Assembly (NCBI GenBank): GCA_020049415.1
Contig: JAIFKV010000081.1
Coordinates: 1-64,000, forward strand
Length of the DNA stretch: 64,000 bases
From: Betaproteobacteria bacterium
GTDB taxonomy: Bacteria; Pseudomonadota; Gammaproteobacteria; Burkholderiales; Thiobacillaceae
Direction: 5' to 3'
The notes beneath the pieces are model-generated. The model was not told the origin of the DNA. It made no database searches and worked only from the letters and a program-made list of their open reading frames with translations. Shown in pieces: positions 1 to 64,000 of the stretch. The translations under genes and the position numbers were made by a program. Positions within the stretch are counted from its first letter, which is position 1. Every line of letters begins with the position of its first letter.

Positions 1-90
1 TGAAGGGAATGACCATGCTGCGCGACCGGCGCCTTGCACCGCATCCCACCAGCACACCCATCACTGCCCAGGTTATTCATGGACAGTCGC
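1..90. mobile_element. MITE family A, copy cut by window edge
   Basis: The reverse complement of these 90 bases matches 15629-15718 with a single mismatch. The inner end carries the terminal inverted repeat GCGACTGTCCATGAATA (as its complement, ending at 90) followed by an AT-only flank. The other end lies outside the window. No coding capacity is visible, so this is a non-autonomous element. It lies downstream of dapD. Confidence 0.75.
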
Positions 91-108
91 TAAGATACTT
101 TGAGACAG

Positions 109-171
109 GTTGCCGAGAAGACCGGTGGGGAGTTCCCCGTTGTTGAAGAACAACGGTAACTCCCCGGCAAC
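109..171. repeat. long hairpin downstream of dapD
   Basis: Nested inverted repeat: outer arms 109-115 and 165-171 (GTTGCCG / CGGCAAC), inner arms 127-144 and 149-165, which pair almost completely around the four-base loop GAAG. It follows the dapD stop in the direction of transcription but has no T run beyond it, so it could stabilise or end the dapCD mRNA without being a classical intrinsic terminator. Confidence 0.5.
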
Positions 172-215
172 GTAAGTCATGCTCTCGCTGAACAAGCCGA
201 GATCAGTGCTTGTAA

Positions 216-1040
216 TCAGATACCGCGCAGCAATTCATTGATGCCGACTTTGCTCAGGGTTTTGGCATCGACCTGCTTTACGATCACCGCGCAATACAGG
301 CTGTACTTGCCATCGGCGGAAGGCAAGTTGCCGCTGACCACGACCGAGCCGGCGGGAATGCGGCCATAGCTGACTTCACCAGTCTCACGGTTGTAGATGC
401 GGGTCGACTGGCCGATGTAGACGCCCATCGAGATGACGCTGTTGTCTTCCACGATGACGCCTTCGACGACTTCCGAACGCGCACCGATGAAGCAATTGTC
501 GCCAATGATGGTCGGGCCCGCCTGCACCGGCTCCAGCACGCCGCCAATGCCAACACCGCCGGACAGGTGCACGTTCTTGCCAATCTGGGCGCAGGAACCG
601 ACGGTGGCCCAAGTGTCCACCATGGTGCCTTCATCGACATAAGCGCCGATGTTGACGTAGGAGGGCATCAGCACCACGTTTTTGGCAATGTAGGAACCCT
701 TGCGCACCGAGGCCGGCGGCACGACGCGGAAACCGCCTTCGCGGAAATCGCGGCTGTTGAAGTCGGCGAACTTGGACGGTACCTTGTCGTAATAGTTGGT
801 GAAACCACCTTTGATGAAGGCGTTGTCTTCCAGACGGAACGACAGCAAAACAGCTTTCTTGATCCACTGATGGGTGACCCAGTTCTGGCCTTCAGTGCGC
901 TCCGCAACACGTAACTGGCCGCAATCGAGCAGATCTATCACCGCCATGACGGAATCCTTGACCTTGGGCTCGACATTGCGCGGCGTGATATCAGCGCGGC
1001 GTTCAAAGGCTTCTTCGATGATTTGTTGCAGTTCTTGCAT
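216..1040 (-). CDS. dapD: 2,3,4,5-tetrahydropyridine-2,6-dicarboxylate N-succinyltransferase
   Basis: DapD transfers succinyl from succinyl-CoA to tetrahydrodipicolinate in the succinylase branch of lysine and meso-diaminopimelate synthesis (cytoplasm). The 274-aa product equals the usual DapD length. An N-terminal helical region is followed from about residue 105 by hexapeptide repeats of a left-handed beta helix (e.g. [34 protein letters not shown]). The start at 1040 was chosen because AAGGAAATCACC precedes ATG; the frame is open further upstream, but that stretch does not resemble the family. It lies 46 bp downstream of dapC on the same strand, so the two probably form an operon for consecutive pathway steps. 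Confidence 0.96.
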
Positions 1041-1086
1041 GGTGATTTCCTTTAGGTTGTTTTTGAAACTTGTTGATAGATAACGA

Positions 1087-2286
1087 TTATTTCTTGATGA
1101 GATCCACAATCCGCTGCGCCGCTTCAACGCATTGTTCGAGCCCGTCTACCAGTGCAATCCGGATGAAGCCCTGACCTGGATTGATGCCTTTTGCATCCCG
1201 CGCCAGGTAGGAACCGGGCAGGACGGTGACGTGTTTTTCCTGGTAAAGCTGGCGGGCAAAGGCAGCGTCGCTGTTGGCAACTTCGCCACCGGGCACTTTC
1301 GCCCAAAGGTAAAAGGCGGCATCCGGCTCATCGAATTTGAGCACGTCCTGCAGCATCGGCATTACGGTGGCGAATTTTTCGCGGTACATGCGGCGGTTTT
1401 CATGCACGTGGCCTTCGTCTTTCCAGGCTGCGGCGGAGGCGGCTTGCACCGCCGGGTTCATCGCGCTGCCGTGGTAGGTGCGGTAGAGCAGGAATTGCTT
1501 GATCGCGTCGCTGTCGCCGGCAACAAAGCCGGAGCGCAGGCCTGGCACGTTGGAACGTTTCGACAGGCTGTTGAAGATCACCAGCCGTTCCTGGCCGCGG
1601 CCGAGTTGCTTGGCGGCGGTCAGTGCGCCGAGCGGCGGCTGGCCTTCATTGAAATAGATTTCGGAATAGCACTCGTCGGCGGCGACGATGAACTGATGCC
1701 GGTCGGCTAGTTCAAAAATCTCGCGCCAGTCATCCAGGTCAAGCACTTTGCCGGTGGGGTTGCCGGGCGAACAGACGTAGAACAGTTGCACGGTTTCCCA
1801 CAAATCTTCTGGTATCGCCGCCAGATCCATCTGGTAGCCGGTTTCCGGCAAGGTATTCAGGAAATAAGGCTTGGCGCCGGCGAGCAGCGCAGCGCCTTCA
1901 TATATCTGGTAGAAGGGGTTCGGCGAAAGCACACGTTTGACGTGTTTGGTCGGATCGATAATCGCCTGGGCGAAAGAAAACAGGGCTTCACGGCTGCCGT
2001 TCACCGGCAAAATCTGTGTCATCGGATCCAGGTCAACGTCATAGCGCATCAAGCACCAGTCGGCGATGGCCTCGCGTAGCGCTTCGGAACCCTGGGTCAC
2101 CGGATAATTCGACAGACCGAACAAATTGTCTGTCAGCGCGTCCTTGATGAACTCCGGAGTCGCATGCTTGGGTTCGCCAATCGACAGGTTGATCGCGGAA
2201 AATGCCGGATTCGGCGTCACGCCCGCGAACAATTCGCGCAGTTTCTGGAAGGGATAAGGTTGGAGTTGATTGAGGCGGGGATTCAT
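1087..2286 (-). CDS. dapC: N-succinyldiaminopimelate aminotransferase
   Basis: Fold-type I PLP aminotransferase (399 aa) that makes N-succinyl-LL-diaminopimelate from the keto acid formed after DapD. The PLP lysine is in the motif [15 protein letters not shown], typical of the beta-proteobacterial DapC group. Other family features are [10 protein letters not shown] (around residue 170) and DECYSEIYF. Start ATG at 2286 is preceded by AAGGACTCATCG. The adjacent dapD on the same strand supports the DapC assignment over other class I aminotransferases. A divergent transporter gene begins only 44 bp away. Confidence 0.93.
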
Positions 2287-2330
2287 CGATGAGTCCTTGC
2301 GCTTCCTGAATTTTTTGAGCCGCGAATTAT

Positions 2331-3218
2331 ATGCTTTCGTCATCAATACTGGCCCCACTCAGCTTGATCATTGCCGCCACAGTCTGGGGTCTGGTCTGGT
2401 ATCCCTATCGTTTACTGGAACAGGCCGGGATTTCCGGCAGTGTGGCTTCGCTGCTGACCTATCTGGTTGGTTTGCCATTGTTGCTGCTGCTGGTCGATCG
2501 ACGCCGCCTGTTCGAGCGATCCGAACGCGGCTTGCTGCTGGCACTGGCGCTCACCGCCGGCTGGACCAATCTGGCCTATGTACTAGCGGTGATTCACGGC
2601 GAGGTGATGCGGGTCTTGCTGTTGTTCTATCTGGCGCCGTTGTGGACGGTGTTTTTCGCGCATTTGCTGCTGGCCGAAAAAGCCGGTCGTATGGCGTACG
2701 CGGTGATTGGTTTGTCGTTCGCCGGCGCCTACGTCATGTTGTCCAAATCCGGTGGCTTGCCGCTGCCCACCAATGCCGCCGAATGGCTCGGGCTGTCGGC
2801 TGGAATCGGATTCGCGTTGACCAATGTGCTGGCCCGCAAAATCAGTTCGGCGCCGATAGCGTTGCGTTCCCTCGCGGTTTTTGCCGGCGTCGTGGTCTTG
2901 TCGACGCTCTATGCGTTGCATGAAGGCAGTTCACCACAGATCGTGTTCACACTCGACGTTCAGGGCTGGTGGCTGATCGTCTGCATTGCACTGGCGCTGC
3001 TGCTCGCCACCTTCACCGCGCAATACGGTCTCGCGCGCACGCCGGCCAACCGGGCCATCGTCATCTTGTTGAGCGAATTGGTGGTCGCCGCCATCGCCAG
3101 CCGATACCTGGCTGATGAAAAGATGGACCTGCAGGAATGGATCGGCGGCACGATGATCGTTGCGGCAACCCTGTTTTCCGGACAACTTGAGCAACAAACG
3201 GAGGAATCCCATGTTTGA
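2331..3218 (+). CDS. EamA/DMT-family membrane transporter
   Basis: A 295-aa protein of about ten hydrophobic segments in two repeated halves, as in drug/metabolite transporters of the EamA family. The first segment holds IIAATVWGLVWYPYRLLE, and the repeat starts near LGLSAGIGFALTNVLARK. Such proteins export small metabolites; the substrate cannot be read from sequence. No clear Shine-Dalgarno site is seen before ATG 2331. The gene overlaps the start of the following VOC gene by 8 bp, suggesting translational coupling. It is divergent from dapC with a 44-bp gap, so promoters must overlap coding ends. Confidence 0.85.
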   Translation: MLSSSILAPLSLIIAATVWGLVWYPYRLLEQAGISGSVASLLTYLVGLPLLLLLVDRRRLFERSERGLLLALALTAGWTNLAYVLAVIHGEVMRVLLLFYLAPLWTVFFAHLLLAEKAGRMAYAVIGLSFAGAYVMLSKSGGLPLPTNAAEWLGLSAGIGFALTNVLARKISSAPIALRSLAVFAGVVVLSTLYALHEGSSPQIVFTLDVQGWWLIVCIALALLLATFTAQYGLARTPANRAIVILLSELVVAAIASRYLADEKMDLQEWIGGTMIVAATLFSGQLEQQTEESHV

Positions 3219-3699
3219 AATCGTCAACCTGCTGCACGCCTCGCTAATGGTCGCCGACCTGGCGCAGTCACGCCGGTTTTATGAAGATGTTCTCGGCCTG
3301 AAGCCCAGTCCGGCTCGACCGGAAATGTCATTTTCCGGCATCTGGTACGACATCGGTTCAGCGCAGATTCACCTGATTTGCCTGCCGAACCCGGATCCAG
3401 TCAGCCAACGACCAGCGCATGGCGGACGCGACCGGCATACCGCGCTGGGCGTCAACAATTTCGACGCACTGATATCACGCCTGGATGCCGCCGGCTTGAC
3501 CTACAGCCGCCTTGGAATTGGTGGCGGTGGAATAGCAGGGCTGAGGCTTTCTTCGTTTGTTGAGCTTATCAATGGCGTTCATCGTGTTGAAGTTTCTTTC
3601 GATGTTTTGTGGAATGACAGAAATTATTCCTACTCCTGTTCCCTTTCATTGAGTCCTGCTCGCCGCGCTGGAAGAAGCGCGTACTTCAGCCGGCCATAG
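3211..3699 (+). CDS. VOC/glyoxalase-fold protein with aberrant C-terminus
   Basis: Starts with GGAGGAATCCC before ATG 3211 and reads as a vicinal-oxygen-chelate protein for about 100 residues: HASLMVADLAQSRRFYEDVLG (first strand-helix), a metal-site region DIGSAQIHLI, then RHTALGVNNFDALISRLDAAG. VOC proteins normally end with a strand rich in F and D/E holding the last metal ligand. Here, from about position 3520, the reading frame runs into AT-richer sequence (GIGGGGIAGLRLSSFVEL...) unlike the family. I infer that the 3' end was replaced or truncated, so the protein may not be functional. A small hairpin (3690-3703) overlaps the stop. It overlaps the upstream transporter by 8 bp. Confidence 0.6.
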   Translation: MFEIVNLLHASLMVADLAQSRRFYEDVLGLKPSPARPEMSFSGIWYDIGSAQIHLICLPNPDPVSQRPAHGGRDRHTALGVNNFDALISRLDAAGLTYSRLGIGGGGIAGLRLSSFVELINGVHRVEVSFDVLWNDRNYSYSCSLSLSPARRAGRSAYFSRP

Positions 3700-3792
3700 C
3701 CGGTTAATAAACAAACAAATAATTCTTGCCGAGGTGCGGCGGGTTATTCTGCGACGTGCCCAATTCGGTACGCTTGTATAAGGATGTCGCTG

Positions 3793-4536
3793 ATGGCGAA
3801 GGATTACCCCTACGGAAAGCTTGACCTGGGCGATGCGCACAATATCGCTGGCGGCTCAAATTCATTGCTGATGGCTTTGCAGGAACATGCCGAAGGCGGC
3901 ATGCAGGCAGACCCGGAAGTCGCAAAATTCGTCAGCAAAGGCGTTGATCTCGGCGATTCACTGCTCGATATGGCGCGACTGCTGGTCTCGCGCGGGGTCT
4001 TCTCGATGGAGCGCCATCTCAGCGAAATCCTGATATATAGCGCTGCGATCGCCGACGGTTGCGAGGTGTGCGCACTGACTCATATCGATGGCGCGATTCG
4101 CGCCAAAGCGCCGGAAGCGGTGATTGATACGGTGCAGGCGATTGCGCTGTACGTGCGCGCCCAAGCAGACGACGACACTTATTTGCTGTTCGACGCCTAC
4201 ACCAAGCATTGGCAACGCTTCGAGGAATGGCCGCATCTGACCGGCGGCCGTGTTTCCAACCTGAAGTTCTACAACCTGATCGCTTTGCTGATGAGTCTGG
4301 TCGTGCGCAAGCAGCGTCTGGTGCGCCTGCATACCTACGAATTGCTGACCAAAAGCGAAGTTACACCGGAAGAAATCCTGGAAGTCATCGGTATCGCCCA
4401 AGTCATGGGCGGCTTCCCGGCGCGTTGGGAAGCGGTGCATATCCGAGATGTGGCGTTCGAACTGCGTGAATGCGGCCTGCTGCCGGCGGCCTTCGTCGCG
4501 GTGCTCGACAGGATTCCTGCTCCGCCCAAGGGCTGA
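3793..4536 (+). CDS. AhpD-like / carboxymuconolactone-decarboxylase-family protein
   Basis: 247 aa, mostly helical. The segment HLSEILIYSAAIADGCEVCALTH holds the CxxC...H arrangement of AhpD-type alkylhydroperoxidase proteins, where the two cysteines cycle between thiol and disulfide. The second half (KFYNLIALLMSLVVRKQRL) looks like a degenerate repeat of the same fold. ATG 3793 is preferred to ATG 3784 because AAGGA at 3780-3784 is then correctly spaced. The substrate is unknown. It stands alone, convergent with the sensor gene that ends at 4884. Confidence 0.72.
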   Translation: MAKDYPYGKLDLGDAHNIAGGSNSLLMALQEHAEGGMQADPEVAKFVSKGVDLGDSLLDMARLLVSRGVFSMERHLSEILIYSAAIADGCEVCALTHIDGAIRAKAPEAVIDTVQAIALYVRAQADDDTYLLFDAYTKHWQRFEEWPHLTGGRVSNLKFYNLIALLMSLVVRKQRLVRLHTYELLTKSEVTPEEILEVIGIAQVMGGFPARWEAVHIRDVAFELRECGLLPAAFVAVLDRIPAPPKG

Positions 4537-4883
4537 GCGCGACACAAACAAAAACCGGCTCTGGCCTTTATCCTGGAATCCTCAGTTGAGATTGAATGTC
4601 GTGAAATTTCAATCGGTTGCGCAATCAAATCGCGCTGTCTACATGTCCAAGCTGGCTGGATTGCATATAAACCATGGTAGATCGGTTCCAGCAACACCGG
4701 CCCCTGCTGCGCCAGTTGCGGTTATCGTTGAAAAGCGATCCGCTCCAACCCGGTTCGAGCAAAACTACCTCTCGCCATGAACCACCGTCATTTCGGCATG
4801 AGATCGGCTGCAAGCCAGTCGATTTGCAAACGCCTCGCCAATAGAAATCAGATGACGAACTGGATTGCCCAGTGTATCGCCGG
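4537..4883. other. convergent intergenic region with one dispersed repeat
   Basis: 347 bases between the AhpD-like gene and the sensor gene. The only recognisable structure is the 55-bp dispersed repeat at 4567-4621. Small open frames here have no ribosome site or family-like sequence. Confidence 0.5.
4567..4621 (+). repeat. 55-bp dispersed repeat, copy 1
   Basis: Matches the complement of 22396-22450 in 52 of 55 positions. Inside, GATTGAA and TTCAATC form a small inverted repeat, so the unit can fold as a REP-like hairpin. Both copies are intergenic and in opposite orientation. Confidence 0.75.
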
Positions 4884-7800
4884 CTATTCGATCAAGTTGC
4901 GTTGGCAAACCAGCAAACGTTCGCTCAAGTTCTGTACTTCCTTCAATCTGGCAAGCGCTGCGGGTAGATCTTCCAGGTTCTGCAGCAATACGTTGGCCTG
5001 CTCATGCACTTGGTCATGCAGCGCCTCGACCTCTTGCAGATATTCTCGCCGCGACTCGGGAATGTTCTGGCGAACATTCTCCAACCATGCGCCAAAGCGG
5101 CATTTGCGGTGATCCAGTGGCGGCGGCGAGGTTCGTTCGCCGGCCAGGAAGTTGGCAATTTCCTTGAGCCAGGCGCGGTGCTGGATGCCGGCATGCAAGG
5201 CCGGCAAATCGGACGGTGCAAGTTGCCGCATGCTGTTCCAAGTGGCGGGGGGCCGCCATTGCGCAACCCAGGCCGGAATCTCGCCCGCTGGCATCGGGCG
5301 GGCAATGCCGTAGCCTTGCGCCAGATTGCAGCCAAGTTGCAACAAAATTTCGCCGTGCAGTTCGGTTTCCACGCCTTCGGCGATCACCTGCCGCTGAAAC
5401 GCCGCTGCCAGACCCTGTACGCCTTGCAGGATGGAGAGATCCTCCGGGTGGAAGAGCATGTCGCGGACAAAGCTTTGATCGATCTTCAATAGCTCAACCG
5501 GCAGATGCTTGAGATAGGTCAGCGAGGAATAGCCGGTGCCAAAATCGTCCAGCGCGAAGCTCACCCCCATCTCGGCGCAGGCGGTGATGACTTGCGAGAC
5601 ATGGTGAATGTCTTCCAATGCGCTGGTTTCCAGCACTTCAAGCTGAAAATTCCCGGTTTTTACCGACGAATGCGCGGCGAGCAGCTTCTGCAGACGAGTG
5701 ACAAAATCGGCCTGCTGCAGGTGCAGGGCGGAGATATTGACGCTGACCGGCAGTTCCAGCCCAAGTCGCTGCCAGGTTTCGATCTGCGTCAGTGCGGTAT
5801 CGACCACCCATTCGCCCAGTTCGATTTCGATAACATGCTTTTCGATGATCGGCAGGAATGCCGCCGGCATCAGCAAGCCACGCTCGGGATGTTGCCAGCG
5901 GATCAGCGCTTCGGCGCCGATCACCTCGCCGCTGCGCATGTTGACCTTCGGCTGGTAGTGCAACAGAAACTCTTTCTCGCCGAGTCCGCGCCGGATGTCT
6001 TCCAGGCTTTCGTGGTGGCAGCGCACATCCCGATCGAGATCAGCATCGAACAGGTAATAACGACTCTTGCCGGACAGCTTGGCTTGATACATGGCTTGAT
6101 CGGCCTGGCGCAACAACTGATCGGCTTCGATCGCCTCTGCTTGCGGATAGAACGTGATGCCGATGCTGCAGGAAACCTTCAACACGCGATCATCGTAGTG
6201 CAACGGTGTTGCACAGACCTCCAGCAGGCGCTGGATCTTCGGCAGGCAGTCGTTGAACAGGTGGAGTTCATCCAGCACGGCCACGAATTCATCGCCGCCC
6301 ATGCGGGCGATGGTGTCGCTTTCGCGCAACGCAGCGCGCATCCGCTCGGCGATCGCCATCAGCAATTCATCGCCGGCCTTGTGGCCATGATGGTCGTTGA
6401 CCTCCTTGAATCCGTCTAGATCGATCAGGGCGACAGCCAGCTTGAGTCCGCGCCGCCTCGCCTGGGCCATGGCGAAATGCAGCCGGTCGGCCAGCAATAC
6501 CCGGTTGGGCAAACCGGTCAACGCGTCGAAGTGCGCGATGTGTTCGAGCTGCATCTGGTGCGCCTTCTGCGCGGTGATGTCGAGGAACAGGCCGACGTAA
6601 TGCAGTGTTCGGCATTCCCGGTCACGCACGGCGCTGACGGTCAGGTGTTCGGGATAAATCTCGCCATTCTTGCGTCGGTTCCATATTTCGCCGGACCAAT
6701 GACCGCTTACCGCCAACGAGCGCCAGAGATCGGCGTAGAACTGCGGCGGCTGTCGTCCCGACTTCAGTATGCTGGCCTTGCTGCCGATGGCTTCATTGGA
6801 CGCATAGCCGGTAATGTCGGAGAACGCCTGGTTGACATCGACGATGATGCCGTCGGCATTGGTGATCATGATGCCCTCGCTGGCGCTGGTGAACACGTTC
6901 GCCGCCAATTGCAGCTTTTCCACCGCCTGCTTGCGCTCGGCGATGTCGTAACAGTGGCCGATGAAGCCGATGAAGTTTCCCGTGCTGCCATAACGTGGAC
7001 GACCCTGTTCCAGAATCCAGCGATAGTTGCCGTTGGCGTCCCGAAGCCGATATTCGATGTCAAACGGTTCATGCCGTTTGATGGCTTCGGCATGGGCGCT
7101 CCAGTAACGCTCGATGTCCTCGCTGAAAATGCCCTCCGCCCAACCATCGTCAATTTCCTGTTCCAGGCGGCGGCCGGTAAAGCGCAACCAGGTCTGATTG
7201 AAGAAGTCACGCCGATCGTCGATGCCGGATGTCCAGATCAGTGCTGAACCGCTATTCGCCAGCGTCCGGAAATGTTGTTCGCTTTCGCGCAAGGCCAGTT
7301 CTGCCTGCTGATGTTCGCGTCCGAGTCGTTGCAGTGCCGTATTGCGACTGGATAAACGCCATAGCTGCAATATCAGGACACCGGAAACCAGACCAATCAG
7401 GCTGATCCAGATGGCCTGCCAGCGAAACCACACCTCGCTCACCGTGAAAGGTGGCGCTTGATCAAACGGCGGCATGCGCAAGGCCCGCGCCAGATTTTCC
7501 ACCGGCAGGTAATCGCCCGGCGGTGCGAAACCGCCTATACCCGCCGCGCGCGCGGCCGGGTGGTATTCATCCAGCGCCATCAGGCTGCTGGCGATCTTGC
7601 GGACATTGCGACTGCCAACCTGTGGCAACGCGACAAACGCCCACTCCGGATAAAGCCGGGTCGAATGCGCATAGGGAAAGCCCGGTGTCCGCTGGGAATT
7701 GACGACCCGCAATTGGGTGGGATCGAGTTTTCCCTCGCGGGTCAGCTCTTCGATGATGCCGGTTCGGATGAAACCGAACTCCGTTTTACCCGCCAGCACT

Positions 7801-8357
7801 GTGGTCACCACCGCGTCGTGGTTGCCTGTCACCACAAGTTTGACCTGATGCGGCAAATGCACCCCGGCCTGCAGCAGTTCATAAGCCTGGGTCTGGTAGC
7901 CCCCCAGATACTTATTGCCCGGCACGGCGATGCTGCTGCCTTTCAAGTCGGCCAGCCTGGCTAACTCGCCGCCATTGGCGCGCGTAATGATCACACCGCC
8001 CAGGCTGCTGACCGCCTGGCCACTTTCCATGCTGACCAGCGTCGCCAGCGCACCCGTGAGGTTGTAGCGGCTGCGCAGCAGGATGTAATGACTCGGGTTG
8101 GTAAACACCAGATCGAGTTGGTTGCGTTGCAGCGCGAGTTCGATTTCATTCTGATCGAGCACGCGCAACTCAACACGCGTATCACCCAGTTGCGCGCCGA
8201 GATAGTCGGCCAACGGCTGATAGCGCTTTTGCAGTATTTCCTTTGGCCGATAGGCGAACACGCCCAGGATCAGACTATCGGCTGCCTGCGCGGTTGCTGC
8301 CGGCAAGGTTGCCGCCAGCAATGCAATCCACAGCAAGAACGCCTTGAAATGCTGCAC
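4884..8357 (-). CDS. PhnD-like binding domain fused to PAS-PAS-GGDEF-EAL-CZB
   Basis: 1157-aa single-pass sensor. Order by rough residue: signal peptide 1-25, a PhnD-type (phosphate/phosphonate-like) periplasmic binding domain 28-300 (e.g. LVFTNPSHYILL, AVPGNKYLGGYQTQ), membrane helix near 315-335, PAS near 350-470 and 480-595, GGDEF with intact MGGDEF and an inhibitory-site RESD five residues before it, EAL with EALIRWQHP, DDFGTGYSS and AEGVE, and a C-terminal CZB domain (QHRAW, HRKCRFGAWLE, HDQVHEQ). GGDEF makes and EAL hydrolyses cyclic-di-GMP; both look catalytically complete. CZB binds zinc in known examples. GTG 8357 was chosen because it opens a clean signal peptide and follows GGGGGT; the frame is open 14 codons upstream to a TTG. 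Which ligand is bound is unknown. Confidence 0.88.
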   Translation of the reverse strand: MQHFKAFLLWIALLAATLPAATAQAADSLILGVFAYRPKEILQKRYQPLADYLGAQLGDTRVELRVLDQNEIELALQRNQLDLVFTNPSHYILLRSRYNLTGALATLVSMESGQAVSSLGGVIITRANGGELARLADLKGSSIAVPGNKYLGGYQTQAYELLQAGVHLPHQVKLVVTGNHDAVVTTVLAGKTEFGFIRTGIIEELTREGKLDPTQLRVVNSQRTPGFPYAHSTRLYPEWAFVALPQVGSRNVRKIASSLMALDEYHPAARAAGIGGFAPPGDYLPVENLARALRMPPFDQAPPFTVSEVWFRWQAIWISLIGLVSGVLILQLWRLSSRNTALQRLGREHQQAELALRESEQHFRTLANSGSALIWTSGIDDRRDFFNQTWLRFTGRRLEQEIDDGWAEGIFSEDIERYWSAHAEAIKRHEPFDIEYRLRDANGNYRWILEQGRPRYGSTGNFIGFIGHCYDIAERKQAVEKLQLAANVFTSASEGIMITNADGIIVDVNQAFSDITGYASNEAIGSKASILKSGRQPPQFYADLWRSLAVSGHWSGEIWNRRKNGEIYPEHLTVSAVRDRECRTLHYVGLFLDITAQKAHQMQLEHIAHFDALTGLPNRVLLADRLHFAMAQARRRGLKLAVALIDLDGFKEVNDHHGHKAGDELLMAIAERMRAALRESDTIARMGGDEFVAVLDELHLFNDCLPKIQRLLEVCATPLHYDDRVLKVSCSIGITFYPQAEAIEADQLLRQADQAMYQAKLSGKSRYYLFDADLDRDVRCHHESLEDIRRGLGEKEFLLHYQPKVNMRSGEVIGAEALIRWQHPERGLLMPAAFLPIIEKHVIEIELGEWVVDTALTQIETWQRLGLELPVSVNISALHLQQADFVTRLQKLLAAHSSVKTGNFQLEVLETSALEDIHHVSQVITACAEMGVSFALDDFGTGYSSLTYLKHLPVELLKIDQSFVRDMLFHPEDLSILQGVQGLAAAFQRQVIAEGVETELHGEILLQLGCNLAQGYGIARPMPAGEIPAWVAQWRPPATWNSMRQLAPSDLPALHAGIQHRAWLKEIANFLAGERTSPPPLDHRKCRFGAWLENVRQNIPESRREYLQEVEALHDQVHEQANVLLQNLEDLPAALARLKEVQNLSERLLVCQRNLIE

Positions 8358-8833
8358 CCGAACACCCCCGCAAGCGTATCCACACAATGAGTCAAACAAT
8401 TCCGCCGCCAGCGCCGCTGGAATGTATCAATGACTTCGCGACGAAGATCTGCAAGGTTAACGGTTAATGCATGCTGCGGGGCAAGCCGATGGTTGTTCGT
8501 GATGACTATCCATGCTTTCTCTTGATCTGAATCAAAAAAATATGCTCAGGAATTCGTGGGCTAAAGCGGAGCACTCGACGCGAGTAGCAATCGAAGTACG
8601 CCAGCAAAGAGGCGAGGCCATCTGCGATTAAAAGGGGTTTGCAATCTTCTTTGCCCGGAAAATCTGGCCTGGAAACCGATAAATCAGGCAATGAAATGCA
8701 GGATGCCCACAAAGTTCTGAGGGGAATTGATATTCTACGCAGCCATTTGCGGTTGACCTTGAGGCAGTGTGATCAATCCATAATCCTGGCTTCCTGGGCA
8801 CGCAAAGCAAGTACCTTGATTGAGGAGTGGCCG
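8358..8833. promoter_or_regulatory. divergent control region of the cyclic-di-GMP locus
   Basis: 476 bases between two divergent sensor transcription units, without a convincing gene of its own. It contains the FNR-type site at 8522-8535. I could not fix -10/-35 elements with confidence on either strand. Confidence 0.55.
8522..8535. promoter_or_regulatory. FNR/Anr/Dnr-type operator
   Basis: TTGATCTGAATCAA is a perfect match to the FNR-family consensus TTGAT-N4-ATCAA. It lies 164 bases from the minus-strand sensor start and 298 bases from the plus-strand start, inside a divergent intergenic region. This suggests control by oxygen or nitric oxide through an FNR-family regulator; which arm is controlled cannot be told. 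Confidence 0.6.
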
Positions 8834-9808
8834 ATGCAAAAAGTTGAATCGATTGGCCTGGTGGGCTTATTGCTGCTGCTGACTGGGTTATTGATGACGA
8901 GCGGGTTGCAGGCCGCCGAGAAGCAGCTTGCCTATGTGGTTTCGGACGGGCGAATTCCCTTTTGGGACATCATGAAACGAGGTGTTGAGTCACGCGCTGA
9001 TGCGCTGGGTTACAAGGTGGTTGTTTACAGCGCGGAAAATAATGCCAAGCGCGAGTTGGAGTTGAGTGCTCAGGCCATCAAGGCAAAGGTCGATGGCATG
9101 GTCATTTCACCTACCAATTCCTCGGCCGCCGTCACCATTCTCAAGTTGGCGAATACCGCAGGTATCCCGGTGGTGATTTCGGATATCGGCACCGATGGCG
9201 GCGATTATGTCAGCTATATCGCTTCGGATAACCGGGAAGGTTCTTACCAGATCGGCAAGGTGCTGGCCAAAGCCATGCAGGCGCGCAAGTGGGACAAGGG
9301 CAGCGTCGGTATCATCGCCATTCCACAGAAGCGTACCAATGGCAGGGCGCGCACCGCCGGTTTCATGAAAGCGATGGATGAAGCGGGGATCAAGGGGGCG
9401 GGTATTCGTCAGCAAGTCACTTTTTCTCATCAAGAAACCTATGACTTTGCCAAGGCATTGATTGCCGCGCATCCAGACCTCAGGGCGCTCTGGTTGCAGG
9501 GGTCGGACCGCTATAAAGGCGCGCTCGACGCCATCGCAGATGCGGGTAAAAAAGATCAGGTTTTACTGATTTGCTTTGATGCGGAACCTGAGTTTCTACA
9601 GATGATTCCGCACGGCGAACTGGTCGGTGCAGCCATGCAGCAACCCTTCCTGATGGGCGAAAAGGCGGTCGAAACGCTGCATGCCCACCTCATGGGGAAG
9701 CCGGTTCAACAGCAGATATTGCTGCCGATTCTGCCGGTCTCGGCTGACAACATTGCCAACATGCTGCCGGTGATCCGTCGCAATGTTTTAGGCATAAAAG
9801 CCAAGTAG
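8834..9808 (+). CDS. RbsB-type periplasmic substrate-binding protein
   Basis: 324 aa with a signal peptide (LVGLLLLLTGLLMTSGLQA-A) and a Peripla_BP_4-type two-lobe fold: IPFWDIMKRGVESRADALG, KVDGMVISPTNSSAAV, IPVVISDIGTDGG, SDNREGSYQIGKVL and a late ICFDAEPEFLQMI. Such proteins bind sugars or similar small molecules in the periplasm. Start ATG 8834 follows GAGGAG. No ABC permease or ATPase gene is nearby; the next gene, 7 bp later, is a membrane sensor. I therefore infer that it delivers a ligand signal to that sensor rather than feeding a transporter. Confidence 0.87.
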   Translation: MQKVESIGLVGLLLLLTGLLMTSGLQAAEKQLAYVVSDGRIPFWDIMKRGVESRADALGYKVVVYSAENNAKRELELSAQAIKAKVDGMVISPTNSSAAVTILKLANTAGIPVVISDIGTDGGDYVSYIASDNREGSYQIGKVLAKAMQARKWDKGSVGIIAIPQKRTNGRARTAGFMKAMDEAGIKGAGIRQQVTFSHQETYDFAKALIAAHPDLRALWLQGSDRYKGALDAIADAGKKDQVLLICFDAEPEFLQMIPHGELVGAAMQQPFLMGEKAVETLHAHLMGKPVQQQILLPILPVSADNIANMLPVIRRNVLGIKAK

Positions 9809-9815
9809 AACTGAT

Positions 9816-12800
9816 TTGACCAATAAGGCCCGGGCGCAAAGGTCGCTCTATAAACTGCTGGCTGGGATCATCGTCAGCGTGGTGATCATTGTGCTCGGTT
9901 CGCACGCGGCATATCGCTATCTGTCGCAGCGGAACGAGCAGGTTGAGGATATGAAGCGGAATTCCGCTTTGAGCATTGCAACCCTGCAGAAAAACATTTC
10001 CACGCTCATCGAATCCTATGCCATCAACGAGTATGTCAATCTGATCAACACCGAAGTTGAGCAGCGGCATCATTTCGCCATCATCGTCAGTGATTACAAC
10101 ATGGGGAAGATCCTCGCCACGGAGGCGTACATCAGCGGCAAGATCCATGATGCTTCGGGCCAAATCATTGATTACAACCCGGATGACCCGCTTCATCGTC
10201 AATGGCTCGATACCTGTTTCTATACCGTTAGGGCGCCCATTACCACCGCATCGGGAGCGCTGCTGGGCCACATTGCGGTTTACGTTACCGATGCGCAGAT
10301 GCGCGAGGAACTCAACCGTATCCTGATGCAGAACCTGATCAGCAGCGCAATGATTGCGCTGCTGTTGATCGTCTTGATCCACATTGCGGTGCGACACCTG
10401 TTGGTCCGACCACTTTCGAAGATCGTCACTGTGATCGGCAAGACTGACGCTGATGGCATTCCCACCGCCCCTATCCCGAATCTGGCTTATGTGGAAATTT
10501 CCACCTTGACCAACACCATGAACACCATGGTCGAAGTGATCAAACGTTCGCGGAAACAGCTAAAGGATGAAAAGGATGCACTTCTGGTCGAGCATGGTCG
10601 GCTACAGCAAATAACGGCTGAACTTGCACTCAGCCGCGACCGCTTCGAGCAGTTGGCTGAAGCGTCGCCATCCGGTATTTGGGAAACAACGCCTGACGGC
10701 CTCAACACCTATGTCAGTCGTCAATGGTGCCAGATCACCGGCTTGTCCGCTGACGCAGCAGCGGGGCAGGGATGGGCCAGCGCATTGCATCCGGAGGATC
10801 GCGAGCGGGTGTTCCAGGAATGGACCAAACAGGCCGCTGCAGGCCGCAGTTATCGCGCCGAGTTTCGTTTTAAGCGACTGGATGGGAGCGTGGTTTGGGT
10901 GCTCAACACCGCCACTACCATCGATGGAGATTCTGGTGCGATCGAAAGCTGGGTCGGAACGATCACGGATATCTCGGAAGGCAAGCAGCAACAGGCGGAA
11001 ATCCTGCAGCAGCGTCTGCGGTTGCAGAACATCATCGAAGGCACGCGAGTGGGTACCTGGGAATGGAATGTACAAACCGGCGAGACCCATTTCAACGAGC
11101 GCTGGGCGGAAATTATCGGCTACAGATTGGAGGAACTCGCCCCAATCAATATCGCAACATGGATGCAGTTTGCTCATCCCGATGATCTCGCCAGTTCTTC
11201 AGCAAGACTTGAACAGCATTTCTCCGGCCAAAGCGGCCACTATGAATGCGAGGTGCGCATGCGCCACAAGGACGGCCATTGGGTCTGGGTTCTTGATCGC
11301 GGCATGGTTGTCAGTCGGTGCCCGCACGGCCAACCCGAATGGATGGCCGGCACGCATTGGGATATTACCGAACGCAAAAACAACGAAATCGCCCTGGCTG
11401 AACGCACCCAGGCGTTGGCTCGCGCAAACACCGAACTGGAGCAACTGGCTACCGTCTTCACGCATACGCGCGAAGGCATTGTCATTACCGACCCGCAAGG
11501 CGACATTGTCGATGTCAACGATGCCTTCTGCCGCATCACCGGTTACAGCCGCGACGAGGCCATCGGCCAGAATACACGGCTGCTCAAATCCGAACGCCAC
11601 GAACCCGAGTTCTACGTTGAACTATGGCGTGCTTTGAGCGAACAAGGCGACTGGTCCGGCGAGATCTGGAACCGGCGCAAGAACGGCGAAGAGTATGCCG
11701 AACTGCTGACCATCAGCGCCGTGCGTGATGCCGGAGGGTTGACGCGACACTACGTTGCGTTGTTCGCCGACATTACCGCACAGAAGGATCACCAGAGGCA
11801 GCTTGAACATATCGCAAATTACGATGCGCTGACCGGTTTGCCCAACCGATTGCTGTTGGCAGACCGCCTGCATCAAGCGATGACGCGGGCGAAACGGCGC
11901 AATGAGAGTCTGGCGTTAGCCTACCTTGACCTGGATGGTTTCAAGGCCATCAACGACAACCACGGTCACAACGCGGGCGATCATCTGCTTACCGTCATCG
12001 CCGAGCGGATGAAGCAATGCCTGCGCGAGAGCGACACCATCGCTCGCCTTGGCGGAGACGAATTCGTCGTCGTACTGGCAGATCTGGCAAACATCAAGAC
12101 CAGCGAGCCGTTCATCCTGCGGCTATTGGCTGCGGCATCGCAGCCGGTTCCCTACAAAGACGAGTTGCTGCATGTCTCGTCAAGCATCGGCATCGCTTTT
12201 TATTCGCCCGCTGACGATGCCAATGCCGACCTCTTGCTGCGCGAGGCTGATCAGGCCATGTACCAGGCCAAGCAGGCAGGCAAGAATCGTTTTCATGTCT
12301 TCGACTCCGAGCAGGACCGCGCGGTACGCGGCCACCACGAAAACATTGCACGTATCCGCCAGGCGCTGACCAACAAGGAGTTCGTCCTTCACTTTCAACC
12401 AAAGGTGAATATGCGCAGCGGCGCATTGATTGGCGTTGAAGCGTTGATCAGATGGCAGCATCCGGAACGCGGTCTGCTCTCACCCGGGTTATTCCTGCCC
12501 GAGATCGAAAATCACCCGCTCGGCATTGAACTCGGCGAATGGGTGATCGATACCGCGCTGGCCCAGATCGAGGCTTGGCAAGTTGATGGGTTTACGCTGT
12601 CGGTAAGCGTAAACATCGCCGGAAATCATCTACAGCAAGCCGGTTTTGTCGACAGTTTGCGCGATCTGTTGGCGCGCCATCCCTCTGTACGGCCCGATGC
12701 GCTTGAGTTGGAGGTGTTGGAAACAAGTGCGCTTGAAGATATCGCCCATGTTTCGGCAGTTATTGCCGAATGTGCAACGCTCGGCATTGACTTCGCCCTG

Positions 12801-13463
12801 GATGACTTTGGCACTGGTTATTCCTCGCTGACTTATCTCAAGCGTCTGCCGGCGCAGATATTGAAAATCGACCAGAGCTTCGTCCATGACATGCAAGATG
12901 ACCCTGAAGATCTGGCGATTCTCGAGGGCGTGCTCGGCCTGGCAATGGCTTTTCGTCGACGTGCCATTGCGGAAGGGGTAGAGACGATTTCTCATGGCGA
13001 AATGCTGCTCGACCTGGGCTGTGAATTGGCACAAGGCTACGGAATCGCCCGTCCGATGCCGGCGGCGGAAATACCCAAATGGAGCGCTATCTGGCAACCC
13101 GGCGTAACTTGGCTACACCGTTCGTCAGTGAGTCGCGACGATTTGCCGCTGTTGTTCGCGGCAGTAGAACATCGGGCCTGGATTTCGGCTGTAGCAGCGC
13201 ACCTGAAAAGCAATAGCGACGCGCCGATGCTGGATCGGCATGCCTGCCGCTTTGGCGCGTGGCTTGAAGACGAAGGCCGCGCTCGCTATGGCAACCACCC
13301 CGCTTTCCCACGCATCGAGGCGCTTCACCGGCAAGTTCATGAAAGAGTGCAGTCACTGTTGACTATGGCCATGAATGGTGGAAGCAAGGAAGCGCTGAAT
13401 CAACTGGGTGAGCTTTACCAACAACGGAATAGATTGCTAGAGCAGCTTAAACAGATTTGCTGA
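9816..13463 (+). CDS. membrane sensor: periplasmic domain-HAMP-3xPAS-GGDEF-EAL-CZB
   Basis: 1215 aa. A first membrane helix (about 12-32), a periplasmic sensor region (33-172), a second helix (173-192), HAMP and coiled coil (to about 265), three PAS domains (about 270-385, 400-515, 540-650), GGDEF (RLGGDEF near 747, with RESD inhibitory site), EAL (GVEALIRWQHP near 872; DDFGTGYSS, AEGVET) and a CZB zinc-binding domain (EHRAW near 1117, RHACRFGAWLE near 1143, HRQVHE). Both output domains appear intact. The only available start is TTG 9816, 7 bp after the binding-protein stop with no good ribosome site, which fits coupled translation. The last ~700 residues closely resemble the divergent sensor, so the two are likely ancient duplicates with different input heads. 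Confidence 0.88.
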   Translation: MTNKARAQRSLYKLLAGIIVSVVIIVLGSHAAYRYLSQRNEQVEDMKRNSALSIATLQKNISTLIESYAINEYVNLINTEVEQRHHFAIIVSDYNMGKILATEAYISGKIHDASGQIIDYNPDDPLHRQWLDTCFYTVRAPITTASGALLGHIAVYVTDAQMREELNRILMQNLISSAMIALLLIVLIHIAVRHLLVRPLSKIVTVIGKTDADGIPTAPIPNLAYVEISTLTNTMNTMVEVIKRSRKQLKDEKDALLVEHGRLQQITAELALSRDRFEQLAEASPSGIWETTPDGLNTYVSRQWCQITGLSADAAAGQGWASALHPEDRERVFQEWTKQAAAGRSYRAEFRFKRLDGSVVWVLNTATTIDGDSGAIESWVGTITDISEGKQQQAEILQQRLRLQNIIEGTRVGTWEWNVQTGETHFNERWAEIIGYRLEELAPINIATWMQFAHPDDLASSSARLEQHFSGQSGHYECEVRMRHKDGHWVWVLDRGMVVSRCPHGQPEWMAGTHWDITERKNNEIALAERTQALARANTELEQLATVFTHTREGIVITDPQGDIVDVNDAFCRITGYSRDEAIGQNTRLLKSERHEPEFYVELWRALSEQGDWSGEIWNRRKNGEEYAELLTISAVRDAGGLTRHYVALFADITAQKDHQRQLEHIANYDALTGLPNRLLLADRLHQAMTRAKRRNESLALAYLDLDGFKAINDNHGHNAGDHLLTVIAERMKQCLRESDTIARLGGDEFVVVLADLANIKTSEPFILRLLAAASQPVPYKDELLHVSSSIGIAFYSPADDANADLLLREADQAMYQAKQAGKNRFHVFDSEQDRAVRGHHENIARIRQALTNKEFVLHFQPKVNMRSGALIGVEALIRWQHPERGLLSPGLFLPEIENHPLGIELGEWVIDTALAQIEAWQVDGFTLSVSVNIAGNHLQQAGFVDSLRDLLARHPSVRPDALELEVLETSALEDIAHVSAVIAECATLGIDFALDDFGTGYSSLTYLKRLPAQILKIDQSFVHDMQDDPEDLAILEGVLGLAMAFRRRAIAEGVETISHGEMLLDLGCELAQGYGIARPMPAAEIPKWSAIWQPGVTWLHRSSVSRDDLPLLFAAVEHRAWISAVAAHLKSNSDAPMLDRHACRFGAWLEDEGRARYGNHPAFPRIEALHRQVHERVQSLLTMAMNGGSKEALNQLGELYQQRNRLLEQLKQIC

Positions 13464-13591
13464 CGCTGGGCGGTCGACAACAAAGACGGCATCAACGGCC
13501 AGACTTCAGATATGAGATCAAACGCCTCTGAATACCGCCTTCGACAAACTTACTGGCTGTGCCAGGTGCGCCAAGGATGGCTGCGCTGCGC

Positions 13592-15577
13592 TTATCCACC
13601 CACCAATTTTTCGGCGGATGCGCTCTTTGGATGCGGCGGAATGATGCCAAGCCGTTCTTTCAGCGGTTGAGAATCACCGCCAAACAGGTGGCGGTAAAAC
13701 ATGGCGTTGGCGAGTACTTTTTTGACGTACTCGCGGGTTTCGGAATAAGGAATGTTTTCAACGTAGATCGCGCCTTCCAGCGGCACCTCGGCCTGCCATC
13801 TGCGCGCGCGGCCGGGGCCGGCGTTATAGCCGGCGGTGGCGAGTACCGGCGATTTGCCGAGCGAGTTATAAATATGCTTCAGATAGTAAGTACCGAACTG
13901 AATGTTGGTTTCTGGTTTGGCGACAGTGGCGTGGGCGTTTTTGCCTAGTCCGAGCTGACGTGATATCCACTTGGCGGTGGCTGGCATGATCTGCATCAAT
14001 CCTTGCGCGCCGACGCTGGAACGGGCGAAATCGATGAAGCGCGATTCTTGCCGCATCAGGCCGTAAACCCAGGCTTCGTCTATCTCGTTTGCTCCCGCAT
14101 AAGCGTTGGCCAGATCTCGGTAAGGCGCGATATAGCGCAAATCGAAAGCATGGATTTCGCGTGTTCTTTCGGCAGTGGCGATCGCCCGGTCATACCAATT
14201 ATTGCGACGAGCCAGTTCGGCTGCAGCCAGCAGATCACGATCTTCCATGCCGCGCAGCGCCCACTCCCACTCGGCCATGGCGTTGCCGGCGTCACCGAGT
14301 TGGCGCAGCAGCAGGGCGCGACTCAGCCCGCTCCGGGCTTCGGCCATTTTCAGGTCGTCCGGGGTTACTTTGTAGTCTTCGGTTCGCGCTTCCAATTTGG
14401 CCGGCAACTCTTCCTCGGCGAGTAATCCGTAGTAATGAATTTCGCGCGATAGTTTGGCAAACAACATGTTGGCGGGATAAGCAGCATTCATGGCCTTCAG
14501 CGCACGGGCTTTCCAGTAGCGCCAGACCGCCTCGTTTTGTTGCGTTTCGGGCATCGCTTCGATGCTGCGATAGACCTCCAGCCATTTGCCGGCGCGCAAG
14601 GCGGTACGCGTTTGCCAGGCAGCCTGGAGTTCGCTGCCAACGCCACCGGCGCGCTGAAACCAGCCCAACGCACGGGCGTCGTGCAGGCGCGCGGCGTGCA
14701 TACCTATCTGCGCCCAGCCATAGCGCTGCTCTGCGGCGGAAAAGAAGGTGAAATGTTGTTCCCAGACCCGCGCGGCATCCTCCGGTGTTTTCTTTGCAAT
14801 TTGGGTCAGGGCATACAGGGCGGCTTCGCGTTGACCACGATTGGGCGGTTGCGCGGCGACTTCGGCGATGAAAGTTTCCGCCGCGCGGACAGCGCGGCTG
14901 AGTGCATCCGCCGACATGCGATCTTCATCCGGCAGGCGTGCATTCAATTCGCGGGCCAGGCGCAGATTGCCGTCATCCAGCGCCAGTCGCAGGCGCTCCA
15001 GTCGGTCTTCCAGGGTGAGCAGACCGCGCTCGGCCAGATTGTCGAATAGCGGTTCGCAACTCGAAGGCAGATCACGTGCGGCGCGCCAGAGTGCAATGCC
15101 GGTGCTGTCGGCCTGGGAGTCGCCGTGGCTTTGACGCGCCCGTAAATCAAAGCAGCGCAATTCCTGATCCGGTTTGACGATGGCCGCATAAACATGCTCA
15201 AACGCAGGCCAGTTGGCCTTCAAACCGAAGTTACGTGCGAGGTCGATACGCAGACGATTGGACAACGGAGAGTCGGCATATTGCTGAATGAATGCCTGTT
15301 GCTCGGTCTCGGGGGCTCGGTTTGCTTTGAGTTGCCAGAAACGGATGTAAGGCGTCAGCAGATGATCATCTGGAAACGTATCTGCGATCTTCTGCAAACG
15401 ATTGGAATTGCCCTTTTGAAAGGCTTCTCGTGCGTTCTGGTAATCAGAATTGACGGAAGCATGCGCGATGAAAGCGGTGAACGATAGAAGCAGGAGAAAG
15501 ACGCGCGGTAAGAAGCCAAAGATCACGAGTATTGAACAGGGGCGAGCCCCGTGCAGCCATTGCAGAAAGATGCGCAC
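13592..15577 (-). CDS. slt: soluble lytic murein transglycosylase (Slt70-like)
   Basis: Periplasmic enzyme cleaving peptidoglycan with formation of 1,6-anhydro-muropeptides. The 661-aa protein has an N-terminal hydrophobic export segment (VFLLLLSFTAFIAHA), a long alpha-superhelical region (about 50-470), and a C-terminal lysozyme-like domain. The catalytic Glu is in YGLMRQESRF, followed by GAQGLMQIMPATA and AGYNAGPGRARRW, as in Slt70. GTG 15577 is preceded by AAGGGTAAA; the start could also lie some residues further in. A family A MITE sits 51 bp upstream. Confidence 0.92.
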   Translation of the reverse strand: MRIFLQWLHGARPCSILVIFGFLPRVFLLLLSFTAFIAHASVNSDYQNAREAFQKGNSNRLQKIADTFPDDHLLTPYIRFWQLKANRAPETEQQAFIQQYADSPLSNRLRIDLARNFGLKANWPAFEHVYAAIVKPDQELRCFDLRARQSHGDSQADSTGIALWRAARDLPSSCEPLFDNLAERGLLTLEDRLERLRLALDDGNLRLARELNARLPDEDRMSADALSRAVRAAETFIAEVAAQPPNRGQREAALYALTQIAKKTPEDAARVWEQHFTFFSAAEQRYGWAQIGMHAARLHDARALGWFQRAGGVGSELQAAWQTRTALRAGKWLEVYRSIEAMPETQQNEAVWRYWKARALKAMNAAYPANMLFAKLSREIHYYGLLAEEELPAKLEARTEDYKVTPDDLKMAEARSGLSRALLLRQLGDAGNAMAEWEWALRGMEDRDLLAAAELARRNNWYDRAIATAERTREIHAFDLRYIAPYRDLANAYAGANEIDEAWVYGLMRQESRFIDFARSSVGAQGLMQIMPATAKWISRQLGLGKNAHATVAKPETNIQFGTYYLKHIYNSLGKSPVLATAGYNAGPGRARRWQAEVPLEGAIYVENIPYSETREYVKKVLANAMFYRHLFGGDSQPLKERLGIIPPHPKSASAEKLVGG

Positions 15578-15628
15578 TTTACCCTTCAGTCCACCCTGGA
15601 TTCAAATTCTGCCGCAAAGGTTTCTTTA

Positions 15629-15787
15629 GCGACTGTCCATGAATAGCCTGGGCAGTGATGGGTGTGCTGGTGGGATGCGGTGCAAGGCGCCGGTCGCGCA
15701 GCATGGTCATTCCCTTCAAGCGACCGGCAACGCAGCAACGCGCCCACCCGTGCAGCCAGAATGTCCTGGTTATTCATGGACAGTCGC
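15629..15787. mobile_element. MITE family A, complete copy
   Basis: 159-bp element with terminal inverted repeats GCGACTGTCCATGAATA(G/A)CC, paired over about 23 bases. It is flanked on both sides by TTA (15626-15628 and 15788-15790), a likely 3-bp target duplication. There is no transposase. Half of it is nearly identical to bases 1-90 of the window, showing recent mobility. It lies between the DUF3106-like gene and slt. Confidence 0.85.
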
Positions 15788-16228
15788 TTAATCGCGGCGT
15801 TCATCGTCGCGCTGACGGCGGCCGCCTGGCCAGGCCGGAAGCTCCGGCCGGATTTCCTCGAAACGACGTTTTTCAAAACCAAAGCCAAAACGACTATCGG
15901 CGGGAGGATTGAGGTCTTTATTGCGGTTCGACTCGTTACCCCGACCGTTATCGCGCGATGTCGCGCCGGGAAAGGGCAAGCGGATGGCTTCTTGCGCCGG
16001 AGGCGGCAATTGCCGTAGACGATCCTGAAAGAACTGACGCATGCGAATACGCTCTTCCGGGCTGGCTTGTTCCCAGCGATCGCGCAACTCACGCCGCTCG
16101 TCTGCGCCGAGTTGGGCGATCTTGATCGGGAGACGCACCTGGCTGAATATCGGGCTATCGGCTTGATCCGCCAGAGCGGGTAAAGTCGACAGTGTCAGCA
16201 GCAGGGCAATCAACAGGGTGCGACGCAT
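15788..16228 (-). CDS. small periplasmic DUF3106-like protein
   Basis: 146 aa with a signal peptide (RRTLLIALLLTLSTLPALA-D) and a short helical region ELRDRWEQASPEERIRMRQFF that resembles DUF3106 proteins, followed by a charged, Arg/Pro-rich tail. No catalytic motif is visible. Start ATG 16228 follows AAAGGAGAAAA. The stop codon coincides with the TTA target duplication of the adjoining MITE. It is divergent from the response-regulator gene, so it may be a target or accessory of that two-component system; this is inference from position only. Confidence 0.65.
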   Translation of the reverse strand: MRRTLLIALLLTLSTLPALADQADSPIFSQVRLPIKIAQLGADERRELRDRWEQASPEERIRMRQFFQDRLRQLPPPAQEAIRLPFPGATSRDNGRGNESNRNKDLNPPADSRFGFGFEKRRFEEIRPELPAWPGGRRQRDDERRD

Positions 16229-16299
16229 TTTTTCTCCTTTCCATGTCGCTGATGATAGGCGGCGGGGGTAACAGCGTGGTTTCCGGCGCTGGATTATTT

Positions 16300-16314
16300 G
16301 TAACAAAGTGTTAC
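16300..16314. promoter_or_regulatory. small palindrome before the response regulator
   Basis: GTAACA-AAG-TGTTAC, perfect 6-bp arms, immediately upstream of the GGAGG ribosome site of the regulator and within the divergent intergenic region. It could be an operator or an mRNA hairpin near the start site. Confidence 0.3.
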
Positions 16315-16326
16315 GGAGGCATAGTT

Positions 16327-17055
16327 TTGAACCACAGTAATTCCTCAAATGAAAATCTCAACTTGCTGATTGTCGATGATGATGCCGGTATTCGCGATTT
16401 GCTGGCCGATTACCTGAGCAAACAGGGCATGCGGGTGAGCACCGCGCGAGATGGCAAGGAAATGGATGAGCGGTTGGCGATTCTGTATCCAGATTTGATT
16501 GTCATGGATTTGATGATGCCGGGTGAAGATGGTCTCAGCCTTACCCGGCGCGTGAAAGCGGCGCGTGATGTGCCGGTGATCATGCTGTCGGCGCGTGGCG
16601 AGGACATCGACCGCATTGTCGGCCTGGAAGTCGGTGCGGATGATTACCTGCCGAAGCCATTTAATCCGCGTGAACTTCTCGCCCGTATTCGCGCGGTGTT
16701 GCGCCGCGGGCATGCAGCCAACGCCGGCGCCGATGCCAGCGAAATCATGCGCTTCGGCCCGTTCGGACTCGATCTGGCAGCGCAGGCGCTGTCGCGTGAC
16801 GGTGTCGAGATTCCACTCTCGCAAGCCGAGTTCACCTTGCTCAAATTGTTCGTTGAACGACCTAACCGCGCGCTTTCGCGTGATCAGATCATGGACAGTT
16901 TAAAAGGCTACGAGCGCGATCCATTCGACCGCTCAATCGATGTTCGGGTCACTCGGCTGCGCAAGAAACTGGAGGACGATCCAGCCAATCCGGTGTACAT
17001 CCGCACTGTCTGGGGTCAGGGTTATCTGTTCTCGCCGAAGGGAAAATCGGTTTGA
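16327..17055 (+). CDS. OmpR-family response regulator
   Basis: 242 aa: receiver domain (1-125) with acidic pocket LLIVDDDAG, phospho-Asp in PDLIVMDLMMPGEDG, and the conserved Lys in DDYLPKPFNP; then a winged-helix Trans_reg_C domain (about 140-240) with VRVTRLRKKLEDDPANP and the closing VWGQGYLF. It binds DNA when phosphorylated by the adjacent kinase. TTG 16327 is chosen because GGAGG (16315-16319) sits 7 bp upstream and the chain starts a few residues before the receiver strand. Its stop overlaps the kinase start (TTGA). It resembles the OmpR group most, but the symbol is not assigned because regulon context is lacking. Confidence 0.9.
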   Translation: MNHSNSSNENLNLLIVDDDAGIRDLLADYLSKQGMRVSTARDGKEMDERLAILYPDLIVMDLMMPGEDGLSLTRRVKAARDVPVIMLSARGEDIDRIVGLEVGADDYLPKPFNPRELLARIRAVLRRGHAANAGADASEIMRFGPFGLDLAAQALSRDGVEIPLSQAEFTLLKLFVERPNRALSRDQIMDSLKGYERDPFDRSIDVRVTRLRKKLEDDPANPVYIRTVWGQGYLFSPKGKSV

Positions 17056-18365
17056 GACTGGCCTGGATACGGCTGCCGGAGACTCTCTTCGGGCGCACTG
17101 CCGCCGCGCTGCTGCTCGCGTTTCTGCTGTTCGAAGCGATTGCCTTCGGCGTTGTCTGGTACATGGTGATCCAGCCGCTGGCGGCCCGCTCGGCCGACGA
17201 TCTGGCAGCAAAAATCCTGCTCTCGGCGCAAACCTGGGTAGAACTGCCGCCGCAGACCCGCGCCGACTACGAAATGGAATTGGTGTTTCGCCATGACCTG
17301 GCGTTGGCCGAGGTCGCAGCGCGCTTGCCTCAGGCCGCGCCGGCAAATTACTTTGGCGACCTCATCGCCAGCGCGCTGAGTCGGCGCGCCAATCAAACCA
17401 TTCTGCTCAAGCGTGCCGCCGATCCGAACTGGGACTGGCTGGAAATTCAGGTGGCGGACAAATTGCTGCGTGTCGGTTTCAACCGCCAGCGCTACGCCCT
17501 GGAAGCGCCGTTGGCTGCGGTCGGGGTGTTTCTGCTCGGCGCGTTACTGACCGTGCTGACCGCGCTGTTCATGGTGCGCCAAGCCAGCCAGCGGCTGAAA
17601 AGCCTGGCCCGCAAAGCCGGCGAAGTCGGGCAGGGGAGGGCGCCGGAATATTTGCCGGAAACCGGCGCTCGCGAACTGCGCGAACTCACCGTTGCCTTCA
17701 ATCGGATGGCAGAAGAAGTGCAGGCATTGCTGGAAAATCGCACCGTGCTGCTGGCAGGTGTCAGTCACGATCTGCGCACACCGATCACCCGATTGCGGCT
17801 TGCGCTGTCTCTTCTTGAAGATGCTGACCCGACATTGGTCGAGCGAATGGAACACGATCTCGACGAGATGAACCAGTTGATCACCGACATGCTGGCGTTC
17901 GCCCGCTCGCTCAAGGTGGAAGCCTTGCAGGATTGCGATCTGACCCGGGTTCTCGCCGACCTGGCCGCCCAGGCCGCACTGCTGGGGCCGCTTGAATGGC
18001 GGGCCGGACCGCCCTGTGTCGTTCATATCGGCGAAGCGGCGTTGCGTCGTATTGTGGGTAATTTGCTGGAGAACGCGCGTCGTTATGGTGAAGGCGCGGC
18101 GGTGGCGCTGGAACTGGAATGCGGCACGGCAATGATAAAAATCAAGGTACTCGATCGCGGTCCTGGAATCCCGCTTGAACACCGCGAGGCGGTGTTTCGG
18201 CCTTTTACCCGGCTGGAGACCTCACGCAGCCGCGAGGCGGGCGGCAGCGGTCTGGGCCTGGCGATCGCCCGCCAGTTGGCGGATGCCTATGGCTGGAAAA
18301 TCGAATTGTCGGATCGGGACGGCGGCGGTTTGATCGCCAGCTTGATTATTTCTCGGAATACTTGA
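17052..18365 (+). CDS. EnvZ-like sensor histidine kinase
   Basis: 437-aa inner-membrane kinase partner of the preceding regulator. It has two membrane helices (about 15-40 and 155-178) around a ~110-residue periplasmic part, HAMP, then the dimerisation domain with phospho-His in LLAGVSHDLRTPITRLRLAL. The ATPase domain follows with N box NLLENARRYG, G1 DRGPGIP, F box FRPFTR and G2 GGSGLGLAIARQL. Start TTG 17052 overlaps the regulator stop. The 3' end overlaps an antisense small ORF (18346-18501). Confidence 0.92.
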   Translation: MRLAWIRLPETLFGRTAAALLLAFLLFEAIAFGVVWYMVIQPLAARSADDLAAKILLSAQTWVELPPQTRADYEMELVFRHDLALAEVAARLPQAAPANYFGDLIASALSRRANQTILLKRAADPNWDWLEIQVADKLLRVGFNRQRYALEAPLAAVGVFLLGALLTVLTALFMVRQASQRLKSLARKAGEVGQGRAPEYLPETGARELRELTVAFNRMAEEVQALLENRTVLLAGVSHDLRTPITRLRLALSLLEDADPTLVERMEHDLDEMNQLITDMLAFARSLKVEALQDCDLTRVLADLAAQAALLGPLEWRAGPPCVVHIGEAALRRIVGNLLENARRYGEGAAVALELECGTAMIKIKVLDRGPGIPLEHREAVFRPFTRLETSRSREAGGSGLGLAIARQLADAYGWKIELSDRDGGGLIASLIISRNT

Positions 18366-18501
18366 ACACCATCACTTCCAGATTCAGGAACGACATGCTG
18401 GTGATCGACAAATGACGTGTTTGCGTGCGCACGACATGTCTGACGGAATCGGTTGCTTTGCGGATGCGGATGGTCAGGCGGGGGGTCAGGTTGAGTGTCA
18501 T
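18346..18501 (-). CDS. uncharacterised 51-aa basic protein
   Basis: Below usual gene-calling length. ATG 18501 is preceded by AAGGAAATCACC, the same ribosome site as dapD in this window. The 51-residue product starts MTLNLTPRLTIRIRKATDS and is rich in Arg, Thr and Val, with no membrane segment. The stop lies 20 bp inside the end of the convergent kinase gene. I do not recognise the family. The well-formed ribosome site is the main evidence that it is translated. Confidence 0.5.
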   Translation of the reverse strand: MTLNLTPRLTIRIRKATDSVRHVVRTQTRHLSITSMSFLNLEVMVFKYSEK

Positions 18502-18679
18502 GGTGATTTCCTTGTCTTGAACCATGACTTTGCAAAATGCGTGCCCATCTGGCGGAAGCGGAAAATGCCCGCAAACTAGCCACCAGTGGAGTGATTTCGT
18601 GCTGGGTGGGGAACAGGTGCGGCGAAAGCTTGCCCAGGTCGACGGAATTCCGACAGTGCGCTCAGCAATATTTTCGGGT

Positions 18680-19669
18680 TCAGCTACCCATATCGCTCTG
18701 ATCGGCGATCAGTGCTGCCAGCCAGCGCCCGCGCAACGCGCCATGGCAGAGCCAGATCAAGATGGCCACGCCCAGACCGCCGATCAGGAACAGGCTGAAA
18801 TCTTCGCCGGAGAGGACTTCGTAGGCCCGGTAGACCTCGCCGTGATTGAAGAAGGATTGCCGTTCCTCGAACTGGGCCAGGATCGTCAGCCCGATTTGCA
18901 GACCGAGTCCGCCCAGCACCACCCAGCCGAACAGATTGATCAGCCAGACCATCGCCAGTGCGAAGCAAAGCGTGAAAATCGGCAGGAACAGGCCGGTGTC
19001 GTATTCCTCGGCGAGTGGAAACAATGGCACACACGCCAGCAAAACCAGCAGGCTGCGGCCCAGATAGGCCGGCAGCGGTGAGCCCTTGGCCAGGCGGCTG
19101 CTGGTGCGACGGCGGGTCATGTGCTGGCTGACTTGCGCGGCGACTTCAGCGTAGTTCTCTGCTGTGCATTGCACCCAGAGCAGGGTGCGCCAGCCATTAC
19201 GCATCAGCACGGTGTGGTGAATCGGATCGAAGCGGGCCTGAAAAGCACCCGACCAAAGCACTTCCTCCGATTCCCGCGAGACACCGATCAAACCGGCGCC
19301 CAGCAATTGGCCCTTGCCCAGCGCCACACCGAGGCCGATGGCCAGACGGTTGGCCTGCTTGGCGATGTTGTCCAGCGTGTCGCAGCGCAGGCCCCGCTTC
19401 GACAATGTGTAGCGCACCCGGTACCGACCACGAAACAGTACCGCCATGATCAGAATACCCAGCAGCCAGAGCCCGCCGGTGACCGCGCCAATCAGGGTCG
19501 CCATCGGCAGCAGCGCATCCCATTCCGCCTGCGCGACAAAGACCGTGCCGAGGATCAACGCCATGACCAGCGCGGTGGCCAGCATGCCAAGGGTCCATTG
19601 CGTCAGCATCAGACGGCTGAACAGGGGCAAGTCGGTTTCCCAAATCAGTGGGGTAGTTTCACTGCTCAT
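18680..19669 (-). CDS. integral membrane protein of unknown function
   Basis: 329 aa with a short cytoplasmic N-terminus (LIWETDLPLFSRLML), then two strong helices (WTLGMLATALVMALILGTVFVA and LIGAVTGGLWLLGILIMAVLF). A soluble middle (about 85-205) follows, reading RVRYTLSKRGLRCDTLDNIAKQ and VLMRNGWRTLLWVQCTAENYAEVA, and then four more helices. The layout resembles membrane proteins with an internal PH-like soluble region, but I do not recognise a named family. ATG 19669 follows GGGAG. It stands alone. Confidence 0.72.
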   Translation of the reverse strand: MSSETTPLIWETDLPLFSRLMLTQWTLGMLATALVMALILGTVFVAQAEWDALLPMATLIGAVTGGLWLLGILIMAVLFRGRYRVRYTLSKRGLRCDTLDNIAKQANRLAIGLGVALGKGQLLGAGLIGVSRESEEVLWSGAFQARFDPIHHTVLMRNGWRTLLWVQCTAENYAEVAAQVSQHMTRRRTSSRLAKGSPLPAYLGRSLLVLLACVPLFPLAEEYDTGLFLPIFTLCFALAMVWLINLFGWVVLGGLGLQIGLTILAQFEERQSFFNHGEVYRAYEVLSGEDFSLFLIGGLGVAILIWLCHGALRGRWLAALIADQSDMGS

Positions 19670-19733
19670 GCTGTGCTCCCGGGGTAAACGGTTGAAATTG
19701 TAACGGCTCGAAAAACTTGAGTGCGCTGTAACC

Positions 19734-19830
19734 GTTAACCCGGGTGTTTCAAAAATTCCCGCGATGATCGCGCAGGCCATTGTTTGCACGGGGAATTCAG
19801 AGAAAGAGTGGCGTAGTTATCAACTGACCG
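19734..19830 (+). mobile_element. family B element, left-part fragment
   Basis: Begins GTTAACCCGGGTGTTTCA and follows the internal sequence of the complete copy at 35933-36101 for about 95 bases (shared CGCGATGATCGCGCAGG and TTTGCAC-GGGAAT blocks) with scattered differences. The right end is missing. It abuts the surface-protein relic and may have truncated it. Confidence 0.6.
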
Positions 19831-20197
19831 TTCAAGTGAGCGATGCGGCGTTGCCTGTCGGCACATCCGCCTCAGTGGGCTTCACGCTGAGCCTGGTCAA
19901 TGTGGAAGAAGGCACACTGGCTACTGGAAACAGAATGCAGCCGACATCTGGGTGAATCTTGCCAGCGCGCCTTTTGGCGGCCAGATGATCAATGAAGGCG
20001 GCAAGCTGCGGCTGGATTTCCAGATTACCGATGGCGGTGAATTCGATGCCGACGAAGCGGTGGATGGCGTCATTACCGCCCCGGGTACAGCTGCCTTTAA
20101 GCCGTTGTCGATTGTCGGCGCATCACCCGACACGCCTGACGGTCTGATCCTGGCCCACCCATTCATTCACTCCATCGAATACACCCACAGCCCATGA
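19831..20197 (+). pseudogene. relic of a surface protein (choice-of-anchor U-like end)
   Basis: Two adjoining frames read as parts of one protein: VQVSDAALPVGTSASVGF up to about 19920, then, after a frame change, GYWKQNAADIWVNLAS, RLDFQITDGGEFDADEAVDG and a stop at 20197. The second part resembles the choice-of-anchor U domain found at C-termini of secreted proteins in Proteobacteria. The start is missing and the frame is broken, so it is not functional. Confidence 0.5.
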
Positions 20198-20209
20198 AAA
20201 ATCCCTGCA

Positions 20210-20470
20210 TTGCACCGTCTTCACCACCGTTTGGCCCCCTGGCTCCTGGCGACCGCCGCTGCGTTATCGATAACCGCCTGTGGAGGCGGCAGCGGCGGAA
20301 GCGCGACAACGGTCCCCGGCACTGATTCTGGGCGTGGCCGCCGCCGATGCGGCCAAGATGCGCGCGATTTAACTGGAATTGCCACGGTGAAGTCGGACCT
20401 GTCCACCCTGTAGGTCTTGCGACCACTGCCAATGATGCGCAGGGCGCGGCATTGCTGTTTGCAAAATAAC
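20210..20470 (+). pseudogene. broken lipoprotein gene fragment
   Basis: A TTG at 20210 opens a lipoprotein-type signal (APWLLATAAALSITAC then GGG), but the frame degrades within 30 codons. Family-like residues continue in other frames (LILGVAAADAAKMRAI, then NCHGEVGPVHPVGLATTAND ending near 20469). I cannot name the parent family. Confidence 0.4.
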
Positions 20471-20565
20471 CGACACAACATTGGATATGCGGGCTTGTTG
20501 CCCAATGCGCGTCGGGTTGCGCGATAAAGCGGATTATGAGGAACTCATCGCAAACCGTTGATTCT

Positions 20566-20622
20566 GTATGGTGCGCCGCGCGCACTATTCCTGGCACAAA
20601 CGGTGCGCGCGGCGCACCATAC
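20566..20622. repeat. perfect 20-bp inverted repeat (hairpin)
   Basis: Arms 20566-20585 and 20603-20622 are exactly complementary (core GGTGCGCCGCGCGCAC) around a 17-base loop. Short segments nearby (GTCGGGTTGCG, CTAACCCGACCTACC) look like parts of common proteobacterial dispersed repeats. No T run follows. Confidence 0.65.
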
Positions 20623-20679
20623 TGTTTCTTTGGCGCGATTTGCGGCAGCGGGCCGATTACTTCGCTAACCCGACCTACC

Positions 20680-20703
20680 GTTAGCCCGGATATTTCATAA
20701 AAT
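20680..20703 (+). mobile_element. family B terminal repeat, isolated
   Basis: GTTAGCCCGGATATTTCAT matches the terminal inverted repeats of the element at 35933-36101. No internal element sequence follows, so this is a solo end lying 50 bp before the TPR gene. Confidence 0.5.
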
Positions 20704-20752
20704 CATCAACCGTGATGACCACCATTCTTATCTCCTGGCAGACAGCAGAGCC

Positions 20753-22000
20753 ATGACACCAGCCGACACGCAACAAGATGCGCGCACGCAAGGCTTGCTT
20801 CTGGCCAAGACGTTTCATTGGCAGGCTGCGTTGCCGCTGCTGCGGCAAGCGGTTTCTCAGGCCAATGCTGATTTTGATGTCTGCTATCAATTCGGACTGA
20901 CGCTGCGCGCGACGCGTCTATTTCGGGAAGCAGCCGATGCCTTCAAGCAGGCGGAAAGTTACGCTGCCGGCAATAGAGATGCACTTTTCTATCATGCGAT
21001 CTGCCTGAACGAGGCGGGTCGCCCTGCCGACGCCATTGCCGCTTATCGGCAATTGCTGGCGCAACACCCGAATTTTGCCCAGGGCTGGAGTTTGTTGGGC
21101 GCACTCCTCAAAACAGCGCAACGTCTTGACGAAGCGATTGCGGCGTTCCGCGCCGCGCTGGCCATTCAGGAGGACATTCCCACCCGCAATGCGCTGATCA
21201 TTGCCCTTTACAGCAGCGATCAGATCGATGCGGCAATCGCCGAAGGGCTGCAGAATTTGCAGTCGAAGGATGCGCAGGCCATGCAGCACTTTGCCGCAAG
21301 CCCGTTCCACAATGTTGGGCTAACGCTGTCATCGCGTTCGTTCGACCCCAAGTTGCCGCACCGCAATGTGATTGCGTTTTCGCTCTGGGGCGATGACCCC
21401 ACTTATGTCCATGGCGCTATCGTCAACGCGCGTATTGCGCCGCACCTCTACTATGGCTGGACAACGCGTTTTTATTGCGACAACAGCGTTCCTGCCGATG
21501 CACTGGATGAACTGCGCAAGAATGGCGCGCAAGTCATTCTGATCGAAGACGCTGCGCTGAAGACTATTCGCCCGCTGTGGCGGTTTTTGGTGTCTGACGA
21601 TCCCGAGGTGGACTGGTTTATCTGCCGCGATGCCGATTCACGCCTGAATGCCCAGGAACTGATCGCGGTAGAAAGCTGGCTGCGGTCGGGTAAGCCGTTT
21701 CATGTCATGCGTGACCACATCTATCACATGGAGTTGATGCTTGCCGGCATGTGGGGAGGCAAGGCCGGCGTGCTGCCGAACCTGCGCGAGATGATTCTGG
21801 GCAATCCACAGTATTTCAACGATCGGTTTGGCGATCAGGCCTTTTTGATGAATCTGGTCTGGCCGCTGATCCGAGATCACGTCTGTGTTCACGACAGTTA
21901 TTACCGATTTCGCGATTCACAAGATTTTCCGCATGCCTATCGATTGCCTCGACCGGTCCATGTCGGCGGCGCCATCAAGGGTATGCCAAGCTGGCGCTAA
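20753..22000 (+). CDS. TPR protein with glycosyltransferase-like C-terminal domain
   Basis: 415 aa. Residues 1-165 form about four tetratricopeptide units (e.g. ALPLLRQAVSQANADFDVCYQFG, DAIAAYRQLLAQHPNFAQGWSLLG). From about residue 195 the domain reads NVIAFSLWGDDPTYVHGAIVNA, HLYYGWTTRFYCDN, DWFICRDADSRLNAQE and HVMRDHIYHMELMLAGMWG. The acidic DADSR is placed like the DxD motif of nucleotide-sugar transferases, and similar TPR fusions modify cell-surface glycans. No signal peptide; probably cytoplasmic. The ribosome site is weak. It stands alone amid repeats, which hints at acquisition. Confidence 0.72.
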   Translation: MTPADTQQDARTQGLLLAKTFHWQAALPLLRQAVSQANADFDVCYQFGLTLRATRLFREAADAFKQAESYAAGNRDALFYHAICLNEAGRPADAIAAYRQLLAQHPNFAQGWSLLGALLKTAQRLDEAIAAFRAALAIQEDIPTRNALIIALYSSDQIDAAIAEGLQNLQSKDAQAMQHFAASPFHNVGLTLSSRSFDPKLPHRNVIAFSLWGDDPTYVHGAIVNARIAPHLYYGWTTRFYCDNSVPADALDELRKNGAQVILIEDAALKTIRPLWRFLVSDDPEVDWFICRDADSRLNAQELIAVESWLRSGKPFHVMRDHIYHMELMLAGMWGGKAGVLPNLREMILGNPQYFNDRFGDQAFLMNLVWPLIRDHVCVHDSYYRFRDSQDFPHAYRLPRPVHVGGAIKGMPSWR

Positions 22001-22331
22001 CAAGCAGTCCTGGAATATCGATTCCCCTAAGCTGCCGCAATCAATCCGTAGTAAATCCTCGATATCAAAAGCAAGGTTCCGCGACTGTTTCTGTAGTCGG
22101 CATAAAGCTATTTTTATTCCGGTGGGTCAGCCTGCTGAGCGACCTCTATTGCGCTGCCCACCGTCATGCAAGATGAAAAATTGATAGTTGATTTATGACT
22201 CTAAGTGTCCAAGTGGAAATTAGCGCCACGCAAAGCAAGAAAATCGCTCCTCAAATGGATACGCACTTGCTTGATTGAGCCGGACTCCGGTAAGGAATGG
22301 ATAAACCTAAAAACGCAGTTGACTGGACTGT

Positions 22332-22385
22332 AGGTGCGAACTCATTTGCATAATCAACCGCTTGCGCGCGAATGAATTCGCACCT
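22332..22385. repeat. 15-bp inverted repeat
   Basis: AGGTGCGAACTCATT (22332-22346) pairs with 22371-22385, one mismatch, 24-base loop. It resembles short interspersed palindromes of Proteobacteria built on AGGTGCGAATTCATT. Confidence 0.55.
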
Positions 22386-22395
22386 GTATAAGTAA

Positions 22396-22450
22396 CGCAA
22401 CCGATTGAAATTTCACAACATTCAATCCCAACAGAGGATTCCAGGATAAA
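22396..22450 (-). repeat. 55-bp dispersed repeat, copy 2
   Basis: Complement matches 4567-4621 with three mismatches in 55. It adjoins an inverted repeat not present at copy 1, so the 55-bp unit itself is the mobile or conserved block. Confidence 0.75.
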
Positions 22451-22570
22451 CAGTCATCGCTGGACTTCAAGAAAGGGATCGCGACGGCTTTGAGTCATTT
22501 TCTGACCCGATGTGCTTAAATCCTTTCCAATCGCTTCGATACAAAGTAACCAAATTTGAGAAGGAATAAC

Positions 22571-22735
22571 ATGCCGCGTACAGAGACCATGGTGCTTGGT
22601 GCCGCGCCAACCTGTCTGCTGGCTAATCCGCTTCCCGGGGAATCGATTGAAGCGTTTGTGCCGCGTGATGCGCACCATGTTCTTGTTGGGCATTCCATGC
22701 CGCGGCTCTGGCTCACCCGCATGGATCGCCGATGA
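22571..22735 (+). CDS. 54-aa ORF coupled to scpA
   Basis: ATG 22571 is preceded by AAGGAATAAC. The product starts MPRTETMVLGAAPTCLLAN and ends PRLWLTRMDRR; it has no membrane segment and no family I recognise. Its stop overlaps the scpA start (ATGA), the classic arrangement for coupled translation. It may be a real small protein or a leader ORF setting scpA expression. Confidence 0.55.
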   Translation: MPRTETMVLGAAPTCLLANPLPGESIEAFVPRDAHHVLVGHSMPRLWLTRMDRR

Positions 22736-23580
22736 GCGAAATTCTTGAAACCGCCGATGCCGCCGAAGAAGAAATCCGTCATCTGGCCAAGGTTCAAGGC
22801 GAGTTGTGGACCGATCTTCCGACTGATCTGTACATTCCGCCGGATGCGCTGGAAGTCATTCTGGAAGCGTTTGAAGGCCCGCTCGATCTGCTGCTGTGGC
22901 TGATTCGGCGCAACAACCTCAACGTACTCGACATCAACATGGCGGCGTTGACCAAGCAATACATGGCTTATGTCGATGTCATGCGCGGATTGCAGCAAGG
23001 ACAGAGGTTGGAGCTGGCGGCGGAATATCTGGTGATGGCGGCGATGTTGATCGAGATCAAATCGCGCATGTTGTTACCGCGACCGGAAAAAGTGGAGGAG
23101 GGCGGCGAACACGATCCGCGTGCCGAACTGGTGCGCCGCCTGCTGGAATACGAGCAGATGAAAATCGCCGCGCGCAATCTGGATGGCGTGCCGCAATTGG
23201 GACGTGATTTTCAGGCGGTCGATGTTTATGTGTCGCAGTTGGCGATCAAGCGTCTGCCGCTGGTTGGCAGCGAAGATTTGCTGGATGCCTGGCGCGCTAT
23301 TCTCAAGCGCGCTTCGATGCATAAACATCACCGCATCGGACGCCAGGAGCTCTCGGTGCGCGAGCACATGAGCCGCATTTTGAAACAGCTACAGAGCAGT
23401 GGCCGCTTGCTGTTTACCGAATTATTCGACCCCGCCGATGGTCGATCGGCGCTGGTCGTCACCTTCCTTGCCTTGCTGGAACTGGTGCGCGAGCGGTTGG
23501 TGGATATCGTGCAGAATGAACCATTTGCCCCGATTCACGCCCAGGTCGTGGCGCCCATCGATCATCCAGAAGCGATCTGA
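22732..23580 (+). CDS. scpA: segregation and condensation protein A
   Basis: ScpA is the kleisin that bridges SMC heads in the bacterial condensin. The 282-aa protein has the N-terminal kleisin signature EAFEGPLDLLLWLIRRNNLNVLDINMA, then EYLVMAAMLIEIKSRMLLPRP, a charged linker, and a C-terminal winged-helix region ending LALLELVRERLVDIVQ. ATG 22732 overlaps the stop of the upstream 54-aa ORF. scpB follows after 4 bp and smc lies 2 kb downstream on the same strand, so all three condensin parts are clustered here. Confidence 0.95.
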   Translation: MSEILETADAAEEEIRHLAKVQGELWTDLPTDLYIPPDALEVILEAFEGPLDLLLWLIRRNNLNVLDINMAALTKQYMAYVDVMRGLQQGQRLELAAEYLVMAAMLIEIKSRMLLPRPEKVEEGGEHDPRAELVRRLLEYEQMKIAARNLDGVPQLGRDFQAVDVYVSQLAIKRLPLVGSEDLLDAWRAILKRASMHKHHRIGRQELSVREHMSRILKQLQSSGRLLFTELFDPADGRSALVVTFLALLELVRERLVDIVQNEPFAPIHAQVVAPIDHPEAI

Positions 23581-23584
23581 AGTC

Positions 23585-24187
23585 ATGGCACGCAAACCTA
23601 CTCCGGCCGAACAGGCGGAAGCCAATCAACTGATTGAAATCAAACGTATCCTGGAAACCGTTCTGCTGGCCAGCGTCGGCCCGATGACGTTGACGGAAAT
23701 CAAACGTGTTTTCGAAATGGAGTTGTCGAATGATTTTCTGCGTCGAGGTCTGGAGGCGTTGCGCGACGACTGGCAGGGCAGGGGGGTCGAGCTCGTGCAA
23801 TTGGCGGAAGGCTGGCGCTTTCAAACCCGGCCGGAATACCAGCGCTATCTGGATCGTCTGAACCCGGAAAAACCGCCGCGTTATTCGCGTGCCACCCTGG
23901 AGACGCTGGCGGTGATCGCCTATCGTCAGCCGGTGACGCGTGGCGATGTGGAAGAAATTCGCGGCGTTGCGGTGAGCACGCAGATCGTCAAGACGCTGGA
24001 AGAACGTGGTTGGATCGAAGTGGTTGGCCACAAGGAAGTGCCCGGCCGACCGGCGTTGTTCAGCACTACCAAACAGTTTCTGTCCGACCTTGGCCTGCGC
24101 ACGGTCGCGGAATTGCCGCCGTTGCCGGAGTTGGCGAAAGATATTCAGCTTGGCATTCCCCTCGAAGCACTGCCGCCAGTCGAATAG
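23585..24187 (+). CDS. scpB: segregation and condensation protein B
   Basis: 200 aa; two winged-helix domains typical of ScpB, which binds ScpA and modulates SMC ATPase. Family signatures: ILETVLLASVGPMTLTEIKRVF at the N-terminus, and TLETLAVIAYRQPVTRGDVEEIRGV followed by GHKEVPGRPALFSTTKQFL in the second domain. It begins 4 bp after scpA. The C-terminal tail after LPPLPEL is short compared with many ScpB proteins. Confidence 0.95.
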   Translation: MARKPTPAEQAEANQLIEIKRILETVLLASVGPMTLTEIKRVFEMELSNDFLRRGLEALRDDWQGRGVELVQLAEGWRFQTRPEYQRYLDRLNPEKPPRYSRATLETLAVIAYRQPVTRGDVEEIRGVAVSTQIVKTLEERGWIEVVGHKEVPGRPALFSTTKQFLSDLGLRTVAELPPLPELAKDIQLGIPLEALPPVE

Positions 24188-24237
24188 TCGATTCTTCTTC
24201 AACCAACCTGACGATTCTGGTCATCACTGGGTAGCCT

Positions 24238-25080
24238 TTACGAAGCAGCCATCACCTCACCTAACCGCACGGGTCCGCCAGCCTGCCAGGCTGGATTGAA
24301 TTTCAGCGGCCCTTTGGGAAACAGCATGACCACGGTTGAACCCAGCAAGAAGCGGCCCATTTCCTCGCCCTGAGCCAGTTCGATGGGCTGCTTGTCGTAA
24401 TGCCATTCGCGCACGCGGCCCGAACGCGGCGGCGTAACGGTGCCATGCCAGACCGTGGCCATCGAACCGACGATGGTCGCCCCGACCAGCACCAGCACGA
24501 AGGGGCCGGCGGCACTCTCGAAGACGCAAACTACACGTTCATTACGCGCGAACAGACCCGGCACGCCGCGCGCGGTGGTCGGGTTGACCGAAAACAGGTC
24601 GCCCGGCACATGGATCATCCGGGTCAGGCGGCCGGCGGCCGGCATGTGGATGCGGTGATAGTCGCGCGGGCTCAGGTAGAGCGTGGCGAAATGGCCATCC
24701 TGGAATTGCGCCGCCAACGGTGCATCGCCACCGACCAGCGTGGTGGTCGAGTAGTGGTGGCCTTTGGCCTGGATAATCTGGTCTTGTGCGATGGCGCCGA
24801 ACTGGCTGATCGCACCGTCCACCGGGCAGATCAATGTCGCGTCGCTGACCGGACGCGCACCGGCTTTCAGCGCACGGGTGAAAAATTCGTTGAAGGTCGG
24901 ATAGGCGGCGGGGTCGGAATTCGCCGCCTCGGCCATGTTGACCTGATAGCGCGCGACAAACTTGCGGATCATCCAAGTGGTGAAACCACCCAAGCGAGCC
25001 GAGGCGAAGCGGCCGGCGAGGGCGGTGAGCGCCTGTTTCGGCATCAGGTATTGCGGCAGTACAGCTAAACGGTCAGACAC
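24238..25080 (-). CDS. psd: phosphatidylserine decarboxylase proenzyme
   Basis: Converts phosphatidylserine to phosphatidylethanolamine at the inner membrane. The 280-aa proenzyme has the catalytic region GHFATLYLSPRDYHRIHMP and the self-cleavage motif LGST near residue 247, where Ser becomes the pyruvoyl group. VDGAISQFG lies near residue 90. GTG 25080 is preceded by GAGGG with 7-base spacing. It is convergent with scpB. No pss gene is in the window. Confidence 0.95.
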   Translation of the reverse strand: MSDRLAVLPQYLMPKQALTALAGRFASARLGGFTTWMIRKFVARYQVNMAEAANSDPAAYPTFNEFFTRALKAGARPVSDATLICPVDGAISQFGAIAQDQIIQAKGHHYSTTTLVGGDAPLAAQFQDGHFATLYLSPRDYHRIHMPAAGRLTRMIHVPGDLFSVNPTTARGVPGLFARNERVVCVFESAAGPFVLVLVGATIVGSMATVWHGTVTPPRSGRVREWHYDKQPIELAQGEEMGRFLLGSTVVMLFPKGPLKFNPAWQAGGPVRLGEVMAAS

Positions 25081-25150
25081 GGAAAACCCTCATTGCATGA
25101 ATCGGTTTGCGGGTGAACCCAATACGGCGCGCTAAAGCCTGCTTCTGCCA

Positions 25151-25570
25151 TTAACCGCGCGTATTCGAATTGCCGGCAAAACTATTGAGTTCAACGCGCG
25201 GCGCCGGTTCCCAACCCGCCTTGCGATGTTCCGCCACGACATTGGTAAAAATGCCGCCACGCACATAGAACTTGGCCGTCAGACGCATGAAACGCGGGTC
25301 GGTGGCGCGCACCAGATCATCCAGAATGCGGTTGGTGACGTCTTCGTGGAAATGACCTTCGTCGCGGAATGACCACATGTACAGCTTCAGGCTCTTCAAT
25401 TCGACGCAGCGCTGATCGGCGATGTAGTCCAGATACAGCGTGGCGAAGTCAGGCTGGCCGGTTTTTGGACACAAGCAGGTGAACTCCGGAATCTCCATGT
25501 GAATGTGGTAATCGCGGTTCGGCTGCGGGTTGTCGAAGGTTTCCAGAGTTTTGGTTGGTTGGCTGGGCAT
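25151..25570 (-). CDS. queF: NADPH-dependent 7-cyano-7-deazaguanine reductase
   Basis: QueF reduces preQ0 to preQ1 in queuosine synthesis. At 139 aa it is of the short (type I) class. The catalytic Cys is in [17 protein letters not shown], the substrate Glu/His region is [22 protein letters not shown], and the core ends [14 protein letters not shown] 25570 is preferred over an upstream TTG (25585) although the ribosome site is weak. It lies 70 bp upstream of psd on the same strand and is divergent from smc. Confidence 0.95.
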
Positions 25571-25694
25571 GGCTTGGCGCTTCAAAGTGAGTGGTTAACG
25601 TAAAATCCGCGGCGCGCATTATAGACGTCAGCCAAAGACGCCACCCAATGACGCCACCCCAAGCGCCACCCTGAAACCTCATCTATCCGCCGCC

Positions 25695-28600
25695 TTGCGC
25701 CTCAAACACATCCACATCGCCGGTTTCAAATCGTTTGTCGATCCCGTCACCTTGCCGGCCAGCGCTCAGTTGACCGGCATCGTCGGTCCCAACGGTTGCG
25801 GCAAATCCAACGTCATCGACGCGGTGCGCTGGGTACTGGGCGAATCGAAGGCGCGCGAATTGCGCGGGGCCAGCATGCAGGACGTGATTTTCAATGGTTC
25901 CAGCGGACGCAAACCGGCTTCGCGCGCGTCGGTGGAACTGCTGTTCGACAACAGTGACGGCAAGGCCGCCGGGCAGTGGTCGCAATATGCCGAAATCGCC
26001 GTCAAGCGGGTGCTGACGCGAGCCGGCGATTCCAGCTATCACATCAATAACGTGCAGGTCCGCAAGCGCGACATGGCCGATCTGTTCCTTGGCACCGGCC
26101 TCGGTGGCGATGCTTACGCGATCATTGAACAGGGCATGATTTCGCGCATCATCGAGGCGAAGCCGGAGGAACTGCGCGGCTTTCTGGAAGAAGCCGCCGG
26201 CGTGTCGAAATACAAGGAGCGCCGCAAGGAAACCGAAAGCCGGTTGCGCGATACGCGGGAGAACCTGGATCGGGTATCCGATATTCGCGAAGAACTCGGC
26301 CGGCAACTGGAGAAGCTGGGCGTGCAGGCGGAAGTGGCGCGGCAATATTTCCTGCTTGATGCCGATCGCACGCTGAAGACGCAGTGGTTGGCGTTGACGC
26401 GCAAACGCGAGGCGCAAAGCCGGCAAGCTGAACTGGCGCGCCAGATGGAAGCCGCGCGCACCGATATCGAAGCCAAGACCGCCGAATTACGCCGGCTGGA
26501 ATCCGAACTCGAAAGTCAGCGTCTGGCGCAGTTCGAGGCCACGGAAAACCTGAATCAGGCACAAGCCCGGTTCTATCTGGAAAGCGGCGAAGTGGCGCGG
26601 GTGGAACAGGAATTGCGCCACTTGCACGCCACGCGCGAACGCCTGGCCAACGAGATACGCCTGAATCAGGAACGCCAGACGCAGACCTTGGCCGAGCAAC
26701 AGGCGGCGCAAACGCAAGGCGAGCAAAATCAGATTGAACTTGAACGTGCTGAAGAGCAGGCGGAAGTACTCGCCGAACGTGCCGCGCAAGCCGGTGAAGC
26801 CATGCCGGATGCCGAAAATGCGATGCGCGAAGCGCAGACCGCAGTCGCCACACAGCAACGCGAAATGAGCCGGTTCGAGCAAGCCGCGCAACTGGAAGAT
26901 GCCAACCGGGCGCATGCCGAAAAGGTGATCGAACAGCTCAAGGCGCGCGAACTGCGGCTGCTGCAGGAACAGAAGAGTCTGGCCGAAAACGACGAAGCCG
27001 CGCTGGAGCAGCAACAGATTGCGCTGGAGACCGAACAAGAGCGAACCGAGCGGCTGACCGATTATCTTGCCGCCGCGCGCGCCGAATTGCCGCAACATGA
27101 AGCGCGCTTGGCGCAAGCGCGACAGGCGCTGGACAGCCGCAAACGTGAATTGCATCGACTGGAAGCAGAAACCGCAGCACTGAGCAAGTTGCAAGCCGGC
27201 GTGCAGAAATCGGAAAGTCAGGGTGCGGCTTGGCTGGCTGCTTCAGGTCTGCAGAACGCCACGCGCCTATGGCAGGAAATCCACGTTGAAGAGGGCTGGG
27301 ATACTGCCGTTGAAGCGGCGCTGGGCGAAGCCATGGCGGCGCTGGCGGTAGAGGCGAAAATCGAATGGACGCTTGACCCGCCGGAAGCGCGCTTCGAGTT
27401 GTTGCTTGATTGCGATTTAATAGGGGAAGCAAAACAAACAGGGGACAGACCACGATTTTATGAAGCTCAAAATCGTGGTCTGTCCCCCATTGCTTCTGCT
27501 ATTGGTTTCCCTATTAGTTCGCTATCCCCGATTAAATCGTTGATTCATTCCGACAACCCGCTGATTGCACGTTTCCTTGACGATCGGCTGGCCTTGGCTT
27601 TCGCCACCGAAAATTTAGCTGACGCGTTACAACAGCGGGCGATGTTGCCGCCGGGTGGCTTTATCACCACGCGTGATGGTCATCGCGTCAGCCGCGACAG
27701 TCTGATCTTCAACGCGCCGGAAAAAGCGCATCAGGGGTTGCTGGCACGGGCGCGCGAAATCGAGCGTCTGCAACAGGAAAGTGATTTGGCGCAGGCCAGT
27801 GTCGAGGAAATTGCAGAACAAGTAACCCAGGCCGAAGCCACGCTACAGACCGCGCGCCGTCAGGGCGAAGCATTACAAACTCAACTTGGTCAAGCGCAAA
27901 CGCAAATCCACCAGTTGCAAGTCAGTTTGGTACGGGTGCAGGAAGCCGCACGCCGGGTCGCCGACCGGCGCGCGCAAATCGAACGCGAACTGAACGAGAT
28001 TTACGATCACCTCGCGGTTGAAGAAGAAACCTGGAACGAGGCCAGCGAACGTAATCGTGAAGCCTTGTTGGAAGTTGATTCCGCGCGTGAGCGCTTCGAC
28101 GATGCTCGCGAAGCCCGACGCGAGGCGGATCTGAAATTACAGACGCTGCGCGAATTGCATCGGCGGGTTGAGCGGGAAGCGCAGGAAGCGGCTTTTCAGG
28201 CGCGTTCGCTGGCGACACGATTGCAAGATTTGGAGCATCGCGGCGCACGCGCGGAAGCGGTGCTCGCCGATCTCGGCGCGAATCAAGCGCGCTTGCAAAA
28301 CGAACTTGATCAGGCAAATGATCTCACCTCGCTTGCCGCGCTGGATATTGCGCTGACCAAACGACAAAGCGCGGAAGCCGAGCTGACCGCCGTGCGCGAA
28401 GCGCTGGAAGGCGCCAATACCGCATTGCGCGATCTGGACGCAGCACGGTTGACGTGTGAACGTGGGCTGGAACCGCTGAAGGAACGCGCCGTCAGTTTTG
28501 AATTGAAATTGCAGGAAGCCCAGCTGAATGAAGTGCGTTATGCCGAGGAACTGGAAAACGTCGACGAACTGGAATTGCAAACGCATGCGCAAACCGCCGG

Positions 28601-29279
28601 CATTGTCAGCCGCAGTGAAAGCTGGCTGAAAACAGAACTGGGTCGTTTGGAGAGCGATATCAACGTGCTTGGCCCGGTCAACATGGCCGCGCTGGATGAA
28701 CTCAAGGCAGCACAAGAGCGCAAACAGTATCTGGACGATCAATCGCTTGATCTGGAAACCGCCGCCGCGACACTGGAAGAAGCCATCCGCCGCATCGACG
28801 CGGAAACCCGCACTCGCCTGAAAGACACTTACGACCGTGTCAGCCGCGAGTTCAAGTTGCTGTTCACCGAGCTGTTTGGTGGTGGCGAGGCGCAGTTGAC
28901 GCTGACCGGCGAAGAAATTCTCGACGCCGGCCTGACTGTACTGGCGCAACCGCCGGGGAAGAAAAACAGTTCGATCCATCTGCTCTCTGGCGGCGAAAAA
29001 GCGTTGACCGCGCTGTCGCTGGTATTCGCATTTTTCCGCCTCAACCCGGCGCCGTTTTGTCTGCTGGATGAAGTCGATGCGCCGCTGGATGACAGCAATA
29101 CCGAACGCTATTGCAAGCTGGTGACCAAAATGTCGGCCGAGACGCAGTTCCTGTTCATTACCCATAACCGCATCACCATGGAAATGGCGCACAACCTGGT
29201 CGGCGTCACCATGCCGGAACCGGGGGTTTCCAGGCCGGTGGCGGTGGATGTGGAAGACGCGGTGCGGATGGCGGTATGA
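25695..29279 (+). CDS. smc: chromosome partition protein SMC
   Basis: 1194-aa condensin ATPase that, with ScpA/ScpB, compacts and segregates chromosomes. Head: Walker A GPNGCGKSN near residue 33 and the QGMISRIIEAKPEELR region; long coiled coils (about 170-500 and 680-1020); hinge about 505-665; C-terminal head with LLSGGEKALTALSL and Walker B FCLLDEVDAPLDDSN. TTG 25695 gives the canonical start (RLKHIHIAGFKSF), but no ribosome site is seen. Odd: in the hinge region (residues about 577-615) the chain contains a segment encoded by a palindromic repeat (27441-27487), kept in frame. Confidence 0.95.
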   Translation: MRLKHIHIAGFKSFVDPVTLPASAQLTGIVGPNGCGKSNVIDAVRWVLGESKARELRGASMQDVIFNGSSGRKPASRASVELLFDNSDGKAAGQWSQYAEIAVKRVLTRAGDSSYHINNVQVRKRDMADLFLGTGLGGDAYAIIEQGMISRIIEAKPEELRGFLEEAAGVSKYKERRKETESRLRDTRENLDRVSDIREELGRQLEKLGVQAEVARQYFLLDADRTLKTQWLALTRKREAQSRQAELARQMEAARTDIEAKTAELRRLESELESQRLAQFEATENLNQAQARFYLESGEVARVEQELRHLHATRERLANEIRLNQERQTQTLAEQQAAQTQGEQNQIELERAEEQAEVLAERAAQAGEAMPDAENAMREAQTAVATQQREMSRFEQAAQLEDANRAHAEKVIEQLKARELRLLQEQKSLAENDEAALEQQQIALETEQERTERLTDYLAAARAELPQHEARLAQARQALDSRKRELHRLEAETAALSKLQAGVQKSESQGAAWLAASGLQNATRLWQEIHVEEGWDTAVEAALGEAMAALAVEAKIEWTLDPPEARFELLLDCDLIGEAKQTGDRPRFYEAQNRGLSPIASAIGFPISSLSPIKSLIHSDNPLIARFLDDRLALAFATENLADALQQRAMLPPGGFITTRDGHRVSRDSLIFNAPEKAHQGLLARAREIERLQQESDLAQASVEEIAEQVTQAEATLQTARRQGEALQTQLGQAQTQIHQLQVSLVRVQEAARRVADRRAQIERELNEIYDHLAVEEETWNEASERNREALLEVDSARERFDDAREARREADLKLQTLRELHRRVEREAQEAAFQARSLATRLQDLEHRGARAEAVLADLGANQARLQNELDQANDLTSLAALDIALTKRQSAEAELTAVREALEGANTALRDLDAARLTCERGLEPLKERAVSFELKLQEAQLNEVRYAEELENVDELELQTHAQTAGIVSRSESWLKTELGRLESDINVLGPVNMAALDELKAAQERKQYLDDQSLDLETAAATLEEAIRRIDAETRTRLKDTYDRVSREFKLLFTELFGGGEAQLTLTGEEILDAGLTVLAQPPGKKNSSIHLLSGGEKALTALSLVFAFFRLNPAPFCLLDEVDAPLDDSNTERYCKLVTKMSAETQFLFITHNRITMEMAHNLVGVTMPEPGVSRPVAVDVEDAVRMAV
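27441..27487. repeat. perfect 19-bp inverted repeat inserted in smc
   Basis: Arms GGGGACAGACCACGATTTT (27441-27459) and its exact complement (27469-27487) with a 9-base loop. Weaker outer pairing (AATAGGG near 27419 with CCCTATT near 27509) suggests a larger unit of about 95 bp. The GGGGACAGACCACG core is a dispersed-repeat motif in several Proteobacteria. It is translated in frame (GDRPRFYEAQNRGLSPI). Confidence 0.8.
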
Positions 29280-29992
29280 ACATGCTTCAAACACGAATGT
29301 TCGCGCTGGATGCTTCATGGTTGCGCATGCTGCTGAGTGCGGTAGTCATGCTGGCAGTGTTCGAATTCACCTCGCTGGATATCTGGCTGGAAGACGCTTG
29401 TTTCCAGTCCGGAAAATTCGTTGGCTATGGCAATTGGTGGCTGGATGTGTTCAGCCACCAATGGGTCAAATGGGCAATGATCGTCATTGCCCTGCTGGTC
29501 TGGCTGCGCGTAATTGCAAGCGGGTTCATCCGGCGTTGGCAGATCGATCGGCGGCGTTGGGTTGCAGTGGGGGTGGCCATGCTGCTGGCTCCGGCCACTG
29601 TGGGCGTGCTGAAGCATTTCAGCGAAACACATTGCCCCTGGGATCTGCTGCGTTACGGCGGTGATGCGCCTTACGTCAAACTGCTGGAATGGTCCCCGGT
29701 CAACGAACCTGGGCGCTGTTTCCCAGCGGGCCATGCCACGACAGGTTTCGCGTTGTTCGGCTTCGTTCTGCTCTGGCGCGGACGTAACCGGCGCATGGCC
29801 AATCTGGCTTGGTGGATAGCATTCTCAGCCGGTTTCGTCCTGGGTTGGGGACAGCAGATGCGTGGCGCACATTTTCTATCGCATACGCTGTGGTCAGCCT
29901 GGGTGTGCTGGGCGGTTTGCCTGCTGCTGTTTGCCGCGTTACATAAGCCGGAAGCCGAACCGGCAGAACCCGCAATCAAGCCGGCGCTTTGA
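29276..29992 (+). CDS. PAP2-family membrane phosphatase
   Basis: 238 aa with five or six membrane helices and the three-part phosphatidic acid phosphatase signature: KHFSETHCPWDLLRYGG (motif 1 with Lys), RCFPAGHATTGFALFG (motif 2, catalytic His) and MRGAHFLSHTLWSAW (motif 3, nucleophile His). The CPWD variant resembles PAP2 proteins that act on lipid A or undecaprenyl pyrophosphate; the exact substrate is unknown. ATG 29276 overlaps the smc stop (ATGA). The 3' end overlaps the convergent HDOD gene by 17 bp. Confidence 0.85.
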   Translation: MNMLQTRMFALDASWLRMLLSAVVMLAVFEFTSLDIWLEDACFQSGKFVGYGNWWLDVFSHQWVKWAMIVIALLVWLRVIASGFIRRWQIDRRRWVAVGVAMLLAPATVGVLKHFSETHCPWDLLRYGGDAPYVKLLEWSPVNEPGRCFPAGHATTGFALFGFVLLWRGRNRRMANLAWWIAFSAGFVLGWGQQMRGAHFLSHTLWSAWVCWAVCLLLFAALHKPEAEPAEPAIKPAL

Positions 29993-31493
29993 TCTTGCCC
30001 AAGCCGCGCGCCGCTTGCAGGCAAAGCATCTTGAAGTCGGTGTAGGTAAGGGGATCGAGGCCGCACTCGTGTTTGCCACGATCTGCGTAGATCAGGCCGA
30101 TCGGCTTGGTGCCGTTGTACAGACTCATGGAGAAGAAATCGCCCTCACCGAGCATGGTTTGCATCTTGGGTGAAATCATCGGCCAGAGTTTCTGGCGATT
30201 GCCCTCGTTGAGCCAGACGCCCTGCATTTTGCTCATCATTTGGCTGAATAAATCTTTGTTGGCGAGTGTGAATTCAAAATGACGCAGCGGGTCATCGGCG
30301 GCAATGCCGTGGCTAAAGCGCGCTTTGACGCGGGTGCCGTCCGGCGTCTGCATGGCGAAGATGATGCGGGTGAGGCCGAGTCCGGTATGCAAACCTTTGA
30401 GGATGACGGCGGACATCTGGTTGAGGGTCAGGCTGCCATCGAGATGCTGATCGATGTTCTTCAATGTTTCCCGGAAAACCTGCTTGTCTGGCATCGGGCA
30501 GACTTCGGGCTCGGGTTCTTCGACCGGCGCAGGCGCTGGGCGAACCGCTTTGATTTCAGCGGGCACGAGCGGCGGAGCAGCGGCTTTTGCGCTGTCAACG
30601 GCATCTTCTTCATCCTCTTCTTCCACCGGCCAGGGGCCGGGGATCATCGGGCCCCAGGTCGCGGCGGGCGGAGCTTCCAGCCAGTTGCAACAACGCGCGA
30701 CACGCGCGGCGTTGGCATGCACGGTGGCGATGACCGTTTCCAGCGCGGCATTTTCCACCCCAGCCAAGGCAATATAGTCGTCGTTCAAGCGCTCATACCA
30801 CCAACCGCGTTCGCTGATACGCGCAATTTCGAGGCAAGCGGACAAGATGACCTGGCGCGGCCGATCGGCATTGACCGGGCTGAGAAGATCCAGCGTCAGG
30901 GGGGGGATATTCCAGTTCTTCAGCAAGGGCAGTCGCAGATTGTCCAGACTGTCGCCCAGCACGCTGGTTTCCGCTTCGACGTTGGATAACCGCCGACGCT
31001 GACGCCGCAGGCGAATCGCTTGCTCCGGCATGCGCAACCAGATCAGCAATTCGGGCGCGAAGTGAAGCAGTGCGGCAACTTGAACTTCCTCGGCGCGAAT
31101 GTCGCTGTGCAGGACCGCGAAATCGCGCGCTTGCCAAGCGGCGTGCTGGGCGCTTCTGGCCAGCGCATGCACCGCCGCAAGCGCTCGCGGATCCCGAGAA
31201 AACGGGCTGTCTTCAAAGATGGGCAAGCGTCTGGCCGCATCCAGATAGGCGCCGATTCCTTGCATCATCAGCGCATGTTCGACAGTGCAAACCTCGGCAT
31301 CGGATCGCTCGCTGATGCGTTTGTTGATGGTGTGCAGGGTGAAGAAAGTGGCCAGCGGGTCGGCCAGAATCTCCGTTGCTACCTCGCGCGCGGTGACATG
31401 CTCGCGGCGTACGCCAAACCTAATCAGCGTGGCGTGTGTATGCCGAAAGATCGGCACTACGCCTGGTTTCAGCCGTTCCAGACTATTAGTCAT
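29976..31493 (-). CDS. HDOD-domain protein with GAF-like C-terminus
   Basis: 505 aa. An HDOD-like helical region (about 20-280) is recognisable by ATEILADPLATFFTLHTINKR and DFAVLHSDIRAEEVQVAALLHFAPELL. An acidic/Pro-rich linker (290-345, VEEEDEEDAV) leads to a GAF-like domain (about 350-500: LNQMSAVILKGLHTGLGLTRIIFAM, GLIYADRGKHECGLDP). HDOD proteins are signalling scaffolds without catalytic His-Asp. Its start overlaps the methyltransferase stop (TAATG), and it is the last gene of the run from lpxB through motAB, suggesting a role in motility or surface signalling. Confidence 0.8.
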   Translation of the reverse strand: MTNSLERLKPGVVPIFRHTHATLIRFGVRREHVTAREVATEILADPLATFFTLHTINKRISERSDAEVCTVEHALMMQGIGAYLDAARRLPIFEDSPFSRDPRALAAVHALARSAQHAAWQARDFAVLHSDIRAEEVQVAALLHFAPELLIWLRMPEQAIRLRRQRRRLSNVEAETSVLGDSLDNLRLPLLKNWNIPPLTLDLLSPVNADRPRQVILSACLEIARISERGWWYERLNDDYIALAGVENAALETVIATVHANAARVARCCNWLEAPPAATWGPMIPGPWPVEEEDEEDAVDSAKAAAPPLVPAEIKAVRPAPAPVEEPEPEVCPMPDKQVFRETLKNIDQHLDGSLTLNQMSAVILKGLHTGLGLTRIIFAMQTPDGTRVKARFSHGIAADDPLRHFEFTLANKDLFSQMMSKMQGVWLNEGNRQKLWPMISPKMQTMLGEGDFFSMSLYNGTKPIGLIYADRGKHECGLDPLTYTDFKMLCLQAARGLGKIKAPA

Positions 31494-32359
31494 TACAGCC
31501 TCCAGATCAGAAGACGGGCATGGGAGAGGTCACCCAATTCGACGATTTCATCCGCATCAACATCCGGAATTGCGAATGTATTACTGATCAACACACTGCC
31601 AGATTTCATTTCCTGGCGCGCCTTCGCCCACAGCCGCGACATCGGGGCGGGGGATAAGTAGGCGTAGACCACGTCGTAAGCGGACAAGTCGGCCTGCCAG
31701 ATACTGCCCAAGCGTATATCGGCGCGCGCGCCGCTGAAAAACAGTCTGAGTTTGCTGATCAACCAGTTGAGCGGGGCGGCTTCGATTCCCGCCAGATGCA
31801 CATCCGGACGCAATGTGTGGATACGCGCCAAGGGGCCGCCAAGACCACAGCCCAGATCAATCAAGCGGCCCTGTTCAGGCAGTCGCAGCGCCAACGCTTC
31901 GGCTGCGCGGGCGCTGGACAGATAAAGTGGTACGCGGGTTTTTATAGCGCCGAATGAGGTCAGCAGAAGAAGAAGAAAAGCGGCCAGGAACCAGTTGGCA
32001 TCAATACCACCGGGGCTCGACTGCAGATAAAGCGTCATCCCGACCAACGGGAGAAAGCACAGGTTGATGTAGCGCCACCAGATCGGCAAGCGCCATAGCC
32101 AGGCTAGCAGCGCTGCGCTGAAGGAAACCAGAAGAAGCAGAAAAATCGGCGAGGGCAGTGCGCCCAGGCTGCTCAGCAGCAAAGCCAATGCGATGCCCGG
32201 CAAATGCGCCAGCAATGCGGCCAGAGCCGGAGGCAAGCGCGAAATCAAGGCAACCGAGGCTGATAAGGAAATGATCGCCAACCCGGAAGGCGATTGCGCC
32301 GAGTTGGCTTGCTCAGGGTCGGAACTGGATGCACACAGTTGAGCATCAAGGTTTGACAT
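31493..32359 (-). CDS. membrane-anchored class I SAM methyltransferase
   Basis: 288 aa. The first 145 residues hold four or five hydrophobic segments (e.g. IFLLLLVSFSAALLAWLW, WFLAAFLLLLLTSFGA). Then comes a Rossmann methyltransferase domain with SAM motif I GRLIDLGCGLGGPLARI and later YDVVYAYLSPAPMSRLW and GSVLISNTFAIPD. The domain order puts the catalytic part in the cytoplasm next to the membrane. Its target is unknown. It overlaps motB by 14 bp and the HDOD gene by 1 bp, so it is tightly coupled to the stator genes. Confidence 0.8.
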   Translation of the reverse strand: MSNLDAQLCASSSDPEQANSAQSPSGLAIISLSASVALISRLPPALAALLAHLPGIALALLLSSLGALPSPIFLLLLVSFSAALLAWLWRLPIWWRYINLCFLPLVGMTLYLQSSPGGIDANWFLAAFLLLLLTSFGAIKTRVPLYLSSARAAEALALRLPEQGRLIDLGCGLGGPLARIHTLRPDVHLAGIEAAPLNWLISKLRLFFSGARADIRLGSIWQADLSAYDVVYAYLSPAPMSRLWAKARQEMKSGSVLISNTFAIPDVDADEIVELGDLSHARLLIWRL

Positions 32360-33272
32360 CCAGTTTCTCCGCGACCTCCTGGGCGGTCTGCGCTTCGATC
32401 TGACGTGATTCTTTGGTGATGGCGTTTTCGGCTTTTTTGTTCATGACGATGATCGAAATTCGTCTGTTAACGGGGGAGTTGGGGTCATCTTTTTCGAATG
32501 GAATGGCTGATCCGAGGCCGACTACGCGCATCATTTTGCCGTCTTCCAAGCCGCCGGCGACCAGTTCGCGGCGCGAAGCATTGGCGCGGTCAGCGGAGAG
32601 TTCCCAGTTGCTGTAGCCAGCAACGCCACCATAATAGGGGACCGCGTCGGTGTGTCCGGACAAGCTGATGCGGTTGGGCAGTTCATTCAGGGTTTTGCCA
32701 ATTTCACGCAGAATGTCACGCGTGTAGGACTTCATTACCGCGCCGCCAGAGTCAAACATTGGGCGATTCTTGTCATCGACGATCTGGATACGCAGACCTT
32801 CGCTGGTAATGTCGATCTTCAACTGTTTCTTGAACTGCTTCATCTTCGGGTTGTTGGCGACAGCCTTGTCCAGTTTTTCCTTGATATCTTGCAGCCGCGC
32901 AGCTTCTTCTTGTTCCATTTGTTTCTTCGCGCGGCTGGCGTCGAGGTTGATGGCTCGGGTGCTTTCGACATCTCCCCGCTTGACCTGGCCGGTGCTGCGG
33001 GTGAGGTCGGTGCCGCCACCTTTGACGATGCTGGAAGAATCACCAGAGCCTTCGCCACCAGCCAGGGCAACTTTGAGCGGGGTCTGGAAATACTGCGCGA
33101 TACCCGCCAATTTGGCTTTCGAAGTGGAGCCGAGCAGCCACATCAGCAGAAAGAACGCCATCATCGCAGTGACGAAGTCGGCATAGGCAATTTTCCATGC
33201 GCCGCCATGCGCGCCGCCGCTGATCTTCTTGATGCGTTTGATGACTATAGGTCTTTGTGAATCGTCTGCCAT
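32346..33272 (-). CDS. motB: flagellar stator protein MotB
   Basis: 308 aa. One membrane helix with the proton-carrying Asp in KIAYADFVTAMMAFFLLMWLLG, a plug and linker (about 60-150), and a C-terminal OmpA-like peptidoglycan-binding domain (ISLSGHTDAVPYY, NWELSADRANASRRELV, NRRISIIVM). It anchors the MotA ring and couples proton flow to rotation. The cytoplasmic start VIKRIKKISGGAHGGAWK is typical of MotB rather than of a plain OmpA protein. motA is directly upstream. Confidence 0.95.
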   Translation of the reverse strand: MADDSQRPIVIKRIKKISGGAHGGAWKIAYADFVTAMMAFFLLMWLLGSTSKAKLAGIAQYFQTPLKVALAGGEGSGDSSSIVKGGGTDLTRSTGQVKRGDVESTRAINLDASRAKKQMEQEEAARLQDIKEKLDKAVANNPKMKQFKKQLKIDITSEGLRIQIVDDKNRPMFDSGGAVMKSYTRDILREIGKTLNELPNRISLSGHTDAVPYYGGVAGYSNWELSADRANASRRELVAGGLEDGKMMRVVGLGSAIPFEKDDPNSPVNRRISIIVMNKKAENAITKESRQIEAQTAQEVAEKLDVKP

Positions 33273-33317
33273 CCTGGCTCTCCGCTTGGCGTTGTCCGTC
33301 TACCGTTTAACCGGGCT

Positions 33318-34178
33318 TTACTTGCCTTTCCGCGCCTTGATGTCATCTTCCATTTCACGGAAAGATGGACGTTCTGTAGAGAACAGCACCTTACGGCCGA
33401 ATTCGACGCAAGTTTGCGGCGCAAACCCGTTCAAAGATGCAAGCAGGACCACTTTCACGACTTGATACGCCTTGCCCGCTTCAGTCGCCTTTTGCTCCAT
33501 CACCGAGACCAGCGGGGCGAAGAAGCCGTAGGAAATCAGAATGCCGAGGAAGGTGCCGACCAAAGCGTGGCCGATCAGCACACCGAGTTCAGAAGGCGGC
33601 AGATGCAACGATTCCATGGTATGCACCACCCCCATCACCGCCGCGACGATACCGAAAGCGGGCGTCGCATCCGCCAGTTTGGACATCGCATGCGAAGGAT
33701 GCATTTCTTCGTGATGATGGGTTTCCAGTTCGTTGTCCATCAGGTTCTCGATTTCCATTGCCCCCAGGTTGCCGCCTACCATCATGCGCACGTAATCGGT
33801 AATGAAGTCGAGCAGATGATGGTCTGACGTGATGTTGGGATATTTGCCGAAAATGACGCTCTTTTCCGGCTCCTCGACATCCCCTTCGAGCGACATCAAG
33901 CCATCTTTACGCGCTTTGGCGAGCAATTCGAACAACAGGCCAAGCAACTCCATGTAATAGGTTTTGCTGAATTTTGAACCTTTGAAGCAGCCGGCCAATG
34001 CGCTGAGGGTGTGCTTGATGCCATGCATGGAGTTGGCGGCGATGAATGCGCCAATGGCTCCGCCAGCGATCATCACCACTTCAAGCGGTTGCCAGAGTCC
34101 AGCAAGGTGACCGCCAGCCATGGCATAGCCGCCGAAAATACTGCCCAGGACCACGACATAACCAACAATGACGAACAT
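33318..34178 (-). CDS. motA: flagellar stator protein MotA
   Basis: 286 aa, four membrane helices and a large cytoplasmic loop (about 60-170) with charged residues that contact FliG. Family features: VIVGYVVVLGSIFGGYAMAGG, KFSKTYYMELLGLLFELLAKARKDG, and the late helix pair FGIVAAVMGVVHTM / ALVGTFLGILISYGFFAPL. ATG 34178 follows AGGAG. It starts 12 bp after rnhB, placing the stator genes in line with the envelope operon rather than with other flagellar genes. Confidence 0.95.
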   Translation of the reverse strand: MFVIVGYVVVLGSIFGGYAMAGGHLAGLWQPLEVVMIAGGAIGAFIAANSMHGIKHTLSALAGCFKGSKFSKTYYMELLGLLFELLAKARKDGLMSLEGDVEEPEKSVIFGKYPNITSDHHLLDFITDYVRMMVGGNLGAMEIENLMDNELETHHHEEMHPSHAMSKLADATPAFGIVAAVMGVVHTMESLHLPPSELGVLIGHALVGTFLGILISYGFFAPLVSVMEQKATEAGKAYQVVKVVLLASLNGFAPQTCVEFGRKVLFSTERPSFREMEDDIKARKGK

Positions 34179-34190
34179 GTTCAGGCTCTC

Positions 34191-34781
34191 CTAGCGCGTA
34201 ATCGCATTTTGCAAAACTTTTCGAACCGGTCCGAAGCTTCTTCGATGCACCGGGCTGACACCATGTGCCGCAAGCGCCGCCAAGTGCGCAGCCGTAGGAT
34301 AACCGGCATGCTGTTCAAAACCGTAGAGGGGGTAAGTATCGGCCAGGCGACACATTTCTTGATCTCTTTCTGTTTTTGCCAGAATTGAGGCGGCCGAAAT
34401 GCAGGCTTCGCTGGCATCGCCTTTGACGATGGCGCGAGCGGGAATCGGCAATTGCGGGCAACGATTGCCATCGATCAAGGCGAACTCGGCGGCGGGATTC
34501 AGCCCCAGCACCGCGCGTTGCATGGCCAGCATGCTGGCGTGCAGGATGTTGAGTTGTTCGATTTCTTCCACCGTGGCGTAAGCGACCGACCAGGCCAACG
34601 CATGTAGTCTGATTTCGCCGGCCAAGCGAAGTCGACTTCGTGCGGTCAGTTTTTTCGAGTCTTTCAATCCGTCGATGGGGTGTGCCGGATCAAGTATCAC
34701 TGCGGCGGCATAAACCGGCCCCGCCAGCGGACCGCGACCGGCTTCATCGACGCCGCAGACGAACCTGGTTTCAAACTGCAT
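34191..34781 (-). CDS. rnhB: ribonuclease HII
   Basis: 196 aa. Removes RNA from RNA-DNA hybrids and misincorporated ribonucleotides. The catalytic Asp-Glu is in [15 protein letters not shown], the other acidic residues are in FALIDGN and [18 protein letters not shown], and the metal site is complete. Usual length. It overlaps lpxB by 11 bp, the common lpxB-rnhB order. Confidence 0.96.
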
Positions 34782-35931
34782 GCTGTTGCCGCAAAAAAGG
34801 CTGTAGCGCGTGCGCGATCAGCGCCGGAGTGTTGCGTTTGAGTCGACTGCGTTGATGCCTGAAGGCCTCGATCTGACGCTCTCTGGCATCTGTATCGCGC
34901 AACAGATTTTCCAATGCTTGAGCCAGGTTCGCGGCGGTCGCCTGGGTCTGAATGATTTCAGGCACGATGCTTTCAGCGGCGAGAATGTTGGGCAGGCCGA
35001 TCCACGGCTGCAAGGCTTGTCGACGCATGATTTGCCAGGTCAGCCAGGGTACTTTATAGGTAATCACATGTGGACAATCCAGCAACAGCGCTTCCAGCGT
35101 CGCGGTGCCAGAGGCGATCAGCGCCGCATCGGCGGCTTGCAGTGCATCGTGGGCATGGCCGTACAGAATGCGAATGGGCAATTCCTGTGCATTGGCCGCA
35201 TGCAGGCTGTGCTCGAAAGCCTGGCGTGTTTCTCGACTGACCAGAGGGATCAGGAAGTGGATTCGAGGACGCTGTGCGAGCAGACATTGGGCGGTTTCGA
35301 TAAACAAATCCGCCAGTGCTTTCAATTCGCCCAGTCGACTACCCGGCATCAGCACCACATATTCCTGGTCAGCGCGTAGACCCAGAATCTCGCGCGCACG
35401 TTTGCGATCGGGTTCCGGCAGGGCGTGCGCCAAGGGATGTCCGACATAAGTCGCCGGGATGCCCGCCTGGCGATAAATATCTTCCTCGAATGGAAAAATC
35501 AACAACGCATGCGATACCGCGCGACGCACTTTATTGATGCGTTTGGGGCGCCAGGCCCAGACCGATGGACTGACAAAATGCACGCTGGCAATGCCGGAAT
35601 TCTTCAGTTTGCGTTCCAACGACAGATTGAAGTCGGGCGCATCGACACCGATGAACAACCTCGGCTTTTCCAACAGCAATCGATGTTTCAAGGCGCGGCG
35701 AATGGCAAGAATCTTGTTCAGACTGCCCAGCGCTTCAACGTAACCGCGCACTGAAAGCGCTTGCATGGGGAACAAGGAATGCGCACCCAAGGCTTGCATC
35801 TTGGGTCCGGCGATGCCGAAAAATTCGATGTCCTGGTACACCGATTTGAGCGCGTTAATCAGCAAACTGCCAAGCAGGTCGCCGGACGCCTCGCCCGCGA
35901 CAATGCCGATCCGAACCGTTGATTCCACCAC
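34771..35931 (-). CDS. lpxB: lipid A disaccharide synthase
   Basis: LpxB joins UDP-2,3-diacylglucosamine and lipid X in lipid A synthesis at the inner membrane face. The 386-aa GT19 protein starts [18 protein letters not shown], followed by [36 protein letters not shown] and [14 protein letters not shown]. The only usable start is GTG 35931: an in-frame TGA lies 18 bases upstream inside the family B element, and no Shine-Dalgarno site is present. A five-codon reading frame in the element (MKQPG) stops one base before the GTG. Normally lpxB follows lpxA closely; here the element separates them. Confidence 0.94.
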
Positions 35932-35932
35932 G

Positions 35933-36101
35933 TTAGCCCGGTTGTTTCATGAATGCACGCGATGATCGCGCAGGACATGGTTTGCACAGGGAATACTGAG
36001 CAGGAATGACATAGTTATTTATCTGCCCGACCGAACAGAATTTCCTGTGCGAACTAGGGACAAGAGAGGGCGTGTGAGGACTCATGAAACATCCGGGTTA
36101 G
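35933..36101. mobile_element. family B non-autonomous element, complete copy
   Basis: About 169 bp bounded by inverted repeats: TTAGCCCGGTTGTTTCATGAA on the left (written 20 at most: TTAGCCCGGTTGTTTCATGA) and the complement of CTAACCCGGATGTTTCATGA on the right. It has no coding capacity. Fragments of the same unit are at 19734 and 20680. It lies between lpxA and lpxB with its end one base from the lpxB start codon. The termini resemble IS1380-type ends, but I am not sure of the family. Confidence 0.8.
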
Positions 36102-36115
36102 ATTCAATCGGCTAT

Positions 36116-36892
36116 TCAACGAATGATGCCGCGACCTGAAACGGCGAGAAAGTCAGCCAACGCTTGCAACTCGGGCTGCTTGTCAGATTCAGCGGCGATG
36201 AGGCTTTGCGCCTCACTCAATCCAAGCCCGGATTTGTACAGCGTTTTATATGCGCGCTTGATGGCGGCAAGCGCTTCGGGGCTGTATCCGCGCCGCTTGA
36301 GACCTTCCGAATTGATGCCATGCGGCGCCGCCGGACTGCCGGCGACGGTGATGAAGGGCGGGACATCCTGACGAATCACCGAAGCGATGCCGGTAATGAC
36401 ATGCGCGCCGATGCGACAGAACTGATGCACGCCGGTAAAGCCGCCCAGAATGGCGTAATCCTGCACGTTGACATGACCCGCCAAGGAGGCGTTGTTGGCA
36501 AAGATGCAGTGGTCGCCGATGACGCAGTCATGCGCGATATGCACGTAGGCCATGATCCAGTTGTCGTTGCCGATGCGGGTGACGCCGGCATCCTGCACGG
36601 TACCCGTATTGAATGTACAAAATTCGCGAATAACGTTGTTGTCGCCGATTTCAAGCCGGGTGGGTTCGCCGGCATATTTCTTGTCTTGCGGCTCCTCACC
36701 AAGCGAAACGAACTGAAAAATTCGGTTGCCGCAACCGATGCGGGTATGACCGGTAATCACCGCATGCGGGCCGACCTGTGTGCCGGCACCGATTTCTACA
36801 TGTTCACCAATGATGGAAAAAGCCCCGACATGCACATCGGCGTCGAGCTTGGCCTCTGGGTGAACCAGCGCGGTCGGATGAATAGTGGCCAT
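36116..36892 (-). CDS. lpxA: UDP-N-acetylglucosamine acyltransferase
   Basis: First step of lipid A synthesis: transfers (R)-3-hydroxyacyl from ACP to UDP-GlcNAc. The 258-aa protein is a left-handed beta helix of hexapeptide repeats (IHPTALVHPEAKLDADVHVG onward) with the family segments HIAHDCVIGDHCIFANNA and DYAILGGFTGVHQFCRIGA, then a helical C-terminal domain (GLKRRGYSPEALAAIKRAYK). ATG 36892 is 5 bp after fabZ. The stop is 14 bp from the family B element that separates it from lpxB. Confidence 0.96.
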   Translation of the reverse strand: MATIHPTALVHPEAKLDADVHVGAFSIIGEHVEIGAGTQVGPHAVITGHTRIGCGNRIFQFVSLGEEPQDKKYAGEPTRLEIGDNNVIREFCTFNTGTVQDAGVTRIGNDNWIMAYVHIAHDCVIGDHCIFANNASLAGHVNVQDYAILGGFTGVHQFCRIGAHVITGIASVIRQDVPPFITVAGSPAAPHGINSEGLKRRGYSPEALAAIKRAYKTLYKSGLGLSEAQSLIAAESDKQPELQALADFLAVSGRGIIR

Positions 36893-36897
36893 GGTAT

Positions 36898-37377
36898 TCA
36901 GGCAATTTCTTTCAAGGTACACATCAATTCCGCTTCGCAAGCGGTCTGGCCTTCCACCGTACCCTTGACGGCAAACTTCCAGATGCCACGCGTCACCCTG
37001 AGCACATTTGCTTCCATGCGCAACTGGTCGCCCGGCACCACCGGGCGTTTGAAACGGGCGCCATCGATACCTACGAAATACACCACCGTGTTCGGGCTGA
37101 TTTCAGCGCCGCCACTCTTGAATGCCAGCAGGCCAGCAGTTTGCGCCAGCGCTTCAATCATCAGCACACCCGGCATCACCGGATGATTCGGAAAATGCCC
37201 GGGGAATTGGGGTTCATTCATCGAAATATTCTTGATGGCGACGATGCGTTCATTCGGCACCAGTTCCAACACCCGATCCACCAGCAGGAAAGGATAGCGA
37301 TGCGGCAGGTACTTCATGATTTCGGCAATGTTCATCGAACTGTCTGACGTGGTGGGGGTGGCTAAATCGGTTGCCAT
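36898..37377 (-). CDS. fabZ: 3-hydroxyacyl-[ACP] dehydratase FabZ
   Basis: Dehydrates 3-hydroxyacyl-ACP in fatty acid elongation. It competes with LpxA and LpxD for hydroxyacyl-ACP, which fits its place between their genes. The 159-aa hot-dog protein has the catalytic His in [15 protein letters not shown] and the Glu in [18 protein letters not shown] 37377 ([10 protein letters not shown]...) has AAGGA 11 bases upstream; a later ATG at 37335 would give the shorter usual FabZ but lacks a ribosome site. Gap to lpxD is 4 bp. Confidence 0.95.
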
Positions 37378-37381
37378 ATTT

Positions 37382-38431
37382 TCAATCTTCCTTGAATTTC
37401 TCTTCCAATGACTTGATTCGCCGCACCAGCGCATCCAGATGGCGCAAATGCACGGCATTGTGTTTCCAGTCTTCGTGCTTCATCAGCGGTTGAACCGAGG
37501 TATAAACGCCGGGCTCACGAATATCCTTGGCGACAAAGGTGCCCGCCGAAATGGTGACCCGATCGCAGATATTCAGATGTCCGATAATCATTGCCGCGCC
37601 GCCAATCTGGCAATACGCGCCTATCGTCGTGCTTCCTGCAATACCGACGCAGGCGGCGATGGCGGTATGTCGACCGATACGGCAGTTGTGCGCGATCTGA
37701 ATCTGGTTATCGAGTTTGACGCCGGTTTCGATCACGGTGTCGTCCAGTGCGCCACGGTCGATGCAGGTATTGGCGCCAACCTCGACATCATCTTCAAGAA
37801 TGGCACGACCCGCTTGGGGCACTTTCAACCAGCGGCCCCCCGCCGAGTTTGCATCCCAGGCCAGCCCAAAACCATCCGCGCCGATCACCACGCCAGGATG
37901 CAGGATGACGCGATTGCCCAAGCTGCAACCATGTTGCACCACGACACGCGCATGCAAAATGCAGTCGTCGCCAAGAACCACGCCAGGGCCGATGACACTG
38001 AGCGGTCCAATCTGGCAGCGGGCGCCGATGCTTGCACCAGCACCGATCACCGCGCCTGCGCCTATGCGAACGTCGTCACCGATCAGTGCATCTTCAGCTA
38101 CCACGGCGCTGGTATCGTAATCCTCGGCAAGTTGCGGTTCGGGCTGCAACAAGGCGATTGCATGGGCAAAAGCGGCATGCGGGTTGGCCACCGCAAGGCA
38201 GGGTTGCCGCACCGCGTGCAAAAACGGTTCGGCATCGGCGGTATCCGGCACGATCAAAGCACCGGCCTGGCTGTGAACCGCCTGTGGCAGATATTTGGCG
38301 TTCAAGACAAATCCGAGTTGATGCGGCTTGGCTTGCTGCAATGAGGCGACCCCCAAAACCAGGGTGCCTGGATCACCTCGGATCGATCCGCCCAGGTGCG
38401 ACTGAAGTTCTGCCAGCGTCAGGGCGGGCAT
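37382..38431 (-). CDS. lpxD: UDP-3-O-acyl-glucosamine N-acyltransferase
   Basis: Adds the second hydroxyacyl chain to UDP-acyl-glucosamine in lipid A synthesis. 349 aa: an N-terminal uridine-binding domain (1-100), then left-handed beta-helix repeats ([67 protein letters not shown]), with the catalytic His in [14 protein letters not shown], and a C-terminal helix. It starts 6 bp after skp. Confidence 0.96.
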
Positions 38432-38437
38432 CGACGA

Positions 38438-38926
38438 TCAACGATCCAGTGTTTTCAATATACGTTCGGTAATATCGACCTTGGGGCTGGCGTAAACCAC
38501 GTTTTCCAGAATCAGGTCGTATTTTTCCTTCTCGGCAATTTCCATGATTGCCTTGCGCGCACGCTCTTGCACCACCGCGAATTCCTCGTTCTTGCGTTGA
38601 TTCAAATCTTCGCGGAAGGTGCGTTGGTCATGCTGAATATCGCGGCTGAGGTTGGCCAGATCTTTTTGCTTTTTGCCGCGATCAGCTTCGGACAGGGTCA
38701 ATCCTTCTTTTTCCAGGTAGGCCTGAAGATCGCGTGCCTGCTTGACCAGTTTCTGAATGCCTTGTTCGCGCACCTGGAATTCCTTCTCCAGTTTTTTTTG
38801 CGCTTTGACCGCCAGCGGCGAATCGCGGAATACCTTTTCGGTATTCACAAAGCCAATTTTCATGTCCGTTGTTTGTGCGGCGGCGGGCAGGCTGAATGCG
38901 AGCAGAAGAATAAACAATCGTTTCAA
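38438..38926 (-). CDS. skp: periplasmic chaperone Skp/OmpH
   Basis: 162 aa. Signal peptide KRLFILLLAFSLPAAAQ, then the small core KIGFVNTEKVFRDSPLAVKAQKK and a long charged coiled coil (about 40-125), as in the trimeric jellyfish-like Skp that shields unfolded outer-membrane proteins. It sits directly after bamA, in the usual bamA-skp-lpxD order. Confidence 0.94.
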   Translation of the reverse strand: MKRLFILLLAFSLPAAAQTTDMKIGFVNTEKVFRDSPLAVKAQKKLEKEFQVREQGIQKLVKQARDLQAYLEKEGLTLSEADRGKKQKDLANLSRDIQHDQRTFREDLNQRKNEEFAVVQERARKAIMEIAEKEKYDLILENVVYASPKVDITERILKTLDR

Positions 38927-38940
38927 GGTGTAACTCCTTA

Positions 38941-41322
38941 TCAGAACACGTTGCCAAGTTGGAACTGGAACATTTGTTCCTCGTCATCGGCTGCCGGATT
39001 AAGCGCTTTAGCCAATGATAGTTTGATCGGTCCCATCGGCGAATACCAGGTAACCGCCGCGCCAACGGAGTAGCGCATGTCGGAAACCGAAAGCTTTTCG
39101 TAGCGTCCCTGTGTATCGCCCGGACCCGCAATCGCACCAACATCGAGGAAAGTGCTTAAACGAACTGAACGATCATTCCCCATGCCAGGGAAAGGAAACA
39201 ACAATTCGGCGTTGCCGACCGCCCGCTTGGTGCCGCCGACAGAAAAACTGCTGCCGGCGGTATTGGTGGCTTTGGGCCCGATTGCGCCGGAATCGAAGCC
39301 CCGCACGGAACCAATGCCACCGGCAAAGAAGTTGCGGAACAACGGCATTTCCTTGCCACTGTAACCGCCACCGATGCCGATTTCACCATTCAACAGCAAA
39401 CTGACGCTGCGCGAGAGCGGACGCAGCCATTGGTATTGGTAATTCAACTTGTAGTAATTGAGATCACCCAGCGGTGTGCCGGCTTCAATGTAAGCGCGTT
39501 GATATGTGCCTTTGGTCGGATAAAGCAGGCTGTCGCGTGAATCGCGCGCCCACCCGGCCTCGAAGCGCAGAGAGTCGGTGGTCGAACTGCAGGCGGTGTT
39601 GTATCCCGCGGGCCCGGCGCATGCGGCTTCGTATTCGCCGGCGTAATCGTGATAGATATCCGGCGCGGTATTACTTAAATCCAGCTGCACCTGTTCGTAT
39701 GCCAAGCCGAAATTGACGGTGTCCAGTTCGGTGATCGGCACGCCCAGGCGCAAGCCGATGCCGGTTGTCGAGGTACCGTAGTCCGCTACCGTATCCAGGC
39801 TGGAAGTGTTGACGTCGCGCCGATACAGGTCGTAGCCGAGGCTGACGCCATCCGGCGTGAAATAAGGATTGGTGAAGGACAGGGAATAAACCTTGTTGAC
39901 GCTGCCACTGTTGATTTGCGCGGAGAGTCGGTTGCCGCTGCCAAACAGATTGTTCTGCGCGATTGAACCGGACAAAACCAGACCATCGGAACTGGAGAAG
40001 CCGGCGCCCAACAAGATATTGCCGGTCGGCTGTTCGGTGACATTGATATTGACGTCGACCTGATCGGTGGTGCCTGGCACCGGCGGAGTCTCAACGGTGG
40101 TTTCCTTGAAGTAACCCAGGCGTTCGACCCGCACGCGAGACCGATTGATCTTGTCGGATGCATACCAGGCGCCTTCCATTTGGCGCATTTCACGCCGCAC
40201 CACCTCATCCTTGGTGCGGGTGTTGCCGGTGACATTGATCCGGCGGACATAGACTTTGCGACCCGGATCGACCAGAAAGGTAAATTCGACGGTGCGCTTG
40301 TCCTTGTTGATCTCCGGCGCGGCATTGACGTTGGAAAAGGCATAGCCTTCGTTGCCCAGCCGCTCGCCGATATTTTTGGTTGATTCGTTCAGGCGCTCGC
40401 GCGAAAAGAAATCACCCACTTCCAGACTGACCAGACTTTTCAATTCCGCTTCCGGAACCGGCAAGTCACCGGCAAATTTGTAATTCGAAACGGTATATCG
40501 CTCGCCTTCGTTGATGTTGATGGTGAGGTAAATATCCTTTTTGTCGGGCGTGATCGAGACCTGAGTCGATTCGACGTTGAACTCCAGAAAACCCTGGTTC
40601 AGATAATGAGAACGCAAGGTTTCCAGATCACCGGAAAGTTTCTGCTTCGAGTACTGGTCGTTTTTGCTCCACCAGGACATCAAACCCGGGGTTCTCAGGT
40701 TGAACAGCTTGAGCAATGTCTTCTCTGGAAATGCATGCGAGCCGACGATATTGATGCTGCGTATCTTGGCGATTTCACCTTCGCTGACTTCGAACTTCAC
40801 CGCGCTGCGATTGCGTTCCAGCGGTGTGGTCGTCGCCTTGACCTCGACCGCATACATGCCGCGGTTGAAGTATTGCCGTTTGAGTTCTTGTTCGGCCTTT
40901 TCCAGCAGTGACTTGTCGAGGATTCGACCTTCCGCCAGACCTAATTGCTTGAGTCCGGCTTTCATCTCATCCTTGGGAAATTCCTTCATGCCCACAAACT
41001 CAACGCTGGCAATGCCTGGCCGCTCCTCTACCGAAACAACCAACACATCGTCGGTGGCATCAAGGCGCACATCTTTAAAGAACCCCGTGGCGTAGAGCGC
41101 CTTGATGGCAGCCGAGGCGCGATCCGGCGTCAATGTCTCGCCGACTTTGACTGGCAGATAACTGAACACGGTGCCGGCTTCGGTGCGCTGGATGCCTTCC
41201 ACCCGAATATCCTTGACCTGAAACGGTTCGAAGGCATGCGACTGCGCGGAAACAAGTGCCAGCGCAAGCATGGCGGGAGCAAGAGGACGTACCCTGAAGG
41301 GGCGAGCGCGAGTGGGGTGCAT
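38941..41322 (-). CDS. bamA: outer membrane protein assembly factor BamA
   Basis: 793 aa. Signal peptide (LAPAMLALALVSAQSHA-F), five POTRA domains (about 30-440; first FQVKDIRVEGIQRTEAGTVF, fifth VYVRRINVTGNTRTKDEVV), and a 16-strand Omp85 barrel with FFAGGIGSVRGFDSGAIG (lid-loop RGF motif) and terminal FQFQLGNVF ending in Phe. It is the core of the BAM machine. ATG 41322 lies 7 bp after the rseP stop; an upstream TTG in the same frame is less likely. Confidence 0.96.
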   Translation of the reverse strand: MHPTRARPFRVRPLAPAMLALALVSAQSHAFEPFQVKDIRVEGIQRTEAGTVFSYLPVKVGETLTPDRASAAIKALYATGFFKDVRLDATDDVLVVSVEERPGIASVEFVGMKEFPKDEMKAGLKQLGLAEGRILDKSLLEKAEQELKRQYFNRGMYAVEVKATTTPLERNRSAVKFEVSEGEIAKIRSINIVGSHAFPEKTLLKLFNLRTPGLMSWWSKNDQYSKQKLSGDLETLRSHYLNQGFLEFNVESTQVSITPDKKDIYLTININEGERYTVSNYKFAGDLPVPEAELKSLVSLEVGDFFSRERLNESTKNIGERLGNEGYAFSNVNAAPEINKDKRTVEFTFLVDPGRKVYVRRINVTGNTRTKDEVVRREMRQMEGAWYASDKINRSRVRVERLGYFKETTVETPPVPGTTDQVDVNINVTEQPTGNILLGAGFSSSDGLVLSGSIAQNNLFGSGNRLSAQINSGSVNKVYSLSFTNPYFTPDGVSLGYDLYRRDVNTSSLDTVADYGTSTTGIGLRLGVPITELDTVNFGLAYEQVQLDLSNTAPDIYHDYAGEYEAACAGPAGYNTACSSTTDSLRFEAGWARDSRDSLLYPTKGTYQRAYIEAGTPLGDLNYYKLNYQYQWLRPLSRSVSLLLNGEIGIGGGYSGKEMPLFRNFFAGGIGSVRGFDSGAIGPKATNTAGSSFSVGGTKRAVGNAELLFPFPGMGNDRSVRLSTFLDVGAIAGPGDTQGRYEKLSVSDMRYSVGAAVTWYSPMGPIKLSLAKALNPAADDEEQMFQFQLGNVF

Positions 41323-41329
41323 GGGGCGG

Positions 41330-42679
41330 TTACCCGACGAAGAGTCGTTGTAAGTCGTTGAAAAGCGCAAAAAACATCAGCACGCCAAGCAGGGCGATAC
41401 CGATACGTTGACCGATTTCCTGGATGCGTTCGGGCACCGGTTTGCCAGTCAAAAATTCGGCGAAATAATACAGCAAGTGCCCGCCATCCAATAAAGGCAC
41501 GGGCAACAGATTGAGCACCCCCAGACTGATGCTGACCAAGGCAAGAAAGGCAATAAAACTGGCTGCGCCACTGGCGGCGGATTGACCGGCGTAATCGGCG
41601 ATCGTGATCGGACCGGACAAATTCTTCAGGGATGCTTCGCCGATCAGCATGCGACCCAGCATTTGCAGACTGAAAGTCGATAGTTCCCAGGTGCGCGACA
41701 ATGCGCGCGACATCGATTCCAGCGGGCCATACCGTGTCACCACCTGATAGGGCGCGAAGAGTTCAGGATCGATATGCGGCGCCGCGCCGATGCGGCCGTG
41801 GCGTTGACCGTCGCCCTCGACCGACTCCGGTACAACGACAAATTCTTGGGTTTGTCCGCCCCGATCGATTTTCAGCCGCAAACCGACCTCGGGCGACGCA
41901 CGCACGCGGGCAACCACTTCGTCCCAATTTTGAATTGCGAGATCGTTGACGGCGACAATACGATCACCCGCCAGCAATCCCGCCCGCGCCGCAACCCCGT
42001 TCGGGGTCAGTTCAGCCAATACGGGCGGCAATGGCGGCAGATAACGCACCAGACCGAACGCCCGCAAAGGCGCCTGCTCGAATGTCTCATCTTTGGTTGG
42101 TAACAGCAGGCGATGCTGCGCCAGATAACCGCGACTATTGACGCTATCGACGCGCAGTTCTTCAGCGACAACGGCATGTTTGAGCACCAGAAAGTGCAGA
42201 TCCTGAAAACTTTCCACCTTGTCGCCATTGATCGCCGTCACTTGCATACCGGTTTCGATACCTGCAATTGCGGCTGGCGTGCCGCTGGGGGGTTCTCCGA
42301 GTACCGGCTTCAGAGTTGGAACACCAGACATGAACAGCGCCCAGAACAACAATATGGCGAGCAGAAAATTGGCCAATGGGCCGGCGGCGACAATCGCCGC
42401 CCGCTTGGCAAGAGATTTTCGATTGAAAGCCTGATCAAGCAATTCCGTCGCAACCGGGGCTTCGCGTTCATCCAGCATCTTGACGTAACCGCCGAGCGGT
42501 ATCGCCGCCAAAGCCCATTGCGTGCCTTGAGCGTCGGTGCGCTGAAATAAAACCTTACCGAATCCGATCGAAAATCGCAAAACCTTGACGCCGGAAAGAC
42601 GCGCGACAAGGTAATGACCGAATTCGTGAAAGACGATAAGAATGGCCAAAGTGGCCACAAATGCGAACAAAGTTGTCAT
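41330..42679 (-). CDS. rseP: RIP metalloprotease RseP
   Basis: 449-aa site-2 protease of the inner membrane that releases sigma-E by cutting the anti-sigma factor. Zinc motif HEFGH near residue 18, two PDZ domains (about 120-205 and 210-295), and the second metal motif [17 protein letters not shown] near residue 395 in the third membrane helix. It overlaps dxr by 4 bp (ATGA) and precedes bamA, linking envelope stress control with outer-membrane assembly. Confidence 0.95.
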
Positions 42680-43881
42680 GCCGGCAAGACGCGTTTAGCC
42701 GCGATCAGTTCCCGCGCCAAGGCGCGAGCTTGGGCATCCGCCGCCATCAATTCATCGAGCGAATTGGCGGGCAGGTCGAACAGGCGCTGCAAGACCGCAT
42801 CGAGTGTGGCGGCAATGCCCAGATATGGAATTTTTTTATCCAGAAATGCGGCGACTACTTCTTCATTTGCGGCGTTCAGTATCGCCGGCGCAGCGCCGCC
42901 CTCGGCGAGCGCCTGATAGGCGAGACCGAGACAGGGAAAGCGGCGCAAATCGGGGGCCTCGAATGTCAGCGTGCCAATTTTTGCCAGGTCCAACCAGTTG
43001 ACGCCAGCCTCGATGCGCTCCGGGTAGGCCAGAGAATGGGCAATCGGCGTGCGCATATCCGGATTCGACAACTGCGCCAGCACCGAACCATCGAGGTATT
43101 CGACCATGCTGTGGACGATGCTTTGCGGATGAATGACGACTTCGATCTTTTCCGGTGGGGCGTTGAACAGCCAGTGCGCCTCGATCACTTCCAGCCCCTT
43201 GTTCATCATGGTGGCCGAATCGACGGAAATTTTCTTGCCCATCACCCAATTCGGATGCGCGATAGCCTGTTCCGGGGTGATGTCTTTCAAGGTTTCCAGT
43301 TCGCGGCTGCGGAAAGGGCCGCCAGAGGCGGTCAGCAAGACCCGGCGAACGCCATGCGCGGCCAGATTGGCGTTGCTTTGGCGCGCAAAATAGGCCGACG
43401 GCATCGACTGAAATACGGCGTTATGTTCACTGTCGATCGGCAGCAAGGTGGCGTTGTTGTCGCGCACCGCCTGCATGAAAAATCGCCCCGCCATGACCAG
43501 CGTTTCTTTGTTCGCGAGCAATACGCGTTTGCCCGCGCGGGCGGCGGCAAGCGCCGGTCGCAATCCCGCCGCGCCGACAATGGCGGCCATGACACTATCG
43601 ACTTCCGCCAGGCTGGAAACGAATTCCAGTGCCTCCACGCCGCACAGGACTTCAGTAGCGGTCCCCGCCAGCAGCGCCTGCAAGGCGGTTGCCTTGTCGG
43701 CTTCCAGCACCACCGCATAGCGAGGCCGGAACTGCCGACATTGCGCCGCCAATTTATCAATCTGGTTCTGGCCGCTAAGCGCGACAACCCGAAATTTGTC
43801 CGGATGCCGGGCGACCACATCGAGGGTATTGACGCCGATGGTGCCGGTGGCGCCGAGTATCGTCAGAGAGTGCAGACTCAT
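42676..43881 (-). CDS. dxr: 1-deoxy-D-xylulose 5-phosphate reductoisomerase
   Basis: Second step of the MEP isoprenoid pathway. 401 aa: NADPH site [18 protein letters not shown], catalytic region [10 protein letters not shown], and metal/substrate motifs [23 protein letters not shown] and [18 protein letters not shown] 43881 overlaps the cdsA stop (ATGA). Product use by UppS, two genes upstream, fits the cluster. Confidence 0.96.
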
Positions 43882-44681
43882 TTGAACCACATCCAGAACA
43901 AAGTTGCGGCCGGCAGGACGGCGGTCAGGCTGTCGATGCGGTCGAGAACGCCGCCGTGACCAGGCAGCAGATTGCCGCTGTCCTTGATGCCGGCCTGACG
44001 TTTAAGGGTGCTTTCGAACAAATCACCCAGCACGGAAAGGCCGAACAGCAGCCAGAATAGCGCCAGAGCTTGCGGCAAACAGTCCAGCTTGATGCTGGCC
44101 GGTGCGTAGAAATACAGCAGCAGGGCGTAAATCGTGATGGCCAGCCAGGCACCGATCGCGCCTTCCCAGGTTTTGCCAGGGCTGATGCTGGGGGCCAACT
44201 TGTGTTTGCCGAATTGGCGGCCGCTGAAGTAAGCCGCGCTGTCCGCGATGACGACGACACCAACCACAATCAACAACAAATCGGGGTTCATGCCGCGTAA
44301 CACGATCAGCCCCAAATGCGTCGGAATCAACACGATGCCGCCCAACAGCAAATGCAATGCCGGCGGACGCATCGTCACACCGCGCGCCAGCAACGTCGGC
44401 GCCAGCAACCAGAACAACAGGGCAGGGTAGAAGGGCGCGGCAATCTCGGCATTGAACAGGCTCATGCCGGTGCCGAGGATGCCGATCAAAAAGGCATAGA
44501 ACAGCCGATTGGCTTTTTCCAAACCCGCCATGCCAGCCCATTCCCAAGCGGCCAGAATTGCAACCACGCCGGTCAGACCGATCCAGACCGGCGGCGGAGC
44601 CCAATACAGCGCGGCGAGAAATCCGGCTATCAGCGGGGCTGCGGTGAGGATGCGCGTTTGCAGCGCGGATCTAGCGCTCAA
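43878..44681 (-). CDS. cdsA: phosphatidate cytidylyltransferase
   Basis: Makes CDP-diacylglycerol for phospholipid synthesis. About 267 aa with seven or eight membrane helices and the full CDP-alcohol signature [19 protein letters not shown] followed by [20 protein letters not shown] is also typical. The frame is open far upstream inside uppS; the native start is near TTG 44681 (or a CTG about 20 bases further in), overlapping the uppS end. No clear ribosome site, so coupling to uppS translation is likely. Confidence 0.92.
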
Positions 44682-45435
44682 GGAGTTGCTCGCTGGTGCG
44701 CCCGAAGCGGCGCTCACGTTTGCGGTAGGAGGAAATGGCTTGATCAAGCGCTTGCGCGTCGAAATCGGGCCACAGGGTATCGGTGAAATACAACTCTGAA
44801 TAAGCCAGTTGCCAGAGCAGGAAATTGCTGATGCGCTGTTCGCCGCCGGTGCGGATAAATAGATCGGGTTCTGGAGCGTAAGACATGGAAAGGTAGGAGG
44901 CCAAGTCTTCCTCACTGATTGCCAACCCTTCTGCGTCAGCGCCTGGGTGATCGCGACGCCAGTTATTGACGGCATTGAGGATGTCCCAGCGACCGCCATA
45001 ATTGGCGCAAACAGTAAGTGTCAGACGATTGTTTTCCTGGGTACGGGCTTCGCCTTGCGCGATGAGTTCACGCAAACGCGCATCAAAACGGCCGAGATCA
45101 CCGACGACCCGCAGGCAGACGCCATTGCGGTGCATCCGCGTCACTTCGCGTTCCAGCGCCATGACAAAGAGTTCCATCAGGCGGCTGACTTCATCCTGAG
45201 GACGCCGCCAGTTTTCAGAACTGAAGGCGAACAGGGTCAGGTATTCGATACCGCGTTCGATACAGGCCTCAACAACGTCACGGACCCGATCGACGCCTTG
45301 GGCGTGACCGGCGACACGCGGCAACAAGCGCTTCTTCGCCCAGCGTCCATTGCCATCCATGATGATTGCGACATGGCGCGGGACTTCTATGGAATCAGGT
45401 ACTTCCGACGTGGAGCTGAAGAATCGCTTGATCAT
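44671..45435 (-). CDS. uppS: undecaprenyl pyrophosphate synthase
   Basis: Cis-prenyltransferase that builds the C55 lipid carrier for peptidoglycan. 254 aa with [15 protein letters not shown] (active-site Asp), [21 protein letters not shown] and the C-terminal [18 protein letters not shown] / [14 protein letters not shown]. Start 45435 lies 25 bp after frr. The end overlaps the cdsA start. Confidence 0.96.
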
Positions 45436-45460
45436 GATGGAGTGGATTTTGTCTGAAAAC

Positions 45461-46018
45461 TCAGACCACCATCAGATCCTTTTCTTTATCGGCCAGATGT
45501 TTTTCCTGCTCGGCAATGTACTTGTCGGTAAGTTTCTGGATTTCTTCGGCGGCGCGTCGCTCGTCATCCTCGCTGATCTCCTTGTTTTTCAGGAGTTCCT
45601 TGAGATGAGCAATGGCGTCACGGCGAATATTGCGGACCGCGACTTTGCCGTTTTCCGCTTCGCCACGCACCATTTTGACCAATTCCTTGCGCCGTTCCTC
45701 GGTCAAGGGGGGCATCGGAACACGCAGCATCTCACCCATATTGGCGGGGTTGAGGCCAAGATCGGCATCGCGAATCGCTTTTTCGACCTTGCCCAGCATG
45801 TTTTTTTCCCAGGTCTGCACGCCCACGGTATGCGCATCGATCAGGGTCAGGTTGGCAACCTGGCTGATCAGCGTCGGGGTGCCGTAATAGTCAACCTTGA
45901 CGTGATCCAGAATGCCCGTCGTGGCGCGGCCGGTACGCACCTTGCCAAAATCCGCCTTGAGCGATTCAACGGACTTTTTCATCTTTTCTTCGGCGGATTT
46001 CTTGATATCGGAAATCAT
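45461..46018 (-). CDS. frr: ribosome recycling factor
   Basis: 185 aa, the usual RRF length. It splits post-termination ribosomes with EF-G. Signatures: [24 protein letters not shown] and [19 protein letters not shown], and a three-helix bundle end ([21 protein letters not shown]). ATG 46018 follows GAGGATTTAGCC. It is 13 bp downstream of pyrH. Confidence 0.97.
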
Positions 46019-46031
46019 GGCTAAATCCTCT

Positions 46032-46754
46032 TTAAATGATGACTCGGGTGCCTTCCGGCTCACCAAGAATCACTCGTCTCAATGCGCCTGGCTTGAAAAT
46101 GCTGAACACGCAAAGCGGTAGTTTTTGTTCGCGACAAAGGGCGAAAGCGGCAGTATCGAGAACACCCAGATTTTTCGCGATGGCTTCGTCGAAACTGAGT
46201 TGCTCGTAACGTGTCGCGGTTGGATCCTTTTTCGGGTCGGCGCTGTAGACCCCATCTACTTTTGTCGCCTTGAGCATCAGATCGGCGCCAATCTCCGCGC
46301 CGCGCAAAGCGGAAGCGGTATCGGTGGTGAAGAAAGGGTTGCCGGTGCCGCCACCAAAAATGACGACGCGGCCAGCTTCCAGATGCCGCACCGCGCTGTC
46401 ACGCTCAAACGGTTCGCCAACATGCGCGATGGTGACAGCGGTTTGCACGCGGGCTTCGACCCCCGCCGCCATCAAGCCATCTTTCAGTGCGAGCGCGTTC
46501 ATTACCGTCGCCAGCATGCCCATGCTGTCGGCAGTAGCGCGATCCATGCCGGAAAGCGCGCCGGTGGCGCCACGGAACAAGTTGCCGCCACCCACCACAA
46601 TGCCGACCTGAACGCCCAAATCGGTCACTTCCTTGATTTGCGCAACCATGCCGGACATCGTCTCGGCGTGATAGCCAAACGCATCCGGCCCCATCAGGGC
46701 TTCGCCGGATAGCTTCAACAAAATACGCTTGCACGGGGTGACCATCTGGGGCAT
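46032..46754 (-). CDS. pyrH: uridylate kinase
   Basis: Phosphorylates UMP to UDP. 240 aa of the amino acid kinase fold: [50 protein letters not shown] and [18 protein letters not shown] 46754 is taken as the start; a TTG three codons upstream overlaps the tsf stop and is possible. Gap to tsf is 5 bp. Confidence 0.96.
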
Positions 46755-46759
46755 CGAAA

Positions 46760-47632
46760 TCAAACCTTGGAGGCGGCAGCCACTTCGGCAGCGAAGTCGG
46801 TCACTTTCTTTTCGATGCCTTCACCGACGATGAACATGTTGAAGCCGTGGCACTGAGAGCCCTTGGCCTTCAGTACTTGTTCAATCGTCTGCTTGTCATC
46901 CTTGACGAAAGGTTGCGACAACAAAGTCACTTCCTTCAAGAACTTCTGCACGGTGCCATCGGCGATCTTTTCCAGCATGGCTTCCGGCTTGCCGGCTTCC
47001 TTGGCTTTCTCGATCGCGACGCGACGCTCGGTGTCGATCAGATCTTGCGAGACGCCGGAGGCATCGAGGGACTTCGGCTTGGAGGCGGCAATATGCATGG
47101 CGATGTCTTTTGCAATCGCTTCATCACCTGAAATATCGACCAGCACGCCGATCTTGCTGCCGTGAATGTAGCTGGCGAACTTGCCTTGCGCGCTCAAACG
47201 AACGAAACGACGAATCGACATGTTCTCACCGATCTTGCCGACCAGTTCGGTGCGTGATTCTTCCACCGTCTTGCCGCCATAGGGGAGGGCGGAAAGGGCG
47301 GCAACATCGGCCGGATTGCTGTCGATGACCATCTGTGCAAGCGCTTTGGAAAGCGCCAGGAATTCGTCGTTCTTGGCGACGAAGTCGGTTTCACAGTTGA
47401 CTTCCACCATCGCGGCGGTTTTGCCGTCAGCACTGATATTGATGGCGACAACACCTTCGGCGGCCACCCGGCCAGCGCTCTTGGCGGCCTTGTTGCCAAA
47501 GCGAACGCGCAAAATTTCTTCCGCTTTCTGCATCTCGCCAGCGGCTTCGGTCAATGCTTTCTTGCAGTCCATCATCGGCGCGTCGGTACGCTCGCGCAGT
47601 TCTTTAACCATGGATGCGGTAATTTCCGCCAT
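46760..47632 (-). CDS. tsf: elongation factor Ts
   Basis: 290 aa, the nucleotide exchange factor for EF-Tu. N-terminal UBA-like [23 protein letters not shown], core motif [19 protein letters not shown], and the C-terminal subdomain ending [19 protein letters not shown] 47632 follows AGGAGAACAAT. It is separated from rpsB by an intrinsic terminator-like hairpin. Confidence 0.97.
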
Positions 47633-47659
47633 ATTGTTCTCCTGAACAGTTCTGTATTG

Positions 47660-47685
47660 AAAAAACGCCCCGGTGAACGGGGCGT
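47660..47685 (-). terminator. intrinsic terminator/attenuator between rpsB and tsf
   Basis: On the minus strand ACGCCCCG-TTCAC-CGGGGCGT forms an 8-bp perfect stem followed by TTTTTT. It lies between rpsB and tsf in the direction of transcription and probably lets only part of the transcripts reach tsf. Confidence 0.85.
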
Positions 47686-47754
47686 CATAAATCCTGTCAA
47701 CCGAAAATAAAGCCTCGGGTATTACAAAAACACCCGAATCATGGCAACTGAAGT

Positions 47755-48504
47755 TCAGCTGGCGGCGCTTTCACCGGTTTCGTCGACTTCAACGTATTCA
47801 TCCTGGGTCGCGGCAACCATCTCTTCGATGACCATGGTCTTGCCTTCCAGAATTGAATCGGCCAAGCCACGGGCATAAAGACGGATTGCACGGTTTGAAT
47901 CGTCGTTGCCGGGAATGACGTAATCGACGCCGAGCGGGGAATTGTTCGAATCAACCACGCCGATGACCGGGATACCCAGTTTGTTGGCTTCGGTAATGGC
48001 GATCTTCTGGTAACCCACGTCAACCACGAAGAGGGCGTCGGGTAGACGCTCCATCTCGCGAATACCGCCCAGGCTTTGCATCAGCTTGTCGAATTCGCGC
48101 TGCACACGCAGAATTTCTTTCTTCGAAATTGCGCCCGGCTCGGCCAGTTGCGCTTCGATATCCTTCATCCGCTTGACCGACTGCTTGACCGTCTTGAAGT
48201 TGGTCAGCATGCCGCCCAGCCAGCGGTGGGAAATCCACGGCATACCGCAACGTGCGGCTTCCTCAGCCATGATTTCACGCGCTTGGCGCTTGGTGCCGAC
48301 GAACAGGACCGAGCCTTTGTTGGATGACAGACGACGCGCAAAGGTGGCGGCATCGTTGAACAACGGCAGGGTCTTTTCCAGGTTGATGATGTGGATCTTG
48401 TTACGGTGACCAAAGATGTACTGGGCCATCTTCGGGTTCCAGTATCGGGTCTGGTGGCCGAAGTGAACTCCGGCTTCAAGCATTTGACGCATGGTTACGG
48501 ACAT
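47755..48504 (-). CDS. rpsB: 30S ribosomal protein S2
   Basis: 249 aa. Signatures: [53 protein letters not shown] and [15 protein letters not shown] 48504 follows AAGGAG. First gene of the long minus-strand cluster, with its own promoter and a structured leader upstream. Confidence 0.97.
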
Positions 48505-48547
48505 GAAAACTCCTTGGTTAAGGTTAAGCCGCCATCCGCCGAGAACC

Positions 48548-48617
48548 CCGCAAGTCCGTGCGGAGCACCTTAACTGGTGCGGATGTGTGGATTTCGCCGA
48601 CCTGACGGAAGGTCAGG
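48548..48617 (-). promoter_or_regulatory. structured 5' leader of rpsB (candidate S2 autoregulatory site)
   Basis: Three consecutive small hairpins in the leader: 48601-48617 (CCTGAC/GTCAGG), 48565-48580 (GCACC/GGTGC) and 48548-48563 (CCGCA/TGCGG). S2 is known to repress its own mRNA through a leader structure in other Proteobacteria; that this leader does the same is inference. Confidence 0.45.
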
Positions 48618-48632
48618 TTCAAAGCGCGGCGC

Positions 48633-48641
48633 ATTCTAACA
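48633..48641 (-). promoter_or_regulatory. extended -10 promoter of rpsB
   Basis: On the minus strand TGTTAGAAT gives a TG-N-TAGAAT extended -10 element, about 130 bases before the rpsB start codon and just ahead of the structured leader. There is no good -35 hexamer; the region where it would lie adjoins a MITE end. Confidence 0.5.
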
Positions 48642-48669
48642 GAGTCTTTTCCAGACGGGTATTGACTAT

Positions 48670-48692
48670 GCGACTGTCCATGAATAACCAGG
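48670..48692 (+). mobile_element. MITE family A terminal repeat, solo
   Basis: GCGACTGTCCATGAATAACC followed by AGG matches the family A terminus exactly. No internal element sequence follows, so it is a remnant. It lies about 30 bases upstream of the rpsB -10 element. Confidence 0.7.
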
Positions 48693-48754
48693 AGCCTGTC
48701 GGATTCGAGTTCAAAGCGCGTGTGCTTTGATTGTCATCAAGATGATTCCACCGC

Positions 48755-50125
48755 TCATTTGCCGCGCTTGGCCGCATTCGCATCAAGTGTTTTCAAATAG
48801 GCAAGGCGTTCGCTGATCTTGCCTTCCAGCCCACGTGGCGTGGGCTGATAGAAGCGGGGAGGGTGGGGCAACTCGTCGGGGAAATAATGTTCGCCCGCTG
48901 CATAAGCTTCCGCTTCGTCATGCGCGTAACGATAGGCGTGACCGTAACCGAGTTCTTTCATCAGCTTGGTTGGCGCGTTGCGCAGATGCACCGGCACCGG
49001 CCGCGAGCCATCTTGCTCGATAAATGCCTTTGCCGCCTTGTAAGCGCTGTACACCGCGTTGCTCTTGGGCGCGACGGCCAGATAAACAACGGCCTGCGCG
49101 AGCGCCAATTCTCCTTCCGGACTCCCCAGACGCTCGAACGTGGCGATCGCGTCAAGTGCGGTGCTCAAGGCGCGCGGGTCGGCCAGGCCGATGTCTTCCA
49201 CCGCCATGCGGATGATGCGTCGACCAAGGTAGAGCGGGTCCGCGCCGCCGTCGAGCATGCGACTGAACCAATACAAGGCGGCGTCCGGGCTGGAGCCACG
49301 CACGGATTTGTGTAGCGCGGAGATCTGGTCGTAGAACGCATCGCCGCCTTTGTCGAAACGACGTCGAGACGGCGCCAGCGCGGCGCCGACAAAGTCGGCA
49401 TCGACCATTTGCAAACCTGCGGCGCGGGCGGCGGTGACGAGTTGTTCGAGCAGGTTGAGCAGGCGGCGACCATCGCCATCGGCGTAGCCGATCAGCAGCT
49501 TGCTGGCGTCATCGTTGATGTTGATGCCGAGTTCAGCTGCACTCAATGCCCGCGTCATCAATGCGGCGAGATCGTCTTCATCCAGCGGTTTGAGCACATA
49601 GACCTGCGCCCGTGACAGCAGCGCGCCGACTACTTCAAAAGAAGGATTTTCAGTGGTGGCGCCGATAAAGGTGACCAATCCTGACTCGACATGCGGCAGA
49701 AAGGCATCCTGCTGCGCTTTGTTGAAGCGATGCACTTCATCCACAAACATGATGGTCCGCCGTCCGGCGGTCCGGTTGATGCGGGCGCGTTCAACAGCTT
49801 CGCGGATCTCCTTGACACCGGAGAGGACCGCTGAAATCTGGATGAAGTCGGCTTCGAAATGGCTGGCCATCAGGCGCGCCAGGGTCGTTTTGCCAACCCC
49901 GGGCGGCCCCCAGAGAATCATCGAGTGCGGCTTGCCAGACTCGAATGCCAGCCGTAATGGTCGACCGGAGCCGAGCAAGTGGGATTGGCCGATGACCTGA
50001 TCGATATGCGTCGGACGCAGTTTTTCCGCCAGCGGAATCGCATCGTCTCCGCCAGCGGAATCGCGCGTCGTTGGCGGCGCACCTTCGCTCGCGCCAAACA
50101 GATCGGCGCTGCGGTTAACGGTCAC
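48755..50125 (-). CDS. rarA: replication-associated recombination protein A
   Basis: 456-aa AAA+ ATPase that acts at stalled forks and gaps. DLF motif near the N-terminus (SADLFGAS, possible SSB/clamp contact), then PLAEKLRPTHIDQVIGQSHLL, Walker A LWGPPGVGKTTLA, Walker B IMFVDEVHRFN, sensor region FIGATTENPSF, and the C-terminal tetramerisation domain (ALYWFSRMLDGGADPLYLGRR; HYFPDELPHPPRFYQPTPRG). GTG 50125 is the likely start and overlaps lolA by 11 bp. A 16-bp direct repeat (50026 and 50049) lies in the N-terminal coding part. Confidence 0.94.
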   Translation of the reverse strand: MTVNRSADLFGASEGAPPTTRDSAGGDDAIPLAEKLRPTHIDQVIGQSHLLGSGRPLRLAFESGKPHSMILWGPPGVGKTTLARLMASHFEADFIQISAVLSGVKEIREAVERARINRTAGRRTIMFVDEVHRFNKAQQDAFLPHVESGLVTFIGATTENPSFEVVGALLSRAQVYVLKPLDEDDLAALMTRALSAAELGININDDASKLLIGYADGDGRRLLNLLEQLVTAARAAGLQMVDADFVGAALAPSRRRFDKGGDAFYDQISALHKSVRGSSPDAALYWFSRMLDGGADPLYLGRRIIRMAVEDIGLADPRALSTALDAIATFERLGSPEGELALAQAVVYLAVAPKSNAVYSAYKAAKAFIEQDGSRPVPVHLRNAPTKLMKELGYGHAYRYAHDEAEAYAAGEHYFPDELPHPPRFYQPTPRGLEGKISERLAYLKTLDANAAKRGK

Positions 50126-50732
50126 CAATGACGTCGGCGCCCTTGGGGGGGGTAAAGCGGAACAGGCTTGCGCCCAGAGAGGGATTGCGTTGCAGATTGG
50201 AAAAACGCAACTGGGTGGTCTGACCAAAGTTGTCTTTCAATTCCATCATCCGCAAATCGTTGTCTTTGAAGCCGAGTCTGACCTGCTCGAAACTGCCTTC
50301 CTTGTTTTTGGGCGTTGCCTCCAACCATTCGAGCCCTTCCTTCTCGCCGGCATCCTTGAGGTTGAACAACTTGTCGATGTTGTTATCGCCGGCCAGCAGT
50401 GCGGCTGGGCTATCGCCCAGCGCCTGGTCAAGCTTGCGGACGGTGACCTGTTCAAGATCTTCATCGTGTATCCAGACCTTCTGGCCATCGCCAACGATGA
50501 GTTGGGCATAAGGTTTTTGATAAACCCAGCGGAATTTTCCCGGACGCGCAAAAAAAAGATCGCCGCTGGCTTCTTGCGTTTTACGTCCGGCGCGATCAAA
50601 CACCGTTTGTGTAAAGTTGGCTTTCAGCCGCTTGGTGCTGGCTACAAAGGCTTCCAGGCTGGCTTTAGAGTCGGCCTGAACAGCTCCGCAAAAGGTGATG
50701 AAAACAAAAGGAATCAGTCGTTTAAGAATCAT
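50115..50732 (-). CDS. lolA: outer membrane lipoprotein carrier LolA
   Basis: 205 aa. Signal peptide [20 protein letters not shown], then the LolA half-barrel: [59 protein letters not shown]. It carries lipoproteins from LolCDE to LolB across the periplasm. It overlaps ftsK upstream (11 bp) and rarA downstream; ftsK-lolA-rarA is the order common to many Proteobacteria. Confidence 0.95.
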
Positions 50733-53013
50733 GTTTAGGGGCGATCACTTCACGGTTGCCATTGGTTTGCATGGAGGAAACGAGGCCTGCGTTTTCCATC
50801 GCCTCGATCAGTCGGGCAGCCCGGTTATAGCCGATACGCAATTGCCGTTGCACCGATGAAATCGAGGCACGCCGACTTTTAAGCACATAGGCCACCGCAT
50901 CGTCATAAAGCGGATCCGCTTCCGCGCTCTTGTCGGCAGCACCTTCATCGGCTTCTTCATCCGGGCTTTCAAGAATGCTTTCGTCATATTGCGGCGGACC
51001 AAGTTCCTTCAGCCAAGCGGTAACGCGGTGAACTTCTTCGTCGGAAACAAAAGCGCCGTGCAAGCGCGTGGGCACGCCGTGGCCGGGTGGCAGATACAGC
51101 ATATCGCCCTGGCCCAATAGCGATTCGGCGCCTTGCTGATCCAGCACGGTGCGGGAATCGATACGACTGGTGACCTGAAACGAGACACGCGTGGGTATGT
51201 TGGCCTTGATCAGGCCGGTTATGACATCGACCGAGGGGCGTTGCGTCGCCAACACCAGATGGATGCCGGAAGCGCGCGCTTTCTGCGCCAGGCGGGCGAT
51301 GAGTTCTTCGACTTTCTTGCCTGCCACCATCATCAAGTCGGCAAGTTCGTCAATCAACACCACGATGAAGGGGAGGGGAGTGAGACGTTCCGGATTTTCA
51401 GGGGTAATCGAAAAAGGATTGCTCAAGTGCTTTTCGGCTTTTTCCGCATCGCGAACTTTTTGATTGAAACCGGCAATATTGCGCACCCCCAAGGCCGACA
51501 TCAATCGATAGCGCTTATCCATTTCACCGACGCACCAGTTCAACGCTGTAGCCGCCAGTTTCATATCGGTCACCACCGGGGCGAGCAGATGCGGAATGCC
51601 TTCGTAAGTCGAAAGCTCCAGCATCTTCGGATCGATCATGATCAAGCGCACATCTTGCGGCGATGATTTGTACAGCAATGACAGAATCATCGCGTTGATG
51701 GCAACCGATTTGCCGGAACCCGTTGCCCCGGCTACCAGCACATGTGGCATCTTGCCGAGGTCAGCCACGATAGGGTTACCGCTGATGTCCTTGCCCATCG
51801 CGATGGTGAGCGGCGAGGCGTTGTCGTTGTATACCTTGGCCGACAGGATTTCCGATAAACGCACCATCTGGCGTTGCGAATTGGGCAGTTCCAATCCCAT
51901 GCAGTTCTTGCCCGGAATCGTCTCAACGACACGGATGCTGACCAAAGAAAGTGCGCGCGCCAGATCCTTGGCCAGATTGGTAATCTGGCTGCCTTTGACA
52001 CCCGAGGCCGGTTCCACCTCGAAGCGGGTAATCACCGGGCCGGGATAAGCCGCCAACACTTGAACTTCGACCCCAAATTCGCGCAACTTGCGCTCGATCA
52101 GGCGGGATGTCGCCTCCAGTCCGGCTTGGTCGACCTGAGTTGTGGTTTGTGTCGCTTCATCGAGAAGTCGCAACGGCGGCCGTTGGGTCTCAGGTGCTTC
52201 CGGAAACAATTGAACCTGACGTTCTTCCTGAATTCTTTCCGACTTTTCGATGACGATCACCGGCGCTTCAATCCGAACCGGTGGTTCCTTGCGAATCCGT
52301 TTGCGTTCTTGCCGCACACTTTCCTCGCGCTCGGTGGTTGCTTCGAGACCAGCCTTGCGATCACGTTGGGACTGCCATCTTTCCCATGTAAAGCGGAACA
52401 GGGATTCCAGTCCGGCACCGACTTTTTCGGCAAGCTGCAACCACGACACACCGGTAAACAAACTGACTCCCGCTCCCCAGATCAACAATAGCAATACCGT
52501 GCCGCCTTCAAAACCGAAAATGCCTTGCATCAGGCGCGCCAGACTATCGCCAAGTGCGCCGCCGGCAGTGAGCGGAAGTTGCATCGGGACGCTGTGGAAA
52601 CGCATCGCTTCAAGCGTGCTGCTACTCAACAGCAGCAGCATAAAGCCGCTTAAAGTAATGCCGATGCCTTGTCGATGCCCCGACTCGACATTGCTGATAT
52701 TGCGGTAACCCCACCAGACGAAAAACAGCGACAAGGCGGACCAAAGCCATGCCGATGCACCAAACAGATAAAGCAGCAGATCAGACAGCCATGCGCCAAG
52801 CGATCCGCCGGCGTTGAGGACGATTTGATCGCCCCCCATCCGCGACCAACCCGGATCTTGAACGTGATAGGTCAGCAGAATCATGCCGAGATACAAAGCC
52901 ATGCCAACCGCGCCCAGCCACCAGACTTCACGCAACAAAGCGGTGACTCGGGGAGCAAGCGGCTTGCGAACAGGTTTGGAGACGGCGCAGCGTCGAGAGG
53001 ACTTACCAAGCAT
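50722..53013 (-). CDS. ftsK: DNA translocase FtsK
   Basis: 763 aa. Four membrane helices (about 25-180), a short linker (about 200-270), then the motor: alpha/beta domains with Walker [18 protein letters not shown] and Walker [39 protein letters not shown], and the DNA-reading gamma domain ([34 protein letters not shown]). It pumps DNA at the septum and helps dimer resolution. The linker is short compared with E. coli. Start ATG 53013; GTG 53022 is possible. Confidence 0.95.
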
Positions 53014-53155
53014 GCCGCGCACTATAAAGGATGACTTGCTTTCTCTCTATGTGGCTACACATAGTCTGCACAAATATCTGTAAAGTGCTGAATGAATATT
53101 ATGTTAAATAATGGATGTAGAAGATCGAGGCTGCCTGGTCTTGCTCGACTGATAA

Positions 53156-54178
<1,023 letters not shown>

Positions 54179-54195
54179 TTTATTCTCATAACTCA

Positions 54196-54786
54196 ATGAA
54201 AGCGCGTGGATTCCATGGCATCAGGATCATGCCAGAAGAATCCTCGCCAAGTTCTGCGGATCGAGATCTCTTTCGCGCCGCTGTCTTGGATGTAACGCCG
54301 ATCACCCCGCATGGACGGATAACACTCTCCCCGCCTCGCCCACCCCCCATTCCGCTCAGCCGACTGCGCGATGAGCGTGATGTTATTTATGAATCGCTGC
54401 ATGATCCGATTCGCTGGGACGAGGCGACCGAAAACGGTGATGAACTTTCTTTTGTGCGTCCAGGCCTTTCGCGGCAGATTCTGCGCCGCTTGCGACGCGG
54501 CGATTGGGTTGCCCAAGCAGAACTGGATTTGCATGGACTGTTCAGAGCTGAAGCCAAGATCGAATTGGCAAATTTCCTGTTTGAATGTAAACGACGTGGA
54601 ATTCGCTGCGTCCGCATCATTCATGGCAAAGGTCTGGGTTCTAAAAACCGCGAACCCATATTGAAATTGCACGTCCGGCACTGGCTGATGCAACGTGAAG
54701 AAATCATCGCTTTTGTTCAGGCCAGACCGGTCGATGGCGGCGGTGGCGCGGTCATGGTGTTACTGAAATCAAACACCCGTTACTGA
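54196..54786 (+). CDS. Smr-domain protein
   Basis: 196 aa. A poorly conserved N-terminus (1-100, with PHGRITLSPPRPPPIPLSR) is followed by a MutS2-type Smr domain (about 105-190): AELDLHGLFRAEAKIELANFL (the LDLHG strand) and VRIIHGKGLGSKNREP, with Smr core residues D-H and H-G-x-G. Smr domains are nucleases acting on DNA or RNA. Start 54196 has no clear ribosome site; ATG 54229 with AGGATC just before it is an alternative. It lies 17 bp after trxB. Confidence 0.85.
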   Translation: MKARGFHGIRIMPEESSPSSADRDLFRAAVLDVTPITPHGRITLSPPRPPPIPLSRLRDERDVIYESLHDPIRWDEATENGDELSFVRPGLSRQILRRLRRGDWVAQAELDLHGLFRAEAKIELANFLFECKRRGIRCVRIIHGKGLGSKNREPILKLHVRHWLMQREEIIAFVQARPVDGGGGAVMVLLKSNTRY

Positions 54787-54793
54787 ATCTTTT

Positions 54794-54818
54794 ACTATTC
54801 AGGTTTTACCTGAATAGT
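54794..54818. terminator. hairpin after the Smr gene
   Basis: ACTATTCAGGT-TTT-ACCTGAATAGT, perfect 11-bp stem 7 bases after the stop. No T run follows, so it may be a weak terminator or an mRNA 3' stabiliser for trxB-smr. Confidence 0.45.
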
Positions 54819-54955
54819 TCCTGGAATGTGATCGATTTGAAAAACAAAAACCTGACAAAATAATTCATTGATATATTGCATTCCAGATTGCTTATTCATT
54901 ATCATCGTCGCGCTCATTCTGCTTTCGGGCCTACACAATCTTGGAGAACTTATAC

Positions 54956-55267
54956 ATGTCTTCCTATCAGGAAATTCTTTCCCAAATTGAAGATCTAAAA
55001 CGCAAAGCCGAGGATGTTCGTCGGCAGGAAATGTCAGGCGCAATTGCCGAAATTAAGCGGCTGATGGCGCAATTTGACATTTCTTCAGAAGACCTTGGCT
55101 TGACCCCTCGCGTCAGCGCGTTCAAGGGCAAGCTACGCGGCAGCGTTGCCCCCAAATATCGTGATCCAGTCAGCGGTAAAACCTGGACCGGTCGCGGCCG
55201 TCGCCCCAGTTGGGTGTTTGATGTTGAAAGTCAGGGCAAGACACTGGATGACTGCCGCATCGTTTGA
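54956..55267 (+). CDS. H-NS family histone-like protein
   Basis: 103 aa. N-terminal oligomerising coiled coil (SSYQEILSQIEDLKRKAEDV) and the C-terminal DNA-binding motif KYRDPVSGKTWTGRGRRPSW, the AT-hook-like loop of beta-proteobacterial H-NS homologues. It silences AT-rich, often foreign, DNA. ATG 54956 follows TGGAGA. The upstream 170 bases are AT-rich, which is common where H-NS genes autoregulate. A strong terminator follows directly. Confidence 0.93.
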   Translation: MSSYQEILSQIEDLKRKAEDVRRQEMSGAIAEIKRLMAQFDISSEDLGLTPRVSAFKGKLRGSVAPKYRDPVSGKTWTGRGRRPSWVFDVESQGKTLDDCRIV

Positions 55268-55270
55268 AGT

Positions 55271-55323
55271 CAAGCCGCAAATAAAAAACCCCGCGTAATG
55301 CGGGGTTTTTTATTTGCGGCTTG
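55271..55323. terminator. bidirectional intrinsic terminator
   Basis: Perfect 24-bp arms (55271-55294 and 55300-55323) with loop GTAAT. The inner GC stem CCCCGC/GCGGGG is flanked by A6/T6, so it works on either strand. It separates the convergent H-NS and sucA genes. Confidence 0.93.
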
Positions 55324-55333
55324 TTTTTCTGTA

Positions 55334-58048
55334 TCACTTCAATGCCATATTGATGATGGCTTCAAGCTGGAATTTATGTTGACTGGCAATTCCAGTAGCA
55401 GGTGCTGAAGACTCCGGGCGCCCTGCATAGTCCAACGGCAGATTCGATACCAAGCGGAGATGATGCGCCATGAATCGCCATGGGCCTTGATTACGGGGCT
55501 CATCTTGTGCCCAGATCATTTCCTCGGCATTGACATGCCGCTCCAGCAGTTCGCTGATTTCAACATCGGGTACTGGGTATAACTGTTCTACTCTGACCAG
55601 CGCAATATGCTCAAGCGCTCTTTCCTTGAGCGCGCGGGCGAGGTCGAAGTAAATTCTGCCGCTACAAAAAACCAGACGTTTGATTTTGTCCAACTCGATA
55701 TTTTCAGTGTTCTCCAATACTGCCTGAAATCCGCCTTCAGCCAATTCTGTCAACGGCGAAGTGGCTTCAGGGTGTCGTAAAAGACTTTTAGGCGTAAATA
55801 AAATCAGCGGTTTACGATAAGGTCTTACAACTTGTCGGCGAAGCAAATGGAAGATCTGCGCGGGCGTGCTGGGCTGAATGATTTGAATATTGTCATGCGC
55901 GGTCAGTTGTAAAAACCGCTCGATTCGACCAGAAGAATGTTCCGGCCCCTGCCCTTCATAGCCATGCGGTAAAAACAGCACCAGACCATTCAACCGATCC
56001 CATTTGGTTTCGCCGGATGCAATGAACTGATCAATCACCACCTGTGCGCCATTTACAAAATCGCCGAATTGAGCTTCCCAGATAACCAATTGGTCTGGCG
56101 CTGCTCCGGCATAGCCATATTCAAATCCAAGCACAGCTTCTTCCGATAGCAGCGAATCAATCACCAGAAAATTCGCTTGGCCGGGTATCAAGTGCTGCAG
56201 CGGAATAAACACCCCGGCATCCCAGCGTTCGCGATTCTGGTCATGCAATACAGCATGCCGGTGAAAAAAAGTGCCGCGTCCGGAATCTTGCCCGGTTAGA
56301 CGCACCGGAACGCCATCGCTGAGCAAACTGGCATAGGCCAGATTTTCAGCCATGCCCCAATCAACGGCTTGAGCGCCCTGCCCCATTGATTTCCGATCAT
56401 CCATGATCTTTTTCACGCGAGGATGCAGGCTGAAATTCACTGGTATGTCGAGCAAACGTTTGGCCAGCGCCTGCAAGCGATTCAGCGGAATCGCAGTCTT
56501 CGCTTCAGTCCGCCAATGGGTGTCGTGATAGGGTCCCCAATCCGCCGCATAAGCGTTCTTGGCTCCGGCCTGATGGCTGGCGGGTGCGTCGAGGCGCGCC
56601 TTGTAAGCCTGAATCATGGTTGAAGCTTCGTCTGAACTGACCACATCCATCGCCGCGAGTCGTTCGGCATAAAGCGCGCGCGTGCTGGGCATCGCGTTGA
56701 TGCGTCGGTACATCAACGGCTGTGTCACCATCGGTTCATCCTGCTCGTTGTGACCGAGACGGCGGTAACAGATCAGGTCGATGGCGATGTCTCGCTTCCA
56801 GAACATGCGGTATTCGAGCGCGATTCGGGCGGCCCGTATGACCGCTTCCGGGTCATCGCCATTGACATGTAAAACCGGCGACTCGACCATTTTCATCACA
56901 TCGGTGCAATACAGGCTGGAACGCGTATCACGCGGGTCCGAGGTGGTGAATCCGATCTGGTTGTTGATAACGATATGGATCGTACCGCCCGTGCTGAAAC
57001 CTCGTGTGGCGGCCATGTTCAGGGTTTCCATCACCACGCCTTGGCCGGCAAGTGCGGCATCGCCGTGTATCAGAACAGGCATGACCTGGCTGCCATCGCG
57101 ATCGCCGCGCCGTTGTTGCTGCGCACGCACCCAGCCTTCGACGACTGGATTGACGATTTCGAGATGTGATGGATTGAACGCCAAGGCGACACGTATTCCA
57201 CCGCCAGCGGTAATCAGATCAGCCGCGAAGCCTTGGTGATACTTCACATCACCGCTGCGGCGTACATCCATTTCTTCATGTTGGGCGTGCTCGAATAACT
57301 CGATGACCGATCGATCCAGCACGTTATGCAGCACATTAAGACGTCCGCGGTGCGCCATGCCCAGACCGATTTCCTGAATGCCGAGTCGAGCGGACTGTTC
57401 AAGCAGATCGTTCAGTAATGGAATCAGGGCTTCAGCACCTTCCAGTGAAAACCGCTTTTGCCCGACAAATCGGGTATGCAGCGTTTTTTCCAGCGTTTCG
57501 GCAGCGGTCAGTTGGCGCAACAACCAACTCCGCATGTCGTCATCGAACGGTGCGCCAAATTCACCCTCCAGACGTTTTTGCAGCCAGCGTTTTTGCTGGG
57601 TGTTGCAAAGGTGCATGTATTCCACCGACAGCGTGCCGCAATAGGCTTTTTTGACGCGAGCAATGATATTGCGCAGGGTGTCACGCGCGTTGCCGCCGCC
57701 GCCGCCGGCTAATGAGCCGGTTTCATAGCGCTGATCCAGATCGGCGGGAGTCAGCCCGTGAGTGGCTGGATCAAGTTCGGGAATTCGCAGCGGCGATTGC
57801 AACTTCAACGGATCAAGATCGGCGGCGCGAAAACCATGGAAGCGATAAGCGTTGATCAGTTGCAATACCCCGACCTGCGCCGCTTCGCATTGCAACAACG
57901 GCAGATCGGATACCTCGACAGATTCTTTTTTTGCAAACCGCGTCGGTGTTGGCGCGGCTATCAACTCAGGGTGTTTTTCCGTAAAAGCCGCCAGATACTC
58001 CGCGCTCCCGGAGAACAGCGCCGTTGCGGGATTTGGGTCACGTTTCAT
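55334..58048 (-). CDS. sucA: 2-oxoglutarate dehydrogenase E1 component
   Basis: 904-aa thiamine-diphosphate enzyme of the TCA cycle. The N-terminal arm is short, then the E1 core: GVLQLINAYRFHGFRAADLDPL, GLGMAHRGRLNVLHNVL, TDP motif GDAALAGQGVVMETLNMA to INNQIGFTT, KRDIAIDLICYRRLGHNEQDEP, and the pyrimidine domain with RGTFFHRHAVLHDQ and FLPHGYEGQGPEHSSGR. No sucB or lpd gene is adjacent; the downstream neighbour is the H-NS gene across a terminator. The missing partners must lie elsewhere. Confidence 0.96.
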   Translation of the reverse strand: MKRDPNPATALFSGSAEYLAAFTEKHPELIAAPTPTRFAKKESVEVSDLPLLQCEAAQVGVLQLINAYRFHGFRAADLDPLKLQSPLRIPELDPATHGLTPADLDQRYETGSLAGGGGGNARDTLRNIIARVKKAYCGTLSVEYMHLCNTQQKRWLQKRLEGEFGAPFDDDMRSWLLRQLTAAETLEKTLHTRFVGQKRFSLEGAEALIPLLNDLLEQSARLGIQEIGLGMAHRGRLNVLHNVLDRSVIELFEHAQHEEMDVRRSGDVKYHQGFAADLITAGGGIRVALAFNPSHLEIVNPVVEGWVRAQQQRRGDRDGSQVMPVLIHGDAALAGQGVVMETLNMAATRGFSTGGTIHIVINNQIGFTTSDPRDTRSSLYCTDVMKMVESPVLHVNGDDPEAVIRAARIALEYRMFWKRDIAIDLICYRRLGHNEQDEPMVTQPLMYRRINAMPSTRALYAERLAAMDVVSSDEASTMIQAYKARLDAPASHQAGAKNAYAADWGPYHDTHWRTEAKTAIPLNRLQALAKRLLDIPVNFSLHPRVKKIMDDRKSMGQGAQAVDWGMAENLAYASLLSDGVPVRLTGQDSGRGTFFHRHAVLHDQNRERWDAGVFIPLQHLIPGQANFLVIDSLLSEEAVLGFEYGYAGAAPDQLVIWEAQFGDFVNGAQVVIDQFIASGETKWDRLNGLVLFLPHGYEGQGPEHSSGRIERFLQLTAHDNIQIIQPSTPAQIFHLLRRQVVRPYRKPLILFTPKSLLRHPEATSPLTELAEGGFQAVLENTENIELDKIKRLVFCSGRIYFDLARALKERALEHIALVRVEQLYPVPDVEISELLERHVNAEEMIWAQDEPRNQGPWRFMAHHLRLVSNLPLDYAGRPESSAPATGIASQHKFQLEAIINMALK

Positions 58049-58102
58049 CTAGGCACCGTTTGAGGTTACAACCTGCTCGATCAAGGTAAAACGCAAATCA
58101 GA

Positions 58103-58540
58103 TTATTCAGGCCAGTGTTTGATATACCGCTTCAGAAGTGAATTCTCGAAGTTGGCTTCTTTCAGGCAAGCGCGGGCAACGTCATGGAAGGAAACGATAC
58201 CAAACAGTTTTTCGCCATCCATGACCAATAGATGGCTAGTGTGGCTTTTGGTCATCGCATCGCGGGCGTAATCGACCGAGTCATCCAAATTGGCCAACAG
58301 CGGTTCTTTTTCCATCAGTTCACTGACTTTCACTTCAGCCAGTGCGTTGCCACGGGCGTGCATGCCGCGCAGGAGGTCGCGCTCGGTGATGAAGCCCATC
58401 AAAGTCTCGTTACGCAGCACGGCGAGCGAACCGATGTCGTTCGCAACCATACGTTCGACCGCTTCAGCGGCGCTGGCATCGGGATCGACAGCGATAATTT
58501 CGATGCCACTTTTTACCGACATCACTTCGCGTATCAACAT
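58103..58540 (-). CDS. CBS-domain pair protein
   Basis: 145 aa made of two CBS motifs (about 5-60 and 75-130): IIAVDPDASAAEAVERMVANDIGSLAVL and GFITERDLLRGM in the first, DDSVDYARDAMTKSHTSHLLVMDG and GIVSFHDVARACL in the second. CBS pairs bind adenine nucleotides and act as energy or redox sensors. There is no attached enzyme. ATG 58540 follows AAGGAG. Partner unknown. Confidence 0.88.
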   Translation of the reverse strand: MLIREVMSVKSGIEIIAVDPDASAAEAVERMVANDIGSLAVLRNETLMGFITERDLLRGMHARGNALAEVKVSELMEKEPLLANLDDSVDYARDAMTKSHTSHLLVMDGEKLFGIVSFHDVARACLKEANFENSLLKRYIKHWPE

Positions 58541-58578
58541 GTTTTGAATCTCCTTGAAATGGTCTGTATGGGATTTGT

Positions 58579-59133
58579 TTATCGCGGACGCACCAAGCCA
58601 GTTTCAACCTGCTGCCGCATGGCCGCGCCTTTCAGCAATTCGATCAGCGTCAGGGCGAAATCCATCGCCGTACCGGGGCCTTGCGAGGTAACCACTTTGC
58701 CATCCACCACCACCGCGTCGGCACGACTTTGGGTGTTGCCCAGCTTGAGTGAATCGAGTACGCCGGGATAAGCGGTTGCTTGCTTGCCATCGAGCAGACC
58801 GGCGGCGGCCAACGCCATCGGCGCGGCGCAGATCGCCGTGGTGTATCGACCGGCAGCGGCCATTTTCTTCAGCAGCGTTTGCACCCGCGCATCGTCGCGT
58901 AAATGTTCCGCGCCCGGCAGACCACCAGGCAAGGCGATCAGGTCGAAATCACGCGACATCACGTCGTCAAGGTAGGCATCCGGTTCGATGCGAATGCCGC
59001 GACTACCTTGAATAAGGCCCCGTTGCAGACCTGCCACCACCACTTCGATGCCCGCCCGACGCAGCAGGTCGGACAAGGTGACGGCTTCGAGATCTTCAAA
59101 ACCAGGGGCCAGGGGAATCAATACCGTTGTCAT
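58579..59133 (-). CDS. DJ-1/PfpI family protein (YajL/ThiJ-like)
   Basis: 184 aa. The nucleophile-elbow Cys is in YTTAICAAPMALAAAGLL, the Glu is in PLAPGFEDLEAVTLSDLLRRAG, and the closing segment is VTSQGPGTAMDFALTLIELL, all typical of DJ-1/YajL proteins, linked to oxidative or carbonyl stress protection. AGGAG for ATG 59133 lies in the end of the upstream oxidase gene, 3 bp apart, so they are co-translated. Confidence 0.9.
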   Translation of the reverse strand: MTTVLIPLAPGFEDLEAVTLSDLLRRAGIEVVVAGLQRGLIQGSRGIRIEPDAYLDDVMSRDFDLIALPGGLPGAEHLRDDARVQTLLKKMAAAGRYTTAICAAPMALAAAGLLDGKQATAYPGVLDSLKLGNTQSRADAVVVDGKVVTSQGPGTAMDFALTLIELLKGAAMRQQVETGLVRPR

Positions 59134-59136
59134 TTT

Positions 59137-60363
59137 TCACTCCTGTAAAGACAGTAGCCGATCCGATTCATGCGCTGCGCGCTCGGCACAATCGCCAATG
59201 GACAGGCCAATCATGTAGTTCCCCACCAACGCAACCGGCTCACGCGATAGCAGCACATCAATGGCCGCTGCCCGCTTGGGATGTTCAACCCCCGGCGCGG
59301 GTAGACGATTGATGGTTTCCCGTACATACAGGAAATCAGTAGGTTCCACGCCCAATACCGCAGCGGCGCGGGTCAGTTTGGCGGTGCGATTCAAGCGTCC
59401 GGGACGGAAGTGGAACGTGAAGCCGCGAAAAGTAGCATGCGGAATCGGGTCGCGTGTCACTACCGACCAGAAATCCTCGCTGTCGCTCTCGGCAATCAAC
59501 CCCGCCACCGCAGGCAACCTTGATTTGCCCACTGGCAGCACCACCGCCAAAGCCTCGCTGCTGGACATCGGAAATGACTGCAGATCGCGCGCCACATCGG
59601 GATGCGCTTCAGTCAACAATTCCGCTGCCGCGTCGACAGGCACCGCCAGTATCAAATGTCGGCAGTTGATCGGTCCGGCGGCTGTCTGCACCTCATACCC
59701 AATCGAGCTGCGCTTGACCGACATCGCCCCGGTTTCAAGGCGCAATTCAAATGCCGCGCCCTCAACCAGCGCCTCAAGCAAACCCTGCAAACCACCGGGA
59801 AAGCTGTATTTGCGCGGCGCCGACTGCATTCTCGGTTTGCTGCGGAACAACCATTCCGCCGGGAATGAATCCGCCGGTTGCGACAGCACCGCCGCAAAAG
59901 CGGGCGACAGCAGGCGCCGGTAATTACCACGTCCTAGCAGGCCGCCAAACCACTCCGCCACGCTACGACCACTCTTGGTCTTGCCAAAGCCGAATGGAAT
60001 TGAATATGCCGCCTGGAAAAAATTCAGCAATTTCATCGGCGATTGCAGCGCGCCGAACGGACCGACAAAGCTGTAGCCGAGTTTCGCGCGCGGCAGCAAA
60101 TCATCCAGCCGGCCTCGCTCCTGCAACGCTTCCAGCAATTGCGAGTAGGAGTTGTAAGACGTGTGAGCCCCCATTTCGAGCCAGAAGTCTGCGCCCTCCC
60201 CGCCCGCCCCGATCTCATCACTTAAATGCCAGCTTTGTATGCAGCCGCCCACCCGCGGCGACGCCTCCAGCACCACTACACTCCGCCCCGCCTGAGCCAT
60301 TCGCGTCGCCGAAACCAGGCCACTGACTCCTGCTCCGACAACAATGCAATCTACTATTTCCAT
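59137..60363 (-). CDS. FAD-dependent protoporphyrinogen oxidase-like enzyme
   Basis: 408 aa. N-terminal dinucleotide fold CIVVGAGVSGLVSATRMAQAGRSVVVLEAS with GGCIQSW, GADFWLEMGAHTSYNSYSQLLE, a central substrate domain (RRLLSPAFAAVLSQPADSF, YSFPGGLQGLLEALV) and a C-terminal FAD contact ALVGNYMIGLSIGDCAERA. This matches the amine oxidase/protoporphyrinogen oxidase superfamily. A role in haem synthesis is likely, but related enzymes exist, so no symbol is given. It is followed by the DJ-1 gene. Confidence 0.8.
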   Translation of the reverse strand: MEIVDCIVVGAGVSGLVSATRMAQAGRSVVVLEASPRVGGCIQSWHLSDEIGAGGEGADFWLEMGAHTSYNSYSQLLEALQERGRLDDLLPRAKLGYSFVGPFGALQSPMKLLNFFQAAYSIPFGFGKTKSGRSVAEWFGGLLGRGNYRRLLSPAFAAVLSQPADSFPAEWLFRSKPRMQSAPRKYSFPGGLQGLLEALVEGAAFELRLETGAMSVKRSSIGYEVQTAAGPINCRHLILAVPVDAAAELLTEAHPDVARDLQSFPMSSSEALAVVLPVGKSRLPAVAGLIAESDSEDFWSVVTRDPIPHATFRGFTFHFRPGRLNRTAKLTRAAAVLGVEPTDFLYVRETINRLPAPGVEHPKRAAAIDVLLSREPVALVGNYMIGLSIGDCAERAAHESDRLLSLQE

Positions 60364-60468
60364 GTGCTTCCCTGAATTTCCGTGGCGATACTGATTAGCC
60401 TGTCATCCCGGCCCGCGCCGGCATAACGAAAAAATCGAAAACGAATCGAAAAAACCAACCCATACACC
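60364..60468. other. short gap with degenerate GC-rich palindrome
   Basis: Contains CCGGCCCGCGCCGG within a TCATCCCGG-type context that resembles a decayed REP unit, then an A-rich stretch. Nothing else is seen. Confidence 0.35.
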
Positions 60469-60906
60469 CTAACAGCAATCATTGAACCGATGAATCTGGC
60501 GCCGATCCTTCTTCGTCGGCCGCCCCTTGATACTGCTGCCTGGCTCCGCATTAGCGTGCTTGGCCTCGATCTGCGCCACCCGGGCCGCCATACTTTCAGG
60601 TGACTCCGCATATAGTTGGCGCGCCACCGGCGCCGGGCCGCGTTTATCGGAGAGTCCAAGTACCGTTACCTTCCAGAACAGATCGCCGATCTGAATATGC
60701 AACATGTCGCCCAGACGCACCTCACGGCTGGACTTGATGCGATCGCCGACCGCATCGGCAATGATAAAACGCACCCGCCCGCCCTCCACCGCCTCTTGTG
60801 CTAGACCACGTGTCTTGAAAAAACGCGCAGCCCATAGCCATTTGTCGATACGCAAACGCGCAGCGGCGGGAGATTCGAAAGAATCGGATGGAATTTGACG
60901 TGACAT
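60469..60906 (-). CDS. hslR: ribosome-associated heat-shock protein Hsp15-like (S4 domain)
   Basis: 145 aa. S4 RNA-binding domain at about 15-75 (ARLRIDKWLWAARFFKTRGLAQEAVEGGRVRF), then VRLGDMLHIQIGDLFWKVTVLGLSDKRGPAPVARQLY and a basic tail GRPTKKDRRQIHRF. This is the Hsp15 layout; Hsp15 binds free 50S subunits carrying stalled nascent chains. Start ATG 60906 has a weak ribosome site. It is divergent from a lipoprotein gene 18 bp away. Confidence 0.9.
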   Translation of the reverse strand: MSRQIPSDSFESPAAARLRIDKWLWAARFFKTRGLAQEAVEGGRVRFIIADAVGDRIKSSREVRLGDMLHIQIGDLFWKVTVLGLSDKRGPAPVARQLYAESPESMAARVAQIEAKHANAEPGSSIKGRPTKKDRRQIHRFNDCC

Positions 60907-60924
60907 AGTCGCATCATAACGCGC

Positions 60925-61509
60925 ATGACTCGCCTCGCCTTCCCCTCTCGTTCCAGTCTTTTCATTGTCTTGCTCGCCAGCATGTTGAGCGCTTGTGCGA
61001 ACGCCCCGCAATCGTCCCTCGCCGAAAAGGGCATTTTGCAGTTGCGCCAAGCGCTGCAAATCAGCCCCGACGCGGCTACCGCACGTTTGCAATATGGCCA
61101 CATCGTGGCACGCAACGCGGTGCAGGAACACGACCCGTTCTGCGTCTTCGAAATTGATACCGTTCGCCCGGAAACACAAGTCATAGCGCCAGGCGAGTTT
61201 CTCGTTACCGGTATTTCACGCAGCGTGGAAACTTTCGCCGGCATGCCGGTTGCGCCTTTGGTTGAGCATTTTCCTCGGCTTAACCGGCGAGTCAGCTTCA
61301 GTGACGACGACTCGCCGACACATATTTATTACAAAACCACCTTTCGTTTGCGGGATGCAAAACAACCCGTGCGCGCGCTCACTTGCATGAGCAACCAGAA
61401 CGCTCCTGGCAACGCCAACTTCATGCGCCATTTGACGCTGGCGGAGATTAGCGGTGCGCTGGGGGAGTGGTTTACGCTGAAACTGGAGCCAAGCGGAAAT
61501 CGCCCCTGA
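60925..61509 (+). CDS. uncharacterised lipoprotein
   Basis: 194 aa. Lipoprotein signal SLFIVLLASMLSAC with the lipobox LSAC. The mature part has no motif I recognise; it includes VQEHDPFCVFEIDTVRPE, HIYYKTTFRLRDAKQPV and two later Cys residues (FCVF and LTCM) that could form a disulfide. It would be anchored in the envelope. It stands alone between divergent and convergent neighbours. Confidence 0.7.
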   Translation: MTRLAFPSRSSLFIVLLASMLSACANAPQSSLAEKGILQLRQALQISPDAATARLQYGHIVARNAVQEHDPFCVFEIDTVRPETQVIAPGEFLVTGISRSVETFAGMPVAPLVEHFPRLNRRVSFSDDDSPTHIYYKTTFRLRDAKQPVRALTCMSNQNAPGNANFMRHLTLAEISGALGEWFTLKLEPSGNRP

Positions 61510-61551
61510 AGCACTCCTGAATACAGGAAGCAACAACGCAACCTGGCGGCT

Positions 61552-62352
61552 TCAAACGCTCGATTGGTGTTCCAGATTCAGCACCGTGCGGGCATTGGCG
61601 GTGGTCAGACGGATGACCTGTTCGACGCTGTCGCCGCGCAATTCGGCCAGACATTCGGCGATGCGCACCACTTCCGCCGGTTCGTTGCGGCCTGGCTTTC
61701 CGGGGGCGCCAATCCAGGCCGGGGGCATGTCCGGGCTATCGGTTTCCAGCACGATAGCGTCCAGCGGTAAATCTTTTGCCAATGTCCGCAAATTGCTCGC
61801 CCGCGTCCAGGTGAAAGCGCCGCCAAAGCCGAGTTTGAAGCCGAGTTTGAGATAAGCATCGGCCTGCTGGCGACTGCCGCTGAAGGCGTGGGCGATGCCT
61901 TTGCTGATTTTCAATCGGCGCAGTTGCTTCAGGATTTGATCGTTGGCGCGGCGGCAATGCAGCAATACCGGCAGATCGAAGTCGCGGGCGATCTTGAGTT
62001 GCTCGACAAAAAAGTGTTCTTGTGTGGCGTAATCCAGGTTCGGCACAAACAAATCCAACCCGATTTCACCGATCGCCACCGGTCGCCAGGCTTCGATCTG
62101 CGCGCGCAGATCGGTCAGATGCGCCTCCTGATGGATATCAATATAGAGGGGATGCATGCCCCAGGCCGGCAGACAGTCAGGATAACGTCGGCATACCGCT
62201 TCGACATCAACCCAGTTGGCGCGCGTGACTGCCGGGATAACTTCAATCATGACGCCAGCAGCGCGCGCGCGTTGATACACCGCGTCGCGGTCGGCGGCGA
62301 ACTCGCTGGCGTCAAGGTGGCAATGGGTATCGAGAAGGGGCTGGGTGTGCAT
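61552..62352 (-). CDS. TatD-family metal-dependent hydrolase
   Basis: 266 aa TIM-barrel nuclease/hydrolase. Metal ligands: LLDTHCHLDASEF (HxH), VAIGEIGLDLFVPN (Glu), PVLLHCRRAND (His), IAHAFSGSRQQAD (His) and VLETDSPDMPPAW (Asp). TatD enzymes act as 3'-5' DNases and in DNA quality control. The exact subgroup (TatD, YcfH or YjjV) is not resolved. ATG 62352 begins just before the HCH motif; an upstream ATG 62397 is possible. Confidence 0.92.
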   Translation of the reverse strand: MHTQPLLDTHCHLDASEFAADRDAVYQRARAAGVMIEVIPAVTRANWVDVEAVCRRYPDCLPAWGMHPLYIDIHQEAHLTDLRAQIEAWRPVAIGEIGLDLFVPNLDYATQEHFFVEQLKIARDFDLPVLLHCRRANDQILKQLRRLKISKGIAHAFSGSRQQADAYLKLGFKLGFGGAFTWTRASNLRTLAKDLPLDAIVLETDSPDMPPAWIGAPGKPGRNEPAEVVRIAECLAELRGDSVEQVIRLTTANARTVLNLEHQSSV

Positions 62353-62417
62353 GGTTTGAAAGGTCGCGGGAGATATAAGCGGGATAATCGCATGCATCCC
62401 AACCCGGAAAAACCGCT

Positions 62418-63713
62418 TTGATTTCTGAAAAATCCCCTCTCAGCGTCGCCGTCATCGGCGGCGGCCCGGCCGGCTTGATGGCTGCCGAAGTTTTAAGCCA
62501 AGGCGGCGCCCAGGTCGATCTTTACGATGCGATGCCCTCGGTCGGGCGCAAATTCCTGCTCGCCGGCAAAGGCGGCATGAACCTGACCCACTCGGAAGCA
62601 CTGGCGCCGTTCGTGTCGCGTTATGGCAAGCGTCAAGCAGAAATCGAGCCCTTTCTAGACGCTTTCGGGCCGGAAGCTCTGCGTGCCTGGGTGCATGGTC
62701 TCGGCATTGACACTTTCGTCGGCAGTTCCGGTCGCGTGTTTCCGACCGACATGAAGGCCGCGCCGCTGCTGCGCGCCTGGCTGCATCGGCTCCGCGGCAG
62801 CGGGGTGAGTTTCCATGTCCGGCATCGCTGGTTGGGCTGGTCGGAAGACGGTGCACTGCGCTTCGCCAGCCCTGACGGTGAAATTGTAAAACCGTTCGAT
62901 GTGGTAATCCTCGCCCTCGGCGGTGGTAGTTGGGCGCGGCTGGGATCAAACGGCGCCTGGGTGCCGATCCTGCAAGCGCACGGTGTCGATGTCGCTGCGT
63001 TGAAACCATCGAATTGCGGCTTCGATGTCGGTTGGAGCGCACATTTCCGCCAACGCTACGCCGGCCAGCCGTTGAAATCGGTGACGCTGACGTTTGCCGA
63101 TTTTCAGCGTCAGGGCGAGTTTGTGGTCTCCGAGAACGGCATCGAAGGCAGCCTGATCTACGCTGCCTCCACCGCGATTCGCGACGCCATCGAAGCCAAT
63201 GGCAGCGCACAGATATTTCTCGATCTGGCGCCGAACAAGTCGATCGAACGCGTCATCGCCGAAGTCGCGCATCCGCGCGGATCGCGCTCACTGTCCAGCC
63301 ACCTGCAAAGCCGCGCCGGCATCACTGGCGTCAAGGCCGGGTTGCTGCGCGAAGTCCTCGACAAAGACGACTATGCCGACCCACAACGGCTGGCGGCCGC
63401 GATCAAGGCCCTGCCATTGATGCTGATCGCGCCGCGTCCGATTGATGAAGCGATCAGCAGCGCCGGCGGCGTGCGCTTCGAAGCGATGAATGCGAACCTG
63501 ATGTTGAACGCGCTGCCCGGCGTGTTCTGCGCCGGCGAGATGCTGGACTGGGAAGCGCCCACCGGCGGCTATCTGCTCACCGCCTGTTTCGCCAGCGGTC
63601 GAGTGGCCGGCGCGGGAGCGCTGGCGTGGCTTGTAGGGCGTATATGGACTCCTCCCAATAAGCAAGGGCAGGTTGGGGGTTTTTCAGAGTTGGAGGCGGC
63701 CGGATCGGAGTGA
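62418..63713 (+). CDS. HI0933/YhiN-type flavoprotein (TIGR03862-like)
   Basis: 431 aa. FAD site SVAVIGGGPAGLMAAEVLSQGG, then GRKFLLAGKGGMNLTHSE (the AGKGGxNLT motif of this family), FVGSSGRVFPTDMKAAPLLRAW, and near the end GVFCAGEMLDWEAPTGGYLLTACFASGRVAGAGA. Function unknown in general; an oxidoreductase. TTG 62418 is the likely start, divergent from tatD. The family usually ends soon after the GRVAG...ALAWL helix; here about 27 extra residues (from GRIWTPPNKQGQ) run into foreign-looking DNA, so the natural end may have been replaced. Confidence 0.85.
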   Translation: MISEKSPLSVAVIGGGPAGLMAAEVLSQGGAQVDLYDAMPSVGRKFLLAGKGGMNLTHSEALAPFVSRYGKRQAEIEPFLDAFGPEALRAWVHGLGIDTFVGSSGRVFPTDMKAAPLLRAWLHRLRGSGVSFHVRHRWLGWSEDGALRFASPDGEIVKPFDVVILALGGGSWARLGSNGAWVPILQAHGVDVAALKPSNCGFDVGWSAHFRQRYAGQPLKSVTLTFADFQRQGEFVVSENGIEGSLIYAASTAIRDAIEANGSAQIFLDLAPNKSIERVIAEVAHPRGSRSLSSHLQSRAGITGVKAGLLREVLDKDDYADPQRLAAAIKALPLMLIAPRPIDEAISSAGGVRFEAMNANLMLNALPGVFCAGEMLDWEAPTGGYLLTACFASGRVAGAGALAWLVGRIWTPPNKQGQVGGFSELEAAGSE

Positions 63714-64000
63714 GCTGCAGAGTTATCCACGCCCGCCCGCCCGGGAGCGCGCTTCTCACGCTGGCGGGAGGGCGGGCGGCGGCGGATAACTCGTTGCACT
63801 CGGGACAGGGGTGGATCGGGGCACCGGTTTTTGCATCGGGAGTCGGGATCAAAGCGACAACACAGGGGTAACAAGAGCGAATCACGTTTCTGGCGCGAAG
63901 GTGCGACTGCGCGCGTATATCCGACCTGTTGGTGGAGGACGTTGCCTCCTGGCCATGATGGGCATCCGCGCGGCGGGGTCTGATCGGAAAAGCGACCTCG
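63577..64000 (-). CDS. partial ORF with two CxxC pairs, runs off the window
   Basis: An open frame of 141 codons with no stop up to the window edge, so the start lies outside. It holds CYPC and CPEC pairs about 25 residues apart (RSCYPCVVALIPTPDAKTG, IHPCPECNELSAA), a possible small zinc ribbon, then ARPPASVRSALPGGRAWITL. The 3' end overlaps the flavoprotein gene antisense. I do not recognise the family. The unbroken frame and paired Cys argue that it is genuine, perhaps from an integrated element. Confidence 0.4.
   Translation of the reverse strand, partial: EVAFPIRPRRADAHHGQEATSSTNRSDIRAQSHLRARNVIRSCYPCVVALIPTPDAKTGAPIHPCPECNELSAAARPPASVRSALPGGRAWITLQLTPIRPPPTLKNPQPALAYWEESIYALQATPALPRRPLDRWRNRR
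63720..63792. repeat. long imperfect inverted repeat near the right edge
   Basis: Outer arms GAGTTATCC (63720-63728) and GGATAACTC (63784-63792), inner arms GCCCGCCC (63731-63738) and GGGCGGGC (63770-63777). The outer arm includes TTATCCAC, close to a DnaA box. It lies inside the partial CxxC ORF. Confidence 0.55.

Follow-up and report, generated by a model that had tools for sequence, protein, structure and literature searches.

A candidate input cassette for c-di-GMP and kinase receptors: a ribose-binding-protein-type gene linked to a receptor head in several phyla

The logic by which a binding protein in the periplasm informs a membrane receptor is already known from NspS-MbaA, LuxP-LuxQ, TorT-TorS and XylFII-LytS. 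MbaA is a GGDEF-EAL protein, and NspS has the PotD fold. LuxP signals via the membrane sensor LuxQ, whose output is a kinase only, as is the output of XylFII-LytS; the sensor of TorS is helical. In the polyamine receptor of Vibrio cholerae, the periplasmic protein NspS is reported to control the membrane c-di-GMP protein MbaA. LuxP is also a Peripla_BP_4 protein (PMC12268683). For the zinc-binding CZB domain, PMC8262984 already lists CZB-bearing "EAL-containing diguanylate cyclases" as an architecture. The periplasmic-binding-protein clan has 27 Pfam families, and a review (PMC8846402) describes only one of these (SBP_bac_3) as studied in c-di-GMP networks; most inputs of this type to c-di-GMP proteins are unstudied.

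Here we describe a locus with three genes (A, B and C) in a window of 64 kb, which is the whole stretch of DNA that we analysed.

Genes A, B and C

Gene B (8834..9808, + strand) encodes an RbsB-fold periplasmic binding protein of 324 amino acids (PF13407, Peripla_BP_4, E = 4.5e-48, above the curated cut-off). The open frame runs from a TTG at 8639, and the likely start is the ATG at 8834, with GAGGAG at 8822-8827. In fold, the predicted structure (pLDDT 93.5) resembles ribose-binding proteins (Z about 30), TorT (29.2) and XylFII (28.7), and the protein lies under the cut-off of the NCBIfam equivalog for RbsB (134.5 bits vs. 337).

Gene C (9816..13463, + strand) encodes a receptor of 1215 amino acids with a Cache/PAS-like periplasmic domain between two transmembrane helices, a HAMP-like region, three PAS domains, and then GGDEF (11814..12290), EAL (12351..13055) and CZB (13170..13355) domains. 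Pfam finds three PAS_3 stretches, GGDEF (1.5e-49), EAL (8.8e-68) and CZB (3.9e-12). The first 262 amino acids (9816..10601, + strand), which we call the head, are modelled with a pLDDT of 94.4 as a single Cache/PAS-like domain flanked by the two helices. The best fold matches of the head are sensor domains, among them WalK (an integrative model, Z 13.8), the LapD type (10.8) and CitA (9.6), and long helices may contribute in part to matches under Z of about 13.

Gene A (4884..8399, - strand) is 1171 amino acids long as read, with an uncertain start. It encodes a PhnD-like periplasmic domain (amino acids 46-294, 7518..8264), a transmembrane helix (amino acids 328-350), two PAS domains, and GGDEF (6063..6536), EAL (5295..6002) and CZB (4992..5180) domains, all on the - strand. 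The PhnD-like head matches PF12974 (Phosphonate-bd) at 2.3e-46, with 158.6 bits against a cut-off of 27, and it can be aligned to PtxB. The remaining Pfam matches are two PAS stretches, GGDEF (1.5e-45), EAL (3.5e-66) and CZB (3.6e-11). In the gap between the divergent genes A and B (8400..8833), a consensus scan found no promoter-like match, with scan totals at the level of chance, and no RNA family (such as a riboswitch) reached its gathering score anywhere in the 64-kb window.

The first-pass annotation had already named the domains of A and C, and Pfam agrees: all of these matches lie above the curated cut-offs. It had also read the GGDEF and EAL motifs of both proteins as complete, and a pattern search bears this out, with RESD five residues before GGDEF, followed by EALIRW, DDFGTGYSS and EGVET. 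We assume the usual functional meaning of these motifs. With an intact GGDEF, an RxxD inhibitory site and EAL motifs, A and C are predicted to be bifunctional GGDEF-EAL c-di-GMP proteins. The proposed zinc-binding tails are likewise present: the CZB domains score 43.7 bits (A) and 46.8 bits (C) against a cut-off of 29.4, and all four ligands (His, Cys, His, His) are in place, with a Trp three residues past the first His. Trp at this position was reported for cyclase-type CZBs in PMC8262984. Two further claims concerned the locus as a whole. A sugar-type binding protein does stand beside the membrane sensor, as gene B, which belongs with gene C. The two large proteins are not alike from end to end, because the PAS domains number two in A and three in C, but they align with each other at 54% identity along 805 columns (C 415-1208 vs. 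A 389-1163).

Linkage of gene B and the receptor head

We surveyed 78 B-family loci, which came from a scan with patterns of six B sequences; the head was not used in the scan. All six of these sequences were first seen adjoining a C-type head, and divergent relatives of B may escape the survey. A C-type receptor gene directly adjoins B in 75 of the 78 loci, from Pseudomonadota to Campylobacterota, which is the conserved adjacency expected of a binding protein and its membrane receptor. In 74 loci, the distance between the B frame's end and the start of the head domain is -7 to +119 nucleotides, and in L218 the receptor is directly upstream instead. In L245, where B is truncated at a contig edge, there is no head gene in the 6 kb downstream. 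L198 had looked like a natural fusion of B and C, but B and the head are in different frames and the long ORF is an upstream open frame. Searches with the head in the order and the class gave five strong full-length relatives (E of 3e-43 or better, 32-60% identity), and each of these five has a B homolog (59-76% identity) directly upstream. This count covers the strong relatives only and not the weaker matches (E of 4.7e-9 or worse, 18-35% identity), some of which extend across most of the head.

The output of the receptor varies. Among the 75 receptors, 37 have GGDEF(-EAL) outputs (29 with GGDEF-EAL, of which 3 show a clear CZB, and 8 with GGDEF only), 33 are histidine kinases (19 HK and 14 HK-REC), and 5 are undetermined, as labelled by small HMMs that were built on Pfam-annotated segments rather than by Pfam itself. 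A quick tree of 74 heads implies at least 10-11 changes between kinase and GGDEF outputs, 5-6 of them forced by starred branches. In this tree, L209 and L237 were labelled as kinases by hand because the next ORF has a kinase domain, and L195 and L239 were too short and were omitted.

Evolutionary distances among heads follow those of the separate B gene better than those of the output domain in the same protein. For the GGDEF members (n = 36), the correlation between B and head is 0.75 and that between head and GGDEF is 0.55, with the former larger in 99.4% of bootstraps. For the histidine kinase members (n = 33), the corresponding values are 0.67 and 0.52 (larger in 95.2% of bootstraps), and the correlation of B with the output, 0.60, is nearly equal to that of B with the head, with wide intervals. 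Linkage and distances together show that B and the head are inherited together, and not that they dock. B is also better conserved than the head (mean column identity of 59% and 42%, respectively), a difference expected if the ligand is a single shared one.

Given the domains, the conserved linkage, the alternative outputs and the matching distances, we think it probable that B and the head of C together make up the natural unit, and that this is an exchangeable input cassette which acts on the c-di-GMP output of C through docked, ligand-loaded B. Gene B would be a secreted sensor of the ribose-binding-protein type, and its ligand would be small and probably sugar- or furanose-like. With ligand bound, B would dock on C at its one Cache/PAS-like periplasmic domain; the resulting movement would pass through the second transmembrane helix and the HAMP-like segment to the three PAS domains, and it would tip C between making c-di-GMP (GGDEF) and breaking it (EAL), in one direction or the other. 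The C-terminal CZB could add a cytoplasmic input from zinc or oxidants. The cassette occurs in several phyla, where histidine kinase outputs are roughly as frequent as GGDEF(-EAL) outputs, and in gene C the head sits on a PAS-GGDEF-EAL-CZB module that has many copies in the host genome.

We considered whether C is chiefly an enzyme controlled by zinc or oxidants through its CZB, with the periplasmic cassette as a minor or decayed input. There is a precedent in E. coli DgcZ, a diguanylate cyclase for which control by the CZB is established (PMC8262984, PMC8846402), and 19 of the 23 CZB domains in the host genome keep all four ligands, as read from an alignment. But B is intact and strongly conserved, including the pocket positions D117, R173, D249 and Q269 (66 of 66 sequences), and a clear CZB is found in only 3 of the 75 cassette receptors by our own HMM, with the sequence of L171 cut where its CZB would begin; the other receptors keep B and the head. 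We therefore consider this explanation unlikely. As to whether the cassette acquired a CZB on several occasions, we make no firm claim. The CZB modules of L173, L174 and L197 are far from that of gene C in a quick tree, but the test does not reject a grouping with gene C (p = 0.2). L171 joins gene C weakly in a more careful tree (support 19/18), and its head groups with kinase-type heads in the head tree.

Alternatively, a monosaccharide ABC transporter might use B as its binding protein, and C might report the state of transport or merely adjoin it. Ribose-binding proteins are the closest kin of B, and at the end of another contig of the host genome, C210, one RbsC-type permease lies alongside an ABC ATPase (named by reading), with no binding protein in the 2.6 kb examined there, so B could also serve transport. 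In contrast, the neighbours of B in the 64-kb window are A and C, with no adjoining transporter gene. When the 677 neighbouring ORFs of the 78 loci were clustered, the only families in more than 6 loci were B (75), the receptor (69) and a REC-kinase-REC protein (10); these ORFs were clustered and not annotated singly, and transporter genes present in a few loci would escape notice. Furthermore, the equivalents of N13, F16, N64, R90 and N190, which we take to be the ribose contacts and mapped onto the alignment of B, are altered in nearly all of 66 B sequences. Overall, a role for B in transport seems quite improbable. The sugar-like ligand suggested by the first-pass annotation is still reasonable, but it is not plain ribose, as these five positions are consistently changed.

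If B and the head form a cassette as we propose, then the B family might be a transport-free receptor for one conserved, furanose-type diffusible signal that is common to bacteria of redox gradients and has lineage-specific outputs. We regard this idea as doubtful; if it were true, a single ligand assay could reveal cross-phylum communication or a habitat cue. (The head alignment used for fold searches, A2, has 68 heads, that is, that of gene C and 67 of the 75 found; it omits L181, L182, L195, L200, L232, L235, L238 and L239, which are near-copies, truncated or very divergent. The alignment of 66 binding proteins, A3, further omits L186 and L244, whose B gene is in pieces in the DNA examined.) The redox-gradient bacteria that carry the cassette include sulfur and iron oxidisers, magnetotactic bacteria, marine gammaproteobacteria and relatives of Arcobacter.

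Gene A and the divergent arrangement

Gene A was originally read as one half of a divergent locus that integrates a phosphonate- or phosphate-like ligand, a sugar-like ligand and zinc into a shared c-di-GMP output. A and C are indeed adjacent and divergent, with cytoplasmic halves that are 54% identical and a CZB in both. Also, among the 58 B-family loci for which 3 kb or more of upstream sequence is available, an opposite-strand gene lies upstream in four: GGDEF-EAL genes in L206 and L217, a GGDEF gene in L224, and an EAL gene in L246. However, the neighbourhood check in other genomes goes against a conserved pair. Orthologs of gene A are found in three other genomes, at 81-86% (G018), 67-68% (G030) and 64-65% identity (G002), and there is no relative of B or of the C head in the 5.3, 18.0 and 11.8 kb examined there, respectively. 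None of the other 116 family genomes searched has a full-length relative of the C head, although partial, weak matches occur in 9 (E of 4e-7 to 6e-4); this absence is valid for that set of genomes only, as the cassette is present in two Dechloromonas bins (L170, L204) and one Sulfuritalea bin (L171) outside of it. Conversely, no A-type head is encoded by ORFs in the DNA examined around the 78 B-family loci. Of the 22 other members of the genus, 6 were examined, and in none of these 6 do A, B or C lie beside the gene that is their right-hand neighbour here.

Furthermore, the modules of A and C are not sisters (AU test in a quick tree, p = 1.5e-6), which also rules out a tandem inverted duplication. 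The same type of module occurs many times over in the host genome (a draft that is 84% complete, in 228 contigs): it encodes 23 CZB domains, and GGDEF-EAL-CZB proteins with a variety of heads account for 14 of these. A single integrating locus is thus very unlikely, and the divergent pair as a conserved unit is largely refuted. Gene A is a separate PAS-GGDEF-EAL-CZB paralog, headed by a fused domain of the PhnD fold, and its closeness to B and C looks incidental.

The case for a phosphonate- or phosphate-like ligand of A is weak. In all three remote pairwise alignments listed, the Ser-Thr-Ser of PtxB that binds the oxygens of phosphorus corresponds to Tyr164-Leu165-Gly166, although the ligand His is kept; the head does not show the full Ser-Thr-Ser and His set of PhnD- and PtxB-type binders of phosphonate or phosphite. 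PF12974 heads also occur in TtrS-type sensors, and amino acids 39-377 of gene A (the head and linker) match the TtrS model with 110.7 bits. This is far under the TtrS cut-off of 750 bits, and unlike those sensors, gene A has a GGDEF-EAL-CZB output. A literature search on PhnD-headed GGDEF/EAL proteins listed one paper, whose subject is riboswitches.

Comparison with known systems

We found no description of the B-C family among the matches listed, in the titles and abstract beginnings of open PMC papers. B and the small head are tied together in 75 of the 78 loci, whereas the output is a kinase in some and a c-di-GMP enzyme in others. This is a two-gene sensor found in many bacteria with different outputs, and its signal is therefore worth finding: a ligand identified for any single member would probably give an annotation to dozens of receptors from sulfur, iron and marine bacteria that have received little study. 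The kinase and GGDEF versions that occur in nature offer ready material for experiments on how different outputs can be driven by a binding protein.

E. coli DgcZ and other GGDEF-EAL-CZB proteins share with A and C the His/Cys/His/His ligands of the CZB and the cyclase-type Trp (PMC8262984), but A and C have added periplasmic heads, and their CZB is C-terminal, after the EAL domain. LuxP-LuxQ also combines a Peripla_BP_4 protein with a membrane sensor, although LuxQ is only a kinase. LuxP is absent from the best 60 of the 78 solved matches of the B profile, and LuxQ, to which the C head may still be related, is absent from the fold matches listed for that head. The host genome (84% complete) has no match to LuxS, and the sequences neither support nor exclude AI-2 as the ligand of B.

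In TorT-TorS, too, a membrane sensor is fed by a binding protein, and the two binding proteins broadly share a fold (TorT in the TorS complex, Z 29.2). B is under both NCBIfam cut-offs for TorT (17.4 bits vs. 310 and 31.1 vs. 200), and the C head is a single Cache-like domain while the TorS sensor is helical. In XylFII-LytS, an RbsB/XylF-type protein is complexed with a membrane sensor, and the B profile matches the solved chain 5xsd (2.4e-20; fold Z 28.7). In contrast, XylFII-LytS has only a kinase output, and the C-head profile matches four solved chains at the TM2/HAMP-like end only (E of 0.003-0.0065). Finally, NspS-MbaA resembles B and C in that a separate binding protein serves a membrane c-di-GMP protein. 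It differs in that B is of the RbsB type, histidine kinases are also among the outputs of the B-C family, and a CZB is present in gene C.

Gene B and the input head of gene C

Gene A (4884-8399, minus strand) encodes a PhnD-family periplasmic domain, two PAS domains, and GGDEF, EAL, and CZB domains; gene B (8834-9808, plus strand) encodes an RbsB-type binding protein with a Peripla_BP_4 domain; and gene C (9816-13463, plus strand) encodes a membrane receptor with three PAS domains and GGDEF, EAL, and CZB domains. All of these Pfam matches are above the curated cut-offs, which rules out chance. Based on hydrophobicity, gene A has a single transmembrane segment, after the PhnD-like domain; gene B has an N-terminal transmembrane-like segment, which we read as a signal peptide; and gene C has two transmembrane segments (amino acids 8-34 and 168-201). 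Genes A and C both retain intact RxxD, GGDEF, EAL, DDFGTGYSS, and EGVET motifs and, by alignment, the CZB ligands. The first-pass annotation described the three genes in much these terms, and Pfam bears it out with small corrections.

We found that the real unit is gene B plus the head of gene C (amino acids 1-262, its periplasmic and transmembrane input part). When the order (399 genomes) and the class (369 genomes) were searched with the head alone, there were five strong full-length relatives (32-60% identity, E = 3e-43 or better; the remaining matches are weaker, at 4.7e-9 or worse). A homolog of B (59-76% identity) lies directly upstream in all five. Three of them have kinase outputs (a kinase with a REC-GAF-PAS-GGDEF-EAL neighbour, a kinase-REC, and a kinase with a REC-GGDEF neighbour), and the output of the remaining two is PAS-GGDEF-EAL. 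We also scanned 84,980 species genomes with six B sequences and obtained 78 loci, including those of the five relatives. According to an HMM of the head, a receptor adjoins B in 75 of the 78 loci (directly downstream in 74 and directly upstream in one). B is at a contig end in two of the others; in the third (L245), where B is truncated at the contig edge, no receptor was found in the 6 kb examined downstream. The loci are from Gamma-, Beta-, Alpha-, and Zetaproteobacteria, Magnetococcales, and Campylobacterota, along with one Lentisphaeria bin and one Desulfocapsa bin.

An Arcobacteraceae locus (L188:643-4257) has two consecutive B-type genes and then one kinase-type receptor. In Gallionella (L167:3281-5389), a PAS-GGDEF protein with a fused NMT1/THI5-like binding domain is encoded directly upstream of a pair of the B-C type.

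Among the 75 receptors, the outputs are GGDEF-EAL in 24 (and in 2 more that are cut by contig ends), GGDEF-EAL-CZB in 3 (L173, L174, and L197), GGDEF alone in 8, kinase in 19, kinase-REC in 14, and unlabelled in 5. The Sulfuritalea receptor (L171) ends within an apparent CZB start, with Leu at the first ligand position. Given this and its 58% identity to gene C over PAS-GGDEF-EAL, it is possibly a near equivalent of gene C. On a tree of the heads (built with a quick method), the kinase or GGDEF label requires at least 10-11 changes, and the starred branches alone force 5-6. Across 36 GGDEF members, pairwise distances between heads were more correlated with those between B proteins (r = 0.75) than with those between the GGDEF domains of the same proteins (r = 0.55), and this was so in 99.4% of bootstraps. 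For 33 kinase members, the correlations were 0.67 (B and head) and 0.52 (head and output), with the former larger in 95.2% of bootstraps; this set is less telling because B and the output were also correlated (r = 0.60). Together with the linkage, these correlations indicate that gene B and the head, rather than the receptor protein, form the unit of inheritance.

Predicted structure and ligand pocket

The AlphaFold models of the head (pLDDT 94.4, 68 rows) and of gene B (pLDDT 93.5, 66 rows) are of high confidence. The head is predicted to be a single Cache/PAS-like domain flanked by two transmembrane helices and then a HAMP-like helix, at a position where the relative in L168 has a Pfam HAMP match. 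Its top fold match is WalK, as an integrative model (Z 13.8, rmsd 3.3, 236 residues), followed by many Cache/PAS sensor domains at Z 9-12, including CitA (Z 9.6, rmsd 2.4, 98 residues) and a periplasmic domain of the LapD type (Z 10.8, rmsd 3.0, 118 residues). Gene B resembles ribose-binding proteins in fold (Z about 30), as well as TorT (29.2) and XylFII (28.7), and is more conserved than the head (59% versus 42%).

We take the ligand contacts of E. coli RbsB to be D89, R141, F214, D215, Q235, N13, F16, N64, R90, and N190. In the alignment of 66 B sequences, the equivalents of the first five are invariant. The other five are replaced: N13 by Ile (65 of 66), F16 by Trp (66), N64 by Ser (66), N190 by Gly (65), and R90 by Ile (63, otherwise Val). 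Thus, judging from the alignment, the predicted pocket retains the central polar residues of a sugar-binding site, yet it is not the ribose site.

Gene A and the other CZB proteins of the host

It had been proposed that gene A and the B-C pair form one divergent, integrating locus, but the pairing of A and C looks incidental. In a tree of the PAS-GGDEF-EAL-CZB modules, gene A lies in a starred clade with orthologs from three other genomes (G018, G030, and G002), whose surroundings differ from the window; neither B nor the C head has a relative in the 5.3, 18.0, and 11.8 kb examined around them. That the modules of A and C are sisters was rejected (AU test, p = 1.5e-6). Conversely, none of the ORFs in the DNA examined at the 78 B-family loci matched the A head. 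Upstream of B, where 58 such loci extend for 3 kb or more, an opposite-strand GGDEF-EAL gene occurs in two (L206 and L217), a GGDEF gene in one (L224), and an EAL gene in one (L246). In the Helicobacteraceae locus L206 (1-6500), two B-type genes stand back to back; GGDEF-EAL follows one of them on the minus strand, and a head-GGDEF-EAL receptor follows the other on the plus strand, as if the system were present twice in opposite orientations.

A full-length C head was found in just 1 of 117 genomes of the family, the window's own, with weak partial matches in 9 others. Another genome collection contains B with a kinase-type receptor in two Dechloromonas bins (L170 and L204) and with a GGDEF-EAL receptor in the Sulfuritalea bin (L171). 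To the right of gene C is a gene that we read as a lytic transglycosylase (13592-15577). In all six relatives examined (of 22 other genomes of the genus), genes A, B, and C are absent beside the transglycosylase-like gene. The response regulator and kinase that adjoin it (15788-18365, read as OmpR/EnvZ type) are kept in four of these six (L258, L259, L261, and L262), unlike the variable island of A, B, and C.

A phosphonate- or phosphate-like ligand had been suggested for gene A. According to PMC5700983, Ser-Thr-Ser of PtxB holds the phosphorus oxygens; this aligns with Tyr-Leu-Gly in gene A, although the ligand His is retained. Among the best 25 of 45 NCBIfam rows, only TtrS (a tetrathionate sensor) covers the head, far below its cut-off. 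A phosphorus ligand is therefore unsupported.

We counted 23 CZB matches in the host genome (G000; 3.7 Mb, 84% complete), more than in any other of the 23 genomes searched in the genus (1-14 in the others); 21 of these matches score above the Pfam cut-off. We assigned architectures with Pfam for 20 proteins and genes A and C, and with BLAST for the last (L125). Fourteen, including A and C, are ordered GGDEF, EAL, CZB, with CHASE, MHYT, HAMP, response-regulator, PhnD-like, or multi-PAS front parts. The others are one EAL-CZB-REC-GGDEF protein, two short EAL-CZB frames, two CZB-GGDEF proteins, one CZB alone, and three chemoreceptors. As we read the alignment, the zinc ligands are intact in 19 of 23, and at least one is lost in four (L008, L020, L022, and L023). 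The two short frames (L034:569-1432 and L040:9253-10287) start within the EAL domain and are possibly broken paralogs or assembly errors. The three chemoreceptors (L024:7709-8824, L025:6854-7972, and L026:6952-8400) coexist with the 14 GGDEF-EAL-CZB proteins, in contrast to the pattern described in PMC8262984, that species seem to carry CZB chemoreceptors or CZB cyclases and not both. The same paper already records CZB on EAL-containing cyclases.

Proposed mechanism and known systems

Most likely, B would bind a small polyol- or furanose-like ligand, and loaded B would dock onto the Cache domain of C. Docking might alter the helix register via the second transmembrane helix, the HAMP-like region, and the PAS domains, which could shift the balance between the GGDEF and EAL activities of C in one direction or the other. 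The CZB domain would contribute control by zinc and oxidants, as described for E. coli DgcZ (PMC8262984 and PMC8846402).

We infer from its surroundings that B probably functions without a transporter: its neighbours in the window are genes A and C, and the recurrent families, annotated where they occur in more than 6 of the 78 loci, are B, the receptor, and a REC-kinase-REC protein. Because one RbsC-type permease gene accompanies an ATPase gene at another place in the host genome, a double role for B in sensing and transport is possible.

The logic of a binding protein and a membrane receptor is already known. LuxP-LuxQ, TorT-TorS, and XylFII-LytS are such pairs with kinase outputs, and solved structures of the latter two turn up in our structure searches. 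NspS-MbaA is likewise a binding protein with a membrane receptor. Among the matches listed from open papers, we found no description of an RbsB-type family like this one, whose single conserved head serves kinases in some lineages but cyclic-di-GMP enzymes in others.
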